Translations under genes and position numbers: made by a program
The notes under the pieces: model-generated
Database searches by the model: none
Seen by the model: the letters and a program-made list of their open reading frames with translations, nothing else
What the model was told of the DNA's origin: nothing
In this document: one piece after another, positions 1-64,000 of the stretch
Layout of the letters: every line of letters begins with the position of its first letter
Position numbering within the stretch: position 1 is the stretch's first letter
DNA from: Prosthecobacter gellanilyticus
Lineage (GTDB): Bacteria; Verrucomicrobiota; Verrucomicrobiia; Verrucomicrobiales; Verrucomicrobiaceae
DNA: 64,000 nt
Direction: 5' to 3'
Assembly (NCBI RefSeq): GCF_007992435.1
Contig: NZ_BKAG01000005.1
Coordinates: forward strand, 62,001-126,000

Positions 1-353
1 CCTGCCCTCTCATCGCCGCAGCGCGTGACATGTGGCTGCTGGACAGCGTGGCGGACAAGAAATTCAAGACCGGCACCGGCCGCTTCGACACGCGGGTGTA
101 CAAGCTCTTTGAAGCTTTCCAGTCTTTCGAAGACCTCGTCTTCCGCATGGACGATCGCATGAGCGCCTCCCCCTATAAGCACAGCACCGCGCATGTGCTG
201 CATCACCTCGGCCTGATCGACGCTCCGGAATCCCACCCGAACTGTAAAGACCTGCGTGGTTCCGATGAAGCCCTGCGCATGGAGGAGGCCATGCGCCGCC
301 CCCTGCGTGTGGCGAAGCGCCTCGGCATTCCCGGCTTCGAGAAGAAAGCCTGA
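1..353 (+). CDS. 3' end of an unrecognised protein (partial)
   Basis: The reading frame is open from the left edge of the window (first full codon at 3) to a TGA at 351-353, so the gene begins upstream and only about 117 C-terminal residues are visible. The Met at 30 is probably internal, because the frame in front of it stays open. The visible part is soluble and mixed in charge (it contains HSTAHVLHHLG and ends PGFEKKA), with no membrane segment. I do not recognise the family. A weak GGTT/AACC hairpin follows at about 360-375. Confidence 0.6.
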   Translation, partial: CPLIAAARDMWLLDSVADKKFKTGTGRFDTRVYKLFEAFQSFEDLVFRMDDRMSASPYKHSTAHVLHHLGLIDAPESHPNCKDLRGSDEALRMEEAMRRPLRVAKRLGIPGFEKKA

Positions 354-480
354 CCAGCTGGGTTAGGCCCAACCTATTTTAGAATCTCCACAGTCACTCC
401 ATCCCCGGGGGTGGCGGTGGTGATTCTTTAGCCAGTCCCACAGAAACGGCGTTATCTCATGAAGCCGAAACGGGAGGCTC

Positions 481-945
481 ATGCGTTTCATGGGTGGAAA
501 CCCACTTTTCGTCATGAAACCAAACCTTCCTCGCATGGCGGCCCTGGCCGCTCTCGGAGTCGCGCTGACGGCGACCTCCTGTGTGGATCCCTACTACGCA
601 GGTGGCTATCCTCGGGCTGGAGTGTCGGTCGGCTATCAGAGCGGACGTCCGCTCGTGGCTGCTCGCTCCGGCTACTACAGCCGTCCGGGTTCCTATTATG
701 GCCGGAACACCGGCTACTACCGCAGCCCCTACTACGGAGTGCGCAGCACCCCGGTGTATGTGCAGCGGAGCTCCTATCCCTACCGTTACGGCAGCTTCGG
801 CTACTCGCCTTATCGTGATGTCTACTCACCTTATGGCTACGGTGGCTGGGGCGCGCCCTACCGCTCCGGCATGGTCGTCTCCAGCTTCGGCCGCCCGGCC
901 TTTGGCTACGGCTCTGGCTGGGGTTACAATCCCTACGGCTGGTGA
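481..945 (+). CDS. Tyr/Gly-rich lipoprotein, hypothetical
   Basis: Predicted outer-membrane or surface lipoprotein. A short hydrophobic signal (MAALAALGVALTATSC) ends in a lipobox (TATSC). The mature part of about 115 residues is almost entirely Tyr, Gly, Ser, Pro and Arg, with many YY and YG repeats (RSGYYSRPGSYYG, SPYGYGGWG), and ends GYNPYGW. Such low-complexity lipoproteins are common in Verrucomicrobiota and have no known function. Two starts are possible. ATG 481 has a GGGAGG just upstream but at very short spacing, and ATG 514 places the signal peptide nearer the N-terminus. The gene is monocistronic, with a strong terminator after it. Confidence 0.75.
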   Translation: MRFMGGNPLFVMKPNLPRMAALAALGVALTATSCVDPYYAGGYPRAGVSVGYQSGRPLVAARSGYYSRPGSYYGRNTGYYRSPYYGVRSTPVYVQRSSYPYRYGSFGYSPYRDVYSPYGYGGWGAPYRSGMVVSSFGRPAFGYGSGWGYNPYGW

Positions 946-977
946 TTCATCAGCTGCATCATCGTTCATCACTCAAG

Positions 978-1004
978 GCCCGGTTCATCTGAACCGGGCT
1001 TTTA
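978..1004 (+). terminator. Rho-independent terminator of the Tyr-rich lipoprotein gene
   Basis: A perfect 9-bp GC-rich stem, GCCCGGTTC (978-986) pairing with GAACCGGGC (991-999), closes a 4-nt loop and is followed by TTTT (1000-1003). It lies 33 bp after the lipoprotein stop codon and just before the end of the convergent regulator gene. Confidence 0.85.
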
Positions 1005-1011
1005 GTTAGGC

Positions 1012-1770
1012 TCACGTCGTCATCGCCCGGAACCTCCCCGGTGCCATACCCGCGTAGCGGCTGAAATGGCGCGTGAAGGCGCTTTGATCACACCAGCCGG
1101 TTTGCAGGGCGATGTCACTCAGCGACAGATCCGTCTCACGAAGCAGACGCGTGGCCTCATCCAGCCGCAGCTTGTGCAGAAGCTGCAGCGGGCTCATCTG
1201 GAAGAGCTTCTGTACCCGTTGCTCGAACTGATACACACTCAGCCCTGCCTTCTTCGCGATGTCCTCAATGCGCAGCCCCTCGGTGTAGCGGGCCTGCATG
1301 AGCTTCAGCGCCGTGGCCAGCTCGGCGTAGCCACTGGCTTTATCACTCGGCGCATTCAGATCCCGCGAGATACCGGCGACACCGATGATGCGTCCTTTGG
1401 CATCACGCAACGGATGCTTGGTCGTCAGGCACCAGCCCGCCTTGCGGCCCGTGTAGATGTGCAGCTCAAGCTGATGCTCCACCGGCTTGCCCGTTTTCAG
1501 TACGGCTTCATCCTGGCGCGCATAGCTGGCGGCCAGGGGAGCTGGATAAACCTCCGTGGGCTTTTTGCCGATGAGCTTGGACTTGTCTCCACCCGCGCAG
1601 CGATCCGCCATGGTCTGGTTCACCCGCACATACCGGCCCGCCGAGTCCTTGATGAAAAAGACGACGTCTGGCAGTGCATCGAAGAGAGCTTCGGCGTAGC
1701 CATGGGCGGCGAAGAGATCGTCCGGATCCGTCATTTTGCCTGATTTGGCAGGTCGGGCCGCAAAAAGCAA
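1012..1770 (-). CDS. PAS-domain AraC-family transcriptional regulator
   Basis: Residues about 25-135 form a PAS/PAC sensor (FDALPDVVFFIKD, then IIGVAGISRDL), which usually binds a small ligand or cofactor. Residues about 155-250 form an AraC-type double helix-turn-helix (GLRIEDIAKKAGLS, then SDIALQTGWCDQSAFTRHF). An internal Met at residue 13 is an alternative start. The gene is divergent from the DapA-family gene at 1807 across a short intergenic region, the usual layout of a local regulator and its target. That regulatory link and the inducer are inferred. Confidence 0.85.
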   Translation of the reverse strand: MLFAARPAKSGKMTDPDDLFAAHGYAEALFDALPDVVFFIKDSAGRYVRVNQTMADRCAGGDKSKLIGKKPTEVYPAPLAASYARQDEAVLKTGKPVEHQLELHIYTGRKAGWCLTTKHPLRDAKGRIIGVAGISRDLNAPSDKASGYAELATALKLMQARYTEGLRIEDIAKKAGLSVYQFEQRVQKLFQMSPLQLLHKLRLDEATRLLRETDLSLSDIALQTGWCDQSAFTRHFSRYAGMAPGRFRAMTT

Positions 1771-1806
1771 TCAAGACCCATCAGGCTGGTGAGGTATTCG
1801 TCACGC

Positions 1807-2709
1807 ATGTCCCAGCCCCTTCCCAAATGGTCCGGCGTGTTCCCGGCCGTCGTCACGCAGATGCACCAGGATCAGTCCCTCGATCTCAAAGCATCCGCAC
1901 ATCATTTCGAAGTGCTGATCGACTCTGGCATCTCCGGCCTCATCGTCTGCGGTTCGCTCGGCGAAAACCAGTGCCTGCAACCTGACGAAAAGCGCGCCGT
2001 ATTGAAATGCGCCATCGAGACCGCTCGCGGCCGCATCCCCGTGGTCAGCGGCGTGGCAGAAATGAGCACACGCGCAGCCGTGCAATACATGCAGGATGGC
2101 GAGAAGCTCGGCGCCGCCGGCTTCATGATCATGCCGCCGATGGTCTGCAAGTCCGATCCGGCCGAGACTGAGCATTGGTTCCGCACGCTGGCGAAGGCCA
2201 CACCATTGCCCTGGATGCTGTACAACAATCCCGTGGGCTATCACACCGATGTCACGCCTGAAATGTTTGTTAGGCTGGCGGACATCCTGAACCTCACCTC
2301 CATCAAGGAAAGCAGCGCCAACCCGCGCCGCATCACCGAGCTGAGAAACCTGGTGGGAGATCGCTATCAGATCTTCACGGGTGTGGATGATCTCTTCCTC
2401 GAATGCGCCATCCTGGGCATCGATGGCTGGGTGGCTGGCAGCGGCATCGCTTTCCCGAAGGAGAATCAGCAGCTCTGGGATCTCACGCGTGAAGGGAAGT
2501 GGGATGAAGCCCGCATCCTTTATCGCTGGGCGCAGCCGCTGATGAAGCTCGACACGCACATCCACTTTGTTCAATACATCAAGCTCCTCTGCCAGGAAGC
2601 CGGCATCGGCAAGGAATGGGTGCGCGAACCACGCTTGCTCATCTCGGGTGCCGAGCGTGAGCAGGTGCTGCAGATCATTCGTGAAGCCTTCGCCAAGCGT
2701 CCTGCATAG
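1807..2709 (+). CDS. DapA-family (dihydrodipicolinate synthase/N-acetylneuraminate lyase) aldolase or dehydratase
   Basis: A class I aldolase-fold enzyme of about 300 residues, the normal family length. Visible signatures are GSLGEN (in place of GTTGE), the YNNPVGY tyrosine segment and the Schiff-base Lys in SIKES. The family includes dihydrodipicolinate synthase, N-acetylneuraminate lyase, KDG-type aldolases and pyrroline-4-hydroxy-2-carboxylate deaminase. The sequence alone does not decide the substrate. Pairing with a dedicated AraC-type regulator argues for an inducible catabolic role and against lysine synthesis. A GTG at 1789 in the same frame is an alternative start. Confidence 0.85.
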   Translation: MSQPLPKWSGVFPAVVTQMHQDQSLDLKASAHHFEVLIDSGISGLIVCGSLGENQCLQPDEKRAVLKCAIETARGRIPVVSGVAEMSTRAAVQYMQDGEKLGAAGFMIMPPMVCKSDPAETEHWFRTLAKATPLPWMLYNNPVGYHTDVTPEMFVRLADILNLTSIKESSANPRRITELRNLVGDRYQIFTGVDDLFLECAILGIDGWVAGSGIAFPKENQQLWDLTREGKWDEARILYRWAQPLMKLDTHIHFVQYIKLLCQEAGIGKEWVREPRLLISGAEREQVLQIIREAFAKRPA

Positions 2710-2726
2710 AATGATGATTGGTTAGG

Positions 2727-2900
2727 TCAAAGCGAGCTCCAGATGTTCAGATCACCGACGGAGGGTTGGGGGCAATGTGCAGCCTGGACCTTCTCCGCAC
2801 TCTGCATCTCTCCGGGAGTACTGGCCTTCAACGGCATCAGTGCCAGCATGCCCGCCCCGAGACTGAGGCAGCGGCATCTGAGGTGGTGGAGGATCTTCAT
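2727..2900 (-). CDS. Possible small secreted protein (57 aa)
   Basis: A short frame on the minus strand starts with ATG at 2898-2900 and stops with TGA at 2727-2729, encoding 57 residues. The N-terminus looks like a signal sequence: basic (MKILHHLRCRC), then hydrophobic (LSLGAGMLALMPL), then a small-residue site (KAS). The mature part of about 30 residues has no motif I know. It fills the otherwise empty 276-bp gap between the DapA-family gene (convergent) and the sensor kinase (divergent). No good Shine-Dalgarno is present. The coding claim rests on the signal-like N-terminus and fit to the gap. Confidence 0.35.
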   Translation of the reverse strand: MKILHHLRCRCLSLGAGMLALMPLKASTPGEMQSAEKVQAAHCPQPSVGDLNIWSSL

Positions 2901-2985
2901 GCCCGCAGATGCAGGCCGTGCACCAGACTTGCGCAGATTTGGAAAATAACTTTCCCGTGACTAAGCCCCCGGCAGAGTAGGCGCA

Positions 2986-4326
2986 GTGTCAGCCTCCCCG
3001 CATCAGCCCAGCCGCAGCCTCACCACGCGTTTTGTCGTGGTCTTCGCGGCCTTTGTGGCGGCGGGATCGCTGCTCCTGCTGGCCTGGCTCAGGCATCAGC
3101 AGCAGGCGGAGAGTGAGAATGTGTTCCGCACCCTCGCGCGTTCGGATGCGAGCTTTGTGCAGCGGCTGAACCTGCCCCGCAGCGCCAAGCTGGCTGGAGA
3201 CCTGGGCCAGCTCCTGCAGATGCAGATCCATTTCCGCGATGCGAACGGAGTGCTGGAACCTGCCATGGATGATAAGGCCAGCACCCCCCTGAAGTCCCTG
3301 CCTTTGGATGAGGTGCGCGAGCTTCCCGGCGGCTGGCAGGCGCTCGTGCTGAAGCTGGATGCTAGGCATGACATGCTGTTTCTGCGCAAATCACCAGAAG
3401 TCACCCTCAGCCTCCTGCACCCGGCCACGCGCAATGCCCTGCTCGCCTTCTGGCTGCTCTCTGCCGCGCTTGGCTGGGTCATCGCAGGTCAGGTGGTGCG
3501 TCCTGTGGCGCGGCTCACCCGCGGGCTGAAAGGCTTCTTTGATAGCAAAGATCGTTCGCCGCTGGAAGTGGCTCGGGGCGATGAGATTGGAGAGCTGGCT
3601 CGTGCCTTGACCCAGGCTCGTGATGAGCTGCTCCAGGAGCGTGAAAAGCGTGAGCAATCAGAACGCATGGCTGTGCTTGGTCGCGTGGCCACAGGTCTCG
3701 CGCATGAGATCAAGAACCCTCTCGCCTCCATCCAGCTCCATGCGCAGCTCATGGATATCAGTGTTTTGGATGCGGAGTCCGCTCAGTCGCTCCAGCATGT
3801 GCAGGCTGAGACGAAGGTCATCGAAGGTTTGGTGAATCAATGGCTTTACCTCACACGCCCCGCGCCGCCGAAGATGGAGTCTCTGGACCTCGGCCCCGTG
3901 TTGCAGGAAACTCTGACCGCCATGAGCGCCCAGGCTGGTCATGCGGGAGTCGAGATAAAAGCTCAACCGGCCCCGTCTCTTTGGAACACGCGTGTGAAAG
4001 GAGACCGCGCACGCTTGCAGCAGGCGTTTCGAAACATTCTGCTCAATGCCATCCAGGCCATGCCTCGTGGCGGCGAGCTGGAGGTCGGTCAGCATCTCGA
4101 GGGCCAGACATGCCTGCTGACCTTCCGCGATCATGGCACAGGCCTTTCCCAGGCAGCTCTCGCACGCGGAGCCGAGCTTTTCTTCTCCGAGAAGGAAGGC
4201 GGCATGGGCGTCGGCCTGAACGTCGTGAGCGAGATCATCGCCGCGCATGGGGGTGAGCTGCGTCTGGGCAATCATCCGGATGGTGGTGCGCTGGTGACCG
4301 TGCTGCTGCCGGTGTCAGGAGCATAG
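2986..4326 (+). CDS. Membrane sensor histidine kinase
   Basis: Two membrane segments (about residues 15-36 and 150-171) flank an extracytoplasmic sensor region of about 110 residues that matches no named domain by eye. A HAMP linker follows (VVRPVARLTRGL, then DEIGELA), then HisKA with the phospho-acceptor His240 in GLAHEIKNPL, and a HATPase with N box (LLNAIQAMP), G1 (DHGTG) and G2 (GMGVGL). All catalytic boxes look intact. The start is GTG. No response regulator is adjacent, so the partner is encoded elsewhere. The HisKA/HATPase part resembles NtrB/AtoS-type kinases. Confidence 0.9.
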   Translation: MSASPHQPSRSLTTRFVVVFAAFVAAGSLLLLAWLRHQQQAESENVFRTLARSDASFVQRLNLPRSAKLAGDLGQLLQMQIHFRDANGVLEPAMDDKASTPLKSLPLDEVRELPGGWQALVLKLDARHDMLFLRKSPEVTLSLLHPATRNALLAFWLLSAALGWVIAGQVVRPVARLTRGLKGFFDSKDRSPLEVARGDEIGELARALTQARDELLQEREKREQSERMAVLGRVATGLAHEIKNPLASIQLHAQLMDISVLDAESAQSLQHVQAETKVIEGLVNQWLYLTRPAPPKMESLDLGPVLQETLTAMSAQAGHAGVEIKAQPAPSLWNTRVKGDRARLQQAFRNILLNAIQAMPRGGELEVGQHLEGQTCLLTFRDHGTGLSQAALARGAELFFSEKEGGMGVGLNVVSEIIAAHGGELRLGNHPDGGALVTVLLPVSGA

Positions 4327-4371
4327 ATAAATACTCTGCAACATGATCTTCCCGGGCGAGTTAGTTCACCC

Positions 4372-5685
4372 ATGCGCGCTCTGCTCTTCCTCCTCACCTC
4401 GGTTGTTCTGCATGCGGATGATTGGCCCCAGTGGCTCGGGCCGCAGCGTGATGCCGTCTGGCGTGAGACGGGCATTGTGGAGTCCTTTCCCGAAGGCGGC
4501 CCCAAGGTGCTGTGGCGAGTGAAGATCGGCGGCGGCTACACAGGCCCGGCGGTGGTGGATGGCAGGGTGTACCTCATGGACCGCCAGGTGGCCGCGAAGG
4601 AAAGCGTGCCCGGCAATGCCTTTGCGCGTGGCATCATCGCCGGGACGGAGCGCGTGCTCTGCCTGGATGCAGCCACGGGCGCCAAACTATGGGAGCATGT
4701 CTATGATTGCACCTACACCATGAGCTACTCCACCGGTCCTCGTTGCACACCGTTGGTTAGCGGCGGCAAGGTCTGGACGCTGGGCGCGGAGGGAAACCTG
4801 CTTTGCCTTGATGCCTTAAATGGCAAGGTGCTATGGTCGCATGATTTCAAAACGGACTACGGTGCCAAGACACCCATGTGGGGCTTTGCCGGGCACCCCT
4901 TGCTAGATGGCCAGCGCCTGATCTGCCTCTGCGGCGGCCCCGGCAGCGTGGCCGTGGCTTTTGACAAGGACACAGGCAAGGAACTCTGGCGTGCGCTGGA
5001 TGCACGCGAGCCAGGTTACGCACCGCCGACGATGATCGAGGCAGGCGGTGTGAAGCAACTCATCCTCTGGCATCCGCAGTCGGTGAGCTCTCTGGATCCT
5101 GCCACGGGCAAGCTCTTCTGGTTGCATCCCTGGGAGGTTCGCGCCGGGCTCACGGTGGCCACACCACGTCTTGCCGGTGACCTCCTGCTTTTCAGTTCCT
5201 TCTACACCAGCTCGAAATGTTTCAAGCTTGATGCCGCCAAGCCGGAAGCTCAGTTGCTCTGGGAAGGTAAGAGTTTCAGTGAGAAGAACACGGACACGCT
5301 GCACAGCCTCATCAGCACACCCTTCATCGAAGACGGGCATATCTATGGCGTGTGCAGCTATGGCCAGCTTCGCTGCTTGAAGCTCGATACTGGCGCACGC
5401 ATCTGGGAAACCTTCGCCGCGACCACGGGGGACAAACCCGTGCGCTGGGCGAATGCCTTCCTCATCAAGCATGAGGACCGCTTCTTCCTCGCCAACGAGC
5501 ATGGCGACCTCATCATCGCCAAGCTCACGCCAAAAAGTTATGAGGAGATCAGCCGGGTGAGTCTTCTCAAACCCACCACCACGGATCCACGTCGAGCCGT
5601 GGTCTGGTCTCATCCTGCCTTTGCCAGCAAGTGCGTCTTCATGCGCAACGACGAAGAGATCGTGTGCGCTTCGCTGGCGAAGTAG
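4372..5685 (+). CDS. Secreted PQQ-like beta-propeller repeat protein
   Basis: A short signal peptide (MRALLFLLTSVVLHA) precedes a propeller built of repeats with the PQQ-binding-like signature, a conserved Trp after 'G(K/A)xLW': LDAATGAKLWEH, LDALNGKVLWSH, FDKDTGKELWRA, LDPATGKLFWLH and LDTGARIWET. It starts DDWPQWLGP, typical of the large 'PQQ-binding-like beta-propeller' families of Planctomycetota and Verrucomicrobiota. These usually lack dehydrogenase active-site residues and have no known enzymatic role. It lies 45 bp after the kinase gene on the same strand. Confidence 0.85.
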   Translation: MRALLFLLTSVVLHADDWPQWLGPQRDAVWRETGIVESFPEGGPKVLWRVKIGGGYTGPAVVDGRVYLMDRQVAAKESVPGNAFARGIIAGTERVLCLDAATGAKLWEHVYDCTYTMSYSTGPRCTPLVSGGKVWTLGAEGNLLCLDALNGKVLWSHDFKTDYGAKTPMWGFAGHPLLDGQRLICLCGGPGSVAVAFDKDTGKELWRALDAREPGYAPPTMIEAGGVKQLILWHPQSVSSLDPATGKLFWLHPWEVRAGLTVATPRLAGDLLLFSSFYTSSKCFKLDAAKPEAQLLWEGKSFSEKNTDTLHSLISTPFIEDGHIYGVCSYGQLRCLKLDTGARIWETFAATTGDKPVRWANAFLIKHEDRFFLANEHGDLIIAKLTPKSYEEISRVSLLKPTTTDPRRAVVWSHPAFASKCVFMRNDEEIVCASLAK

Positions 5686-5721
5686 CCGCGTGGTAGGCTT
5701 AGCGCTGCCAAGTCATGCAGA

Positions 5722-6000
5722 CGAGCCGGAGGCTCGATGGCGGGTAGCGGGTGGTGAAGCGAGCGAAGCTTGCGAGAGCCACCGGATAACAAACATTGCT
5801 CCACAAGGTAGGGCGCGCATCCCGAAGGGATGCTGGAAGCCGACGAATCGGACACAATACATCTGGTTGAAAAGCGCTCCCTTCCAGCGTGCCCTCCGGG
5901 ACGCCTGTCTGAACTCAGAACACTTGAACTCCTTACCGGTGGTTCTCAGTCGCTACGCTCCTTTCACCACCGGCTACAAGCCATCGAGCCTCCGGCTCGC
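5722..6000. repeat. Long imperfect inverted repeat (about 280 bp) in a gene-free stretch
   Basis: The 363-bp gap at 5686-6048 holds no gene that I credit but is strongly palindromic. The outer arms contain a perfect 19-bp match, gagccggaggctcgatggc at 5723-5741 against its complement at 5980-5998. Pairing continues imperfectly inward (gagagccaccgg at about 5775-5786 against ccggtggttctc at 5936-5947) and again in an inner segment (about 5808-5840 against 5876-5910). The whole could fold into one long interrupted hairpin. It could be a dispersed repeat, a non-autonomous element or a structured RNA. It also separates two convergent genes and could end transcription. Confidence 0.75.
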
Positions 6001-6048
6001 CATCCACAGTGTTGGTTAGAAACCATGATCTGGCATTCAGCCATTCCC

Positions 6049-8253
6049 TCAGATCCCTTTCGGCATCCACGCCTCCAGCTTGCTCACTTCAGCCTTCGCG
6101 TTGGCGCTGAAGGGCAGGCCCCAGAACTCCAGGAAGGGGGCGAGGTTCTTGCCGGTGATCTTGGAGTAGCGGATCAGGAACTGATCACGCGCGTCGTCGT
6201 CGTCCTTCGGTGCCGGGCCGTACTTGTCGTCGGCAAAGCTGTGCAGATACTTGCGCCAGGCTTCCCAACCAAAAGCATCGACAAGCTGGATGTAGGTCGT
6301 CAGGGCCAGGAAGGGGCTCTTCTTCCATTCGGCGAACTTGTCCTTCGCCGCCTTGATCTCCTCGATGTGCTTCTTCTGGCCTTCCAGCGAGGCTCCGGAG
6401 TGGCCGACGATCTTGTCCTTTTTCAGCACGGCCTCATAGCAATACATGCCGATGACGTTGTTCGTCACCTCGCCTGTGCCATCAAAGGTGAAGGTGGAGC
6501 GCTGGTGGTTGTGCCCGATTTCATGGTAGAAGCCCCAGCCGGGGAATTTGATGCGGCCGAAGGTTACCATCTCCGGAGCGGCACTCGTCGGGATCATGAT
6601 GGGATAACCGCTGTGCATGTAACCCGCGCTGATCTGGATGTCAGCCACGATGCGCTCAGGGCGTTTGCGCTCGGCGGTTTGATTGCTCAGGTCGTCCTGC
6701 GCCTCCACCACCTTCTTCCAGAATTCCATGAGCTCCGTGGGATTGTTGATCGTGCGCGCGACCTCCGTGGGACAGGAGACGATCAGCTTGTCACAGGCGA
6801 GCTCAGCCCAAGGCCCAGGCTGTTTCTTGATCTCGCTGGTCCACTGCGCATCCGTCGTCTGGCCTAACACAAAGAGTGGTGATGGAATGCCGCCTTTGAT
6901 GGTGGCGGTGAAAGATGCGGTTTCATCAGCACGACCTGGCACCACGATGTAGATGAGGCCGCCAAAGGCGCTCGCCGTCTTGGTTTCCGTAGCGGCGATG
7001 GTGACGGACTTGGTGATGTCCGGAGCGCGCTTCCATTCATCGAGATGATACAGGGTGTCGCTGTGGCAGCCGATACGCACCGCATAACCCTGAGCTGCAA
7101 TGGCCGTCGGCACGGTGACGCTGATGGTCTCGCCAGCCGCAGCATAGAGGCCTGTACTGGTCCATCCAGGGATCGTGGGATTCACGGAGACTTCACGCGT
7201 GATGCGCGGTGCATCCGCGGGCACCTTGCCGGGGAAGGCTTCATGAGCGGGGTGAGCTGTTGTGGTTTCGCCGCCGGCAAGCCGGAGCACACGTGTTTCC
7301 ATGCCCAGGCGCAGTCTCGCGGCATTATCCTTCGCGGCTGTGAGAGGAGCCTGGCCCGTTGGCACGGCGCTGGACGCACCGGTATTTCCCAGGGCTGCCA
7401 CCACGGCTTCACGCAGGCTGCTGCGGTCCGGTGGTTGCGCAGCCAGAGCGACCTGGATGGCATTCGTGCCTTGTTTGATGGCTGCTGCATCGAGGGCAGG
7501 GCCACCCTCACGCTGTTTCTTGATGGCCGTGATGGCCGTGGAGGCATTCATCATCAAGGGCAGCTCAGGGCGCGCATCAAAGCTGCGCAGCTGGTCAAAG
7601 GCGCTCGCTTCCGTGAAGGCCACGCCAGCGGGCATGAGCGCATTGTTCACACCATGTGCCAGGGTCAGTTCCTTGCCGCCGCTGGTCTGGCTGAAAGCCC
7701 AGCCCGTCATGCCAGCCATCACGCCGCCGCCCTTCTTGATGAACTCGGCCACGGCTGCGCCTTCCTCCGTGCCGGTGATGGACTGGATGTTCATCACCAC
7801 GACATCGAAGTCGTTGAGAGTCTTGGCATCCACCTTCTCAAAGGTCTCCGTGCGGAAACCCAGTTTCTCGTAGGCCTCAGGTTTCACGCCTTTCAAGCCG
7901 ACGCGCGGCTTGTCTTTCGCTCCGGCCCATTTTACGCAGTTCTCGATGAGCTTGGCATTGTCCCCCCCCGTGGTGCCGCTGAGGTAGCCGTTCTGGCCGA
8001 ACAAGATGATGCGCCCCTTGGCATACGCGGCTGCAGCCACCACCGCGAGCTCCACGCCGTCCTTGTCCGGTGCTGAGAGAATGGGGAAGGCCATGGTGCC
8101 CCAGATGGCGATGGGGCCTGGAGTACCCTGCTTGGGAACACTGGTCACGCCCTGGAGGATCTTGGATCTCTCCGCAGTGACGATCTCCGCGGGCATCTGG
8201 GCAAGGCAGGGGACTGTTCCAAGCAGGAGCAGCAGACAGGTTGGCAGTTTCAT
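6049..8253 (-). CDS. Secreted M60-family (enhancin/mucinase-like) metalloprotease
   Basis: A signal peptide (to about residue 18) is followed by a long N-terminal part with a glutamine-amidotransferase-like fold (GRIILFGQNGYLSG, then VVMNIQSITGTEEG). The C-terminal part carries the zincin motif HEIGH (His577-His581) with a further Glu at 595 in GTGEVTNN, the spacing expected for peptidase M60. Characterised M60 enzymes cleave glycoproteins such as mucins. The host-mucin role is not implied here, and a role against environmental glycoproteins is inferred. It lies 17 bp downstream of the XRE-cupin regulator on the same strand, probably in one operon. Confidence 0.85.
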   Translation of the reverse strand: MKLPTCLLLLLGTVPCLAQMPAEIVTAERSKILQGVTSVPKQGTPGPIAIWGTMAFPILSAPDKDGVELAVVAAAAYAKGRIILFGQNGYLSGTTGGDNAKLIENCVKWAGAKDKPRVGLKGVKPEAYEKLGFRTETFEKVDAKTLNDFDVVVMNIQSITGTEEGAAVAEFIKKGGGVMAGMTGWAFSQTSGGKELTLAHGVNNALMPAGVAFTEASAFDQLRSFDARPELPLMMNASTAITAIKKQREGGPALDAAAIKQGTNAIQVALAAQPPDRSSLREAVVAALGNTGASSAVPTGQAPLTAAKDNAARLRLGMETRVLRLAGGETTTAHPAHEAFPGKVPADAPRITREVSVNPTIPGWTSTGLYAAAGETISVTVPTAIAAQGYAVRIGCHSDTLYHLDEWKRAPDITKSVTIAATETKTASAFGGLIYIVVPGRADETASFTATIKGGIPSPLFVLGQTTDAQWTSEIKKQPGPWAELACDKLIVSCPTEVARTINNPTELMEFWKKVVEAQDDLSNQTAERKRPERIVADIQISAGYMHSGYPIMIPTSAAPEMVTFGRIKFPGWGFYHEIGHNHQRSTFTFDGTGEVTNNVIGMYCYEAVLKKDKIVGHSGASLEGQKKHIEEIKAAKDKFAEWKKSPFLALTTYIQLVDAFGWEAWRKYLHSFADDKYGPAPKDDDDARDQFLIRYSKITGKNLAPFLEFWGLPFSANAKAEVSKLEAWMPKGI

Positions 8254-8270
8254 GGTTGGTTACGCAAAAA

Positions 8271-8870
8271 TCAGCGGTAGATGACCACCAGAAACACGGC
8301 GGCGTCTTCCTTGCCGGTGTTCACGATGGCATGCGGCACGTCGGCGCGGTAGGTGCCCGAGTCGCCCTTGGCGAGGTCTTCGATATCAGTGCCGGACTCG
8401 ATGCGCACAGTGCCGAGCTCCACGGTGAGAAACTCACGCGTGCCTTCAAAGTGCGGCTGGCTGCGCAGCGCTCCACCCGGGCGCAGATTCACTTCATAGA
8501 ACTCCACGTCCTTCTCCAGGTTCAGCGGTGAGAGCGTGCGGATCTCATGCTGCTTGTCCGACCGATAGACCTGCGCGCGATCCGAAGCGCGGATCACCTG
8601 GATCTTGGAGGCGCTCGCTTCTGCGCTTTCGATGAGTTCCTGCAGCGTCAGCCCAAAGGCTCGCGCGATGCGGAAGGTGACCGTCAGGGTGGGGTTCGCC
8701 TTCTCACGCTCGATCTCACTGAGCATGGACCGGCTGACACCGCTAGCCGTGGCCAGTTCCTCGAGTGACCAGCCGCGATCATTGCGCAGCTTTTTGACTC
8801 GCTTGCCGAGGTTTTCATTGATGGCCTCAGGGCTGGATTCAGGAATGGTGGTCTTGCGTTTGGAGGGCAT
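8271..8870 (-). CDS. XRE-family regulator with C-terminal cupin domain
   Basis: After a short basic leader, an HTH_3 domain (LGKRVKKLRNDRGWSLEELA, then GVSRSMLSEIEREKANPTL) occupies about residues 18-75. A cupin-2 domain follows, with PHFEGTREF and DVPHAIVN as the two conserved cupin boxes. Proteins of this layout are one-component regulators that sense a small ligand, often acting on amine, amino acid or osmolyte genes. I chose ATG 8870 over an in-frame TTG at 8891. It appears to be the first gene of a two-gene unit with the M60 protease. Confidence 0.85.
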   Translation of the reverse strand: MPSKRKTTIPESSPEAINENLGKRVKKLRNDRGWSLEELATASGVSRSMLSEIEREKANPTLTVTFRIARAFGLTLQELIESAEASASKIQVIRASDRAQVYRSDKQHEIRTLSPLNLEKDVEFYEVNLRPGGALRSQPHFEGTREFLTVELGTVRIESGTDIEDLAKGDSGTYRADVPHAIVNTGKEDAAVFLVVIYR

Positions 8871-8913
8871 GATCGCCGATATAACGGACAATCATCTTGT
8901 AAATTAGAAAAAT

Positions 8914-8942
8914 CTGCGGCGTAGTTCGCCGCAGAGTTTTTT
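8914..8942 (-). terminator. Bidirectional Rho-independent terminator
   Basis: A perfect 8-bp stem, ctgcggcg (8914-8921) with cgccgcag (8927-8934), closes a 5-nt loop. Reading minus, it is followed by ATTTTTCT; reading plus, by AGTTTTTT. It lies 28 bp beyond the end of the minus-strand pseudokinase-FGE gene, whose transcription it most likely ends, and just upstream of the XRE gene. Confidence 0.8.
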
Positions 8943-8961
8943 ATTGCCCGAGAAACCCCTG

Positions 8962-10947
8962 CTACAACCCTGGGGCCTTGTCACTCGCCACGCGGAAGCC
9001 CCTGGCCAGCGTTGTTTCGTTGGCGGACTCGGCAAAGAAACGCGTGGTGAGGAGGTCATCGCTGCTCTTCAGGGCGAAGTGACCGCCTCTGACCACGGGC
9101 ACGCGCAGATCCGGGATGTCTGGATGTGAGGGCCAGGGCTCGTTTTTGAACTCGCTCGCCGTCCATTCACTGACATTGCCGGCCATGTCATGGATTTCGT
9201 AGGGGCTGATATCCTCGCACTTCCGGTCCACGGGGGCGAAGAGGTTGTAGCCGTCCACCTTGCCACCCTTCTTCTTGCCATTGGAGTCGTAGTCGTCGCC
9301 GAGGTTGGCCTTCTCGCGAGCGGGCTTGTCTCCCCAGGGAAAGAGGAGGCCCTTCTCGCCACGGGCTGCCTTTTCCCACTCTTCTTCCGTGGGCAGTCTC
9401 ATGCCATGCCATTTGGTGTAGGCATACGCATCCCACCAGTCCACCTGGGTGACGGGTGTGTTCAGGCTGATCGGCTGTCCGTTGAAGGTGGAGCCCGCTT
9501 TCGCGGCAGCGTAGGTGTCGTCCCACTTCGGCGGGATGTGGCTGATCTTGGTCTTCGGCTGATCGGGGTGATCAAACTTCGTGGCAGGCTCCTTTTTCAA
9601 GGCTGCGAGGAAATCAGCATACTGTCCGAGGGTCACCTCATGACGGCTGATCCAAAAGGATGGCAAATTGCGGCGCTCGTTCTTTTGATAGCGGAAAGGC
9701 CCGGCGGGGATCTCCACCATCTCAGGCTCTTTCAGCACCGCTCCAGTCACCACCGTGGGAGTGGCTGTGCCAGCGAGATTTCCCAGAGCAAACACGCCGC
9801 CGACAGCGATCACGGCTGCCAGCCAGAACCACCAGGGAATGCCCGTGGAGCTGGAGTTGCCGCCGCCTTCCTCGGCCTCGATACGGCGCATGATGGAGCG
9901 TTCGCGCATGGCATCACGCACGTCGTCCAGCGCATCCATGAGCCCGGCCCAGTCGCGTGGGTGCTCGCTGAGACTGGAGACCAGACCCAGCGCCTTGCCT
10001 TCCGCAGCCAAAGGCTCCACTAGCGCGATGAGCGCGCCCACCTCCTCCTTCGGATCCCGGGTGCGGCTGTCCGCAGGTCGGAAGATGTTCACGATGCTGG
10101 CCTGGCCTTGATCATCGATGAAGACGTCACGCGGCTCGAGCCGGCGGTGATAGCAGCCGCGCTCGATGGCATAGTCCATCGCTTCGGCCACGCCATAGAG
10201 CAGCTCGGCCACACGGCGTTCAGAGAGCGTCTCGCCTGCGGTGGCCAGTTCCTCCAGGTTGCGTCCGCGCGGCAGTTCGCGGGTGTAAAAGATATGTCCA
10301 TTCACCTGACCCGCTTCATAGAGAGGGGCGATGCGGGTGTGGGTGATGGAGGCCTTGAGACGCTCATGCGCCTTGAAGCGCTCCACCACTTCCGGGCGGT
10401 GCAGCAGCTCGGGCCTCAGGAGCACCAGCGCCACCGGGCGCTGCACGCTGACCTGGATGGCGCGATAGGTCTCGGATTCATTTTCATACGAAAGCCGTTC
10501 CAGTACCTGATACTGGCCCAGCATGGTGCCGGGCTGGATGAAGGGCGGGGGAGCATTGTCCGCCGGCACCAGCATCTGGGTTGGAGGGGCGATCTCCAGC
10601 GCCGTGTTGGCCTTGGAGATAAGCTTCTCCACCGAGTAGGGAGCGTCTGCCAGCACAGGCCAGCCGCTGATTTTCGCCTCATAGCCGCTGAGGTCATAGC
10701 GGGTGGTAAAAAGCACGCGCGCATTTTGAAAGCGCGCCAGGGCTGCATCACGCAGGGCAAAGCCGCTGCTCCTCTCATCAATGATGGCTTCAGTGATGAG
10801 CAGGTCCAGTGAGCGGGCTTTCGCCAGCCAGGCGCGGCCTTCGTTCACACTGGCGATGGAGGTCACTTGCCATCCTGTTTGTTGGGCCAGGGCAAGCGCA
10901 CGTTCGCCGCGGGTGGCGGCATTCACATCGAGAAATAAGATCGTCAT
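8962..10947 (-). CDS. Receiver-like / pseudokinase / FGE-sulfatase membrane fusion protein
   Basis: Three parts are visible. Residues 1-118 resemble a response-regulator receiver fold, but the usual phospho-acceptor Asp is not apparent (LLITEAII). Residues about 145-345 are a Hanks-type kinase fold with a dismantled active site: the VAIK Lys is Val (VALVLL), the HRD loop reads HRRLEPRDVF (267-276) and DFG reads NIF. A membrane span lies at about 371-390. Residues about 405-661 form an FGE-sulfatase/SUMF1 domain (GMRLPTEEEWEKAARG, DMAGNVSEW, VRGGHF, RGFRVA) that would sit outside the cytoplasm. It follows the TPR-like gene after 22 bp. It is likely a signalling scaffold and not a kinase. Confidence 0.85.
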   Translation of the reverse strand: MTILFLDVNAATRGERALALAQQTGWQVTSIASVNEGRAWLAKARSLDLLITEAIIDERSSGFALRDAALARFQNARVLFTTRYDLSGYEAKISGWPVLADAPYSVEKLISKANTALEIAPPTQMLVPADNAPPPFIQPGTMLGQYQVLERLSYENESETYRAIQVSVQRPVALVLLRPELLHRPEVVERFKAHERLKASITHTRIAPLYEAGQVNGHIFYTRELPRGRNLEELATAGETLSERRVAELLYGVAEAMDYAIERGCYHRRLEPRDVFIDDQGQASIVNIFRPADSRTRDPKEEVGALIALVEPLAAEGKALGLVSSLSEHPRDWAGLMDALDDVRDAMRERSIMRRIEAEEGGGNSSSTGIPWWFWLAAVIAVGGVFALGNLAGTATPTVVTGAVLKEPEMVEIPAGPFRYQKNERRNLPSFWISRHEVTLGQYADFLAALKKEPATKFDHPDQPKTKISHIPPKWDDTYAAAKAGSTFNGQPISLNTPVTQVDWWDAYAYTKWHGMRLPTEEEWEKAARGEKGLLFPWGDKPAREKANLGDDYDSNGKKKGGKVDGYNLFAPVDRKCEDISPYEIHDMAGNVSEWTASEFKNEPWPSHPDIPDLRVPVVRGGHFALKSSDDLLTTRFFAESANETTLARGFRVASDKAPGL

Positions 10948-10969
10948 CAGGGCGGTCGGGGACAGGCCG

Positions 10970-12226
10970 TCAGTTCGACACGGGAGGCAGCAATGGGTTC
11001 ACGCCGCCCCCGGGCACGGTCTGGGGCGCTGGCGAACCGAAGTCCAGAAGGTCGCGCGGCTCAGCGGCGACGTCCTGGAGCTTGTGCTGATAGTAAAGCC
11101 GCACGACGTAACCATGATAAGCACGGCGTCCGTGGGCGGCGATCTCTCCCGGGGTGAGTGCCGGCAGGAAATAGGTGACATCGAGCGGCTCTTCACCAAT
11201 GCCGCTCCAGTCCACCGGGGGGGCACCCCAGGCAGACAAGGGTTCATCCGCGATGGTCTGGGCGATTTTCTCGCCGTTCACGCGGTCAAAAAAGTACACG
11301 TCGATATCCACCTGCGAAGGGTCGATGGCATCGTTGCCTTGACGCAGGATGGGGACGCGGAGCACGACCTTCTCCCCGTTCACGGCGGAGGGATCGCGAT
11401 TGGCCGAGCAGGCTCCCAGGGAGAGCGCTTTCGACCCGAAGCTGCCTGTGAAAGCAGGCGCGGAGGCACCTGGAGAGGTGCCGTCGATATTGAGTTTGCG
11501 TTTGGCCAGGTCGCCATAGCCACCGGCACGCGTCGCGTCCATGGCAGCGAGCTGCTTCCAGTGGGAGACAGCTTTGTCAGACAGGCCCATCTGCTCATAG
11601 CTCTGGGCGGTTTCAGCGATGACCTCCGGTGTGGCCGGAAACTGCAGGTCGGCACGCTTCAGCACCTCCAGGGCGCCTTGCATGTCACCGAGAGAGCGCA
11701 CCTGCTTCGCCAGATCCACCATCTCAGCCAGGCTCATGTTCGCGGCAGGATCACCACCCTTCGCTGTGGCAGCGCCGGGAGGTGGCGGTGCGGTGCGAGG
11801 AGGTTGACCCGCCGCAGGGCGGCTTTGCGCCATGGCTGGCGGAGCCACCGGTGAGGTGATCGGAGCGGCGGGAGCCACAGGAATCGTGGGAGTCATTTGC
11901 AGACTGCCCACGGGTGGCGGCCCGAAACCTGACGGTGCAGGCGCAGTGATCAGTCCTGCTGGAGGCGGAGCCACAGGCGCGGCCAGCTGGCCGACGGGCG
12001 GAGGGCTGATGCTCACAGGAGGTGCGGTGAGCGTCAGTTGCGGCATCAAAAGGGGCTGCTGAGTAGGGGTGATGACGGGAGTCATCGCAGGAGGGGTGCC
12101 AGGATGCCGGAGCACCGCGCGCACCAGGAGGCCGGACTCCACCGCCACGAGGGCGCAAAGAATCCCCAGAGCCACTTGATTTGCACGGCCCCGGTCAGCA
12201 CAGGGGATGGGGGGGGAGGAAGCCAT
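10970..12226 (-). CDS. Membrane-anchored proline-rich protein with TPR-like repeats
   Basis: An N-terminal membrane anchor (VALGILCALVAVESGLLV, about residues 18-35) leads to a Pro/Ala-rich linker of about 120 residues. Two TPR-like helical repeats follow (MVDLAKQVRSLGDMQGALEV and EVIAETAQSYEQMGLSDKAV). The C-terminal beta-rich domain of about 150 residues (VDIDVYFFDRVNGEKIAQ, then HGYVVRLYYQHK) I do not recognise. It is probably co-transcribed with the downstream pseudokinase-FGE gene and may be its partner. That link is inferred from adjacency only. Confidence 0.7.
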   Translation of the reverse strand: MASSPPIPCADRGRANQVALGILCALVAVESGLLVRAVLRHPGTPPAMTPVITPTQQPLLMPQLTLTAPPVSISPPPVGQLAAPVAPPPAGLITAPAPSGFGPPPVGSLQMTPTIPVAPAAPITSPVAPPAMAQSRPAAGQPPRTAPPPPGAATAKGGDPAANMSLAEMVDLAKQVRSLGDMQGALEVLKRADLQFPATPEVIAETAQSYEQMGLSDKAVSHWKQLAAMDATRAGGYGDLAKRKLNIDGTSPGASAPAFTGSFGSKALSLGACSANRDPSAVNGEKVVLRVPILRQGNDAIDPSQVDIDVYFFDRVNGEKIAQTIADEPLSAWGAPPVDWSGIGEEPLDVTYFLPALTPGEIAAHGRRAYHGYVVRLYYQHKLQDVAAEPRDLLDFGSPAPQTVPGGGVNPLLPPVSN

Positions 12227-12278
12227 GCCGATTGCCGCAGGAAAATCGTATGGTACGGTCCCCGCTCACCAGTTGTCA

Positions 12279-13547
12279 ATGCCCCAGACTTTTTCTCCCG
12301 AATCTCCCCGCGGTTTGTCCGCAGGCGGGAGCGTGTGGAAATCGTTGATAATCAATAGGAATGTGGTCCAAATAGCCGCCCTTTTGGCACATTCATCTGG
12401 TTTTGTATGGCTCGATAGTGCCATGCCGGGCCAGGGCAGTGTTTCCATCCTGACGGCACGTCCCCGGGCTATTATTCGGGGCCACATTGACCAGGACTGG
12501 AAACTTGTGGAGGCGACTCTGGCGCAGGAACAAGCCGCCGCTGCTCCCGGAGGTCTCTTCGGTTGGGTCGGCTTTGACGGGCAGTTCACCCTCGGAGTCT
12601 ATGAGGCAGCCCTGAGTTATGATCACGACTCCGGCATGTGGAGCGGCATGGGGGATATCGATGCCCTTCTATCCTCTGGTGATTCTCAGACGGCTGACGC
12701 GCACACGAATGACTGGGAGCTTCTCGATTTCGTGCCGAAGGTCTCGAAGTCGGCCTACACAGAGGCAGTGAGCCGTGCCCAGGAATACATCGCCGCAGGA
12801 GACATCTACCAGGTGAACCTCTCCCACCCCTGGCAGGCACCCTGGCCTGCGGACACGGACTTCTGGCCCTTCTACCTGCGCCTGCGCGAGGTATCTCCCG
12901 CACCGCACGCGGCTTGTCTGAATCTCGATGACACCACCGTCCTCTCGGCCTCGCCCGAGCTGTTTTTAAAATTGGATGGGCGGACGATCACCACACGCCC
13001 CATCAAAGGCACACGCCCGCGATTCCCGGATGATCCCATCCGCGATGCTGCCAGCGCCCGCGAGCTGCCTCTGTGTGAAAAAGAGCGCGCCGAGCTGCTC
13101 ATGATCACGGACCTGGAGCGCAATGACCTCGGCAAGGTGTGCGAGTTCGGCAGCGTGCAGACGCCGGATCTCTGGCGCGTGGAAAGTTTCCCGCAGGTCT
13201 ACCATCTCGTCTCCACGGTCACGGGAACTTTGAAGCCCGGCATCAGCCATGCCGCGGCCTTCCGTGCCTGCTTCCCCGGCGGCAGCATCAGCGGCGCGCC
13301 AAAGAAGCGCGCGCTGGAGATCATTGCCGAGCTCGAAAAACATCCGCGCGGTCTTTACACCGGCGCCATCGGCTACTTCGGCTTTGATGGCAGCAGCCAG
13401 TGGAACATCGCCATCCGCACCGCCGTGCAAAAGGACGGCGAGATCAGCTTCCACGCCGGCTCGGGCATCGTCGCAGACAGCATCCCCGAGCGCGAGTGGG
13501 AGGAAACACTGCACAAGGCCAGCGGCATCTTGAGCGCGTGGTCGTGA
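12279..13547 (+). CDS. pabB: Aminodeoxychorismate synthase component I
   Basis: A chorismate-binding enzyme making 4-amino-4-deoxychorismate for folate. Key motifs are PIKGTRPR, DLERNDLGKVC, PGGSISGAPKKRA, YTGAIGYFG and HAGSGIVADS. The Lys in PIKGT (about residue 243 from this start) is the nucleophile characteristic of PabB; anthranilate synthase TrpE has Ala there (PIAGT). The glutaminase PabA is not nearby. The start is uncertain: ATG 12279, GTG 12333 and GTG 12363 are in frame, and a longer form from 12207 would overlap the divergent gene. No fused lyase (PabC) domain follows. Confidence 0.88.
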   Translation: MPQTFSPESPRGLSAGGSVWKSLIINRNVVQIAALLAHSSGFVWLDSAMPGQGSVSILTARPRAIIRGHIDQDWKLVEATLAQEQAAAAPGGLFGWVGFDGQFTLGVYEAALSYDHDSGMWSGMGDIDALLSSGDSQTADAHTNDWELLDFVPKVSKSAYTEAVSRAQEYIAAGDIYQVNLSHPWQAPWPADTDFWPFYLRLREVSPAPHAACLNLDDTTVLSASPELFLKLDGRTITTRPIKGTRPRFPDDPIRDAASARELPLCEKERAELLMITDLERNDLGKVCEFGSVQTPDLWRVESFPQVYHLVSTVTGTLKPGISHAAAFRACFPGGSISGAPKKRALEIIAELEKHPRGLYTGAIGYFGFDGSSQWNIAIRTAVQKDGEISFHAGSGIVADSIPEREWEETLHKASGILSAWS

Positions 13548-15317
13548 TCACTTCGGATCCAGGAAGATCGTCTCCTCGTCAGCACGCAGCGTGCAGTCGA
13601 TCTGAGTGGCGATTTCCTGGAGCACTTCCGGCAGCGGTTTGTTAAGGTGGAAGGAGACCAGCTTGTCACCCTGGAGCTTCGGCAGGACAATGCGAACACC
13701 TTTTTTGTTAGGGTCGAGAGTCTTGCTGTCCCCGGCCAGATAGTTCAGGACGTCTCCGGCGTCGGCCTTGTAAAAGTGATAGTCCACGGTCCGGAAGGTT
13801 TGCGCACGGTCCAGGGCCGTGGTGGTGATCACGGGAGCATCGACCAGGGATGGCGTGACCGTGTGCAGCGTGCGTTCTTCCTTGTTCCAGACCGCGACCG
13901 TTTCACCTGGAGCCAGATCAATGGCGGAGCGGTTCACGTGGGACCGTGCGATGGGATAGTCGATACCATTCAAGGCCTCATAACCGATGATCTTTGAGTT
14001 CGTGATATCGATATCGAGATGGATCCGGTCGTTCAGCAAACGCGGCTTGAATTTGGCGACGCAGCCGATGGGCAGATAGGTGATCCCCGTGGGCTGGCTG
14101 GGATCGTTGACCGGTGTGTTCACCACGCTTCGCACAACGACTTCCTGATCATTCTTCGTCACAAGCCGTGGCCATGACACGGTCTTGAACTTAGCGTTCT
14201 TCCGCAGCTGCCCCAGTTCGCTGACGCTCATGATTCGGAAGGTGTCAGTGTCGGTGAAAAGCCCGGCGGCATCGACTTCAGAAATGATCTGCATCTCCAC
14301 ACCAATGAACGGCTCCTCCGTCTTCACGACCTCCGCTTTCGTGGCGATGACACCCGTGAGTGCTATCAGGAGCACCACAGCACCCAGTGCCGCCATCCGA
14401 TGCGTGCGTGCGGGACTGGCGATGCCTTGGATGCGGCGATGAAGAGATCTGCCAGGCTCAAAAATGCCCACAAAGCCCAGGTTCCAACCCTGCATGCCGG
14501 AGGCCGATTGTGCCTTCAAAAGCGCGAGGCCGTAGGTGTGCCGGCGGCCAGGACCATCGTGGCGCAGCACATCCGCATCACAGGCAGCTTCGCGGTCGGC
14601 ACGCGCCCGATGAAAGGCCAGCCAGAGGAGAGGATTGAACCAATGCAGTGCCATGAGGCAGCACAGCAGCGAGTTCATGAGCAGGTCACCACGCCGCAGA
14701 TGAGTGAGCTCATGCTTGAGGATCAAGCTGGCCTCAGCGGGCGTGAAGCTCTCCGCAAAATCCAGCGGCAACAGCAACACAGGGCGGAAGACTCCCGCCA
14801 CCGCCGGACTGGCCACGGCCGCAGACTGCCAGAGCCGGGGCCCCTTCCTCAGGCGGAGCTCGCGTGAGAGGCTCTCCACCTCCTGCAAGAGGTCTGTAGT
14901 AGGTTGCACAGCCGTTTTTTGAATTCGCCGAAGTGTGAGGGCGAAGGAGAAAGCTCCCCCGAGCGTGAGCACCAGCGCTCCACCCATCGCGAGGCACGGC
15001 CACACGGGCCAGCTTAGTGTTTCGGAGTGCTCCGGCACGCTGACGATCTGGCCGGCCGGCTCGGCAGAAGCAGCTTCCTGCGAACTCGCCTCAAAATGGG
15101 CAGGTGCTGCCAGGATCAGACTTTCCGCGCTCCACCGGCTCTCTGGCAGCGCTGGCATCAGCAGGATCACCAGCACCGGGAGCCACAAGGTGTGCAACCA
15201 GCGGGCACTCAGATAACGCCGCAACAGGCGCTGTAGCACCAGCACCACGAGACAAAGCGCTGAAGCGCGCAAACTGGCCTGGAACAGCCAGTCAAAAAGG
15301 AGATTGAGGATAGGCAT
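13548..15317 (-). CDS. M56-family (BlaR1/MecR1-type) membrane peptidase with secretin-like C-terminal domain
   Basis: The N-terminal 330 residues contain about four membrane spans and a gluzincin site, HELTH (202-206), with a downstream Glu (REAACD, about 243), as in BlaR1/MecR1. The C-terminal 240 residues outside the membrane are not a penicillin-binding domain. They resemble STN/secretin-N-like modules (FRTVDYHFYKADAGDVLNYL, then LPEVLQEIATQIDCTLRADE), an arrangement frequent in Verrucomicrobiota. It should relay an extracytoplasmic signal by cleaving a BlaI-type repressor. No blaI is adjacent, although two BlaI-type operators lie about 90-125 bp upstream. It is convergent with pabB with no gap. 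Confidence 0.82.
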   Translation of the reverse strand: MPILNLLFDWLFQASLRASALCLVVLVLQRLLRRYLSARWLHTLWLPVLVILLMPALPESRWSAESLILAAPAHFEASSQEAASAEPAGQIVSVPEHSETLSWPVWPCLAMGGALVLTLGGAFSFALTLRRIQKTAVQPTTDLLQEVESLSRELRLRKGPRLWQSAAVASPAVAGVFRPVLLLPLDFAESFTPAEASLILKHELTHLRRGDLLMNSLLCCLMALHWFNPLLWLAFHRARADREAACDADVLRHDGPGRRHTYGLALLKAQSASGMQGWNLGFVGIFEPGRSLHRRIQGIASPARTHRMAALGAVVLLIALTGVIATKAEVVKTEEPFIGVEMQIISEVDAAGLFTDTDTFRIMSVSELGQLRKNAKFKTVSWPRLVTKNDQEVVVRSVVNTPVNDPSQPTGITYLPIGCVAKFKPRLLNDRIHLDIDITNSKIIGYEALNGIDYPIARSHVNRSAIDLAPGETVAVWNKEERTLHTVTPSLVDAPVITTTALDRAQTFRTVDYHFYKADAGDVLNYLAGDSKTLDPNKKGVRIVLPKLQGDKLVSFHLNKPLPEVLQEIATQIDCTLRADEETIFLDPK

Positions 15318-15404
15318 GGCAGGCGCTGGCAGGGTTCAGGTTGCTGTGGCACGATGTCCGAGCTGTCTCATGGCTCTGGAAGTTCTCGGAATTAAATCCA
15401 TCTC

Positions 15405-15441
15405 ACTACATTTGTCGTGATATGGCAACTACAAATGTAGT
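15405..15441. promoter_or_regulatory. Two BlaI/MecI-type operator sites
   Basis: Site 1 is ACTACATTTGTCGT at 15405-15418. Site 2 is ACTACAAATGTAGT at 15428-15441, a perfect dyad with the TACA-n2-TGTA core. Centres are 23 bp apart, about two helical turns. TACA/TGTA dyads are what BlaI/MecI repressors bind. They lie between the divergent M56 gene (start 15317) and the small lipoprotein gene (start 15522), so one repressor could control both. The identification is by motif and context. Confidence 0.7.
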
Positions 15442-15521
15442 GACGTGGTTCTGCCATCCCTTGTCAAAGGGACAAAGCGCTTCTTGCCAGGATGCGGACT
15501 ACGGCCCAGCGTCTCGTCCCC

Positions 15522-15647
15522 ATGAAACGCTACCTCCTTCCAGCCATCCTCGTCGTCGCCACCTTGTTTGTCTCCAGCTGCCGCAGCCCCAAGGGCAATG
15601 TGAACTACATGCAGATGGGCAAGGGCCGCCCAAACCTTGTCCAGTAA
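15522..15647 (+). CDS. Small lipoprotein (41 aa), entericidin-like size
   Basis: A frame from ATG 15522 to TAA 15645-15647 encodes 41 residues: a basic start (MKRY), a hydrophobic core (LLPAILVVATLFV) and the lipobox VSSC with Cys20. The mature peptide of only 22 residues begins CRSPKGNVNYMQMGKG and ends NLVQ. The clean lipoprotein signal makes this a credible gene despite its size. It lies 81 bp downstream of the BlaI-type operators and divergent from the M56 peptidase, so it is a candidate target of that regulatory system. Its function is unknown. Confidence 0.65.
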   Translation: MKRYLLPAILVVATLFVSSCRSPKGNVNYMQMGKGRPNLVQ

Positions 15648-15697
15648 GCATTGGTGGCCGGCACATGCGTCAGTGCTGATGGAATAACCAAAAGCAT

Positions 15698-15740
15698 TTT
15701 TCTTCCTATAGCGCGAGAAAAACACGTTATAGGAAGAAAA
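15698..15740. terminator. Inverted repeat between convergent genes, probable terminator
   Basis: A perfect 13-bp stem, ttttcttcctata (15698-15710) with tataggaagaaaa (15728-15740), encloses a 17-nt loop. It lies in the 118-bp gap between the convergent small lipoprotein and Tat-protein genes, so transcription termination in both directions is the simplest reading. There is no long T tract outside the stem, and a protein-binding dyad is also possible. Confidence 0.5.
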
Positions 15741-15765
15741 TCACCAGCGCTCTGGTTCTTGAAAA

Positions 15766-17310
15766 TCAAACACCCAGCAGTTCACGCGCCTCAGCCTGAC
15801 CTGGTGCTGGCCTGCCAAACTCGCTGGCAGTGACACGCGCGAGCGCACTGAGATGACGCCAGCGGAAGGCGGCACGGGTGCGGTGAAATTCGTCGTGGCA
15901 GGTCTGGTAATATTTCTCGGCATGCAGCGCGCCATCCTCGCTGATGGCGTAAGTGCGCAGCGCCTCCAGCACCGGCTCCGCAGGCAGGTTCAGCAGACCC
16001 CAGCGATGCACCACCGCAGCGGCGTGTGACTGGAGACTGCCTTTGATCATGGTGTGCAGTTCGGACAGCAGCTTGGCCTGATCCGTGGAAGTGACGAGGC
16101 CGATCTGCCGCTTCGAGGGCATCGGTTCCCAATCGAGGAACGGCTGATATTGCCGGTCACGAGCGATCTGCCAGGCAGCCAGGATGAGGCAGGCAAAGAC
16201 GTTCCTTCCCTGGCTGACCGAAGAGAGGTTGCGCCAGGCATGGGTCGAGTCGCTTGAATGCACGCCTACCGAATCTCCATGCACGCTGCCCGTGGGTTTG
16301 CCAGGAAACTCCCACTCCGGCGGCCTGCCATGATCACGTAACACAAACTGGTTCGCCGCCAGAGAGATGGCCTCACCAACCTCATGCGGGTCCAGACCTT
16401 CCGCGAGCGCGGCCGCCACAGCTCCCGACGCCTCTTCGGGAGACCCTTTGAAGATCGTCATGGCGAGTTTCTCGACCGTGCCATCGTCCATCGCCTTGGT
16501 GCCCGGATCACGCCCCAGCAGCTTGTGCTCATCCAGCAGTTTCGTGAGCATGCCGGCGTGTTCATCCCACTCAGGCTGGCGGCTCTTTTCCGCATTCAGG
16601 CAGTAGCGCAGGGACATGCGCAGCATGGTGGTGGCATGCTCGCGCCCCACCAGATCCAGCAGATCCCAGGCACGATAGGGCAGCACGGTGCGGTGCACCT
16701 CCGGGCAGTCCTGCACGCATTCCAGCAGCGCGTTGAAACCGGCGTCCGCATCCTGATGCATCATCGTGGCAAACATCGCCTCAGCCTTCGCGGTGTCCTT
16801 GCTCTTCACCACCTCATGCAGTTGCTGTGCGCTGGGCTTGTCTGTTCCATGAGCCACGGGATGCAGCACCTCATCATCACGTCCGCCGTTTTCCTGGATG
16901 CGGTTGGTGTTTCGATACAGCACCTTGAAGACGGGCAGTGCCTGTTCTTTCTCCGGCAGCGTGGCGGACATTTTCAAACACGGCCCCAGCGCCATCAGCG
17001 TGTGAAAGCCGATGTAGTCCTCTCCGCCGAAGGTACGCGCATTCGCCAGCACGCCGGCGGCCACGAGCTTTTTTAAGGGGACGCCTTCCTTGAGCTTGCC
17101 AGCCAGGGCAGGCTGGAACTTGGAGATCGGCGTCTCCTGCATGAAGCAGACGAGCGGTTCCATGTCCCCGAAGCTCAAGGCGGCAGGTGCTTCAGCAGCG
17201 GCGGCGGATGTGATGCCAAGCTCCGCGCCAAGCGCAGGGCCGATGGTGGCTAACAGTGTGCCCTGACCCACCTCAGTCAGAAAGCGACGACGGGAACGTG
17301 GTTCATTCAT
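15766..17310 (-). CDS. Tat-exported protein of unknown function (514 aa)
   Basis: The N-terminus has a twin-arginine signal (RSRRRFLTEVGQGTLLATIGPALG). The rest is helical, without membrane spans, and matches no family I can name. Conserved-looking His and Cys segments are visible (HPVAHGTD, MMHQDADAGF, LRDHGRPPEWEF, YYQTCHDEFHRTR). Tat export suggests a cofactor bound in the cytoplasm. An AGGGAGG lies 6-7 bases before the ATG, one of the few clear Shine-Dalgarno sites in this window. The gene is divergent from the membrane-protein pair at 17429. Confidence 0.7.
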   Translation of the reverse strand: MNEPRSRRRFLTEVGQGTLLATIGPALGAELGITSAAAAEAPAALSFGDMEPLVCFMQETPISKFQPALAGKLKEGVPLKKLVAAGVLANARTFGGEDYIGFHTLMALGPCLKMSATLPEKEQALPVFKVLYRNTNRIQENGGRDDEVLHPVAHGTDKPSAQQLHEVVKSKDTAKAEAMFATMMHQDADAGFNALLECVQDCPEVHRTVLPYRAWDLLDLVGREHATTMLRMSLRYCLNAEKSRQPEWDEHAGMLTKLLDEHKLLGRDPGTKAMDDGTVEKLAMTIFKGSPEEASGAVAAALAEGLDPHEVGEAISLAANQFVLRDHGRPPEWEFPGKPTGSVHGDSVGVHSSDSTHAWRNLSSVSQGRNVFACLILAAWQIARDRQYQPFLDWEPMPSKRQIGLVTSTDQAKLLSELHTMIKGSLQSHAAAVVHRWGLLNLPAEPVLEALRTYAISEDGALHAEKYYQTCHDEFHRTRAAFRWRHLSALARVTASEFGRPAPGQAEARELLGV

Positions 17311-17370
17311 GGAGACCTCCCTGGTTGGAATTGTTGGTTATTCTCTCAAACGGGGGTCGGCGAGGCAATC

Positions 17371-17407
17371 TTGAAAATATTTTCAAACCACTTTGAACGA
17401 CAAAGTG
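17371..17407. promoter_or_regulatory. Two dyads in a divergent intergenic region
   Basis: ttgaaaatattttcaa at 17371-17386 is a perfect 16-bp palindrome. Immediately after it, cactttg (17389-17395) and caaagtg (17401-17407) form a 7-bp inverted repeat around 5 nt. Both lie between the divergent Tat-protein gene (start 17310) and the membrane-protein gene (start 17429), where operators are expected. The bound regulator is unknown. Confidence 0.5.
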
Positions 17408-17428
17408 AATGGCTTTGACGAACGAGTC

Positions 17429-18262
17429 ATGTCTCATGATTCACCTCATCTCGCCCGGCTGCGTCTGCTGGCCCGGGGCGAGCCCGAGGCACTGGCAGGC
17501 TGGCTGAGGCAGACGCTGACGCGCGAGACTCTGCTGACTCTGATTGTCACCATCATCGCAGGTTGTGCGCTCTATGGATTTGGGCTGGGGCTCTGGAGGG
17601 CGCCGCTGCAGGGAGTGTTTGTGGCCGTGAAGATGCCGCTGCTGATCTTCCTCACGCTGCTCGTGAATGGTTTGATCAATGGCATGCTCGGCCTGCTGCT
17701 CGGCTCAGGCATGTCCTTCCGGCAGACGGTGGTGGCCTGCTTGATGAGCTTTGCCATCTTCAGCCTCATCGTAGGTTCCTTCAGCCCGCTCATCATCCTC
17801 TGGGTGCTGGACTCTCCACCTCCAGGGCAGCCCGGAGGTGCGGAGTGGTACCGCATCTTTTTGTTGGGCAATACCGCCATCATCGCCTTCGCCGGCATCG
17901 TGGCCAACCACAAGCTCCTGGGCTTGATCCAGGCCTTCTCGGGCGATGCGGCCGCAGGCTGGCGCACGCTCGTCGCGTGGCTGGCGGGGAATCTCTTCGT
18001 CGGTGCCCAGCTCTCCTACATCCTGCGGCCCTTCTTTGGGAATCCTGAACTGCCTGTGCAGTTCCTGCGACCGAATCCCCTGGAAGGAAATTTCTATGAG
18101 GCCGTGTGGGGCATGCTGCGAGCGAGCATCGGGCCTGATTCCCAAGTGCCCGTCACAATCTTGACGATCATGCTCATCGCCACCGCGATGGCAGCCATCT
18201 CAAACCACATGGCCAAACAGGCCGGCAAGGCCTTCAAGCCCATTCACCCCCCACCACCATGA
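17429..18262 (+). CDS. Multi-span membrane protein, Yip1-like
   Basis: About 277 residues with five or six predicted membrane spans (LLTLIVTIIAGCALYGFGLGL, PLLIFLTLLVNGLINGMLGLLL, VACLMSFAIFSLIVGSF, IAFAGIVANHKLLGL, and one near the C-terminus). It resembles the loose Yip1/DUF membrane families without a diagnostic motif. I chose ATG 17429 over an in-frame TTG at 17393, which sits inside the inverted repeat. Its stop overlaps the start of the next gene (ATGA), so the two are translationally coupled. Confidence 0.7.
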   Translation: MSHDSPHLARLRLLARGEPEALAGWLRQTLTRETLLTLIVTIIAGCALYGFGLGLWRAPLQGVFVAVKMPLLIFLTLLVNGLINGMLGLLLGSGMSFRQTVVACLMSFAIFSLIVGSFSPLIILWVLDSPPPGQPGGAEWYRIFLLGNTAIIAFAGIVANHKLLGLIQAFSGDAAAGWRTLVAWLAGNLFVGAQLSYILRPFFGNPELPVQFLRPNPLEGNFYEAVWGMLRASIGPDSQVPVTILTIMLIATAMAAISNHMAKQAGKAFKPIHPPPP

Positions 18263-19017
18263 ACACGGAATCCACACCACCTCCCGTTCCAGCGTCATCC
18301 ACACCTGAGGCTGCCAAGGCCGCAGGCATGAAAATTGAGCCCATGCAGGGTCCGCCCACGCTTCCCAATGTCGTCGAGGCCCTGCTCAAGCATCCCGGCA
18401 GATTGCTTCACGCGTTTCAGGAGGGTGGCAAAGGTGTGCCTGTGAAACTGGCGCTCAGCGCCTTGATCTCCCTGTCTGTTTTTGGGGTGCTTCTCGGCAC
18501 CTTCTCCGGTGGCACCCAGCTCTGGGCAGCACCCTTGAAGATCACCATCGGCATGCTGGTGGCTGTGCTGATCTGTTTCCCGAGTCTGTACATCTTCAGC
18601 GCCCTGGATGGACTGAATGCGCGTGTGCATCAGATCGCTTCCGTCCTGCTAGGCATGGTCGCGCTGACGGCATTGCTGCTGCTCGGATTCGCACCGGTGA
18701 TCTGGGTCTTCAGCACGTCTACAGACTCCCTGGGCTTCATCGGCTTCCTCGTGCTCATGTTCTGGATCATCGGCCTCTTCTTTGGCGCTCGACTGCTCAC
18801 CGGAGCGGCCTCGGTCATTGGTTCAGAGTCCTCGGGTTATCTCAAGATCTGGATCGCCATCTTCACCATCGTCACCTTCCAGATGTCCACCTCGCTGCGG
18901 CCTTTGATCGGCACCTCGGAGACCTTCCTGCCCACGGAGAAAAAGTTCTTTCTCGAACACTGGATGCATCACATGGATGCCGATGCCACTCCGGCCGTCA
19001 GAACGCCCTCACGCTGA
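18259..19017 (+). CDS. Multi-span membrane protein, paralogue of the preceding gene
   Basis: 252 residues: a Pro/Ala-rich cytoplasmic N-terminus of about 60 residues, then five predicted membrane spans. It shares the layout and local phrases of its upstream neighbour (a W-x-A-P-L segment after the first span, then a SLRPLIG segment near the end against ILRPFFG), so the pair probably arose by duplication. The ATG overlaps the upstream stop by 4 bp. The 3' end overlaps the convergent porin gene by 20 bp. Function unknown; the two may form a heteromeric membrane complex. Confidence 0.65.
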   Translation: MNTESTPPPVPASSTPEAAKAAGMKIEPMQGPPTLPNVVEALLKHPGRLLHAFQEGGKGVPVKLALSALISLSVFGVLLGTFSGGTQLWAAPLKITIGMLVAVLICFPSLYIFSALDGLNARVHQIASVLLGMVALTALLLLGFAPVIWVFSTSTDSLGFIGFLVLMFWIIGLFFGARLLTGAASVIGSESSGYLKIWIAIFTIVTFQMSTSLRPLIGTSETFLPTEKKFFLEHWMHHMDADATPAVRTPSR

Positions 19018-20479
19018 TCTCAAAGTAAGCGAAATCGGTGTCACCACCTCTGACGGTGCTCTCCACGAAGCCGCCAGGGGTGAAATGAGCATAACCAAGA
19101 ATGGCCTCAACTTTCGGGGTGACCTGCCAGCGGGCGCGCATGTCGAACTCATGGCCGATGAAGCTGCCGCTGCGTCCTGTGCGGTCCCGCGCACCGGCGG
19201 TGTTGAGCCGGTCTGTGTCACTGGCCAGCCAGTACCAGCTGTAACCCATGTCCATCCTCAGCGTCTTTGAAGGCGTGAGCTCCAGCCGCGCCTTCGGGCT
19301 GCTGATGTTTTCAAACTGGATGTAGTCGTTCGCTGACCAGGGCCGGGCAAAGCCGAAGAAGCGCTCGAAACGGTTGTCCTGGTCATCGTTGGGATCCTTG
19401 TCACCGCCCGCATAGCCGTAGAAGGCGCTGAAGCGCGGCTTCCAGGGGGCTTTGAAAGTATAACCAACTTCAAGATTGCCCGCATAAGCCTCCATGTCCT
19501 GGGAACCGCTGCGGCCGGTCTGGTAGATGAGGTCGAAGTCGAAATCAAAAGCGGTGCCTGGAATGACACCATAACCGCGCAGGCCGGGTGAATGCACAAA
19601 ACGCTCAGCGACCGCGCCGTGGGCTGATTGACGGAGTGCCAGATAGAAGGGCTCGAGCGTGATCACTTCAGACCAGCCACGCCAATGGCCGATGATGGCA
19701 TACATCCACTGCTCCTTCACGGGTGCATCGGGCTCATACTTCTCCCGCTGCAGCGGCTGCACCGCCAGCAGGTCCACCTGCCAGTCATTCTTCTCCTGTC
19801 CAAGGGCTCCATGGAAACCCTGGAACGAATTGGCCGTGTTGCGCCATTGATTATTCCCGATCAGACGGCGGTCGAGAAACTCAAAGTTGTGAATGCCGTA
19901 GCGCAGGCTCAGCGGGCGGGCATTGCCCAGCGGATCATGCCCCAGCGCATCTTTAAAATAGAACTCACCATACAGACGGATGATCTCAAACTCGTTCACG
20001 TCACGCGTATCGCGCTCATAGTCGCTGTTGTAACGGCGCGAGTCCTGCATCTCCACGGCAAAGCGGAAGGGATCCAACGCATCGTGAATGCCGATGTAAG
20101 CCCGCGTGCGATGCAGCAGAGGTTCGTCCAGACCTGCCCGATTTCGGCGGATGTCATCATCGCGATACTCGTAGCGGAAGCGGTAGTCTAACCCCAGGTC
20201 CAGCCAGGTGGCATCCTTCAGCCAGTCCATTCCGGTGTCCTGGGCATGGCGCGCATACTTCGGCAGATCAGGATCCCGCGTCGTGCTGTAGCTCGCAGGC
20301 GCACGGTAGTAGCTTTCCTGCCCGAAGGCGGAAAGGGTACTGAGCGCGACAATGGCGAATGACAGGAGGCGGTTGGGCACGAAATGGGGGGAACGGCCAG
20401 ACTCCGCTAAAAATGCTCCTTTTCCAGTAAGGAAATCATTTCCCGCCGTGGCTCCTTCTTTGTGTTTCGACGTAATCAT
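18998..20479 (-). CDS. Alginate-export-type outer-membrane beta-barrel protein
   Basis: After a Sec signal (LLSFAIVALSTLSAFGQ) the protein is rich in alternating aromatic strands, with features of the alginate-export porin family: LGLDYRFRYEYRDDD, RTRAYIGIHDAL, LYGEFYF, LRYGIHNFEFLDRRLIGN and a C-terminal strand ending in Phe (FEISVRAF). It likely forms an outer-membrane channel for anionic saccharides or similar solutes. The initial 33 residues before the signal look non-coding, and a GTG at 20378-20380 (VPNRLL) may be the true start. No alginate synthesis genes are nearby. Confidence 0.8.
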   Translation of the reverse strand: MITSKHKEGATAGNDFLTGKGAFLAESGRSPHFVPNRLLSFAIVALSTLSAFGQESYYRAPASYSTTRDPDLPKYARHAQDTGMDWLKDATWLDLGLDYRFRYEYRDDDIRRNRAGLDEPLLHRTRAYIGIHDALDPFRFAVEMQDSRRYNSDYERDTRDVNEFEIIRLYGEFYFKDALGHDPLGNARPLSLRYGIHNFEFLDRRLIGNNQWRNTANSFQGFHGALGQEKNDWQVDLLAVQPLQREKYEPDAPVKEQWMYAIIGHWRGWSEVITLEPFYLALRQSAHGAVAERFVHSPGLRGYGVIPGTAFDFDFDLIYQTGRSGSQDMEAYAGNLEVGYTFKAPWKPRFSAFYGYAGGDKDPNDDQDNRFERFFGFARPWSANDYIQFENISSPKARLELTPSKTLRMDMGYSWYWLASDTDRLNTAGARDRTGRSGSFIGHEFDMRARWQVTPKVEAILGYAHFTPGGFVESTVRGGDTDFAYFEISVRAF

Positions 20480-20536
20480 GCTGGATCAAAGGCAGGTTTC
20501 CCGTCAGAACGAGCGTTGGACTACCCGACCACCCTC

Positions 20537-21511
20537 ATGCCCCGCATTACCATCATTGACTGGCGTACCTCTCCACAAGGAGATCCGGATTCCACCATTG
20601 AGCGCCATATCATTGGCGATGCAGCGGAGGTCCGGCGCTTCCTGTGCGAAACCGATGCCGACCTGACGGAGGAGATCTGCGCCTCTGACGCACTTATTGT
20701 TTGGCACAACATGCCGCTCACTGCCCAGGGCATCTCACGGCTGAAGCAGTGTCGTGCCATCATCCGCAACGGCGTCGGCTTTGACAGTGTGGATGTCGCC
20801 GCTGCGCGTGAGCATGGCATCGCTGTCTGCAATGTGCCTGATTATGGCACGGAGGAGGTCGCGGACCATGCCATTGCCCTTACCATGGCGCTTTGCCGGC
20901 AGATCCTGCCTCTTGATGCGGAGGCGAAGAAACTCGGCTGGCTGATCAAGGTAGAGCCTCGCTTGCGACGTCTCAGCACACTGACCTTTGGCATCGTCGG
21001 CCTGGGCCGCATCGGCACGGCCACGGCACTGCGGGCGAAGGGGCTCGGCTTTCGCGTGATCTTCCATGACCCCTATCTGGCCAATGGCGCTGACAAGGCT
21101 CTCGGCATCTCGCGAGTACGAACCTTGGATGAGCTGCTCAGGCAATCCGATGTGCTCTCGGTGCATTGCCCGCTGAATGCGGAGACACATCATCTCATCG
21201 CGGAGCGTGAGCTTGCGCTACTGAAGCCCTCTTCATTTGTCGTCAACACGGCCCGCGGAGCCATCATCAAGAAGACTGCCATCCTTACGGCCTTGCGTGA
21301 AGGTTGTCTCGCGGGTGCTGGACTTGATGTCATTGAAAACGAGCCTCTGCGCACAGAGGACGAGGCGGCCACGCCCAATCTCATCGCCACCTGTCACGCC
21401 GCCTTTTGCAGCGTGGAGTCGAAGATCGAGATGCGCAGCACCTCGGCACGCATTGCACGTGCCGCCGTTACCGGAGAACCTTTGGAAAACGTGGTGAACG
21501 GCGTGTCCTGA
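20537..21511 (+). CDS. D-isomer-specific 2-hydroxyacid dehydrogenase, CtBP-like
   Basis: 324 residues in the normal two-domain layout. The Rossmann motif is GLGRIGTATALRAKGLG, followed by a basic/acid segment (IFHDPY) that fits NAD specificity. Catalytic residues are Arg in NTARGAI, Glu in IENEPL and His in ATCHAAF, where CtBP-like members carry the shifted His-Ala context. It oxidises or reduces a 2-hydroxy acid/2-keto acid pair; the substrate is undetermined. ATG 20537 is chosen because the family starts with a short beta strand (MPRITIIDWR); upstream in-frame sequence to 20462 looks non-coding. Confidence 0.85.
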   Translation: MPRITIIDWRTSPQGDPDSTIERHIIGDAAEVRRFLCETDADLTEEICASDALIVWHNMPLTAQGISRLKQCRAIIRNGVGFDSVDVAAAREHGIAVCNVPDYGTEEVADHAIALTMALCRQILPLDAEAKKLGWLIKVEPRLRRLSTLTFGIVGLGRIGTATALRAKGLGFRVIFHDPYLANGADKALGISRVRTLDELLRQSDVLSVHCPLNAETHHLIAERELALLKPSSFVVNTARGAIIKKTAILTALREGCLAGAGLDVIENEPLRTEDEAATPNLIATCHAAFCSVESKIEMRSTSARIARAAVTGEPLENVVNGVS

Positions 21512-21536
21512 GGATCACGCCGTCCTACCAGCCTAA

Positions 21537-22292
21537 TCAAAGATACGGTTCGATCGGCAGCTTGCCGTTGCTCGCGCAGATGAACATCGTGCCGGGCTTC
21601 ACCGTGCTCGGCGAGGTGCTTACCTTGCCGCCTGCGGCTTCCACCAGCATCACACCGGCGGCGATGTCCCACAGGCTGATCTGCTCTTCCACATAGGCAT
21701 CCAGACGGCCGCTGGCAATATAGGCCAGAGCCAGCGCGGCACTGCCGAGCATGCGGGTCTTGCGCACTTCGTAGGCGATGCGCTTGTAGCGCTCAAAACC
21801 GAGATCGAGAGCGGACTTGCTCTTGGAGAAACCCACCGTCACCACCGCTTCCGCCATGGTGGCGCGATTGCTCACAGTGATGGGCTTGCCATTCAGCATG
21901 GGCGGGCCGCCCTTCACCACGCTCCACGTCTCGTTCATCATCGGATCATGAATGACCCCGAGCAGCGTCTCCTTCGTGTGCCTGTCGCGCGCGGCGATGG
22001 ACACGCAGAAGTGCGGGATGTTGAAGTAGTAGTTCACCGTGCCGTCGATCGGATCCACGATCCACTCGACATCGCCATCACCGCCGATGTCGCCTTCTTC
22101 CTCGCCCAGGATCGCATGTGTGGGATCATTCTTCAGGATGATCTCCGTGATCAGCTTCTGGCTGCGCACATCCAGCTCCAGCTTGATGTCATGGCGCTGC
22201 ATCTCATTGACCGTGAGATCGGAGCCAAAGTTGCTTTTGATGAGCTGGCCGGCCTGAGTGGCGGCATCGAGGGCGATGGGGAGGAGGTTCAT
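21537..22292 (-). CDS. Inositol monophosphatase family protein
   Basis: 251 residues with the full metal-binding set: GEEEGD (Glu), DPIDGTVNY (the Asp-Pro-Ile-Asp-Gly-Thr core) and WDIAAG near the C-terminus. It hydrolyses inositol-1-phosphate or a related sugar phosphate or nucleotide (SuhB/CysQ-like). It lies 36 bp downstream of coaB on the same strand, but the two functions are not obviously connected. Confidence 0.88.
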   Translation of the reverse strand: MNLLPIALDAATQAGQLIKSNFGSDLTVNEMQRHDIKLELDVRSQKLITEIILKNDPTHAILGEEEGDIGGDGDVEWIVDPIDGTVNYYFNIPHFCVSIAARDRHTKETLLGVIHDPMMNETWSVVKGGPPMLNGKPITVSNRATMAEAVVTVGFSKSKSALDLGFERYKRIAYEVRKTRMLGSAALALAYIASGRLDAYVEEQISLWDIAAGVMLVEAAGGKVSTSPSTVKPGTMFICASNGKLPIEPYL

Positions 22293-22328
22293 TAAAGGGG
22301 GGATGGAATAACAAAAAGAGAGGAAAAA

Positions 22329-22964
22329 CTAGCGGGCAAGCCGGGAGATGAGCTGGATGAGCTCGCCTGCGAGAGCGGCCTTGCTCTGGCGTGGCATGAC
22401 CTGGGTCCGGCCGCCGGGAAGGCAGAGAGTGACGGCGTTTTCCACACTGTCAAACCCGATGCCCGGCTGGGACACATCGTTGGCGATGATGAGATCACAG
22501 CCTTTGCGCACCAGCTTGTCCTGCGCGTGCTCGATGAGCTTCTCCGTCTCTGCGGCGAAACCGACCAGGCAGCCCTTGAAGCCAAACACGCTGCGTGCTG
22601 AGCCGAGGATGTCCTCGGTGCGCTCCAGTTCCAGCGTCAGCGTCTCCGCCCCTTTCTTGATCTTCTGTTCCGCCTTCACTGCGGGGCGGTAGTCCGCCAC
22701 CGCGGCCGCAAAGATGGCCGCATCTGCCTTCGAGAGGTGTTTCTGCACCGCCTCATACATCTCGCGGGCCGTCTCCACCTTCACCAGATGAATGCCTTCA
22801 GGGGCGGGAAGCGTCACCGGACCGGAGATCAGGGTCACCTCATGCTCCTCGTTCCGCGCAGCCTCAGCCAGGGCATAGCCCATGCGGCCGGAGGAGCGGT
22901 TGGTGAGATACCGCACGGGATCAAGCGGCTCGCGTGTGGGGCCTGCGGTGATGAGGATGTGCAT
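22329..22964 (-). CDS. coaB: Stand-alone phosphopantothenate-cysteine ligase
   Basis: 211 residues matching only the CoaB half of the usual bifunctional CoaBC: ITAGPTREPLDPVRYLTNRSSGRMG at the N-terminus (given as its key residues TAGPT, DPVR, NRSSG), the AAVADYRP segment, the Lys-rich KIKKG ATP-binding stretch and NDVSQPGIGFDS with the catalytic Asn. It joins cysteine to 4'-phosphopantothenate in CoA synthesis. The start is only slightly upstream of the first beta strand, so no CoaC flavoprotein domain is fused; the decarboxylase must be elsewhere. Confidence 0.85.
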   Translation of the reverse strand: MHILITAGPTREPLDPVRYLTNRSSGRMGYALAEAARNEEHEVTLISGPVTLPAPEGIHLVKVETAREMYEAVQKHLSKADAAIFAAAVADYRPAVKAEQKIKKGAETLTLELERTEDILGSARSVFGFKGCLVGFAAETEKLIEHAQDKLVRKGCDLIIANDVSQPGIGFDSVENAVTLCLPGGRTQVMPRQSKAALAGELIQLISRLAR

Positions 22965-23136
22965 GGGAGGCTCTACGACGAGGACGGCATGGGGTCAAGA
23001 TGGCGGCGGGAGGCGCGCTGGCTGCAGGGGGAGTTTTATGCGAATTCGGCAGAAGCCTGATTCCCCACGCCACATAGCATTTGCCCTCTCCAGTCCACCC
23101 CGCCATCATCGCAGCCACACCACCCAACCTACTCCC

Positions 23137-24639
23137 ATGTATTTTCTCGGCATCGACAGCGGCACGCAGAGCACCAAGGCCATCGTTCTGGATCTGGAAA
23201 GCGGCAAGATTCTCGCCTCCGGACACAACGCCTACGACCTGATCGAAGGTCTGCCTCCCGGCCATCTCGAGCAGCATCCGCAGGACTGGCTGAATGCCGT
23301 GGAGGCCAGTGTGAAGCAGTGCCTGGAGAAGCTCGGCGCGGATCGTGCGAAGATCGCCGGCATCGGCGTCAGCGGCCAGCAGCATGGTCTGGTGGCCCTC
23401 GGTGCAGATGACAAGCCCGTGCGCCCCGCCAAGCTGTGGTGCGATACCTCCACCCAGGCGCAGTGCGCGGAGATGGCCCATGAGTTCGGCGGTCATCCGG
23501 GCATCATCGCCCTGGCAGGGAATGCCATGCTTCCTGGTTATACCATTCCAAAGCTGCTCTGGATGAAGCAGAACGAGCCGGAGAACTTTGCCAAGACCAC
23601 CTCCATCCTGCTGCCGCATGATTACATCAATTTCTGGCTCAGCGGTGTGAAGCGCATGGAGTACGGAGATGCCTCCGGCATGGGCATCCTGAATGTGAAC
23701 ACGCGCCAGTGGTGCTACGAGATCTGTGATTACATCGACCCGCGTGTGCGCTCCATGCTGCCTGAGCTCGGCTCCAGCCGCAGCGTGCATGGCCGCCTCC
23801 GTCCTGAGCTCGCGAAGGCCTGGGGCCTCGGTGATAACGTCATCATCTCCGCCGGTGGTGGAGACAACATGATGGGCGCCATCGGCACCGGCAACATCAA
23901 GCCCGGCGTGGTCACCGCCAGCTTCGGCACCAGCGGCACGCTCTATGGTGTTGCTGCTGCACCCGTGGTGGATGGCCAGGGCGAGGTCGCGGCTTTCTGC
24001 GACAGCACGGACCAGTGGCTGCCGCTCGTCTGCACCATGAACGTCACCGTGGTGACCGAGCAGGTGCGCGAGATGTATGGCTGGGATTTGAAGCAGCTTG
24101 AGGCCGCCGTGGCCTCCGCGCCTGTCGGTGCAGAGGGTGTGATGTTCCTGCCTTACCTGAATGGCGAACGCACTCCGAACCTGCCGAACGGCACCGGTGT
24201 GCTGCATGGTCTGCGCCCCACGAACATGACCCCTGCCAACATCGCCCGCGCGGCGGTGGAAGGTGCCACACTCGGCCTTGCCTATGGTTTGAAGCGCTTC
24301 CGTGATCTCGGCATGAACCCCACGGAAGTTCGTCTCACCGGTGGTGGCAGCAAAAGCCCCGTCTGGCGTCAGATCGTGGCAGACTGCTTCAATGCTGAAG
24401 TCGTCACGCTCAGCACCAGCGAAGGCGCTGCCCTCGGCGGTGCCATTCAGGCTGCCTTTGCGCAGGCCAATGAAGGTGGTGCCGAGAAAGTCAGCTACGA
24501 GCAGCTCTGCGCAAAACTAGTTGCGCTGGACGAATCCACCCGCTGCAAGCCGAACGCGGAGAATGCCGCGAAGTATACCCTACAGCTCGAGCGCCAGATG
24601 GAACTGACGGGCCGCCTGCAGCAGACGGGCTGGCTTTGA
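23137..24639 (+). CDS. xylB: Xylulokinase
   Basis: 500 residues, the family's normal length. FGGY-kinase signatures are the phosphate-1 strand GIDSGTQSTKAIV, the substrate loop GVSGQQHGLV, LWCDTST, the LLPHDYINFWL segment and the C-terminal ATP loop TGGGSKSPVWRQI. It phosphorylates D-xylulose to xylulose-5-phosphate for the pentose-phosphate pathway. No xylose isomerase or sugar transporter is adjacent. ATG 23137 is chosen by homology to the start of the first strand; the longer upstream frame is not coding-like. Confidence 0.92.
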   Translation: MYFLGIDSGTQSTKAIVLDLESGKILASGHNAYDLIEGLPPGHLEQHPQDWLNAVEASVKQCLEKLGADRAKIAGIGVSGQQHGLVALGADDKPVRPAKLWCDTSTQAQCAEMAHEFGGHPGIIALAGNAMLPGYTIPKLLWMKQNEPENFAKTTSILLPHDYINFWLSGVKRMEYGDASGMGILNVNTRQWCYEICDYIDPRVRSMLPELGSSRSVHGRLRPELAKAWGLGDNVIISAGGGDNMMGAIGTGNIKPGVVTASFGTSGTLYGVAAAPVVDGQGEVAAFCDSTDQWLPLVCTMNVTVVTEQVREMYGWDLKQLEAAVASAPVGAEGVMFLPYLNGERTPNLPNGTGVLHGLRPTNMTPANIARAAVEGATLGLAYGLKRFRDLGMNPTEVRLTGGGSKSPVWRQIVADCFNAEVVTLSTSEGAALGGAIQAAFAQANEGGAEKVSYEQLCAKLVALDESTRCKPNAENAAKYTLQLERQMELTGRLQQTGWL

Positions 24640-24643
24640 GCAT

Positions 24644-24907
24644 ATGAGTTCCAAACATATGCTCGTGCTGCCGTGGGTCCTCCTGCTGCAGATCACGGCT
24701 TTGGCCTGCTGCACAATCACACTGGTTGGCGTCAGCTACGCTGACGTATTGACCGCCGCTCTAGTCTTCACGCTCTTGGCTGCTGCGCTTCTCATCCTGC
24801 CATTCAGACGCGGTGGCAAGGTGATGAAGATCGTCAGCGTCATCCATGCTCTGCCAACGATCTATGTGGTCCTGGAATTTTTACGTCGGGTACCTCATGT
24901 GTTCTGA
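24644..24907 (+). CDS. Small membrane protein, hypothetical (87 aa)
   Basis: Three hydrophobic stretches of membrane-span length (LVLPWVLLLQITALACCTI, VLTAALVFTLLAAALLILPF, and IVSVIHALPTIYVVLEFL) separated by short loops with basic residues (RRGGK). It begins 4 bp after the xylB stop, so it is probably co-transcribed. No family recognised. Confidence 0.6.
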   Translation: MSSKHMLVLPWVLLLQITALACCTITLVGVSYADVLTAALVFTLLAAALLILPFRRGGKVMKIVSVIHALPTIYVVLEFLRRVPHVF

Positions 24908-24925
24908 TGTGCCAGGGTGGTGAAA

Positions 24926-26222
24926 TCACTTCTTCATCAACCCGATCACCGTCGTGGCCATGGCCTTCACGCCGGTCTCGATGGTCGGCTCGGGCACTGG
25001 CTTGAAGAACGGCGAGTGTAGGGAAGGCAATGCGGTGCCTTTCGTCTTCACCTCGGCAACTGCTTCCGGCGACTGCGTGCCTAACCAAAACATGCACAGC
25101 GGCACTTTTTCCTTGGTGAGACCGTATTCGGCAAAGTCCTCCGCCCCCATCACCGGCTCGCGTGGCAACACATTCTTCTCGCCAAGAGTCGTGTGCAGGA
25201 TCTGGCGCACTTCCTGGCAGAGGGCAGGCGTGTTGTAGAGGGCAGGGGACTGATCATCGGAGACGAGAATCTCGGGCATCCGGTCCGCAGGCATGTTCGC
25301 AGACTCGGCCTGGGCCTTGGCAATGCGCTTGATGGACTCGATCAGATGCTTGCGCGTCTCCGTCTTGTAGCTGCGCAGGGTGAGCTGCAACTTCACCTCC
25401 TCGGAGATGATGTTGCTCTTCGTGCCGCCATGGATGCTGCCCACCGTGATCACCGCCGGATCACCCGGGCGAAGCTCACGGCTCACGATGGTCTGCAGCG
25501 CCAGCACGATCTGCGAGGCCAGCACGATGGGGTCCTTGCACAGATGCGGCATGGAGCCGTGACCGCCCACGCCTTTCACGATGATCTCCACCGAGTCCAC
25601 ATTCGCCAACGCATAACCTTCCACGATGCCCACCGTGCCATGCGCGAGGTCGGAAGAGCAGTGGAGAGCCACGGCCTTGTCAGGCTTTGGAAACTTGGAG
25701 AATAGACCCGCTCTCAGCATGAGCCTTGCGCCGAGCACACGCTCCTCCGCAGGCTGGCCGATCATCACCGCCGTGCCTTTCCATTGATCACGTGTCTTGG
25801 CCAGCACGCGAGCGGTACCGATAAAGCTCGTCATGTGCATGTCGTGTCCGCAGGCGTGCATCACGTTCACCTCACGACCTGTCTCATCCTTCACCAGCTT
25901 CTTGCTCGCATAGGGCAGGCCGGTGAGTTCCTTCACGGGAAGCGCATCGAGATCCGTGCGCACCATGATGACCGGTCCTTCGCCGTTCTTCAACACACCG
26001 ACGACACCATTGCCACCCACCTTCTCCGTCACTTCCAAGCCTGCATCACGCAGTTCCTTGGCGACACGCACCGATGTCTCGGCCTCATGCAGGGAGAGCT
26101 CAGGATTCGCATGCAGTTCCTTGTAAAGAGTGAGCAGGGAGGGGATCTCGTCTTTGACGAGCGACTCCACATCAGCAGCGGCGAGGGAGGAGGTGACGAG
26201 CAGTGCGGCGAGGAAGGTTTTC
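24926..26222 (-). CDS. Exported M20-family amidohydrolase (peptidase/aminoacylase-like)
   Basis: A signal peptide (LAALLVTSSLAAADV) is followed by an M20D amidohydrolase: AHELHANPELSLHEAET-type N-terminus, metal ligands in HACGHDMH and QPAEE, the dimerisation segment GGHGSMPH, and PVMGAEDFAEY near the end. Relatives cleave N-acyl amino acids, hippurate or auxin conjugates and are usually cytoplasmic; here the enzyme is exported. The ATG (26222-26224) overlaps the stop of the polyferredoxin gene by 4 bp, making it the last gene of the four-gene flavinylation operon. Its substrate is unknown. Confidence 0.85.
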
Positions 26223-27990
26223 ATACGGTGGTGGATGGAAGCTTAAGGTCTTCTTTGCCAGAACCTGCGGAGATCACGATGGCGGATTGCTTCAGCAGAC
26301 CCTTCTCGAGAACATTGATACCATAACAACGCGTCTGGCAAAGGCCGCAGCCGACACATTTGTCCGCCAGCACCACCGGAGCCACGAAGCCGGTGCCCTC
26401 GATCGGGTTGCCGCTCGCATCCGCCTTGGTGTGGACCTGCAGGAACTCGATCGCGTGATAGCCTGCGGCAGCACAGTCATCCACGCAGAGCTGGCAGGCT
26501 TCCTTGCCAGCATGCGGCAGGCAGGTGCCCAGATTCACCTCGGCCAGGGCCATGCGCGTCCTTTTCTTCACCTCCAGCGGCAGCGGTTGGATGGCGCCCG
26601 TCGGGCACACCTGGCCGCAGGCATTGCAGCTGGATTCACAGCCTGCCCAGTCCGCTTTCACCATCGGTGTCCACAGACCTTCGAAGCCTTGCTCAAAACC
26701 CTCGGCGTGCAGCACGTTGTTCGGGCAGGCTTTGAAGCACTCACCGCAGCGGATGCACATCTGCAGAAACTCTTTCTCCGGAACTGAGCCGGGTGGCCGC
26801 ACCGGACGGAAGCTCTGTGGATTGTCCAGGTCCGCGCCCCAGAGGCTCGTCGCGGTCTTCACCGTTGCCGCACCTGTCACAGCGAGTGCACTGCCCGTGG
26901 CGAGCGAGACAAAGCCGCGACGACCGAGTGGTGTCTCGTGGGTCGGTGGATCGTTTTTCTTCTTCAAGCTCATCACGTCCCAGCGATCCACAAACTTGAT
27001 GGAGAGCGACGGGCACACACCACCGCAGGTCTGGCACAAGGTGCAATCCGAGGTGCGGGTCGTGAAGTCCGGCTTGATGGCATCAAAGGGGCAGATGTCC
27101 ACGCACTTGCGGCATTTGATGCAGGAGTCCTCGACCTTGCGCTCGGTCACGCGGAAGAGGTTCGCCACGGAGAACACCGCGCCGCTGGGGCAGACATACT
27201 TGCACCAGAACCTCGGCCGGAGGAGACCGAGGCCGAGCACTCCGAGAAACAGCAGCACTGAAATCACATGCCCGGCATGAAACGGCACCACCAGATGCCA
27301 GCCGCGCAGAAAGCCTGTCTGCACCGGCTCGCCAAGAAAGAGCAGCCCGCGAGTGATCACCGGGATTGCTGAGAAGAAGCCGCTGATCAGCACTCCGCAG
27401 GCAGCGGCGATCAGTGTGCCGAACAAAATATAGTATTTGATGTGAACCCACCAGCCATCACCCTTCACGCGAAAGCGCTTCACACGCCGGCCAATGATCC
27501 AGTCGAACAAATCAATGAGTGTTCCCAGCGGACACAGGTAACCACAAAAGCCACGAGGAATGAGCACGCACACCAAAAGGATGATGCCTGCGCTCACCAG
27601 TGAATAGACCCAGCTCCGCGAGGCAATGGCTGTGCTCAAGCTCACGAGTGGATCGATGCGCAAAAACAGATCCGCCGGGACGACTTCTTTCCTCACCAAA
27701 TCATCCGCATAGTGTGTCGGCCAGGGGGCCTCACCTGCGAGCAGGGCATCAAGCTGTGCTTCGTTGGCCGGAGACTCAGAGGCTAGTGCAGGTCTCGCGG
27801 TGTAAGGCCAGCAGATGTAGAAGAACGACACCAGGAAGGTCACGAAACACAGCGCCTGAATCGTCCGGCGCAGGGGCGCCGAGGCCATGGTCGGCCCGAT
27901 GCGCTCGAGCACGCGGCGCACTCTTCCCGGCGGCTTGCGGTCCGCCTTCTTCGCTCGCTTAAGCGTGGGAAGATAGTGGTCGAGCCTCAT
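26221..27990 (-). CDS. NapH-NapG-like polyferredoxin fusion, membrane electron-transfer protein
   Basis: Residues about 35-270 contain four or five membrane spans with the NapH/NosR-type motifs CGYLCPLG and CKYVCPSG on the cytoplasmic side. Two 4Fe-4S ferredoxin sites follow (CIKCRKCVDICP, CTLCQTCGGVCP). Then comes a second, NapG-like half that begins with a Tat-like segment (GRRGFVSLATGSA) and carries CIRCGECFKACP, CNACGQVCP, CQLCVDDC and CVGCGLCQTRC. At 589 residues it equals NapH and NapG joined. It should move electrons across the inner membrane. It overlaps both neighbours by 4 bp, in the order FMN-binding protein, this gene, M20 hydrolase. Confidence 0.88.
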   Translation of the reverse strand: MRLDHYLPTLKRAKKADRKPPGRVRRVLERIGPTMASAPLRRTIQALCFVTFLVSFFYICWPYTARPALASESPANEAQLDALLAGEAPWPTHYADDLVRKEVVPADLFLRIDPLVSLSTAIASRSWVYSLVSAGIILLVCVLIPRGFCGYLCPLGTLIDLFDWIIGRRVKRFRVKGDGWWVHIKYYILFGTLIAAACGVLISGFFSAIPVITRGLLFLGEPVQTGFLRGWHLVVPFHAGHVISVLLFLGVLGLGLLRPRFWCKYVCPSGAVFSVANLFRVTERKVEDSCIKCRKCVDICPFDAIKPDFTTRTSDCTLCQTCGGVCPSLSIKFVDRWDVMSLKKKNDPPTHETPLGRRGFVSLATGSALAVTGAATVKTATSLWGADLDNPQSFRPVRPPGSVPEKEFLQMCIRCGECFKACPNNVLHAEGFEQGFEGLWTPMVKADWAGCESSCNACGQVCPTGAIQPLPLEVKKRTRMALAEVNLGTCLPHAGKEACQLCVDDCAAAGYHAIEFLQVHTKADASGNPIEGTGFVAPVVLADKCVGCGLCQTRCYGINVLEKGLLKQSAIVISAGSGKEDLKLPSTTV

Positions 27991-29210
27991 TGGACTCCCT
28001 GGGAGAGTGCTTTGGCCGTCGCGTTGATGATGGCCTCACCCGTGATGGTGGCACGGCTGGTGGCATCCACTCCTTTGACCCCTTGCTTGGAGATGATCTG
28101 CGCGGGCACATCCGTGAGCGCGGAGTAATATTGCTTCTCCTTGTGCTGCGTGACTTTCACGTCCTCGATCTTCTTTCCGCGCACTTTGACGCTGACCTCC
28201 ACCTGTCCTTCATAACCCAGGCTGCTGTCCTTGTAGGTTCCGTCGGCCACCTTGGAGACATCCGCGAGCTCGAAGAGTTTTAAAGCATCGAGGCTGGCCT
28301 TGGCACGCCCGAGTGTGCGGTTCAGACGATCCGCGCGTTGACCTGTGGGCGGAGTGTTGATGACCTTCTCGTAAAACGTCTGCGCTTCCTGCAGCCGTCC
28401 CGCCAGACGGCAGGCATCTCCGGCGAGCAGCCAGGCATCGTGCTCGTTGTATTCATTCGCCATCTCCACAGCACGATCAGTCTCGCCCATGTCACCGAGG
28501 AGTTTGATGGCATCGAGCTGGAGGTAACCAGCGTCGCTGATGAAATCGAGCGCCATCTTTTTGCTGCCAAGGCGCCAGTAACACTCGGCGAGGTGCATGC
28601 CGGGTGGATCATCCACGCCGATGCCTGCCTGCTGCCACCACCACGCCGCGCGGGCATAGTCCTGGAAGAAGCGGAAGTGCATGTTCGCGATCTCCTTCTG
28701 CGCACGCAGCTTCAAGGAATCATCCGGCTTCGAGTCGAGAATCTCGTGAATGAGTTTCAGTCCTTCACGCCAGCGGCTGGCGTTGGGATTGATGATGTCC
28801 CAGACGAACTGTCCGACATTCTTTTGGTTATTCCAACCCTGGCCCGGCTGCTCTGGCCAGGAGAGGTCCAGAGTCTTGGGATAGTTGGTGCGGACGGATT
28901 TGAAACCCTCAGGATCGGTGGGCCCGATCTTCTCGATCAATGCCTTCACCTCTTCCGGCGTGCGCGTGGTGCTCGCGGCTTCAGCCAGCACGGTACGCGT
29001 GCCGTTCACAGTGATCGCCTTCACGCTAGCGTAGGGAACAGTGCGTTGGGTGGCGGTGCCGCCGAGCGTGAACTCGACGGTGAGTGTCTTGGCCTCGGCA
29101 TTGTTCTCGAGGACCTTGCCCTCGACCTTGTTGCCATTGGCGAGCTCGATCGTGTCCGCATGGCTCAGAGCCGCGACCACGAGGAAAATCAAAAGGCGTG
29201 TTGTTTTCAT
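27987..29210 (-). CDS. Exported TPR-like protein with C-terminal FMN-binding domain (flavinylation target)
   Basis: A signal peptide (LLIFLVVAALSHA) precedes a short SHD1-like beta segment (IELANGNKVEGKVLE) and a long helical repeat region. The last 80 residues are an FMN_bind domain ending TSRATITGEAI. In this family a Thr in an S-G-A-T motif is joined to FMN through a phosphoester by ApbE. Here the motif reads S-R-A-T (385-388), with Arg for Gly. It lies directly between apbE (2-bp gap) and the polyferredoxin (4-bp overlap), so it is the expected ApbE substrate and electron acceptor of the module. Confidence 0.85.
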   Translation of the reverse strand: MKTTRLLIFLVVAALSHADTIELANGNKVEGKVLENNAEAKTLTVEFTLGGTATQRTVPYASVKAITVNGTRTVLAEAASTTRTPEEVKALIEKIGPTDPEGFKSVRTNYPKTLDLSWPEQPGQGWNNQKNVGQFVWDIINPNASRWREGLKLIHEILDSKPDDSLKLRAQKEIANMHFRFFQDYARAAWWWQQAGIGVDDPPGMHLAECYWRLGSKKMALDFISDAGYLQLDAIKLLGDMGETDRAVEMANEYNEHDAWLLAGDACRLAGRLQEAQTFYEKVINTPPTGQRADRLNRTLGRAKASLDALKLFELADVSKVADGTYKDSSLGYEGQVEVSVKVRGKKIEDVKVTQHKEKQYYSALTDVPAQIISKQGVKGVDATSRATITGEAIINATAKALSQGVQ

Positions 29211-29212
29211 GG

Positions 29213-30187
29213 CTAGGCGGCAAAAGGAAAGCCTGGAGTGGCGAGGTGACGGCCATCTTTGAGGATGAGAAGGGCATCCGTGCCGGGATAGTTTTGCAGC
29301 AGCTCCATGCCGCGTTGCGAACCCAGCACAAACAAGGCGGTGGAGAGCGCATCCGCCGCCATCGCGGTGGATGCCAGCACGGACACACTGGCAAGCTCAC
29401 CGGGTGACTGGCCGGTGCGCGGATCCAGGATGTGATGCCGGCTGAAGTCAGCGCTGAAGGAGGTCTCGTAGTCGCCCGAGGTGGCCAGGCAACGGTTCTC
29501 AAGCTGCGTGAGAGCCGCATAGGCATCAGGCTCGCGCGGATGCTGGATGCCAATGCGCCACGGTGCCTTCTCCGCATTCATGCCACGCGCGCTGAACTCA
29601 CCGGCATCAATCAGGGCATGCTCCACACCATGCGCATGCATCACTCGCATGGAGACGTCTGCGGCGAAACCTTGGGCGATGCCATTCAGCGTGATCGCCA
29701 TGCCGGGGGCGAGCTGGATGCTCTGTGCATCAACCTTCACTTTGCTCCAATCCACCAGGGACATCGTGGCAGTATCAGGCCGTGCGCCTTTTAGCCTCCA
29801 AAGCGGCTGCACGGTAATGTCGAAAGCACCGTCCGAGCGCTTCGACATCTCATTGGAATAGCGCAATACCTCCACGAGCAAGGGATCGGGGCTTCCGAGC
29901 ACACCTTCACGATTGAGGCGCGATAGCTGGCTCTCTGGGCGGTAGATGCTCATCACGCTTTCGATGTGCTCCAGCTCTGCAAAGGCTGCATCGAGTGCTG
30001 TAGCGGCCTTGCTTTCATCTGCGTGCAGCGCGGTCATGGTGACCGTGGTGCCGAGGGCTTTGGCGGATCGCGAGACACGGTGGAGACCATGCTGGCGCGA
30101 ACATTGAGTCATCAGGGCCGCGCAGGTGCCGGTGGCGAGAGCGAAGAAACGACGGCGGCTGGCGGTGGGTGGTGGATGCGCGTTCAT
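29213..30187 (-). CDS. apbE: FAD:protein FMN transferase
   Basis: Transfers FMN from FAD to a Thr of an FMN-binding domain outside the cytoplasm. The N-terminus combines a Tat motif (SRRRFFALATG) with a lipobox (LMTQC), so it is a Tat-exported lipoprotein. Family motifs are visible: LGTTV, the NGIAQGFAAD segment, DAGEFSARG, ATSGDYE, HHILDPRTGQSP and the metal-site region ADALSTALFVLG. At 324 residues it is full length. It is the first gene of the run apbE, FMN-binding protein, polyferredoxin, M20 hydrolase, which supplies its likely substrate. Confidence 0.92.
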   Translation of the reverse strand: MNAHPPPTASRRRFFALATGTCAALMTQCSRQHGLHRVSRSAKALGTTVTMTALHADESKAATALDAAFAELEHIESVMSIYRPESQLSRLNREGVLGSPDPLLVEVLRYSNEMSKRSDGAFDITVQPLWRLKGARPDTATMSLVDWSKVKVDAQSIQLAPGMAITLNGIAQGFAADVSMRVMHAHGVEHALIDAGEFSARGMNAEKAPWRIGIQHPREPDAYAALTQLENRCLATSGDYETSFSADFSRHHILDPRTGQSPGELASVSVLASTAMAADALSTALFVLGSQRGMELLQNYPGTDALLILKDGRHLATPGFPFAA

Positions 30188-30287
30188 AAAAAATTGAAAC
30201 AGGCATCGCGGTTAACGCAGCAGTCTGGCGACAGCTTATGACGAAATCAAAATTGCCGCCAACTATCTGCGAACTTGAATCCCAATC

Positions 30288-32036
30288 TCAAAGTCTCGGC
30301 TTCTCCGGCTTGATCGGAGCATCTGCGGAACGCACGCCTTTGACGGTGGTTTTGCGCTTGTAGATCTTGTCGCTACAGCAAACAAAAAGTTCGTCAAAAT
30401 TAGCGCCGCCGAAGACGGCGTTGGCGATCCACTTGCGTTGTGGCTTGGCAATGACGCCATTCACGCGCCCGGCCTGGTCGCAGAACTGGATGCCGAGGTG
30501 TGTGGTCACATAGAGCCGGCCTTTTGCATCCACGGTCATGCCATCGGCGCCGCTTTCCATGACGCCGTCGGGAAGGCGCAGATGATGATAGCGCTGCTTG
30601 GCGCTGAGCGTGCCATCGGCCTCAATGTGGTAGCTCCACACGAACTGCCCGCGCATGTCGGCCACGTACAGCAGGCTCTGGTCGGGGCTGAGGCGCACAC
30701 CATTCGGGAAGGCGATCTCGTCCTTGCCGTTCTTGTCCACGACCTGCTTGCTGCCATCTGGCTTGATCAGCCACACCTGTTTGTTAGGTGGATCGGTGAC
30801 GTAGAGGTTGCCGCTTTGGGTCACGCAAAGGTCGTTGGAATTGATGTCACTGGCGATGACGGTGGCCTTACCACCTTCATCATAGACTAGGATCTGCTTC
30901 TTGCCGCTCGCGCAGGCGAAGAGACGGCCATCCGGGCCAAACATGAGGCCGTTGGCCTTGCCAGTGTCTTCCGCGAAGACCGTGACCTTGCCATCTAGGG
31001 CGATCTTGTGGATGCGGCTGTTCGGGATGTCAGTGAAGAAGACCTCGCCCTTCGCATTCACAGCCGGACCTTCGGTGAAGCCATGACCTTCGCTAACAAG
31101 CTGCCACTCCGAACCAGCACCGAGCACTTCCATCACTGGAGCGCGTGAGTTCACACCTTTCGTCACGGGCTTCGGCCAGTCCTTCCAGATCCAGCGCAGG
31201 GCCTCAGGAAGGATGGCAGTGGCATGCTTGCCGTTGTGGGCACCATTTCCCCACACATGGTTCACCTCATAACCGGCGAACTCGAAGGCAGAGAGCATCT
31301 CTTGGTTGGCGAGGAACCAGTTTCCACCGGTGCCGTTCGCGTCGTTGCTGCCGTCTTGCAGGAACACACGCAGCGCCTTCGGCTCGTTCTTGCGGATCAT
31401 GACGGGGTAATCATTGCCGCCGCGCTGATCCACATAGGTGCCGATGCTGCTGAACACACGGCTGAACTCTTCCGGTCGCTCCCAGGCCGCCGTGAAAGCT
31501 GCGATGGCGCCGCTGCTGCTGCCCGCGATGCAACGGTCATTGCCGTTCTTGGAGAGATGAATGGCCCGGCCATCACTCGTCTTCTTCGTCTCCACTTCGG
31601 GCAGCAGTTCTTCCAGAAGGAAACGCGCATAGGCATCGCCTAGTCCATCATACTCCACGGCACGATTGTAGCGGTCCAGGGCCGTGCTGCCATCGCGTCC
31701 AGGCACACGACCATGCATCACAAACACACCGATGGTCACCGGCATCTCTTTCTTTGCAATGAGGTTATCAAACACCACCGGTGCCTGCCACTGGATGCCG
31801 TCCTGGTTCACATGCACGCAGGCCGGTTTATCCGCTGAATACTGGGCGGGCACATACACCCACACATCGCGCACCGTGCCCGGGAAGATCTTGCTCTTCG
31901 CGAACTCAAACTTGATCACTTCACCCTTCGGCACGCCCTCCTGAGGTTTAGAGTCAGGGCCGGGAACGTAGTCGTCAGCCGCGAAGACGGTGCTGAGCAG
32001 GAGAGGGGCGAGAAAAAGAGCGCGAAGTGGAGGCAT
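30288..32036 (-). CDS. Exported esterase / SMP-30-gluconolactonase fusion
   Basis: A signal peptide (RALFLAPLLLSTVFAA) is followed by two enzymatic folds. Residues about 30-285 are an Enterochelin-esterase/esterase-D-like alpha/beta hydrolase with the nucleophile elbow GSSSG and a late His (GAHNGKHA). Residues about 300-570 are an SMP-30/gluconolactonase propeller (EGPAVNAKGEVFFTDIPNSR, KANGLMFGPDGRLF, FPNGVRLSPDQSLLYVADM, SGADGMTVDAKGRLYVTT). It is plausibly bifunctional, cleaving a sugar ester and then a lactone. It lies 100 bp upstream of apbE on the same strand, but that gap does not prove co-transcription. Confidence 0.85.
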   Translation of the reverse strand: MPPLRALFLAPLLLSTVFAADDYVPGPDSKPQEGVPKGEVIKFEFAKSKIFPGTVRDVWVYVPAQYSADKPACVHVNQDGIQWQAPVVFDNLIAKKEMPVTIGVFVMHGRVPGRDGSTALDRYNRAVEYDGLGDAYARFLLEELLPEVETKKTSDGRAIHLSKNGNDRCIAGSSSGAIAAFTAAWERPEEFSRVFSSIGTYVDQRGGNDYPVMIRKNEPKALRVFLQDGSNDANGTGGNWFLANQEMLSAFEFAGYEVNHVWGNGAHNGKHATAILPEALRWIWKDWPKPVTKGVNSRAPVMEVLGAGSEWQLVSEGHGFTEGPAVNAKGEVFFTDIPNSRIHKIALDGKVTVFAEDTGKANGLMFGPDGRLFACASGKKQILVYDEGGKATVIASDINSNDLCVTQSGNLYVTDPPNKQVWLIKPDGSKQVVDKNGKDEIAFPNGVRLSPDQSLLYVADMRGQFVWSYHIEADGTLSAKQRYHHLRLPDGVMESGADGMTVDAKGRLYVTTHLGIQFCDQAGRVNGVIAKPQRKWIANAVFGGANFDELFVCCSDKIYKRKTTVKGVRSADAPIKPEKPRL

Positions 32037-32089
32037 GGAAGGAACGAAGAAACGCCAGGATTCACGCCGCCTTGCGCGCTCCAGTCATC

Positions 32090-32323
32090 TCAGGGATTCA
32101 TCCAGGCCTGAAAAGCCGCATCCACACGCTGGAGCATCTCTGCGCCGCTGCGCTTCGCGTCAGTGAACTGGTTCCACTTCGTCGCATCCTGGCTTTTCCC
32201 TGCGCCTTCGATTTCCGCGATGAATTCCTCCACCAAAGACAATTGCTGAGGATGCTGCTCACGCAGATGCGCTTTGCAGGTCGTGCTGGTTTGATTCAGG
32301 CGGTTCTTGGTTCCGATACTCAT
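32090..32323 (-). CDS. Small hypothetical protein (77 aa)
   Basis: A soluble, charged, predicted helical protein (SLVEEFIAEIEGAGKSQD, then GAEMLQRVDAAFQAWMNP) with balanced composition typical of real coding sequence. It sits on the minus strand between two secreted hydrolase genes of the same strand. It has no signal and no recognisable motif apart from a single Cys. Confidence 0.5.
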   Translation of the reverse strand: MSIGTKNRLNQTSTTCKAHLREQHPQQLSLVEEFIAEIEGAGKSQDATKWNQFTDAKRSGAEMLQRVDAAFQAWMNP

Positions 32324-32370
32324 GACCTCGGATCATGGCGAGGAAGTGACGAATGAACAGGCCAATCCCT

Positions 32371-33564
32371 TTAGTGTACAGATCGAGGTGTCTTGGACTT
32401 GGCCTGAGCCTCGATAAGAAGGTCGCGTTTGGCTTCGAGCTTCGATATTTCCTTCCGCATATGATCTAGCTCATCATCAAGGCCCTTGATCGGTTTGGGT
32501 TTCAAAGCCTCCTCAACCCACTTCTGCTGAAACTCTAACCGTTTTTCGAGCTGGGCGATCTCGTCTTTGTTTCCCGCAGCGCGGGCCTCCTCGAGTCGTT
32601 TCTTGTACTGAACAATCAAACCTCTATCATAGCTACAGACGAAATCAGCGATGCCTTTCGAACTTATTTCGACAACGGTTTTTAAGGATTCTTTACGCTT
32701 TTCGATCTCTTGGTTCAAGGCTCCTAGATCGGTCGGCAGCCAGCCCATGGCATCCATCCATTCGGCGCAGCGCTGGGGCCAGGCGTTGATGGGTTGTTGG
32801 TTATCCCGCATGCCGAAGCCGTGGCCGCCTTTGGTGAAGAGGTGAAGCTCGGCGGGGAGTTCGCGCTTTTTGTATTCGAGATAAAGGACGGTGGCGGCGG
32901 TGGGGTTCTGGCCGTCATCATGCGCGCAGGCCATGAACATGGGCGGAGCATCGGCAGGAACCGTGAAGCCATCTTTGAGCTTGGTAGGCTCTTTGAAGTC
33001 CACGAAACCGCCGCCGTAGATCATGACGCCAAAGTCCGGCAGGGCTGCAGCTGCGGGGCGGTCACAGGCGATATGGGCGAGCAGATTCCCACCCGCGCTG
33101 AAGCCGAGCAGGCCGATGCGATTCGGATTGAGGTTCCACTCTTTGGCCTTCTCACGGACGATGCTGATGGCCTTCGCGGCATCGGCCACCGGCTTTTCAT
33201 GCGGCGCGGTTTCGTCACGTGTCGGTGTACGATACTTCAGAAGGATGCCGGTCACACCCAGTGTGTTCAACCATTCACACACTTGGGTCCCTTCATGGAT
33301 GGCCGAGAGAAAGACAAAGCCGCCGCCGGGTGCGACGATGACACTGGTGCCGTTCGGCTTCTCGGGACGATACACCGTGATCGTGGGCTCATGGATGTCT
33401 GTGATGGTGCTCTTGCCGGACTTGGTGCGGATGAAATCCTCCGTGGCCTGGGAGTGCGGCAGCATTTTGCCCGGAGCGCCTTCAGGCCAGAGCTTGATTT
33501 CCACAGGCTCGGCGGCCTGAAGGAATGCAGCGAGCGTGATGAGAAGAAAAGGAAGTGCACGCAT
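32371..33564 (-). CDS. Exported alpha/beta hydrolase (acetyl-esterase-like) with an added coiled-coil tail
   Basis: A signal peptide (LPFLLITLAAFLQAAEP) leads to a carbohydrate-esterase-like hydrolase: oxyanion segment APGGGFVFLS, nucleophile elbow GFSAGG, the Asp region CAHDDG and the final His in GGHGFGM. Family members end soon after this His (about residue 285). Here about 110 more residues follow, strongly predicted coiled coil (EIEKRKESLKTVVE, KKRLEEARAAGNKDEIAQLEKRL, EISKLEAKRDLLIEAQAK). That tail is visibly lower in GC than the rest (32371-32720). The tail may have been acquired by fusion. Confidence 0.82.
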   Translation of the reverse strand: MRALPFLLITLAAFLQAAEPVEIKLWPEGAPGKMLPHSQATEDFIRTKSGKSTITDIHEPTITVYRPEKPNGTSVIVAPGGGFVFLSAIHEGTQVCEWLNTLGVTGILLKYRTPTRDETAPHEKPVADAAKAISIVREKAKEWNLNPNRIGLLGFSAGGNLLAHIACDRPAAAALPDFGVMIYGGGFVDFKEPTKLKDGFTVPADAPPMFMACAHDDGQNPTAATVLYLEYKKRELPAELHLFTKGGHGFGMRDNQQPINAWPQRCAEWMDAMGWLPTDLGALNQEIEKRKESLKTVVEISSKGIADFVCSYDRGLIVQYKKRLEEARAAGNKDEIAQLEKRLEFQQKWVEEALKPKPIKGLDDELDHMRKEISKLEAKRDLLIEAQAKSKTPRSVH

Positions 33565-33572
33565 AAGGGGAA

Positions 33573-34415
33573 TCAGTTCGTGAGATGCTTTTTGAGGAAG
33601 TCCGCCATGATCTGGGTGCGCTTCTCGTCATAGAACTCGCTGCCGCCATGCAGGCTGGTGGGGAGGACGATGTGAGTCACCGTCAGTCCTGCGGCGGTGT
33701 AGGCCTTCGCCAGCTCTTCGGATTGCTGGGGCGGCATCTGCGGGTCCGCACCGCCATGGATGAGCAGCAGCGGAGGATCTTTCTTGTCCAGATGCGCCAC
33801 CGGGCTGGCGAGCCTGGCGAGGTCAGGCTGTTGGTTAGGCAGGCCGCCCAGCAGCAGCTTCAAAGCAGGAACACGAACCTCGAGGCCATCCTCCGTGCTC
33901 TGGCCGAGGATCGTTTGCAGGTTCGAGGCGCCGTAGAGGCTGATGATGCAGTCGATATCGCTGCTTTGGTCGAGATGATCCCCGAGCTTGCCCTCCAGGT
34001 CCTTTTGACCATTCGTGACACCGACCAGCGCGGCCAGATGCCCTCCTGCCGAGGAGCCGGCAATCGCCACTTGGTTCGTGTTGATGTGGAGCCGGGCTGC
34101 ATTCGCGCGCAGGAATCGGATGGCGGCTTTGATGTCGTGGGACTGAGCCGGAAACTGTGCCTGGGTGGAGAGCCGGTAGTCCACGCTGGCGATGGCGAAA
34201 CCCTGGCCGAGCAAATCATAAATGGGCACGTCTGACTTCGTGCCAGCACGCCAGGCCCCGCCATGCACATAGACAATCAGCGGTGGATTCTCCGCCTGTG
34301 GCCGATGCAGATCCAGTTTCAGCGACAGATCACCGGCGCGCGCGTACTCAATGTCCTCCTGGGTGTCGGCGAAGGCCGAGGTGCATAGCAGGCAGAGAAG
34401 GAGCAGCGCTTTCAT
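33573..34415 (-). CDS. Exported alpha/beta hydrolase, BD-FAE/carboxylesterase-like
   Basis: A clear signal peptide (MKALLLLCLLCTSAFA) fixes the start at 34415; in-frame upstream sequence is not coding-like. The enzyme has HGGAWRAG (oxyanion), GSSAGGHLAAL (nucleophile Ser), GGADPQMPPQQ (Asp) and SLHGGSEF (His), a complete catalytic triad. Relatives remove acetyl, feruloyl or methyl groups from plant polysaccharides. It ends 8 bp upstream of the next hydrolase gene on the same strand, so the two are probably one operon. Confidence 0.85.
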   Translation of the reverse strand: MKALLLLCLLCTSAFADTQEDIEYARAGDLSLKLDLHRPQAENPPLIVYVHGGAWRAGTKSDVPIYDLLGQGFAIASVDYRLSTQAQFPAQSHDIKAAIRFLRANAARLHINTNQVAIAGSSAGGHLAALVGVTNGQKDLEGKLGDHLDQSSDIDCIISLYGASNLQTILGQSTEDGLEVRVPALKLLLGGLPNQQPDLARLASPVAHLDKKDPPLLLIHGGADPQMPPQQSEELAKAYTAAGLTVTHIVLPTSLHGGSEFYDEKRTQIMADFLKKHLTN

Positions 34416-34474
34416 GAGGTGGGAGGGGAATCGTAGCATGCCACTCTCAGCAACGGCACGAAGAAAGCGTTCCC

Positions 34475-34517
34475 GACAAAAAAGAAACAGCCTTGCCGGG
34501 GATGCCGGCAAGGCTGT
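34475..34517 (-). terminator. Rho-independent terminator of the peroxiredoxin gene
   Basis: A perfect 13-bp stem (34487-34499 with 34505-34517) closes a 5-nt loop. Reading minus, it is followed by TTTCTTTTTTGTC (34486-34474). It lies 22 bp beyond the end of the minus-strand peroxiredoxin gene and is among the strongest terminators in the window. Confidence 0.88.
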
Positions 34518-34539
34518 GAAGGAACACGAAGCAGGTGAG

Positions 34540-35148
34540 TTAAGCTGCAAGCGCCGCGGCGACATTGCCGACGAGGTCTTTGCCTGGGGTCAGCGTCTTG
34601 GCACCGGGGGTCCATTTGGCAGGGCAGGCCTCGGAGGGGTTCGCCATAAGGTGGACATTGGCTTCCATCTTGCGCACAAGTTCCGTAGCATCGCGGCCCA
34701 CGTTGTAGAAGTTCACCTCGGAGGTGACGAGCTTGCCTTCCGGATTGATGATGAAGGTGCCACGCAGGGCCAGGCCTGTCGCGGCATCATACACGCCGAA
34801 GAGACGGCTGACGGTGCCGGTGGGGTCAGCACCGAGGGTGTAGTTCACATTCTTGAGCAGGCCTTCGGTATTGCGCCAGACCATGTGGGCAAACTTGGTG
34901 TCCGTGGAGACGGCGATGACGTGCGCGCCGAGTTCGGCGAGCTTGGCCTGCTGGTCGGCCAGATCCGCGAGCTCCGTGGGGCAGACGAAAGTGAAGTCAG
35001 CGGGGTAGAACACCAGGATGGTCCATTTGCCAGCCTTCTTGATATTGGCGAGCGAGACCGTGCCGAAGTCACCCTGGCTCGGTTCATAGGTTTCCATTTC
35101 AAAGTCCGGCACGATCGTGCCGACGGAGGCAATAAGGGGGGATTGCAT
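34540..35148 (-). CDS. ahpC: 2-Cys peroxiredoxin (AhpC/TSA family)
   Basis: 202 residues. The peroxidatic Cys56 lies in FYPADFTFVCPTEL and the resolving Cys175 in SEACPAKW, the typical 2-Cys AhpC/Prx1 pattern; the conserved Arg region DATELVRK is present. It reduces hydrogen peroxide and alkyl hydroperoxides, needing a thioredoxin or AhpF-type reductase that is not adjacent. It is transcribed alone, with its own terminator and a 13-bp dyad 18 bp upstream of the start. Confidence 0.92.
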   Translation of the reverse strand: MQSPLIASVGTIVPDFEMETYEPSQGDFGTVSLANIKKAGKWTILVFYPADFTFVCPTELADLADQQAKLAELGAHVIAVSTDTKFAHMVWRNTEGLLKNVNYTLGADPTGTVSRLFGVYDAATGLALRGTFIINPEGKLVTSEVNFYNVGRDATELVRKMEANVHLMANPSEACPAKWTPGAKTLTPGKDLVGNVAAALAA

Positions 35149-35166
35149 GAGGGGGAGTTTTGGGGA

Positions 35167-35179
35167 TCATGCAGCATGA
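35167..35179. promoter_or_regulatory. Short dyad upstream of the peroxiredoxin gene
   Basis: tcatgcagcatga at 35167-35179 is a perfect 6-bp inverted repeat around one base, 18 bp before the ahpC start. It could be an operator or part of the 5' untranslated region. It does not match the known OxyR or PerR consensus by eye. Confidence 0.35.
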
Positions 35180-35285
35180 AGGGTGCCGCAAGTGAATCCC
35201 ATGCCATTCCCCGCCCTCCAGCCTGGGTCAAATGAAAGCATTCACCACCTTTTGCGCCTGACGCTCACGCTCTTACATGGGGCGC

Positions 35286-36170
35286 TCACAGACGCAGCTT
35301 TTTCACCAGGGTAGCCTGCACATCCGCCTCGGAGATGGGCTCATGGTCCACCTTCACGTTGGGCAAGGCCGCCTTGATCTTTTCGACATCGGCCGCCGGG
35401 ATGTCCACGGTTTGAATCTTCAGCTTCGCAAGCTTCGGCAAAGCTTGGAGATGCGGGATGATGGCGGCGGTGAGACGTGCCTCGGTAAGCTCCAGTGACT
35501 CCAGCGTTTTGATCTGGGCCAGCGTGGCCATGGTGGAGTCATCAAAGCTGACCGGCGAGTCCTTGCCCCAGTTTGGCAGGCGCTGGCCGATGCGCAGACC
35601 ACGAAGGTTCGTGAGTTTCACAAGATGTGCATTGCCCGCCTGGGTCTGCGCGGTGTGCCAGGTGCGGAACTCACGCAGTTGCGTGAGCTGGCCGATGGCT
35701 TCCATGGCGGTGTCACCCGCGGTAGAGCCGGCAAAAGTGAGGCGCTCAAGATTCGGCAGTGCCTTCAGATAGGCGAGACCGCTGCCGGTGAATTTTTCGG
35801 AACGAAAAGCGGGATGGAAAAAAGCGAGCGAGCGCAGTTTCGTAAAGGCGGTGAAGCTTTTATAGCCTTCATCCGTGAGCTGCACGCCATCGGTGCTGAT
35901 CTCCTCGAGCTCGGTGAGGCCGGAGAGCAGCGGCAGCGTGGTATCGGTAATGGTCTTGCCGCTGATGGAGAGTTTCTTCAGCGTGGTGAAGCTGCCGAGC
36001 GTGCGGAAGTCCGCCTCGGTGAAAGCATCACACTTCACCTGCACCTGCGTGATGACACCGCCGGTCTCGGTGATCTTCGCGCCCAGGCTTGTTAAAGCGG
36101 CGGCATCTGGTGCGGCGGAGACGTGGGAGGTGATGAATGACAGGAGAAGCAGCAGGTAGGGTAGGCGCAT
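35286..36170 (-). CDS. Exported leucine-rich-repeat protein
   Basis: A signal peptide ([18 protein letters not shown]) fixes the start at 36170. The mature protein of about 275 residues consists of LRR units of 22-26 residues ([80 protein letters not shown]). Exported LRR proteins of this kind are numerous in Verrucomicrobiota and Planctomycetota and are presumed to bind proteins. No catalytic domain is fused. Confidence 0.8.
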
Positions 36171-36234
36171 GATGAATGAGGAGGATCGTTGAAACGTGCT
36201 TTCGTGGTGTTTCCAGACAGCAAAAGAGCGCAGC

Positions 36235-38610
36235 TTATTTGGGAAGTAGCTCCCGCACTTCGTCGGCATCCTTCTGCTTCACCACCTTGGCCTCTTGTGC
36301 ACGAGTGAGGAGGGCGAGCGCATTCTCCTTTTGATGCCGCAGGCCGAGGAAGAGGATGTAGTTGCGCGTGATCATGGATCGCGTGTCGGCTTCAAGGCTG
36401 GCCGTTTTTTCCAGGATGGTGTCCACGTTGATGTCAGCATAAAGCGCGGCAGCTTTGTCGAGACTCGCCTTGCTCTGGCTCTGACGCAGGAGGGTGACGG
36501 CACGCTGGCCTTTGATTTCGAGATCATCCGGGGCCTCTTTGCGCAGGGTGTCGAGGTGGCGGAAGGCTGCGTCCCAGTCGTCAAGGTGGGCGGCGCCTGC
36601 TGCGCACATCTTGCGATTCGCTACGCTGGGCAGGATGGCATTCTGAATCTCTGCGATGGCGTAGGAGGACTTGGAACCGTCGCGGTCTTTGGACAGGCCC
36701 ATGAGCAAGGTGAGTGTCAGGTAGCCCTCCGGATCCCGTTTCAAGGACTCGATGAGGGTGTCGAGATTTTCGGGCTCCTTCTGGGTGATCATGCCCATGA
36801 ACACATCAAGCATGGCGATGGCCTCGTAGGCGCGCGCGGCCTCGGTTTCTTGCAATTGCCGGGCGAGCTCGCTCAGACGCTGCATGGCGAGCTCAACGAA
36901 CTTGATGTTTTCCGGTGCGGGTGGCTGCCCGCTGCCAGCGGCTTTGAAAAACACGCCCATGGCATGGCAGATGGCCACGGCGCCCGCACGCGCGGCATCA
37001 TCGCCAGCCAGCTTCAGGGCCACGCTTGACTCTGCCGTGTGACACAGGACCTGGCCCATGGGTTTCATGATGCCTTCCTGCATGAAGACCGCACGCAGCG
37101 TTTCCTCGGAAGTGCCTGGGGGCGCCTGCCTCGGCAGCTTGGCGATCACGGCCATCTGCAGGAACTCCACCTGCGACTCCCACACACGGCAGAAGGTGAC
37201 AAAGTCTCCCGCTGTCGCGCACTCCTTCATGAGCGCGTCACACTCGCCGACGAACTTTTTCACCCGGCCTTTCAGTGCGCTCAACTCTTCCTCGGTGAGG
37301 GGATTGGTATTAGATTTAGTTAGGTTTTCAAACATGCCTCCCAGCCGGTCGTCGGCGCCCCAGCCAAGCAGCTTGCCGTCTGTCGTCAGCGCGTGAGTAA
37401 ACCTTCCGTTCATATCCTCACTGATCCTGCCAATGCTGCGGCCCTCCCTGGCACCCGTAGGCATCACTTCCACAGGAACAATCATGCTCGCGAGGTTCCC
37501 ATTGCCAAAGCATCCCCGCGAATTGCGGCCCCAGGCATAAAGCGTTCCGTCGTCTGCGAGCGCCATGTTATGAGTGTAGCTTGAGGAGATTTGCACAATC
37601 CGTCGTGTGCCAAACTCCTCCATTCTCACGGCACAGGGAGTGACCGAGCTGTAGCCCTGTAAGGCGTAGTTACCCAGAAAGGTGTAAAAGTAGTTATCAC
37701 CCCATGCATAGAGCATTCCATCGTCTGTGAGCACCATTGCATGGGAATAGCCAGCTGTTACTTTTTTCACTTTTTTGCCAGCCAGCACTCCTGACATATC
37801 CACAAGTCCAGGCATGGAGGTCTGACCTCCTCTGCCAAGTGAGCCGAAGGGACTAGCCCCCCAGCTAAACACGCGACCACCAGCATCTACCGCCAGGGAC
37901 TGAAAGTTTCCTGCGGCAACTTCCTTGATCTGCAACCCGGATAGCGCAGCCGCCTCAGAGATCAGTAGCGGTACATCGGAGTTTGTAGTGCTGCCATTGC
38001 CAAGCTGGGATGACTGGTTGTCTCCCCAGCCCACAAGTTCTTCAGTGCTCGTTATGGCGAGTGCAAAATAGTTTCCCGCGACCACCTTGGTGATGGATCG
38101 GGTAGCTAAGGCACCCGTGTTGATCAGTCTTGGTGTCAGCACTCTTGGAGTGAAGAGGCCGCATTGCCCGGCTTCGGATCTACCCCAGGCAAAGACCGCA
38201 CCATCACTGGTCCAGGCAAGGCTGAAGTCCCATCCAGCGGCGATACCGATCACGGTCTTGCCATTGAACGCAGACATGGGCACCGGGGCGGGCCTGTTCT
38301 CGGGGCGGGTGTTTCCCGTGCCAAGCTGACCGTCGTCATTGTCGACCCAGGCAAAGAGCAAACCATCCGCCGTCAGCGCCAGGGCATGGTCATTGCCATC
38401 GACGACCCGTGTGATTTGTTTGCCTACGAGAGGTCCAGTATCGCTGATGATCACGGGCTTGGCCGAGTAGTTTGACCGGTTCAGCCCGAGCTGTTCCTGA
38501 TGATCCTGTCCCCACGCCAGGAGGCCTGCCGTCGCCGCAGGAACGGAAGGTGATGCGGCCATAAGGCAGACGATGAAGACCCAAGGCCGGACGTGGTGGC
38601 AAAAACGCAT
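36235..38610 (-). CDS. Exported RCC1-repeat propeller with helical C-terminal domain
   Basis: A signal peptide (to about residue 27) is followed by seven RCC1 blades, each ending in a 'HA(L/M)xLTxDGxLxAWG' type strand ([103 protein letters not shown]). Residues about 440-791 are helical, TPR-like in places, and unrecognised. The fusion suggests a secreted protein-binding scaffold. The RCC1 part is slightly lower in GC than its surroundings. Confidence 0.82.
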
Positions 38611-38790
38611 CGAAGTCAGCCCTCAAGATACTCATCCAGCCTAGTGGAGTCACGCATTATTCGGGAGGCCGAGGATCTAGAGGGGATAGTTAGGCGATTT
38701 GGGGAGGGATGAGGCTCCACTCCCACGGGAGGTCGGCACAGCTAGTGTTTGCCCCGCAAGTATGGCGCGTTGCGGGTCGTTTCGATCTCT

Positions 38791-40242
38791 GTGCAATCTG
38801 ACTCATCCCTACCTGAATCCCTCGTCCGCCGTGACTTTTTGAAGAAGCTGGCGGCGGCGGGCACGGCTGCGTGGATGACGGGGGAGCCGAGGGCCATCTG
38901 GGCGAAGACGGGGGAGGTGGTGAAGCAGCCGCCGGCGAAGGCGGATGCCTGCATCCTGCTGTGGATGGCGGGGGGCATGGCGGCGCCGGAGACCTTTGAC
39001 CCGAAGCGCTACCTGCCTTTTGAAAAGGGGCTGGAGGTGAAGCGGATGCTCAGCACCTTCCCGGCGATCGACAGTTCGCTCGATGGGGTGAAGATCAGCG
39101 CCGGGTTGCCGGAGATTGCGAAGGTGATGGACCGCGCCTCGCTCATCCGCAGTGCGGTGCAGCCGGACCTGGGCAGCATTCTGCATTCACGTCACCAGTA
39201 TCACTGGCACACGGGCTATGTGCCGCCGCAGACAGTGGCTTGCCCGCACATCGGGTCCTGGATGGCGAAGGTGCTCGGGCCGCGCAATCCGGTGATGCCG
39301 GCCTTCATCAATGTAGGCCAGAGGCTCGAAGGCATTGGCGAGAGCGAGGAGTTGAAGGCCTTCACCACGGCGGGATTTTTTGGCAGTGAGTTCGGGCCGA
39401 TGAACCTGCCGTTTCCGGAAGAAGCGGCGCAGTCCGTGAAGCCGCCGAAGGGCATGGATGCGCAGCGCTTTGCGAACCGCGACAAGCTCTTCCGCAAGCT
39501 GGTGGACAAGAGCCCGAACCGTGAGGTGATGAGTGACTACCAGCAGCAGTCCATGCTGCGCAGTCTGGACAATGCGTATCGCCTGCTTAGCGCGAAGGAG
39601 CGCGAGGCTTTTGATATCACGCTCGAACCGAAAGAGAGCTATGCGAAGTATGACACGGGCCGGTTCGGTCGTGGCTGTTTGCTCGCGAGACGTCTCGTGG
39701 AAGCTGGCGCGCGCTTTGTGGAAGTGACGACGGAGTATGTGCCATTCCTCTATTGGGATACGCACAAGAGCGGTCATGACACGCTGGCGGGCTTGCATAA
39801 GGAGATCGACCGGCCCATCGCGCAACTGGTGCAGGACCTGGAGGCGAAAGCTTTGTTAGACCGCACGCTCATCATCATCGCCAGCGAGTTCAGCCGCGAT
39901 GCGCTGATTGAGGGAAAGCCAGGCTCCACGGCCAGTGACCAGGCTACTTTCAAGGTCGACAAGATCGAGGAAGCCCAGCACTACGGGCTGCATCGTCACT
40001 TTACCGGCGGCACGAGCGTGGTGATGTTCGGCGGCGGCACGAAGAAAGGTTTCCTTTATGGTGAAACGGCGGATGAACGTCCGCTGATCGCCACGAAGAA
40101 TCCAGTGAGTGTCATGGACCTGCATGCCACCATCATGACGGCCATGGGCATCAGCCCGAAGACGGAGTTTGAGATCGAAGGAAGGCCCTTCTACGTGACA
40201 GAAGATGGCAAGGGCAAGGCGGTGATGGATCTGTTTGCCTGA
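38791..40242 (+). CDS. DUF1501 family protein (sulfatase-like fold), exported
   Basis: An export signal with a paired-Arg start (VRRDFLKKLAAAGTAAWMTG) precedes the DUF1501 core: ILLWMAGGMAAPETFDPK, SIRSAVQPDLGSILHSRHQYHW region, and the C-terminal segments IIIASEFSRDA and MDLHATIMTAMGI. DUF1501 proteins share the alkaline-phosphatase/sulfatase fold and usually pair with DUF1549/DUF1553 cytochromes; this one has no such partner adjacent. The start is uncertain (GTG 38791 or TTG 38749). It ends 8 bp before the flavoenzyme gene, so co-transcription is likely. Confidence 0.85.
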   Translation: MQSDSSLPESLVRRDFLKKLAAAGTAAWMTGEPRAIWAKTGEVVKQPPAKADACILLWMAGGMAAPETFDPKRYLPFEKGLEVKRMLSTFPAIDSSLDGVKISAGLPEIAKVMDRASLIRSAVQPDLGSILHSRHQYHWHTGYVPPQTVACPHIGSWMAKVLGPRNPVMPAFINVGQRLEGIGESEELKAFTTAGFFGSEFGPMNLPFPEEAAQSVKPPKGMDAQRFANRDKLFRKLVDKSPNREVMSDYQQQSMLRSLDNAYRLLSAKEREAFDITLEPKESYAKYDTGRFGRGCLLARRLVEAGARFVEVTTEYVPFLYWDTHKSGHDTLAGLHKEIDRPIAQLVQDLEAKALLDRTLIIIASEFSRDALIEGKPGSTASDQATFKVDKIEEAQHYGLHRHFTGGTSVVMFGGGTKKGFLYGETADERPLIATKNPVSVMDLHATIMTAMGISPKTEFEIEGRPFYVTEDGKGKAVMDLFA

Positions 40243-40250
40243 TTTGATCC

Positions 40251-41432
40251 ATGTCGCACGCTCCCACAGCACTGATCCTGGGCGGAGGTGTCTTTGGCCT
40301 AACAGCTTCTTTGGAATTGAGAGCGCGTGGCTGGCAGGTCACGCTGCTGGACGCGGGTGGGATCCCGCATCCGGATGCAGCCTCCACGGACATCAACAAG
40401 GTGGTGCGCATGGACTATGCCCTGGATGAGCAATACACCGCCATGGGTGAGCTCGCGATCCAGCGCTGGCATGCATGGAATGCACGCTGGAATGAGGAGC
40501 TGTATCATGAGGATGCCTTTCTCATCATGACACGCGGCGAGATGCTGCCAGGCTCCTTTGAGCATGACAGTCATGGTTTTCTCACCTCACGCGGACATGT
40601 GCTCAAGCGCATGAGCAGTGCGCTGTTGCGGCAAGATCATCCGCAGTGGAAGGCGGAGTGTTTTCCGCATGGTTATCTCAATGCACGCGGAGGCTGGGGT
40701 GAGAGCGGACGAGTCGTCTCGCGCTTGAAGCAGGATGCGCTGAGTGCCGGTGTGGTGGTCCATGAGCGCGTGGCTTTTGCGGAATGGATACAAGAGGGCG
40801 GGCGCATTTGTGGTGTGAAGGATGCGCGTGGCCGTGAATGGCGCGCGGGCATCACGGTGTCAGCTTTGGGGGCGTGGACGGCGGAGCATCTGCCATGGCT
40901 CGCGGATCGTCTGTGGGCCACGGCGCAGCCGGTGTTTCATTTCAAACCTATTAATGAAGATGAGTGGCGAGCGCCTGCGTTTCCGGTGTGGGCGGCAGAC
41001 ATCGGCACGACAGGCTGGTATGGCTTTCCGGCGAATGCGGAAGGTGTGGTGAAGGTGGCGAACCACGGCCCGGGCCGTCGAGTGAAGGCGAGCGAGCCTC
41101 GGGTGATGCCTGAAGGTGAGGAGCAGCGCTTTCGCAGCTTCCTGCGCGAGACCTTTCCAGCTCTCGCGGATGCTCCAGTGGTGGTCTCTCGCATTTGTTT
41201 TTATGGGGACAGCTTCGACGGGCATTTTTTCATCGACCATGATCCTGATCGACCTGGGTTGGTGGTGGCAGGTGGTGACTCGGGGCATGCTTTCAAGTTC
41301 ACTCCGGTGCTGGGTGAAGTCATCGCGGATGCGGTGGAGAAAAAGCCGAACCCATGGCTGGCACGCTTCGCCTGGCGCGAAAGGTCGGCGAACATGGCTG
41401 AAAGTGCCCGCGCCACGAATGATGTCAGGTAG
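40251..41432 (+). CDS. FAD-dependent amine oxidase, sarcosine-oxidase/fructosyl-amine-oxidase-like
   Basis: DAO-fold flavoenzyme of 393 residues. The FAD-binding motif is LILGGGVFGLTASLELRARG. Segments STDINKVVRMDY and GGDSGHAFKFTPVLGE match monomeric sarcosine oxidase and fructosyl amino acid oxidases. A Cys in RICFYGDSFDGHFFID aligns with the Cys that binds FAD covalently in sarcosine oxidase. It oxidises a secondary amine such as an N-methyl or N-glycated amino acid. The residue SASYD-type entry of amadoriases reads AASTD here. It is cytoplasmic (no signal). Confidence 0.85.
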   Translation: MSHAPTALILGGGVFGLTASLELRARGWQVTLLDAGGIPHPDAASTDINKVVRMDYALDEQYTAMGELAIQRWHAWNARWNEELYHEDAFLIMTRGEMLPGSFEHDSHGFLTSRGHVLKRMSSALLRQDHPQWKAECFPHGYLNARGGWGESGRVVSRLKQDALSAGVVVHERVAFAEWIQEGGRICGVKDARGREWRAGITVSALGAWTAEHLPWLADRLWATAQPVFHFKPINEDEWRAPAFPVWAADIGTTGWYGFPANAEGVVKVANHGPGRRVKASEPRVMPEGEEQRFRSFLRETFPALADAPVVVSRICFYGDSFDGHFFIDHDPDRPGLVVAGGDSGHAFKFTPVLGEVIADAVEKKPNPWLARFAWRERSANMAESARATNDVR

Positions 41433-41507
41433 CGACGCAGGATCGGGCCAGTCTTCAGCACTTACTGCTTTGTCTTATGCGGTTTCTGCGCCATTTCTTC
41501 CCAGCCC

Positions 41508-44225
41508 ATGACCCTCCGTCACCCTGAATGGCTTGCGCTTTTGCCCATCCTGCTGCTCGCGGGATGGATGGTGCCGCGCCTCGGAGTGTGGAAGCCGCTG
41601 CGGGTGATCTTGCTGATCTTGATCACGCTGGCACTAGCCGAGCCGCAATGGCGGCGCTTGCAGGATGGCATTGATCTCTGGGTGCTGCTGGATTCGTCTG
41701 TGTCTGCGGAGGAGCCGATGGCGAAGGGGCTGCCTGAGTGGGAGAAGCTACTGGAGAAGCATCGCGGGCCGAATGACCGCGTCTTTTATCTGAATTATGC
41801 CACGGAGGTCATGCGCCGAGGCGCTGAAGGTGCGGAGCTGTATGCGCGCAACCGCCATTCGACCCAGACGGGCATGGCCATCACCCAGGCGCTGACGATG
41901 GCGCAAAAGGAGGGCAAGGACAGACCTGCGCGTGTGCTCGCTTTCACCGATGGTTATGCCACGGAGCCGCTCACGGGCATCGCGGAGAAGATGGTGCGCC
42001 AGGGCGTGGAGCTGGACTACCGTCTCGTGCGTGATCCCGAGCCGACGGACTATCGTGTGGCCTCTCTGGGGATGCCTTCGCGCTCGCAGTTAGGCGAGCC
42101 TTTCATGATCGAGGTGGAGGTCAAAGGCACGCGCGATGGCAAGGTGCCGATCACTATTTTGCGCGATGGGAAGGAGCTGCGATCCGCTGAACTGGAAGTG
42201 CGTTTAGGCAGCGGTCGGCTGCGTTTCACGGATCGTCTCATCACCACCGGTGTGGCGCACTATGAGGCGCTGATCCAGCCGGAGAAGGATGCGCATCTGG
42301 GAAACAACCGCCATGAGGCCATGATCGAGATCGCTGGAGGACCGCGAGTGCTTTTGCTGAGCTCGTATGTGGATGATCCGGTGGCCCCGACCTTGCAGCG
42401 TCAAGGCTTCACGGTCGAGACCGTGACAGACACGCGAAACCTACGCCCTGGCCAGCTTGCCGGGGTGAAGTGTGTGATCCTCAACAACGTGCCTACGTTT
42501 GAGCTGCCATCTGATTTCCTGCGCGCCCTGGACTTCTATGTGCGTGAGCAAGGTGGCAGTCTGCTGATGGCAGGCGGGAAGAAGAGTTTTGCGGCAGGAG
42601 GTTACTTTGAGTCGGCCATCGACCCCCTGCTGCCGGTGTCCATGGAGATGAAGCAGGAGCACCGGAAACTCATGGTGGCCATGGCCATTGTCATGGACCG
42701 CAGCGGTTCCATGGGCATGACGGTGGGGAATGGTTTTACCAAGATGCAGCTTGCCGATGAAGGCGCGGGGAATGCCATCCGCTTCCTCGGCGCGCAGGAC
42801 TTGCTGGCGGTGTTTGCCGTGGACAGCAGCGCACATGAGATGGTGCCGCTACAGCAGGTGGGGCCGAACCGCGAGAAGATGGAGAGCGCGGTGCGCCGTA
42901 TCGAAAGCACCGGCGGCGGCATCTATGTTTACGAGGGTCTCAAGGCGGCCTGGGACCAGCTCAAGACAGCGCCCGCGGGACAGCGCCACATCATCCTCTT
43001 TTCTGATGCGGCGGACTCGGAGGAGCCGGGTGATTACAAGCGGCTGATCGATGATATTCTCAAAGGCAACGGCACGGTCAGTGTCATCGCTCTCGGTCAG
43101 CGCAGTGATGTGGATGCAGCCTTATTGGAGGACATCGCCAAGCGTGGCAAAGGCCGTCTCTTCTTCACGGACAAGGCGGAGGAGCTGCCGAGCATCTTCA
43201 GCCAGGAAACCGTGGCCGTGGCGCGCAGTGCCTTCATCTCGGATCCGGTGAAAACGCAGGGCGCTGGCGGCTGGTTTGAGATCAGTGGTCAAACCATGGA
43301 GTGGCTGGGTGAGGCGGATGGTTACAACCTCAGCTATCTGCGTGACTGGGCTAGCCAGGGACTCATCACGAAGGATGAATACAGCGCGCCTCTGGTGTCT
43401 TATGGCCAGCGTGGCATCGGGCGCACGGCGGCGGTGAGCTTTCCTCTCGGCGGCGAGCATTCCGCCAAGGTTCGTGCCTGGCCGAAGTATGGTGACTTTC
43501 TCCAGACGCTCGTGCGCTGGCTCATGGGCGAGCAACTACCACCTGGTGTCGGCTTGAAGCATCATTTGGCAGGCCGTCAGCTCACGATCGACCTCATGCA
43601 TGATGCCGAGTGGGAGCCGAAGCTGCAGGCCAAGCCACCACGCATCCTCATGGCACATGGCAGCGCTGCGAAAGACTCGCATGAACTGGCCTGGGAGCGT
43701 CTTTCGCCCGGGCACTATCAAGCCAGCGTCACGTTGACGGAAGGTGAGATGGTGCGCGGGGCGGTGCAACTGGGTGGCAGTGCCGTCAGCTTCGGTCCCA
43801 CGCTGCTTGGCAGCAGCACGGAGTGGGCCTTTGATGAATCTCGTACCGAAGATCTGCGCCGCACTTCACTGGCCAGCGGTGGACGTGAGTTGCTGGATCT
43901 CAGCCAGGCTTGGCGCAGTCCGCAGATCACCCGGTTTGCGGACATGCAGTCCATGCTTTTGCTTGCGGCCTTGGTGCTGATGCTAGTTGAGGCGCTGGTC
44001 ACCCGCACGGGATGGCGCATGCCGGAGTGGGCGTTTTCGGGATGGGCCAAACAAAAAGTGCCGAAAGCCTCGGTGGCTTCTGCGAAGCATCAGGAGAGGC
44101 TGAAGGTGAGGACGGTGGAGGTGAAGGCGGTGCCTGAGGAGGCGAAGACTGCGCCCGAGGCTGCCCCACTTTCTCCCGAAGAGCGAAGAAGTAGATACGA
44201 CAAGGCGAAGAAGTATTCGCGATAG
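41508..44225 (+). CDS. Large membrane-anchored VWA-domain protein with GATase1-like domain
   Basis: 905 residues. The N-terminal anchor has two spans (LALLPILLLAGWMV and LRVILLILITLAL), as in BatA/CoxE-like proteins. Then come a degenerate VWA (VLLDSSVSAEE), a glutamine-amidotransferase-like domain (VLLLSSYVDDPVAP, CVILNNVPTFELP, EQGGSLLMAGGKKSF) without a catalytic triad, and a second VWA with an intact MIDAS (IVMDRSGSMG). One more span lies near residue 815, and the cytoplasmic tail is charged. Related proteins in Verrucomicrobiota and Planctomycetota are annotated only as VWA or GATase-like. A role as a metal-dependent adhesion platform is inferred. Confidence 0.82.
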   Translation: MTLRHPEWLALLPILLLAGWMVPRLGVWKPLRVILLILITLALAEPQWRRLQDGIDLWVLLDSSVSAEEPMAKGLPEWEKLLEKHRGPNDRVFYLNYATEVMRRGAEGAELYARNRHSTQTGMAITQALTMAQKEGKDRPARVLAFTDGYATEPLTGIAEKMVRQGVELDYRLVRDPEPTDYRVASLGMPSRSQLGEPFMIEVEVKGTRDGKVPITILRDGKELRSAELEVRLGSGRLRFTDRLITTGVAHYEALIQPEKDAHLGNNRHEAMIEIAGGPRVLLLSSYVDDPVAPTLQRQGFTVETVTDTRNLRPGQLAGVKCVILNNVPTFELPSDFLRALDFYVREQGGSLLMAGGKKSFAAGGYFESAIDPLLPVSMEMKQEHRKLMVAMAIVMDRSGSMGMTVGNGFTKMQLADEGAGNAIRFLGAQDLLAVFAVDSSAHEMVPLQQVGPNREKMESAVRRIESTGGGIYVYEGLKAAWDQLKTAPAGQRHIILFSDAADSEEPGDYKRLIDDILKGNGTVSVIALGQRSDVDAALLEDIAKRGKGRLFFTDKAEELPSIFSQETVAVARSAFISDPVKTQGAGGWFEISGQTMEWLGEADGYNLSYLRDWASQGLITKDEYSAPLVSYGQRGIGRTAAVSFPLGGEHSAKVRAWPKYGDFLQTLVRWLMGEQLPPGVGLKHHLAGRQLTIDLMHDAEWEPKLQAKPPRILMAHGSAAKDSHELAWERLSPGHYQASVTLTEGEMVRGAVQLGGSAVSFGPTLLGSSTEWAFDESRTEDLRRTSLASGGRELLDLSQAWRSPQITRFADMQSMLLLAALVLMLVEALVTRTGWRMPEWAFSGWAKQKVPKASVASAKHQERLKVRTVEVKAVPEEAKTAPEAAPLSPEERRSRYDKAKKYSR

Positions 44226-44353
44226 TGGTGAAGCATCCGTGCCTCTCGTACGCGCACAACGTCGTCACATTGGCGAGACATCTCATGCGCAGACAGCGGT
44301 GTCGCGCTTGAGCGCTTCCCACTGCACTCCACGACGCTTCGCGACACTCTGCC

Positions 44354-45766
44354 TCATTTGTCCTTCGCTTTTCTCAGCACGAGCAGCCAGTCGCCTTTCC
44401 AGGGTTCTTTGCCGAGGTTCGGCATTGGCATGTAAACAGGTCCGGCTCCTGAGATAGTGGCAGCCGCTGAAAGGAAGTCTCCCGTGGCTGGATCGAGCGC
44501 CATGGCCGTCTCTGGAATGCTACCGCTCATCTGCTTGTGGCCGTTGAAGAAGAGACCGTTCTTGGCGAAGCCTGGGACATAGATGACGGCGAAGCTGCCA
44601 TCTTCGGTCACGGCGGCCATGGGCTTGTTCTGCGAGGTGACTTCGATGCCATTCAGCGTGACGAGCGAGTCGTCACGGCGCAACTTCGTCCAGTCGAGAC
44701 CTTCGGTGAAGAACTGCTTCTCGATGATCTGGCGCATCACACCCATCTGCTTGGCGCCGGGCAGGTCGAGAGCTTCCTTCCAGGGGGTGCGTGCATCCGT
44801 CTGCTGCTTCCGTTTTGTGAGATCATGGAACTGCCAGATGCTGTGCGTGCCATAGACATGCCCGCAGGCACCGCTGAGCACGCTGCGCCAGGCGGCCATG
44901 CGTACGTCCTTGTCATCAAACCACTCGGTGGGCTTGCCATCCTTCATGAGCCCGCGCACGGGATGGTCCTCATAGCAGGGCTCGCCATCAAGTGTGGGCT
45001 TGAGAGCGGCCAGGGCCAGGTTCTTCGCGTTCATGTCATAGTTCGCGAAGAAGCGCTGCGCATGGCCGCTCTGGAACATGTGAAAGTCTAACCAAGATTC
45101 ATCCGGCCAAAAATCCGAGGAGTTCTTTCGACCTTGCGGATGATAGGTGACGAGGTGTCTGCCGCCATCGCCCTTCTTCAAGCCAGCTGCCATGGCGCGG
45201 ATGATGGCGCGGTGATTGTCATTCTCGATCGGGCGGTCTCCGCCGAGCACCCAGATCACGGGTTTGTCGGCATAGCGTCGGCCTAACCATTCGCAAAACA
45301 CGGCTGCGTTCTCGGGCGTGAAGATCTCCGGACCCTTGCCCCACTTCTTGTTCCACTTGTCTCCCCAGGTGGGCAGCAGCGCGGTGCGCAGACCGAGCTT
45401 CGCGGCTTCATCGATGACCCAGTCCATGTGAGAGAAGTAGGCTTCGCGCGGCTTGGTGGGATCATTGTTTTCCAGTGGCAGCTCACCGGCGGCATTCGGC
45501 AGATGGAATTCAAACTCTGCGAGAGCCACAGCGAAGACGGTGTTGAAGCCTTGTGCGGCCCGCTTGTTCAGATAGAGCAGCGTTTCATCGCGGTCGAGCC
45601 GGTGAAAGAGCTCCCAGGCGGTGTCCCCGAGCAGGAAGAAAGGCTTTCCGTCCGTGGTCTCAAGGTGCCGCTTGTCCGTTGAGACTCGCAGTTCCGGAAG
45701 GTCAGCACCACAAAGGCTCCAAAGACCTGACAGCAGGGAAAGACCGAGCGCGGCATATCTTTTCAT
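44354..45766 (-). CDS. Exported glycoside hydrolase, DUF4038 (apiosidase-like)
   Basis: A signal peptide (YAALGLSLLSGLWSLCGA) fixes the start at 45766. The catalytic (beta/alpha)8 domain matches the DUF4038 pattern: FFLLGDTAWELFHRL near the start, AAQGFNTVF, the HMDWVIDEA segment, KPVIWVLGGDRP with an acidic residue after the strand, and PTLDGEPCYED. A C-terminal beta domain follows (ALDPATGDF). Characterised DUF4038 enzymes (GH140) release apiose from rhamnogalacturonan II. The exact substrate here is not readable. Confidence 0.82.
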   Translation of the reverse strand: MKRYAALGLSLLSGLWSLCGADLPELRVSTDKRHLETTDGKPFFLLGDTAWELFHRLDRDETLLYLNKRAAQGFNTVFAVALAEFEFHLPNAAGELPLENNDPTKPREAYFSHMDWVIDEAAKLGLRTALLPTWGDKWNKKWGKGPEIFTPENAAVFCEWLGRRYADKPVIWVLGGDRPIENDNHRAIIRAMAAGLKKGDGGRHLVTYHPQGRKNSSDFWPDESWLDFHMFQSGHAQRFFANYDMNAKNLALAALKPTLDGEPCYEDHPVRGLMKDGKPTEWFDDKDVRMAAWRSVLSGACGHVYGTHSIWQFHDLTKRKQQTDARTPWKEALDLPGAKQMGVMRQIIEKQFFTEGLDWTKLRRDDSLVTLNGIEVTSQNKPMAAVTEDGSFAVIYVPGFAKNGLFFNGHKQMSGSIPETAMALDPATGDFLSAAATISGAGPVYMPMPNLGKEPWKGDWLLVLRKAKDK

Positions 45767-45904
45767 GGGCAGGAGTGTGGAAGAATGAGGTCTGCATGGC
45801 AAGCCTGTCACAGGGAGGCAGGGCGGATGTTTTTTTACTTCCCAAGACCCCGGTTTTTTTGGGAACATGTAGCAATCACTTACGTCAAAGTGTTCTCTCG
45901 CATC

Positions 45905-47158
45905 ATGAAAGTCCACGCCGCCTCTCTTATCCTCACTCTTTCGCTTCTCGGCAGTATCCCGTCGCTGATTGCTCAAGCGGCTGCTCAGCCGATGCGTCTT
46001 TGGACGAATCAACAGGGGCGTACGGTGCAGGCATCGCTGGTGGAGATCTCAGGCGCAAACGTGGTGCTGCAGCTTCAAAATGGAACGAAGAGCAATGTGG
46101 CCATCAATACTCTGGGCCAAGCCGATCAGGAATATCTGAAGAGCGTCAAAACCTCCGGTACTCCGGGTGCTCCCGCAGGAGCAGCCTCCATTGCGAATGC
46201 TCCGCTAGCCTGGCCTGCACCCATCACTGTGAACACCAAGACGCTGGTGATCACGCCGGGTGATCAGGATGAGGCCAAGCGGAACTACCACTATCAGTCG
46301 GGGCCGTTTGAGTTCATCGCCAAAGCTCCGCTGGCAGGCACGGTGATGCGTGAGGTGGCAGGTGATTTCGAGCTGACACATCTGGCCTTCAACAAGCTTC
46401 CTTGGGGCTGGAAGCCGAAGCCTGAGCAGGGGGACTTTTTCAAAGTCTACCTCACGGAGACGGACGAGGATTTCATTGAGCTTGGCGGCATTGATGGTTC
46501 GGCAGCCGGGTCCAAGGACGACTATGTCTTCATCAAGTTCACCTCGATCGGACTCAAGAAGGTGGGAGCCAAGTACGCCTACGATGCGAAGCAGAAGGAC
46601 GAGGGGCAGGTGGTGGGCATGACTTCCCGCCTCATGATCGGGGACATGCGCATCCTGCTCCAGCCATGGTCAGCCCTGGGGCTGGAGAAGTTCATGCGCA
46701 CGGTGGCCTATCACAATGGCGGCCTTTCATTCACCGGGCTGGAGTCAGAGCTCAAAACTGTGATCAAGCTGGATCTGGCCACCGGCGCGAAGCCGGAGGT
46801 GAAAGGCCTGGTGGAGTATCTGCGGGCAGGCTGGGATGACCAGCGCAGCAACGTGAAGCAGATCCGCATCCAGAATTTCTACAATGGTCTGCTGCTGGTG
46901 TACTACTTCGGCTTTCTGGAGGGAGATGGCAGCGGGGCTCGCCTGCACCAGTATTACCGCGATGTGGCCCAGGCTGCGATGGCGGAGCGCTCCTTCCGCG
47001 AGACGGACGGGAAGTCTGCACGGCCGCCAGGAAAGACCTCGGCAGATCTCGGGCTGGAGTTTCTGAACAAGCTGCTCGCTGGCCGGACCGATGATCAACT
47101 GAAGGCAGACATGATCACCAAGTTTCGCGGCATCGGCGTCAAGTTTGACGACGAGTGA
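45905..47158 (+). CDS. Exported SHD1-domain protein, hypothetical
   Basis: A signal peptide (SLILTLSLLGSIPSLIAQA) is followed by one SHD1-like module (RLWTNQQGRTVQASLVEISG, then VVLQLQNGTKSNVAINTL), found in Planctomycetota and Verrucomicrobiota. A region of about 280 residues that I do not recognise comes next (FIELGGIDGSAAGSKDDYVF, MRILLQPWSALGLEKF) and looks like a globular beta-rich domain. ATG 45905 is chosen because it places the signal at the N-terminus; in-frame upstream sequence to 45785 is not coding-like. The gene is divergent from the glycosidase. Confidence 0.72.
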   Translation: MKVHAASLILTLSLLGSIPSLIAQAAAQPMRLWTNQQGRTVQASLVEISGANVVLQLQNGTKSNVAINTLGQADQEYLKSVKTSGTPGAPAGAASIANAPLAWPAPITVNTKTLVITPGDQDEAKRNYHYQSGPFEFIAKAPLAGTVMREVAGDFELTHLAFNKLPWGWKPKPEQGDFFKVYLTETDEDFIELGGIDGSAAGSKDDYVFIKFTSIGLKKVGAKYAYDAKQKDEGQVVGMTSRLMIGDMRILLQPWSALGLEKFMRTVAYHNGGLSFTGLESELKTVIKLDLATGAKPEVKGLVEYLRAGWDDQRSNVKQIRIQNFYNGLLLVYYFGFLEGDGSGARLHQYYRDVAQAAMAERSFRETDGKSARPPGKTSADLGLEFLNKLLAGRTDDQLKADMITKFRGIGVKFDDE

Positions 47159-47189
47159 GAGGACTCCTCACAAGGGAGGTTTTCTCTGG

Positions 47190-47624
47190 TCACGCCCGGA
47201 TGGGCGGGCCGAACCACTCGTAGCACATCAGGTAGATGATGATGCCCGTGATGCTGACGTAAACCCAGATGGGCAGGGTCCACTTGGCCATGCGCTTGTG
47301 CTTGTCGAACCGGTTCCGGAGCGCCGGAATCACCGTCATGATGATCATGGGCAGGTTCAGGATGGCCAGCGGCACGTGTGAGATCAACAGCGTGAAGTAG
47401 ACAGGGCGGCTCCAGCCGGTGCCCGCGAACTTCACATGACCCACGGTGAAGTGATAATACAGGTAGCAGCCCAGGAAGGCTGTGGAGAACAGCAGCGCGA
47501 TGATCATGCTGGTGATGTGCGCGGTCCTTTGCTTCTGTTTGATCAGGACAACGCCCAGAATGATGTGCAGGAGAGCACAGGCATTGAAAAGGGTATAGAG
47601 TTTCGGGAGGTCTTCGGGGTTCAT
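47190..47624 (-). CDS. DUF420 membrane protein (cytochrome oxidase assembly-associated)
   Basis: About 144 residues with four membrane spans (FNACALLHIILGVVLI, MIIALLFSTAFLGCYLYYH, VYFTLLISHVPLAILNLPMIIM, WVYVSITGIIIYLM). His residues in the spans (LLHI, YYHF, ISHVPL) and a loop KHKRMAKWTLPIWVYVS match the DUF420 (CtaM/YozB-like) family, linked to heme-copper oxidase maturation. ATG 47624 is chosen because the first span follows directly. The Sco gene lies 110 bp upstream on the same strand and supports the assignment. Confidence 0.82.
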   Translation of the reverse strand: MNPEDLPKLYTLFNACALLHIILGVVLIKQKQRTAHITSMIIALLFSTAFLGCYLYYHFTVGHVKFAGTGWSRPVYFTLLISHVPLAILNLPMIIMTVIPALRNRFDKHKRMAKWTLPIWVYVSITGIIIYLMCYEWFGPPIRA

Positions 47625-47734
47625 GACGAAAGCTGACGGGGACCGGCAGTCGCTGAGCTGGGTGGGCAGGGAACTGTGAAGCAGCCCAGCAGCCAGGATC
47701 AACAAAGATTAGGCGGGTAAACGGAAGTAAAGAC

Positions 47735-48472
47735 TCAAGGCTGTCCCTTCTTCTGCTCTTCCAGGAAGTAGCGAAGCTCAGTGCGGATCAGTTCGTCGTA
47801 GAATTTCTGCGTGTCGGCATCGCCATTCATCACGTCATACAAGCCACGCACGTGCCCCTGGTGGTCAACGATGGCCACGCGCAGGTCATGGATGTATTTG
47901 TCGTCCGGGGTGAGGCGGTCGGCCTCCGGCAGGTCCTGCACGGGGCGGAACTTCAGGGAGAAGGTCATGAAGTTCCTCACCACATCCTTCTCACCATTGA
48001 GGAACCACCAGTGATCGGTGTCCTTGATGTCGATGCCGCGGGCGAACTTCTGCATCATCTCCGGGGTGTCCTCGGGGTCGAGGGTGAAGGAGACAAACTG
48101 GATGCCTGGGTTGCCGCCGAACTCATCATACAGCTTCTTCAGCTTAGCGATCACGCCTGCGCAGCCACGGGGGCAGCGGGTGAAGACCCAGGAGGCGATG
48201 ATGACCTTCCCCTTCAGGTCAGCGAGGTGCACTTTCTGGCCATTGCGCTCGGTGAATTCCATGTCCTTTTCCAGGCGGCCCATGAAGGGCGGGCGGCGGA
48301 GGACAGTGCCGTCGGCGAGGGTGATCTTGTCCTCCTTTTTCTGTATGGAGCTAAAGATCAGATAATTGTACAGCACGGCCACGCCGAGGACGATCATGAT
48401 GATCGGGATCCAGAAGGTCCAGGGGTTGATCGGGCGCTTTTCAGGCGGGTTGGCGGAGGGGGCGGCAGACAT
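47735..48472 (-). CDS. Sco1/SenC-family copper-delivery/thiol protein
   Basis: 245 residues: a membrane anchor (FWIPIIMIVLGVAVLYNYLIF, about 21-41) and a thioredoxin-like domain on the outer face. The copper motif is CPRGC (Cys100, Cys104; CxxxC). A His further on (IVDHQGHVRGLYD) lies where family members carry context for the third copper ligand. It would deliver copper to cytochrome c oxidase. It precedes the DUF420 gene. The oxidase itself is not in the window. Confidence 0.88.
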   Translation of the reverse strand: MSAAPSANPPEKRPINPWTFWIPIIMIVLGVAVLYNYLIFSSIQKKEDKITLADGTVLRRPPFMGRLEKDMEFTERNGQKVHLADLKGKVIIASWVFTRCPRGCAGVIAKLKKLYDEFGGNPGIQFVSFTLDPEDTPEMMQKFARGIDIKDTDHWWFLNGEKDVVRNFMTFSLKFRPVQDLPEADRLTPDDKYIHDLRVAIVDHQGHVRGLYDVMNGDADTQKFYDELIRTELRYFLEEQKKGQP

Positions 48473-48534
48473 GCTGAAAGTGAGATGTAGAGTTACGCCC
48501 CGGAGTCAAGACCGGCGGCCAGGCGTCCCCTGTC

Positions 48535-48556
48535 AAAAAAGTCCCACTTTTTGGGA
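48535..48556 (-). terminator. Rho-independent terminator downstream of dctA
   Basis: On the minus strand the sequence reads TCCCA-AAAAG-TGGGA then CTTTTTT: a 5-bp stem (48556-48552 with 48546-48542), 5-nt loop and T tract (48540-48535). A second GC hairpin, ggcccc (48573-48578) with ggggcc (48583-48588), sits immediately after the dctA stop and may contribute. Confidence 0.65.
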
Positions 48557-48593
48557 ATAAGCACACCCTTTAGGCCCCCGGAGGGGCCGCCTC

Positions 48594-49910
48594 TCAGCCT
48601 GGAGTCGGCGGGGGAGCGGGCTCGACCAACTGAGTCAAGTTCTCGCGGAGAGTCTCGGCGCTCAATTCTCCTTCCCAGCGACTGATGGCCACGGTGGCCA
48701 CCCCGTTGCCGATGAGGTTGGTAAGCGCGCGGCACTCGCTCATAAAGCGGTCGATGCCGACCAAAAGCGCCAGTGACTCGATGGGGATGCCTGGCACCAC
48801 GGCCAGGGTGGCCGCCAGGGTGATGAAACCTGCGCCGGTGACACCGCTGGCCCCTTTGGACGTGATCATGGCCACCACCAGCAGGCTGATCTGCTGGCTG
48901 AGGTTCAGCGGCGTGTCCGTGGCCTGGGCCAAGAAGACGGCCGCCATGGCCATGTAGATGTTCGTGCCGTCCAGGTTGAAGCTGTATCCCGTGGGCACCA
49001 CCAGACCGACGGTGGAGGGGGCGCAGCCGAGTCCGCGCAGTTTCTGGATCATCAGCGGCAGTGCGGTTTCGGACGAACTGGTGCCGAGCACGAGCAGCAG
49101 CTCCTCCTTGATGTAGCGGAGGAAGCTGAAGATCGAGAAGCCGCACCAACGGGCGATGCCACCCAAGACGAAGACCACAAACAAGCCGGCGGTGACATAA
49201 AAGCCGACCATGAGATACAGCAGCTTCCCCAGCGCGCCGATGCCATGGCTGCCGATGGTGTAGGCCATCGCGCCAAAGGCACCGATGGGGGCTGCCTTCA
49301 CCACGATGCCCATGATGGCAAAAAAGACCTCGCCCGTGCGCTCGATGACGTTCAACACACCGTGGCCGCGCTCGCCCATGTGAGTGAGTGCAAAGGCGGA
49401 GAGGATGGCGATGAAGAGCACCTGGAGCAGATCGCCACTGGTGAAGGCACCCACGAAGCTGGACGGGATGATGTTCAGCAGGAAGTCCACCGTGCTCAGG
49501 CCGTGCGCCTTGTCCGCATACTCATGCGCGGTCTTGGCCGCTGAGGCTCCGAGCTCGGCTGCATTGGCATGAAAGCCAGCTCCTGGCTTCAGCACATTCA
49601 CCACCAGCAGGCCGATGAGCAGTGCGATGGTGGAGACGACTTCAAAGTAGAGCAGCGTCTTGCCGCCGACGCGGCCGAGCTTTTTCAAGTCACCCATTGA
49701 GGCCACCCCATGCACCACGGTGCAGAAGATGATCGGCGCGATCATCATCTTGATCAGCTTGATGAAGGCATCTCCCAGCGGCTTCAGCGCCTTGCCATGT
49801 TCCGGGAACAAATACCCAAGAGCGATGCCTAACGCGACCGCCATGAGCACCTGCACATACAGGATGCGGTACCAGGGCTTGCGGACAGGGGCGGGAGCGG
49901 GAGTGGACAT
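48594..49910 (-). CDS. dctA: C4-dicarboxylate:cation symporter
   Basis: 438 residues with about eight hydrophobic spans and re-entrant hairpins. Family motifs are intact: the serine-rich SSSETALP loop, [28 protein letters not shown], and [23 protein letters not shown]. The last two match DctA more closely than glutamate transporters GltP/GltT. It imports succinate, fumarate or malate with H+ or Na+. No adjacent two-component dctB/dctD pair is seen. Confidence 0.9.
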
Positions 49911-49995
49911 GAAGCGGGAATCAAACCCAAAGCCGGGCCTTCACGCAAGGAAATGTCTGCGTGCAGTGATGAATAACCAATGATGGAATTTAGGG

Positions 49996-51411
49996 CTACT
50001 CGGCCTTTTTCAGCTCGGCCAGCATCTCCAGCAGGTTGTTCGTCAGGATCACGGAGGTGTCCTCCTGCACCTGGTTCGTGCCCAGCCAGGTTTCGTAGCC
50101 GCCGAGCTTGTGCTGCTCCGGAGTGGGCAGGTAGCCGTGTTTGCCATTGGCCAGGCCGATGACCATGGTCTTGGAGAAAGGGCTGCGTTTTTTTAGGTCC
50201 AGGCCGATCTCAACGAAGGTCTCGAACGGAATGCCGCACACGGCATAGTCGCCGATGCGGATGGCCTGCAGTTTGACGGTGAGAGTCTCCTCAGGGCGCT
50301 CGGCAGCATTCACGGCACTGCCAGCATAGTTCTTCGCACGGTTCGGCAGCTTCTCGATCTCAGCCTTGTCCTTGATGGCCATGATGAGCTTGGCCTCTTC
50401 CAACTGCTGCGGTGTGGGCTTGCGGAACTTCAGCGTGACCTCACGCTGCAGCATGCCGAGGCGCAGATCACCCTGATGCTTCTCGATCTTCTTCTGCGCG
50501 AACCAAGCGGTGTCCGCGGCCTTCTGTGCCACAATGCGGATCTGCTCAAACGGCTCGCGTGGAGGACGTGTGACGCCGAAGGGGATGTTGTTGATGTCAC
50601 CGGAGGTGCCGTTGGACATCATGGCGACGAAAGTTTCATCGCCCCGCAGACGTGAAGGCATGACGCGGGCAAATTCACCAAAGTAGTCTGAGGACATCTC
50701 GCCGCCCGGCGCGCCACCGACATAGTGCAGCGAGTAGTTTGCGAACAAGGCCAGTGGTCTGCGCTTCTCACCCTGCACGGAGATGACCGTGATGTCTGGA
50801 TCGGTGGGACCTGCGGGATGATCGATCACATTCGGATCGGTGCCGGGGTTGGTCTTCACGCGGTCAAAGCGGCCATAGGGGTTCAGCGGCATCTTGCCTT
50901 CTTTCAGATACCAGCGGCGGTTGAAGACTTCATCTGGCAGCGGATGCGCGGCCATGCCGACGGAGGCGGGCTTCAAGGCGGCATGCGCCTGGATGATGGA
51001 ACCGGCGACACCTTCGACGAACTTCTTGTAGTAGGCGGCTGCGGGCTCGCTGCGTGTGTTCAACGACGGGCCGCTGTGCGTGTGCGTGGAACTGATGAGC
51101 ATCTTGTCCGCCGACATGCCGGTCTTCTCTGCGGCGATGGCCTTGGCTTCATTCAACACATCCGGACCTGCGCCGAGATTGTCCACCACCACCATGGCCA
51201 GTGTGGTCTTGCCATCATCCAGCACCAGCGCGCGTGCATGAAAGGGATCATGCGCTTTCTCCGCCATGTTTGCACTGAAGCCGCCGGGCATGTTCATGGG
51301 AAACTGCGTGGGGGTGATGTCCACAGCAGCGGCGCCTGCGCGGAGCTTCGGTGCATCGGCGGAATACAGAGCCGCAGGAACGAACAACAGGCTGAGCAGA
51401 GTTGATTTCAT
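49996..51411 (-). CDS. Exported neutral/alkaline ceramidase-like protein
   Basis: A signal peptide (LLSLLFVPAALYSA) leads to an N-terminal neutral-ceramidase-like domain: RAGAAAVDITP at the start, PFHARALVLDDG, ISSTHTHSGPS (zinc-ligand His pair as in ceramidase) and FANYSLHYVGG. It differs from true ceramidases in lacking the C-terminal Ig-like domain and in the short length (471). Such proteins are common in Verrucomicrobiota as 'neutral/alkaline non-lysosomal ceramidase' hits with unknown substrate. The gene follows the CehA-like gene by 10 bp, so the two are likely one transcript. Confidence 0.82.
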   Translation of the reverse strand: MKSTLLSLLFVPAALYSADAPKLRAGAAAVDITPTQFPMNMPGGFSANMAEKAHDPFHARALVLDDGKTTLAMVVVDNLGAGPDVLNEAKAIAAEKTGMSADKMLISSTHTHSGPSLNTRSEPAAAYYKKFVEGVAGSIIQAHAALKPASVGMAAHPLPDEVFNRRWYLKEGKMPLNPYGRFDRVKTNPGTDPNVIDHPAGPTDPDITVISVQGEKRRPLALFANYSLHYVGGAPGGEMSSDYFGEFARVMPSRLRGDETFVAMMSNGTSGDINNIPFGVTRPPREPFEQIRIVAQKAADTAWFAQKKIEKHQGDLRLGMLQREVTLKFRKPTPQQLEEAKLIMAIKDKAEIEKLPNRAKNYAGSAVNAAERPEETLTVKLQAIRIGDYAVCGIPFETFVEIGLDLKKRSPFSKTMVIGLANGKHGYLPTPEQHKLGGYETWLGTNQVQEDTSVILTNNLLEMLAELKKAE

Positions 51412-51421
51412 GGTGGTTGAA

Positions 51422-53341
51422 TCAGCGCGGGAGGATGTCGCGAGCTTGAATTACGACGGCCTTGTCATGCTTCTTCAGGCTTTCCTCCAGCTTGATGGGA
51501 TCATCGCGAAATTGTGTGATCAGATTTTGGGCGATGGTGAACGCAGCCTCAAAATTTCCGCTGCCATCGACATCCAACCACACGGGATTCGTGGCGCCGA
51601 TCACGCGTGGACGGAGTGTCTTGCTGGTCGGTTGATACGGGCGCGGAATCTCCCAGAAGGCTTCGGTGATGCCGGGTCCGGTTGCGATGGCCACGAGATG
51701 CACATCATGCGAAGGTTTCGGTAGCTTCCAGGTGATGCGTGCCTTCTCTCCCGCTTTGCCTGGATCATCGATGGCTTGCTCGCGAATGCGGATGCCATTG
51801 GCGAAGAGCTCAACATGATCAGCCTTCGTCCATGCAGGACCGCTGACGATGGCTTCGACTTCGATTTCATCACCCAGCTTCGTGGCGAGATCGCCGACTC
51901 CGAAGCGACCATTCACCTTCAGATTTGCCAGCAGGCCGAAACTCACGAGCAGGCGGCCTTCATGATAGCTGCGCCAGACTTCATCGAGATTAAGCTGTGT
52001 GATGTTGTCATCCTTCGCGGCCACATAGGTGCGGCCCTGGCCGAGGATGAAGCGGTTCACGTCATGGGAATCACTGGAGGCCACCGCGGCGATGCGATGT
52101 CCACGATTGAGCAGCGCGAACCAGTCGCGAAAGAGCAGATGGATGTCTGACTGCATGGCGCCGGAGGTGATGACTTCCAGCGCATCAATCTTGAGTGCCT
52201 CGGCGTGGCGATGTTTGCCGGTCTGCGCATTGAATTGAACACCGCCGAGCGGCACGAAGCCGCTGTGCAGATCGCGCGGATGATTCAGTGTGATGACCTG
52301 TACGCCAGGAGTCGCGCGCATCGTCGGGATGAGCTTCGTCCAATCGAGTTCGTTGTGATCCACAAGCTTGGCATCAGGCGCGACGGGGAAGGTATTGAAG
52401 TGGCCCTGCTTGGTGGTGACTTCATTACCGATGATGGAAGTGAAGTGCTGCGCCACACCCACACTTGCCGCGACGGGCGCATAATCTGTGTGATGGTTGT
52501 GATCTGTGGCGATGGCGAGCTCGATGCCTTCTCCCGCGATGGTCAGCATGCGCTCCTCGATTTTAGCATCGCCATGGCCGCTGTGGGTGAGCGTGTGGAT
52601 GTGGCTGTCAGCCGAAATCCATCCACGTGTGTCCACTTCACGTTTTGGCTTCACCGTGACCTCTCTGATTTCGCCTGCTTTCAGGGACGCTTCCAAGCGC
52701 TCCACACTCCATTCGAAGCCGCGACCCGCGTGCAGCACATACTCGCCTGGAGGCACGGAGATCGTCGCGCGGCCATTCTTGGTGTACACCACTCCGGTTC
52801 TCACCGCGACATCGCTCGCAGGCTCCGCGCGAAGCGGCTGCAAGGTGCCGTCCCTCCTTGTCAGTGTGAGCCGGCAGGGCAGGTCATCGCCAGTCACTTG
52901 CAGGGTGGCGCCGCTGATGGCTTCATTCACCGGCTTGGAGTTTAGAAATATGGGGCCGACTTCGATGTCATCGAGTCCTGGGGTTGCGTCGATGATCAAG
53001 ACGTTCTCACCTTCACGCAATGCGCCTGCGGGCAGCGCCAGCACACACTCTAAGGGTGTTTCTGCCGTCGTTAGTGTGCCGAGGCGTCGACCATTCAGCA
53101 TCACTGGCCAGCCAAGTTTGACGTCTCGCTGCCAGATGCGCAGGGTGTGTTCTGTGGTGTTGGCTTTGCCCTCGAAACGTCTCTCGAATCGTTCCGCATC
53201 CACGGGCTTGTCCTTGAAGGTCTCCCATTCAAACTGGCCCGCCTTGCCGAGATGCAGTGTCTTGGGCTCGATGATGATTTCCTGAGCGGAAACCCCTGCA
53301 AAGGCTCCGAGAACGAAAAGAAGAGACGGCAGCCATCTCAT
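51422..53341 (-). CDS. Exported CehA/McbA-family metallohydrolase (PHP domain)
   Basis: A signal peptide (LPSLLFVLGAFAGVSA) is followed by beta-sandwich segments (about residues 20-220). A PHP domain begins WISADSHIHTLTHSGHGD and continues IATDHNHHTDYAPV, VITLNHPRD and VASSDSHDVN, the four His-rich motifs that bind metals. A C-terminal Ig-like region follows. CehA/McbA proteins include carbamate hydrolases and phosphoesterases; the substrate here is not evident. I chose ATG 53341 (MRWLPSLL) over a GTG at 53362. It is the first gene of a pair with the ceramidase-like gene. Confidence 0.82.
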   Translation of the reverse strand: MRWLPSLLFVLGAFAGVSAQEIIIEPKTLHLGKAGQFEWETFKDKPVDAERFERRFEGKANTTEHTLRIWQRDVKLGWPVMLNGRRLGTLTTAETPLECVLALPAGALREGENVLIIDATPGLDDIEVGPIFLNSKPVNEAISGATLQVTGDDLPCRLTLTRRDGTLQPLRAEPASDVAVRTGVVYTKNGRATISVPPGEYVLHAGRGFEWSVERLEASLKAGEIREVTVKPKREVDTRGWISADSHIHTLTHSGHGDAKIEERMLTIAGEGIELAIATDHNHHTDYAPVAASVGVAQHFTSIIGNEVTTKQGHFNTFPVAPDAKLVDHNELDWTKLIPTMRATPGVQVITLNHPRDLHSGFVPLGGVQFNAQTGKHRHAEALKIDALEVITSGAMQSDIHLLFRDWFALLNRGHRIAAVASSDSHDVNRFILGQGRTYVAAKDDNITQLNLDEVWRSYHEGRLLVSFGLLANLKVNGRFGVGDLATKLGDEIEVEAIVSGPAWTKADHVELFANGIRIREQAIDDPGKAGEKARITWKLPKPSHDVHLVAIATGPGITEAFWEIPRPYQPTSKTLRPRVIGATNPVWLDVDGSGNFEAAFTIAQNLITQFRDDPIKLEESLKKHDKAVVIQARDILPR

Positions 53342-53410
53342 GCGGGTGATCATGCGTTGCACGACTCATTCATACGGACTCTGGCATACCACTCTGAGTT
53401 CTATTTTGTC

Positions 53411-54322
53411 TCAGCCACTTTCAGGGAGAAAGGTGGGGATGGTGATACCGCGCATGGGAGGCGCATCACCGAGGACATTGAAGAGATGGGTCTCACGGTT
53501 GCGCGCGCCCCAGCCATAGGCCTGACGCACGAGTCCTGTGCATCCCACAGGAATGAGCCACACTGTCTCTGAACCCCGAAAATGCTGGTCGAGCGTGCCA
53601 TGAACCAGCTCATGCATCGTGGCGTCATCCTCGGCCACGCCCTGGCCTAGCAGACGATCATTCGCATGCACAGATGCAGCGAGAAATCCTGCCGGTGAGC
53701 CATCGGGCTTGTCGATGATCGAAAGCCGCCAGCCACCGGTGGCATTCGCCACAAAGAAGCGGTAGTCCTTCTCCTTGCGGATGCCATTCAGCCGCATCTC
53801 CAGATCGGCGATGGCAGGGACATCATTCATTGTGGCAGCACGCAGGCGTGTGCTGGCGCCAGGGAGTCCGTCCTTTGGAACCTGCAGTGTGACAGCTTGC
53901 AAAGTGACCTGCGGCACAAAGCCGAGCCGCGTGTAGAGCGAGAACGAATCCAGGTTCATTGCGCTGGAGACGAGACGCAGCGGCTTGCCTTCGGCGATGC
54001 GGATGATTTCTTCCATCATGGCACGTGCCACACCACGACCGAAGGCCTCTGGATTCACGCTGACCACACCCACGCCGACATGGGTCTCACGCGGATGATA
54101 AAAGGCGGTGCCGAGCAGTGCGCCGGATTCATCCACGGCCACGACGCTACAGCCTGGATCGAGCGCTGCATAGGTATCCACCAGAAAACGAAAGGGCTCC
54201 CACGCACGACCAAAGCGGTCCATGTTCAACCGTGTGCGATGCCAGACATCCAGCGAGGCATGCACGAGCTTCGCTTGTTCATCGCGATGATGTGGCTGGG
54301 CGGGTTGGATCTGGATCGGCAT
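53411..54322 (-). CDS. Tandem GNAT acetyltransferase-like protein
   Basis: About 304 residues with a first GNAT domain (VSVNPEAFGRGVARAMMEE, the acetyl-CoA pyrophosphate loop in altered form, then SLYTRLGFVPQVTL) and a second, more degenerate GNAT-like half from about residue 155 (TMNDVPAIADLEMRL). It lacks a signal and is cytoplasmic. The substrate is unknown. The first domain keeps a Gly-rich RGVAR stretch, so at least one half is probably active. The gene is divergent from the hydrolase at 54404. Confidence 0.78.
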   Translation of the reverse strand: MPIQIQPAQPHHRDEQAKLVHASLDVWHRTRLNMDRFGRAWEPFRFLVDTYAALDPGCSVVAVDESGALLGTAFYHPRETHVGVGVVSVNPEAFGRGVARAMMEEIIRIAEGKPLRLVSSAMNLDSFSLYTRLGFVPQVTLQAVTLQVPKDGLPGASTRLRAATMNDVPAIADLEMRLNGIRKEKDYRFFVANATGGWRLSIIDKPDGSPAGFLAASVHANDRLLGQGVAEDDATMHELVHGTLDQHFRGSETVWLIPVGCTGLVRQAYGWGARNRETHLFNVLGDAPPMRGITIPTFLPESG

Positions 54323-54403
54323 GAGGTTCAAAGCAGCATGGAAGTCCCCTTGAGATCAAGCCTTTTGGCAAAAGCGGAAGCTGTGTCACGTTCTCCCTTC
54401 CTC

Positions 54404-55438
54404 ATGATTCGTGTCCTTCATCTGCTCAGCCTGGCCTTCTCGCTTATCGCATCGGCTCAAACCGCGCCGGTGGCCAAGAAGCCGGTCACCTGGCCTGCAT
54501 CTGTGAAGTCTGTGAGCATTCCGGTCAGTGATGGCGCTGAGCAGAAGGCCATGTGGTTCACACCCGAGGCTTCGGAGAAAAAGCCGCTGCTCGTGGGCCT
54601 GCATACCTGGAGCAGCACCTATGCCTCAACGGGTGGAGATGTTGTGTATGCTGAGTGGTGCCTGGCACAGAGCTGGGCCTTTGTGCATCCGGATTTTCGC
54701 GGACCGAACAACACGCCGCAGGCATTGGGCAGTGATCGTGCGGTGCAGGACATTGTGGAAGCTGTCGAGTGGGCGAAGAAGCAGACGGCAGTCGATGAAA
54801 ACCGCATCTATCTCATTGGCGTGAGTGGTGGCGGACACATGGCGATGCTCATGGCCGGACGTCATCCCGAAATCTGGGCCGGTGTCAGCGCCTGGTGTGG
54901 CATCGGTGATTTGGGCCGCTGGCATGCGGAGCACACGAAGGCTGGCAAGAGCGATCGCTACGCCAAGAACATCGAGGCGGCTCTCGGCAAAGTCCCCGCC
55001 AAGGATGATCCCGATGCCTGGAAACGTTCGCCGGAAAGTTGTCTCGCGAATGCAGCCTCAGTGCCGCTAGATATCTCGCATGGCATTCATGACGGCCGCC
55101 TTGGCAGCGTGCCGTTCGAGCATTCGCTGCGCGCCTACAATGCAGCGGTGAAGACTGAGGCCCGGCTGGATCTGGCAGGCATTGAGAGCTTCTACGCCAT
55201 GCAGAAGCTGCCTGCGGGATGGTCAGCGGCGGCGCCTGATGCTGTGTATGGCATTCATCCGCCGATCTTCCGCGCCACCAGTGGCAACACGCGTGTCACG
55301 ATTTTTGAAGGTGGCCATGAGATCGTCCATCAAGCCGCGCTCAATTGGCTGTCCATGCAGCGTAAAGGATCGACTGTGGTGTGGGAGATCAAGGACATCA
55401 TCCCGATCCAAATGGAGCTCAGCGAGAGCGGGAAGTGA
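54404..55438 (+). CDS. Exported prolyl-oligopeptidase-like alpha/beta hydrolase
   Basis: A signal peptide (LHLLSLAFSLIASAQ) fixes the start at ATG 54404; the long in-frame upstream stretch overlaps the divergent GNAT gene and is not coding. The domain has LLVGLHTWSSTY (oxyanion region), GVSGGGHMAMLMAG (nucleophile Ser), DISHGIHDGRLG (Asp region) and FEGGHEIVH (His), a complete triad in the normal order. It is likely a secreted peptidase or esterase (S9-like). It is followed by the inverted repeat at 55447-55625. Confidence 0.85.
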   Translation: MIRVLHLLSLAFSLIASAQTAPVAKKPVTWPASVKSVSIPVSDGAEQKAMWFTPEASEKKPLLVGLHTWSSTYASTGGDVVYAEWCLAQSWAFVHPDFRGPNNTPQALGSDRAVQDIVEAVEWAKKQTAVDENRIYLIGVSGGGHMAMLMAGRHPEIWAGVSAWCGIGDLGRWHAEHTKAGKSDRYAKNIEAALGKVPAKDDPDAWKRSPESCLANAASVPLDISHGIHDGRLGSVPFEHSLRAYNAAVKTEARLDLAGIESFYAMQKLPAGWSAAAPDAVYGIHPPIFRATSGNTRVTIFEGGHEIVHQAALNWLSMQRKGSTVVWEIKDIIPIQMELSESGK

Positions 55439-55446
55439 ACATCGAA

Positions 55447-55625
55447 GCCGCGGAGCGTCCTGGGGTGCGCCGGACCTCCGGCGCTCTCCGACGGAGCGGA
55501 TGATTCACGAAGTTCTGAAGGCGAATGGACCTCGGTTGATCATCAAAGTTTGGCGAGGTGAACTTTTTCGTTAGGCCTTCAAGAGCGCCAGAGGGCAGGC
55601 GCACTCCAGGACGCTGCCGCGCTCT
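55447..55625. repeat. Inverted repeat (about 180 bp) between convergent genes
   Basis: The 196-bp gap at 55439-55634 holds no gene but folds on itself. The arms at about 55447-55490 and 55581-55625 match with a few differences (gcgtcctgg and gtgcgcc blocks, then a ggcgctct block). A second nested palindrome is visible inside (acctcg at about 55531 with cgaggt near 55555). It is distinct in sequence from the 5.7-kb repeat. It could be a dispersed repeat unit or a transcription terminator for the two convergent genes. Confidence 0.7.
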
Positions 55626-55634
55626 TCCAAATTA

Positions 55635-57119
55635 TCAAGCAATCAACCCCTTCACCACCTTCGCGGGGTTCACGCCGGTAAGGCGGAAGTCGAGGCCTTG
55701 GAAGCGGTAGGTGAGCTTGTTGTGATTGAGGCCGAAGAGATTCAGGATGGTGGCGTGGAAGTCGTGAATGGACACAGGATCGCGCGCGACATGCCAGGCG
55801 AAGTCATCGGTCTCGCCATACACCTGGCCGCCTTTGACACCGCCGCCGGCCATCCAGAGACTGAAGGCGCCTGGATGATGATCGCGGCCCGTGACCTTCT
55901 TGAAGCCCTTGCGGTTCTCGCCGAGGGCGGTGCGACCAAATTCAGATCCCCAAACCACAAGTGTGGTATCGAGCAGGCCGCGTTGTTTGAGATCCTTTAA
56001 TAGAGCGGCGATGGGCTGGTCCACCATCTGGCAGTTGTGCGCGAGCTGTGGATCGAGAGCACTGTGATGATCCCAGGAGGCGTGGATGATGTTCACGAAG
56101 CGCACACCGCGCTCCACCATGCGTCGCGCATTCAGACAATGACGCGAGAAGGTCTGGTAGTTGCCGATGCCGCCGAGGTTGCTCTTGATGGGTGGCTCAT
56201 CGCGATCCACGCCATACGCATCCAGCGTGGCCCGAGATTCGCCACTGAGATCCACTAGTTCCGGCGCGGAGCTTTGCATGCGGAAGGCAAGCTCGTAGCT
56301 GTTGATACGAGCCGCGATCTCGGGATCTCCGATGTGCTTGTGCTGAAGCCGATTCAGGTCATTTAGCGCGTTGATGCTCGCGGACTGCATCTCCGGCGTG
56401 ATGCCATCAGGATTGTTCAGGTTCAGCACGGGCGAGGCACCATTGCGAAACATCACACCGCCATAGGAGGAGGGCAGGAAGCCGCTGGACCAGGTGGAGC
56501 TGCCGCCGGGAAGACCGCGGCCCTTGCTGACCATCACCACATAGGACGGCAGATCCTGCGAGAGATTGCCAAGACCATACGTGACCCATGAGCCGACGCT
56601 CGGACGTCCGAGCAAGGCCGCGCCGCAGTTCAGCATGAGCTGGCCGGGCAGGTGATTGAACTGAGTCGTGTGCATGGACCGCACCAGCGCAATGTCATCC
56701 GCACAGGTGGCGATGTGCGGAAGCAGATCACTGATCTCCATGCCGCATTTGCCGTGCTTCTTAAACACCCGCTTGGTGCCCATCACCGTGGCCGAGTCCT
56801 TCTGTAGAAAGGCAAACTTCGCATTGCCGACGATGGAGTCAGGCAGCGGCTGGCCATCGTATTTGTTCAGCAGCGGTTTGGGATCAAAGAGATCCATCTG
56901 TGAGGGCCCGCCCTCCAGAAAGATGAAGATGCAGCGCTCCGCCTTCGGCGCGAAGTGCGACATGCGCGTGGCCAACGGATTGGCTGGCATGCTCGCCTCT
57001 TCTGCCAGCAATCCATCCTGCTTTAGCAGCGAGGCCAGAGCCAGTGTCCCCAGTCCGCACGAACTCGTCGCGAGGAAATCGCGCCGCGTCTGGTTCATGA
57101 GCTGTTCGTAGGGGGACAT
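55635..57119 (-). CDS. DUF1501 family protein, Tat-exported
   Basis: A twin-Arg signal (QTRRDFLATSSCGLGTLALA) fixes export. The DUF1501 core reads CIFIFLEGGPSQMDLFDPK, DLLPHIATCADDIALVRSM, LVVWGSEFGRTALGEN and IHDFHATILNLFGLNH; metal-site-like residues Asp and His (DHHPGAF) are present, consistent with a sulfatase-like fold. It is the last gene of a five-gene run that includes a DUF1549/1553 cytochrome, the usual companion of DUF1501. It starts 6 bp after the MBL-hydrolase stop. Function unproven. Confidence 0.9.
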   Translation of the reverse strand: MSPYEQLMNQTRRDFLATSSCGLGTLALASLLKQDGLLAEEASMPANPLATRMSHFAPKAERCIFIFLEGGPSQMDLFDPKPLLNKYDGQPLPDSIVGNAKFAFLQKDSATVMGTKRVFKKHGKCGMEISDLLPHIATCADDIALVRSMHTTQFNHLPGQLMLNCGAALLGRPSVGSWVTYGLGNLSQDLPSYVVMVSKGRGLPGGSSTWSSGFLPSSYGGVMFRNGASPVLNLNNPDGITPEMQSASINALNDLNRLQHKHIGDPEIAARINSYELAFRMQSSAPELVDLSGESRATLDAYGVDRDEPPIKSNLGGIGNYQTFSRHCLNARRMVERGVRFVNIIHASWDHHSALDPQLAHNCQMVDQPIAALLKDLKQRGLLDTTLVVWGSEFGRTALGENRKGFKKVTGRDHHPGAFSLWMAGGGVKGGQVYGETDDFAWHVARDPVSIHDFHATILNLFGLNHNKLTYRFQGLDFRLTGVNPAKVVKGLIA

Positions 57120-57125
57120 GGTGGT

Positions 57126-58145
57126 TTAAGGCTTGGCGGGTTCCTTTGCTCCAGCGTCATCCTTCCGCCCGGTGGTGACCTCATAGGTCTTGCCATCGGT
57201 GACAACGTGGACATCGCCGTTCAAGCCCGTGACGTAGGTCTTGGTGCCGAGCTTCTTCAAATCAGGTGTGGAGCGGATGCCCCGGGCATAACGAGGAAAC
57301 ACGCTCGCGATGGAGACTTCCGGATGCGTGGCTTCACCAAAGGCCTTGGGGATTGGGTGAATGCCATGACCAGGCGCGACGAGGATGTGACACTTCAGCT
57401 TCGCCGGATCCACGAAGGGCATGAGATTTGCCTCAATGTCCTCGGTCTGGATATCGCCCGGAAGAAAGAAGACGACGTCGCCAAACTGGATGCGCAGCGC
57501 GAGTGAGTTCGCGTTCACCAGGAAGTGCGAAGGTGTGTCGTGCTTCTGCCGTGTGTCGATTTTCGGATCTTGGAAGTAGCTTCTCGGAGGTGCGATCACC
57601 TCGATCTTCAGATCAGGATCAAGGTCCAGGGTCTGACCCGCCAGAGCGGTGATGTGGGCGCCACGTGCCTTGAACTCGTCGCGCACCTGATCGTAGTGAT
57701 CGAGCTCGGATTTGTTCGTGCCGATGAAGTCATCGGGGTTGTCACTGCGGAAGACGTAGCCGCAGTCGATGAGCTTGTGGATGGTGAAGTGATCCTTCAG
57801 CCACAGCAGGCCGCCGAAGTGATCATAGTGCGCGTGGCTGATGAAGACGCCATCGATGCTGCTCACTCCCAATTTCTTCAAGGCTGGCGCGACCACATCG
57901 CGTCCCGCATTGAACTTCGCGAGCCATCCATCAGATGACAGCTTCTCCGGATGAGCCGTGCCGGTGTCATAGAGCCATGTCCTGCCCGAAGGCGTGCGCA
58001 TGATGATGGCGAGTCCAGCGCCACGCTGGATGTCAGGGATCTCCAGCACACTGAAACTAAAGGTATGCTCAGCAGCCGAGGCGGAGCTGATGCTCATGCA
58101 CAGAGTGCCGAGCAGAGCCAGAAGCAGATGTTTCAGTCGGATCAT
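57126..58145 (-). CDS. Exported metallo-beta-lactamase-fold hydrolase, ComEC/Rec2-like
   Basis: A signal peptide (KHLLLALLGTLCMSISSASA) fixes the start at ATG 58145 (MIRLKHL). The HxHxDH motif is ISHAHYDHFGG, and downstream metal ligands lie in FFLPGDIQ and LVAPGHGIHPIP. The layout, with a small beta-lactamase fold and no membrane spans, resembles the soluble ComEC/Rec2 C-terminal domain. The substrate is unknown. It is 10 bp downstream of the cytochrome gene. Confidence 0.85.
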   Translation of the reverse strand: MIRLKHLLLALLGTLCMSISSASAAEHTFSFSVLEIPDIQRGAGLAIIMRTPSGRTWLYDTGTAHPEKLSSDGWLAKFNAGRDVVAPALKKLGVSSIDGVFISHAHYDHFGGLLWLKDHFTIHKLIDCGYVFRSDNPDDFIGTNKSELDHYDQVRDEFKARGAHITALAGQTLDLDPDLKIEVIAPPRSYFQDPKIDTRQKHDTPSHFLVNANSLALRIQFGDVVFFLPGDIQTEDIEANLMPFVDPAKLKCHILVAPGHGIHPIPKAFGEATHPEVSIASVFPRYARGIRSTPDLKKLGTKTYVTGLNGDVHVVTDGKTYEVTTGRKDDAGAKEPAKP

Positions 58146-58155
58146 CTGGATTGCT

Positions 58156-60231
58156 TCATTCGCGGTTGATGAACTCATCCAGATTCATGAGCACTCGTGC
58201 CGTGGAGACGAGGGTGGCGGCTTCTAGGGCTTCCTTCGGTGAAACATCCTTCTCATGGCTGCCGAGGATGCGGAGCGCTTCCTGGCCTCCAGCATTCACA
58301 CGCGCTTTTTGTTCGGCGTGGAAGGCTTGAAGGCGATCTAGTTCCTCGCCACGGGGTTGACGGTTCAGCACGAGGTCAAAGAGGGTTTGCAGGCGCCTTG
58401 AGACATCAGAAGGGCCTTCTTTCAAAGCGCGTATGGCCAGGGATTGTGCGGCTTCAACGAAGACGGCCTCATTCATCATGGTCAGGGCTTGCAGTGGTGT
58501 GTTGCTACGTTCGCGGCGCACGCAGGCCTCCGCAGCATCAGGACCATCAAAGGTGGTGAGCGCGGGATAGAGCACGCTGCGCAGGGTGATGATGTAGAGA
58601 CTGCGGCGGTAGATCTCATCTCCAGGACTGACCTCCCAGTTCTTCGAGCGACCGACATCAAACACATCCTCGGGCAGCGGCGGACGGAAGCTGGGGCCGC
58701 CGATGCCTGGCTTCAGCAGGCCGCTGACAGCAAGCACAGAATCACGCAGGATCTCGGCATCGAGACGGATGCGGTTCTGGCGCGAGAGCAGACGGTTCAG
58801 CGGATCCAGCTCCACGATGTCTCCGCGATACGATGAGGACTGGCGATAAGTCTCGCTCATCAGGATGAGCTTGATGAGCTGCTTGCGGCTCCAGCCATTG
58901 CGCATGAACTCGGTGGCGAGCCAGTCCAGCAGCTCCGGATGCGAGGGTGATTCACCACTGGTGCCGAAGTCATCCGGAGTGCGCACAAGGCCAGTGCCGA
59001 AGAGCTTGCTCCAGATGTGGTTCACGGCCACGCGGGACGTCAGCGGATTCTCCGGCGAGACGATCCACTTGGCGAGGTCCAGGCGCGTGTTGCCGACCTT
59101 GGCAGGCAGCGCGGAAAGCGTAGCGGGCATCACATCCGGGCCGCGGCGTGTGTAATCCCCCGCCATGTGCACATAAGTCTGGCGGCGGTCCTTGCTCACC
59201 TCGGCCAGCATCGGTGCCTGGGTCTTCGGGTCATCGCGGTCCTCGGTGTTGTCAAAGAAGGCGTAGAAGCTGTAGTAATCCCGGATGGTGATGGGATCAT
59301 ACTTGTGTGTGTGACACTGTGCGCAACCAACAGTGAGACCGAGCCAGACACGTCCCGTGGTGTTCACGCGGTCGACGAGGTTTTGATAACGCGCCTCTTC
59401 CTTGTCGACACCTGCCTCGGTGTTTAGCGCGGCATTGCGATGGAAACCCGTTCCGACCACGGCCGACTCATTTACAAGATCACCAGCGAGCTGCTGAATG
59501 GTGAACTGATCAAAGGGCAGATCACTATTGAAGGCCTGGATGACCCAGTCGCGATATCGGTAGGCGTTTTTACGCAGACCATCACCGAGGAAACCGTTTG
59601 AGTCGGCATAGCGCGCCATGTCCAGCCAGTGGCGGCCCCAGCGCTCACCAAAATGCGGCGAGGCGAGGAGGCGCTCCACAAGGGCCGCATATTTTTCATC
59701 GGTGAAATTCGCTGCCTCGGCCATGTCTGCCGGAGTCGGTGGCAGGCCGGTAAGATCCAAAAACACGCGGCGGATGAGTGTGGCGGCATTGGCACGCGCA
59801 GCAGGCTTTAAATCATGCTTCTGCAATTCAGCGCGGATGAAGCCATCCATGCCAGCGGTGGCCTTCGGATGCTGAATGGGCATGAAGGCCCAGTGCTGCT
59901 CATATTTGGCACCCGCGGCCATCCAGCGTTTGAGGATGTTTGCCTCCTCGCGTGTGAGCGGCTTGGGCGAGGACGGCGGAGGCATGATGTCGTCCGGGTC
60001 CGTGGTTTCGATGCGCTCCGTGATGGCCTTGTCATCAAAATGCTCCCCACGCACATCGAGACGCAGATCAGCTTCGCGCTTGTCTTCATCGGGCCCGTGG
60101 CAGGCGAAGCATTTGGAGGCGAGGATGGGTCGCACATCCCGGTTGTAGCTGAGGGTCTTATCAGCCGCGCACAGAGAGCCTGCCGTGAGGATCGACAGAC
60201 TGAGAAGAAGGCTGGAGAGACGAATCCGCAT
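58156..60231 (-). CDS. Planctomycete-type cytochrome with DUF1549 and DUF1553 domains
   Basis: A signal peptide (LSSLLLSLSILTAGSLCAA) precedes a PSCyt1-type c-heme site, CFACH (41-45), followed by EDKREADLRLD, typical of this family. The DUF1549 domain follows (FLDLTGLPPTP, HFGERWGRHWLDMARYAD, GCAQCHTHKYDP with a second CxxCH), then DUF1553 (RVAVNHIWSKLFG, SGESPSHPELLDWLA, PLQALTMMNE). About 691 residues, full length. These proteins pair with DUF1501 genes; the pair here is separated only by the MBL gene. Role presumed in glycan or sulfated-polymer use, unproven. Confidence 0.9.
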   Translation of the reverse strand: MRIRLSSLLLSLSILTAGSLCAADKTLSYNRDVRPILASKCFACHGPDEDKREADLRLDVRGEHFDDKAITERIETTDPDDIMPPPSSPKPLTREEANILKRWMAAGAKYEQHWAFMPIQHPKATAGMDGFIRAELQKHDLKPAARANAATLIRRVFLDLTGLPPTPADMAEAANFTDEKYAALVERLLASPHFGERWGRHWLDMARYADSNGFLGDGLRKNAYRYRDWVIQAFNSDLPFDQFTIQQLAGDLVNESAVVGTGFHRNAALNTEAGVDKEEARYQNLVDRVNTTGRVWLGLTVGCAQCHTHKYDPITIRDYYSFYAFFDNTEDRDDPKTQAPMLAEVSKDRRQTYVHMAGDYTRRGPDVMPATLSALPAKVGNTRLDLAKWIVSPENPLTSRVAVNHIWSKLFGTGLVRTPDDFGTSGESPSHPELLDWLATEFMRNGWSRKQLIKLILMSETYRQSSSYRGDIVELDPLNRLLSRQNRIRLDAEILRDSVLAVSGLLKPGIGGPSFRPPLPEDVFDVGRSKNWEVSPGDEIYRRSLYIITLRSVLYPALTTFDGPDAAEACVRRERSNTPLQALTMMNEAVFVEAAQSLAIRALKEGPSDVSRRLQTLFDLVLNRQPRGEELDRLQAFHAEQKARVNAGGQEALRILGSHEKDVSPKEALEAATLVSTARVLMNLDEFINRE

Positions 60232-60272
60232 CGGGGGGCTGCTTAATACGGCACGAAGAGCACAACCTTTGC

Positions 60273-61466
60273 TCAACGATGCGGATTCTCATACCACACG
60301 ACGCCCAGTTGGTCGCGTTCCTCGCAGGTGATGATGTCGAGATCAGCATCACCATCCAGATCCAGGCTCTGCATGAGGTCATACTTCAGTCCCTGCGGAC
60401 CGCCGAGCGTGTGCTGCTTCCAAGGGCCGCTGCGCTGCTGCTCCAGCCAGAGGATGCCCTCTCGCTCGCCCTTGGCATTTTCACAGGTGAAGGCCAGATC
60501 GGGGAGTTGGTCGCCATTTAAGTCGGCGATCTTCACGGCCTTGGCATCTCCAAGATTCGCGCCATCGAGCATGAGGATCTGTTCCCGCCATCCGCCCTCT
60601 TTCTGGCGCAGGAAGAGCACAATCTCGACAGGCTTCACGGCCGCTGCGATGTCCGCGAGACCATCGCCATTCACATCGCCGATGTCCGCGAACATGACTT
60701 GTTTGCCCAGCGCGCCAATGGCGTGCTCTTTCCATGCTGCATGATCGCGATTCGCCGCAGCGCCAGGATTCTCCAGCCAGAACACGCCGGTTCGCTCGCC
60801 TTTGCGGTCCGTGAAGACAGCGTCGAGATCACCATCCGCATCCATGTCATCTGGAGTGACGGACATGATCCAGCCTGCATCCCGCAGCTTGTGGTAGGAC
60901 CAGGCGTTGAGATCATCCGCCTTCGCGGGTGACTGGAGCCAGCCGATGGCAGCGCCTTTGCTTTTGGAAGCAACGAGCAAATCGACTCCATGCTGGCCAT
61001 CAAGATCGAGCGCGGCCACCTGCATCCACATCTGTGTGCCTGCAGTAGCAGGAAAGACTTCCGTCTTCCAAGCATCATTGGTTGGGCGATGCCAGTAGAT
61101 CTTGCAATCCTTGCCCTCGGTGCCGCTGATGACCTCCAGCTTTCCATCGCCATCCAGATCCGCAAAGATGGCCTCCTCCACACTCTTCACCTTGCCCACG
61201 GTGGTCTGCGGCCAGGGCTCGCGAGCCTTTGCGATGCCTGGATTCACATACACACGCACCACGCCGCCCTCCTCCCAGCCGGTGACGATGTCTTGAAGGC
61301 CATCGTGATTGATGTCGCCAAGCTTCACACCGTCAGCACCGCGTGAGGTGTTATCGATGGTGTGACGTTTCCAGGCTGTGCCGGGCGCAGAGATGACTTC
61401 AAGCGAGAGCGGCTCAGCGTGTGCAAGGCCTGCGCTGATGGCGAGGACGGAAAGCATGGACTTCAT
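60273..61466 (-). CDS. Exported FG-GAP/VCBS-repeat propeller
   Basis: A signal peptide (LSVLAISAGLAHA) is followed by repeated calcium-binding FG-GAP units: DINHDGLQDIVTG, DLDGDGKLEVISG, DLDGQHGVDLLVA, DMDADGDLDAVF, DVNGDGLADIAAA, DLNGDQLPDLAFT and DLDGDADLDIIT, making up a seven-bladed propeller. It is likely a secreted carbohydrate- or protein-binding component. Its 3' end is 41 bp upstream of the cytochrome gene and its start overlaps the sialidase-like gene by 4 bp. Confidence 0.88.
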   Translation of the reverse strand: MKSMLSVLAISAGLAHAEPLSLEVISAPGTAWKRHTIDNTSRGADGVKLGDINHDGLQDIVTGWEEGGVVRVYVNPGIAKAREPWPQTTVGKVKSVEEAIFADLDGDGKLEVISGTEGKDCKIYWHRPTNDAWKTEVFPATAGTQMWMQVAALDLDGQHGVDLLVASKSKGAAIGWLQSPAKADDLNAWSYHKLRDAGWIMSVTPDDMDADGDLDAVFTDRKGERTGVFWLENPGAAANRDHAAWKEHAIGALGKQVMFADIGDVNGDGLADIAAAVKPVEIVLFLRQKEGGWREQILMLDGANLGDAKAVKIADLNGDQLPDLAFTCENAKGEREGILWLEQQRSGPWKQHTLGGPQGLKYDLMQSLDLDGDADLDIITCEERDQLGVVWYENPHR

Positions 61467-63109
61467 GGCTTCACCTCCACGCTGACGGATTCGACCAGGA
61501 ATCCGGCGGGATCCTTCGTGGGCGCGGTGGAGCGAAGCCGCAGATAGCTGAGGCCGCTAGGATAGGCGAAGCTGGCTTCAGCGGTGTCCAGGATCTCGCC
61601 ATCGAGAGTCGACACACAGTACTCGCCGCTCCAATCAAGGCTCAGCTCGTGCCATTTGCCGGGCTTGATCGGCAGTTCCAGTTTGTGGCAGGCGAGCTTG
61701 TCGCCGGTGTTGTCACAAGGATCAAACATGCGGTCGCCGAGACTGACCTGACCGCCGGCAAAACCTTCCTGTGCCTTGATCCGCAGGGTGATCTTGCCAA
61801 AGGTGCCTGCGGGAAAGTTCCAGGTGGCTCCATCGGGATCATTGTCATCGGGACGACGGATGTGCAGCACCTTGGCATCTGGCTTGTCGGGATGCGGGAT
61901 GAGCTGCGGACCCTGCACGCGATCACGCCACCAACGCTCCGGTTTGCCGACGCCTTTGTACAGATGCCAGGCATCGAGCCCCTTGGAAAAGTCCTCAGTC
62001 TGTTTGGTCTCCATGAGCCACTCGGGATCAATCAGGAAGCGATGACGCAGGCTGGAACCCTGGCCGGAGACGAGGTAAATTTTCTTGCCTTTGTCTGCCA
62101 GCGTGGCGTGAGGATAGGCAGTGCCGCGATCTCCATCCTTGGGTGGAGATGCATTGCGCGTGGGATCACGATACACCTCGCGGAAGCCGCGCCAGGTCTC
62201 GCCTTCATCACTGCTGATGGCCGCGTGCAAGGCATCACGACCTGAATACACGCCATCTTTTCCGACACGCTCGCAGTGCTCCGCGTTGTTCCAAAAGACA
62301 ACGAGACGCTTGTCGCGAAGCCTAATCAAAAATGCGGGAGAGTTGGAGGAGTGGAAGCGTGAAGGCTGCGCATCGGACCACCCGGTGCCATTGTCCTCAG
62401 AGAACGACTCATACAAGGTGCCATCCTGGGTGCGGATGAGCATCCACACGCGGCCGTCCTTGAGCTGGGTGAGCACGGGTTCACAGGCCCCGTAGTTCGC
62501 GCCATTGAAGCCATCGTGGCAGGGAGCGATGAGCTTGGATTCTGAGCGCTTCCAGGTCTTGCCGAGGTCGTCGGAGTACATGCAGATGGTGACGCTGGGT
62601 CCTGAAGGCGGTGTGCTGGGCACATTTGGCAGCCAGTCAGCGAATGGCACGAGGATGCGTCCGCTCTTCAACTGGAACATGCCTTGCAATGAGCCGCAGT
62701 AGCCCTCGTAGATGCGCTGCGGCTCGGTCCACTGGGTGCGCCCATGGGTCGAGCTCATGTGGTAGAGGTCGATGAAGCGGCTCACGTTGGGCTTGCGGCC
62801 CTCTCCGCGCAGCTTGGTGAGCACAAAGTGCAGCTCGCCATCCTTGCTGAGCAGAGGCGTGGGGCCGCCCCAGGGTTCGACGGGCAGCAGATGCGCGCTT
62901 TCTTTCTCGCTCCAGGTGGCGCCGTTGTCGGTGGAGCGCTGGCGGAAGATGTGCACCTTGCCATCGAGCGCGCGCCGGTGAAAGGACTCCAGGGTGCCGT
63001 CCGGCATGGTCACTGCGTTGTAGGTATTGAGCGGGCCGAAATCCTTCGGCGGCTCAGCGGCCCCAAGGGAAAGCGAGGCGAACAGCGGCAGGAGAAGGCG
63101 TGTGTTCAT
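61463..63109 (-). CDS. Exported sialidase/BNR-repeat protein with C-terminal beta-sandwich
   Basis: A signal peptide (LLLPLFASLSLGAA) leads to a six-bladed sialidase-like propeller. Asp-box-like motifs are visible (RSTDNGATWSEKE, YSDDLGKTWKRS, SEDNGTGWSDA, SSDEGETWRG), as are two Arg-rich sites (VLIRTQDGTLYES and RLRDKRLVVF) that may form part of an arginine cluster. From about residue 370 a LamG-like sandwich follows. It may be an exo-sialidase or another exo-glycosidase. It heads the five-gene minus-strand operon and is divergent from the 63261 gene. Confidence 0.82.
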   Translation of the reverse strand: MNTRLLLPLFASLSLGAAEPPKDFGPLNTYNAVTMPDGTLESFHRRALDGKVHIFRQRSTDNGATWSEKESAHLLPVEPWGGPTPLLSKDGELHFVLTKLRGEGRKPNVSRFIDLYHMSSTHGRTQWTEPQRIYEGYCGSLQGMFQLKSGRILVPFADWLPNVPSTPPSGPSVTICMYSDDLGKTWKRSESKLIAPCHDGFNGANYGACEPVLTQLKDGRVWMLIRTQDGTLYESFSEDNGTGWSDAQPSRFHSSNSPAFLIRLRDKRLVVFWNNAEHCERVGKDGVYSGRDALHAAISSDEGETWRGFREVYRDPTRNASPPKDGDRGTAYPHATLADKGKKIYLVSGQGSSLRHRFLIDPEWLMETKQTEDFSKGLDAWHLYKGVGKPERWWRDRVQGPQLIPHPDKPDAKVLHIRRPDDNDPDGATWNFPAGTFGKITLRIKAQEGFAGGQVSLGDRMFDPCDNTGDKLACHKLELPIKPGKWHELSLDWSGEYCVSTLDGEILDTAEASFAYPSGLSYLRLRSTAPTKDPAGFLVESVSVEVKP

Positions 63110-63260
63110 GCGTGGTCACGAGAAACGGGCAGGAAGGCGCCGACTTCCAGGAAAACCTCAGGTCGCGTGGAGAGTCCACCGGGCGGCTCTGATTTCTCAG
63201 AGGGATCCTGCGGGATCTGAGCAAAGGCCAGGGCTTCCCGCACGTTGAAGTCCGGCCACC

Positions 63261-64000
63261 ATGTTTGTCCGTTTTGCCGCCTCCGTCTTTTGCCTTCTCA
63301 GCGCCTCTGCCTGGGCCGCTCCGGGATCGTTTGCGGACAAGCTGAAGCCGCTGCTCGAAACGCATTGTCTCGAGTGTCACGGCGAGGACGTGCAGAAAGG
63401 CAAGCTGCAGCTCGATCAGGAGGTGAGCTTCAGCACCTGGACCAAGGTGCATGACCGCATGGCGGCGGGTGAGATGCCGCCCAAGAAGTCTGACCAACCT
63501 CCGCAGGCCATGAAGGATGAGGCATTGAAACTCCTCAGTGACTCTCTGCACGCAGCGTCTCTGGAAAAGCAGCGCACCCAAGGCCGCACTGCCCTGCGCC
63601 GCCTGAACGGCACTGAGTATGAGAACACCGTGCGTGACCTCATCGGCACACGCGTGAAACTGAAGGAGGTGCTGCCGGAGGAAAACAGCGCTGGTGGCTT
63701 TGATAATGTGAGCGCGGTGCTGGACCTGTCCTCGACCCATCTTCTGCTATATCAAGAAGCGGCGGAGAAGGCGGTGAACTCAGCGATTCCGATTCATCCG
63801 CATCTGCCGGTGAGTGATCGCCGCACCGGTCGCCAGATCGCGGACACGGGCAACAATTTTAAGCAGACACTCACGCGCAGCTGCTACATCAAGGGCGATG
63901 CGCTGGTCGTCTACAGCAAGCTGCCGCGCTATGGGCTGGTCTGCACGCCGCATGTGAACGGCGCGGGACGCTATCGAGTGCGCATGTCCGCGAGTGCGGT
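63261..64000 (+). CDS. Planctomycete-type cytochrome protein with DUF1587 (partial, runs off the right edge)
   Basis: ATG 63261 begins a signal peptide (ASVFCLLSASAWA), then a c-heme site CLECH (36-40) with GEDVQKGKLQLD as in PSCyt1-type domains, and DUF1587 (LRRLNGTEYENTVRDLIG) at about residues 110-130. The frame stays open to the end of the window. Complete relatives continue with DUF1592, DUF1588, DUF1585 and DUF1595 and are usually followed by a DUF1501 gene. It is divergent from the sialidase-like gene with 151 bp between them, so a shared promoter region is likely. Confidence 0.85.
   Translation, partial: MFVRFAASVFCLLSASAWAAPGSFADKLKPLLETHCLECHGEDVQKGKLQLDQEVSFSTWTKVHDRMAAGEMPPKKSDQPPQAMKDEALKLLSDSLHAASLEKQRTQGRTALRRLNGTEYENTVRDLIGTRVKLKEVLPEENSAGGFDNVSAVLDLSSTHLLLYQEAAEKAVNSAIPIHPHLPVSDRRTGRQIADTGNNFKQTLTRSCYIKGDALVVYSKLPRYGLVCTPHVNGAGRYRVRMSASA

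Follow-up and report, generated by a model that had tools for sequence, protein, structure and literature searches.

A candidate satellite M56 receptor of Prosthecobacter gellanilyticus whose gene carries the operator pair of a blaI-M56 operon on another contig

According to the available portion of PMC9834060, the BlaR1-BlaI system of Staphylococcus aureus combines an M56 protease bearing the HExxH and ExxxD motifs with a BlaI-family repressor that is cleaved at the N101-F102 bond and acts at inverted-repeat operators. Cross-talk between the bla and mec systems, as described in the accessible part of PMC3406092, allows BlaI to control a second locus in trans. The BlaI_0696 regulon of Clostridium thermocellum comprises three promoters with two inverted-repeat motifs each and counts two BlaR1 genes, and its authors hold that the paired sites are required (PMC8457756, available text). 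The locus described here resembles the staphylococcal systems in its protease motifs, repressor family and inverted-repeat operators (PMC9834060, in part), and in that one repressor-receptor pair would act on a second locus in trans (PMC3406092, in part). Unlike in S. aureus, the receptor has a secretin-like domain, no penicillin-binding sensor and no adjoining blaI, and the second locus is another receptor rather than a resistance gene. The C. thermocellum regulon differs in that it belongs to a Firmicute and has other motif letters, and a lone BlaR1 gene under a copied operator is not stated in the available text of PMC8457756. A survey of the open literature listed no orphan M56 protein that a copied operator links to a distant BlaI, and nothing on orphan BlaR/M56 wiring or M56-secretin sensors.

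The window, that is, the whole 64,000-nucleotide stretch of DNA analysed (G000:C5:62001-126000), comes from a 7.65 Mb genome that is 99.93% complete. At 13548-15317 on the minus strand it encodes a 589-residue membrane metalloprotease of the M56 (BlaR1) type, which matches PF05569 with an E value of 2.9e-59 and 201.1 bits (cut-off 31). The zinc site HExxH...ExxxD is present as HELTH (residues 201-205) and EAACD (242-246), and H201, E202, H205, D210, E242, D246 and Y261 are invariant among 11 aligned proteins; these residues bear the same numbers as the S. aureus BlaR1 residues named in the part of PMC9834060 available. The Pfam and NCBIfam scans detected no penicillin-binding sensor domain, and the score against blaR1_generic, 146.9 bits, is under the cut-off of 400. 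Thus, the protein is of the M56 type and is not a beta-lactam BlaR1. The C-terminal sensor region matches the secretin family PF00263 narrowly above the cut-off (E 8.2e-7; 29.2 bits against 27.5). An AlphaFold model (mean pLDDT 70.7, pTM 0.47) retrieved BlaR1 with a best E value of 1e-8 and secretins with a best E value of 6e-7, at low whole-query TM-scores of 0.34 and 0.20, respectively. The C-terminal part is therefore described as secretin-like, a resemblance predicted from profile and model.

Two BlaI-type dyads lie between this gene and a divergent 41-codon lipoprotein gene, as the sequence-only reading had claimed. Their cores, CTACATTTGTCG (15406-15417) and CTACAAATGTAG (15429-15440), are spaced 23 bp from center to center. 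The M56-proximal dyad, CACTACATTTGTCGTG, spans 15404-15419 and has an exact copy at C74:12595-12610, and the M56-distal dyad, AACTACAAATGTAGTG, spans 15427-15442 and is identical at C74:12618-12633; neither is assigned a strand. The pair as a whole (15404-15442) is separated by 87 bp from the start codon of M56 and by 80 bp from that of the lipoprotein gene. The motif TACANNTGTA occurs once in the window, compared with 0.06 occurrences expected from dinucleotide shuffles.

The absence of blaI from the window, also asserted in the sequence-only reading, was borne out. The genome holds seven matches to the BlaI family (PF03965), on contigs C3, C4, C10 (two), C27, C45 and C74, all of them other than the window's own contig, C5. 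The genome-wide search for BlaI proteins called for by that reading thus found them encoded. The nine M56 matches outnumber these repressors: seven lie 37-240 bp from a BlaI match, and the window M56 and a second protein on contig C52 lack one, so that the BlaI nearest to the window M56 is on another contig. Paired inverted repeats, in part listed by the dyad search and in part read by eye, precede the blaI genes. They are CTACA-type for C74 and for the first C10 gene (C10a), GGATTAC-type for the second (C10b), ACGACA-type for C45, TTGAAA-type for C27 and C4, and TGCAG..CTGCA for C3. All 32 dyad bases of the window pair are equal to those in the promoter of the C74 blaI-M56 operon. The best placements of the pair on the other six blaI promoters have 14-17 mismatches, the same as shuffles.

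C74 BlaI belongs to the BlaI/MecI repressors, with a Penicillinase_R domain scoring 111.6 bits (cut-off 22.6) and a match to the solved BlaI structure 1sd4 at E 7.5e-17. It aligns to S. aureus BlaI over 6-122, and the Phe that follows the cleavage bond is retained, as HF. The segment WAENTVRTLL is identical in 23 of 23 C74-type orthologues and different in the six other BlaI proteins of the genome. That another BlaI controls the window pair, most plausibly C10a, or that several do so jointly, is a quite improbable alternative. The C10a promoter has cores of a related kind, CTACAAGCGTAG and CTACACTTGTAA, at a spacing of 22 bp, and TACANNTGTA-type cores are common to CopY, BlaI and MecI, with CopY binding across species, according to the part of PMC7253601 available. 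The best placement of the pair on the C10a promoter nevertheless has 16 of 32 mismatches, although the spacing was fixed at 23 bp in that test, and the recognition region of C10a differs (WKRPTVLTLL). The trans-acting BlaI proposed in the sequence-only reading is therefore supported and narrowed to one candidate, C74 BlaI; the 41-residue lipoprotein, proposed there as a member of its regulon, did not fare as well, for reasons given below. Downstream of the C74 blaI-M56 genes (L032:1-4830, minus strand), a frame of more than 1,600 codons with repeats was observed, which is autotransporter-like by eye.

The operator pair exceeds chance. A 37-base pair pattern, with up to 3 mismatches allowed, yielded 24 sites in 68 family genomes, whereas the backwards control yielded 0; the sites fall in 23 of the 68 genomes, and the other 318 of the 386 order genomes scanned contain none. 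Most of the relatives to which a name can be given are MAGs of Verrucomicrobiaceae and Prosthecobacter. Diverged or differently spaced operators escape this pattern, and a close M56 relative is present in 33 of the 68 genomes. Single dyads showed no enrichment in the genome scan, with 26 matches per strand against 488 for the backwards control. For YACKACANNTGTMGTR, exact matches occur at four places in the genome (the window, C74, C45 and C52); with 1 mismatch allowed, the backwards control again exceeds the pattern (36 against 9 per strand), in keeping with the lack of enrichment of single dyads. Two CTACANNTGTAG-type dyads 35 bp apart on contig C30 (L033:5803-5849), with the core as in the window, have as neighbors a gene for an Xre-like regulator and a large one that looks TraD-like. 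This pair was set aside and is probably the site of another repressor.

At 23 of the 24 pair sites the operators are followed by blaI, whose product is 79.7-100% identical to C74 BlaI, and then by M56; the exception is the window, where M56 follows directly. The pattern is asymmetric, and its direction relative to blaI or M56 is identical at all 24 sites, so that the window pair points toward M56. Judged against the conserved columns of the 24-locus alignment, the window retains 35 of 35 in the core; in the flanks, it retains 12 of 18 toward M56 and 1 of 3 toward the lipoprotein gene. Thus, the window M56 gene shares the 23-bp pair, the matching dyads and the polarity that characterize the C74-type regulon. 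The likely M56 promoter spans 15391-15428 on the minus strand, with TTGCCA at 15428-15423, a spacer of 17 nt and TGAGAT at 15405-15400; an alternative -10 element, TTTAAT (15396-15391, minus strand), is matched in position in 11 of the 24 loci. By eye, TTGCCA-like and TGAAAT-like hexamers are conserved among the 24 aligned loci. A simple sigma-70-like promoter scan found no match on either strand of the region and is therefore uninformative on the lipoprotein gene.

Bacterial lipoproteins are marked by a short signal peptide that ends in a lipobox cysteine. The 41-residue frame at 15522-15647 on the plus strand has this signature and is predicted to encode such a protein. The overlooked gene pointed out in the sequence-only reading is real: a search of the 67 other family genomes gave homologues (E<=0.1) in 10, with the G052 match weak, and C[RK]SPKGN, which includes the lipobox cysteine, is present in 10 of 10 aligned sequences. 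The dN values of close pairs are below dS (0.10 vs 1.0, 0.08 vs 0.57, 0.18 vs 1.09 and 0.02 vs 0.07). In relatives, the lipoprotein gene lies directly behind pabB on the same strand, without M56, in seven of eight regions fetched. The gap from the end of the pabB alignment to the lipoprotein gene is ~50-97 nt in these seven; the eighth, G016, shows no pabB. The window has a pabB-like gene at 12207-13547 on the plus strand (TIGR01824, 5e-104, under that model's cut-off), whose stop abuts the M56 stop. The pabB-lipoprotein junction is empty in G031 and six other relatives. The M56 cassette appears to have been inserted between pabB and the lipoprotein gene, with the pabB stop presumably marking its left edge, and the closeness of the lipoprotein gene to the operators seems to result from this insertion. 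It is thus probably an ancestral pabB neighbor and a bystander beside the operators.

In a modified form of the sequence-only reading, C74 BlaI might repress the lipoprotein gene as well as M56, the former having been captured when the cassette was inserted upstream. The 80 bp from the end of the operators to the lipoprotein ATG contain nothing else, which leaves room for such regulation, and pabB is now parted from the gene by a converging one. We consider this rather unlikely, as both the polarity and the flank conservation favor M56, and no full dyad was found within ~2-3 kb around any lipoprotein homologue outside the window. In G049, where the lipoprotein gene adjoins a 514-codon gene as it does in the window, the 402 nt before it, up to the contig end, contain no dyad. 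In addition, CTTGCC lies ~34 nt before the lipoprotein ATG and, by eye, also in G031, which suggests that the gene has retained its own short upstream region. Membership of the lipoprotein in a BlaI regulon is accordingly unsupported, given the polarity toward M56 and the relatives' dyad-free arrangement behind pabB.

The 514-codon gene (window 15766-17310) has no Pfam match. In G039, G040 and G036, the 514-codon gene is absent, and the gene pair that comes next in the window (17393-19017) stands behind the lipoprotein gene; it looks as if this gene was also inserted. Fourteen regions around the 514-codon gene, fetched by place, contain no pabB, M56 or lipoprotein gene. Behind the lipoprotein gene, at 15698-15741, a perfect 13-nt inverted repeat, TTTTCTTCCTATA...TATAGGAAGAAAA, was noted by eye and is possibly a terminator.

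A tree of the M56 domain was built from 30 rows, with G005_x omitted as too short and without three operator-linked M56 proteins of partial sequence (G022, G036 and G050). The window M56 is sister to the C74 M56 of its own genome (96/87), and the two are joined next by G031 (100/99). The window and C74 proteins can be aligned over the first 335 residues at 54% identity, and their sensor parts differ; ~530 residues align with the G031 protein at 49%. G031 has a single operator pair as well as the empty junction. Given the tree, the state of the G031 locus and the differing sensor parts, the window M56 likely arose by duplication with loss of blaI. Loss of blaI in place was also considered and rejected: the 73-nt leader holds no remnant, as 371 of 500 shuffles (C74) and 348 of 500 (G031 operon) scored equally well.

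The branch of the window M56 is 0.78 long, compared with 0.37 for the C74 M56. Such a long branch could reflect either relaxed constraint or a new function, and it counts against a role as satellite receptor, as do the leader free of any blaI remnant, the lack of enrichment of single dyads and the promoter scan that found no match. The gene may be a decaying duplicate whose operator was kept by recent descent and whose protein no longer signals; the orphan state and a sensor part unlike that of C74 point the same way. We give this explanation little credence, because the 589-codon frame is intact, the catalytic residues are intact at only 54% identity to C74 in the shared part, and the operator dyads are unchanged despite the divergence of the two M56 proteins.

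We think it probable, from the sequence comparisons, that the window M56 serves C74 BlaI in trans as a satellite receptor. A copied M56 gene of the C74 type would have landed between pabB and the lipoprotein gene, bringing along its promoter and operator pair and leaving blaI behind. C74 BlaI would bind the paired dyads, keeping the window M56 repressed along with the operon that encodes C74 BlaI itself. The window M56 protein, when signalled via its secretin-like extracytoplasmic domain, would cleave C74 BlaI and both promoters would open, and two receptors would thus feed one repressor. The lipoprotein gene would be a resident that the insertion has separated from pabB, and it is probably no target. 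Given the presence of one distant repressor's sites at an orphan M56 gene, a single repressor probably receives the reports of two sensors.

The C52 orphan follows the same logic and is counted in favor of the satellite assignment. Its gene (L036:3675-6116) encodes an M56 protein of 813 residues, with operators near 6193-6243 and no adjoining blaI. The C52 operator, ATACGACACTTGTCGTAT-N16-CCGACAAATGTCGTC, and that of the C45 blaI, ATACGACAAGTGTCGTAT-N16-CCGACATTTGTCGTC, share a 32-bp spacing; of 33 dyad positions, 4 are unequal, and all 4 are central bases of the dyads. Against the C52 operator, the remaining six blaI promoters have 14-18 mismatches. The C52/C45-type pair pattern occurs in 4 of 68 genomes. 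The C52 gene is like the window M56 gene in lacking an adjoining blaI and carrying the operator pair of a distant BlaI, and unlike it in its BlaI, operator code and M56 lineage. In the assembly, the M56 gene beside the C45 blaI (L038:4140-6227) is interrupted after the HExxH motif by a single in-frame TGA, and homology to the C52 M56 extends to either side of it; the TGA may be a sequencing error.

Among the matches listed, 51 of 68 family genomes have as many M56 as BlaI proteins (5 of them have neither), M56 exceeds BlaI in 11 and BlaI exceeds M56 in 6. An M56 gene without blaI was seen in 2 of 20 regions fetched (L178 and L180), in both cases at the edge of a contig. A single blaI is followed by M56 genes in tandem in G025 (L177:1675-5646, on its contig C45), in G060 (L182, on its contig C10) and, split over two contigs, in G050. 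The tandem operons of G025 and G050 likewise have two M56 receptors to a single C74-type BlaI and its operator pair. They differ in that the second M56 is in the operon and belongs to another clade, whereas the extra receptor of the window is at a separate locus.

Tentatively, and with rather more doubt than confidence, we propose that in these bacteria BlaI proteins are hubs with private operator codes, and that M56 receptors can spread through the genome as satellites, each linked to a hub by the operator pair that it carries. The two orphan M56 genes of the genome fit this pattern, each with a different hub, and C52 may have replaced the C45 receptor, whose frame is interrupted. The sensor domains of the receptors are secretin-like, so that they may respond to the condition of an envelope secretin or pilus machine and not to a beta-lactam. 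For an orphan receptor, the analysis yields a specific prediction of its wiring, namely which of seven repressors and which promoter. It also suggests a simple evolutionary route to circuits with one repressor and several sensors, in which the operator is copied with the receptor and the repressor is left behind. It points to BlaR1-like direct proteolysis coupled to a secretin-like sensor, for which the signal is probably not a beta-lactam.
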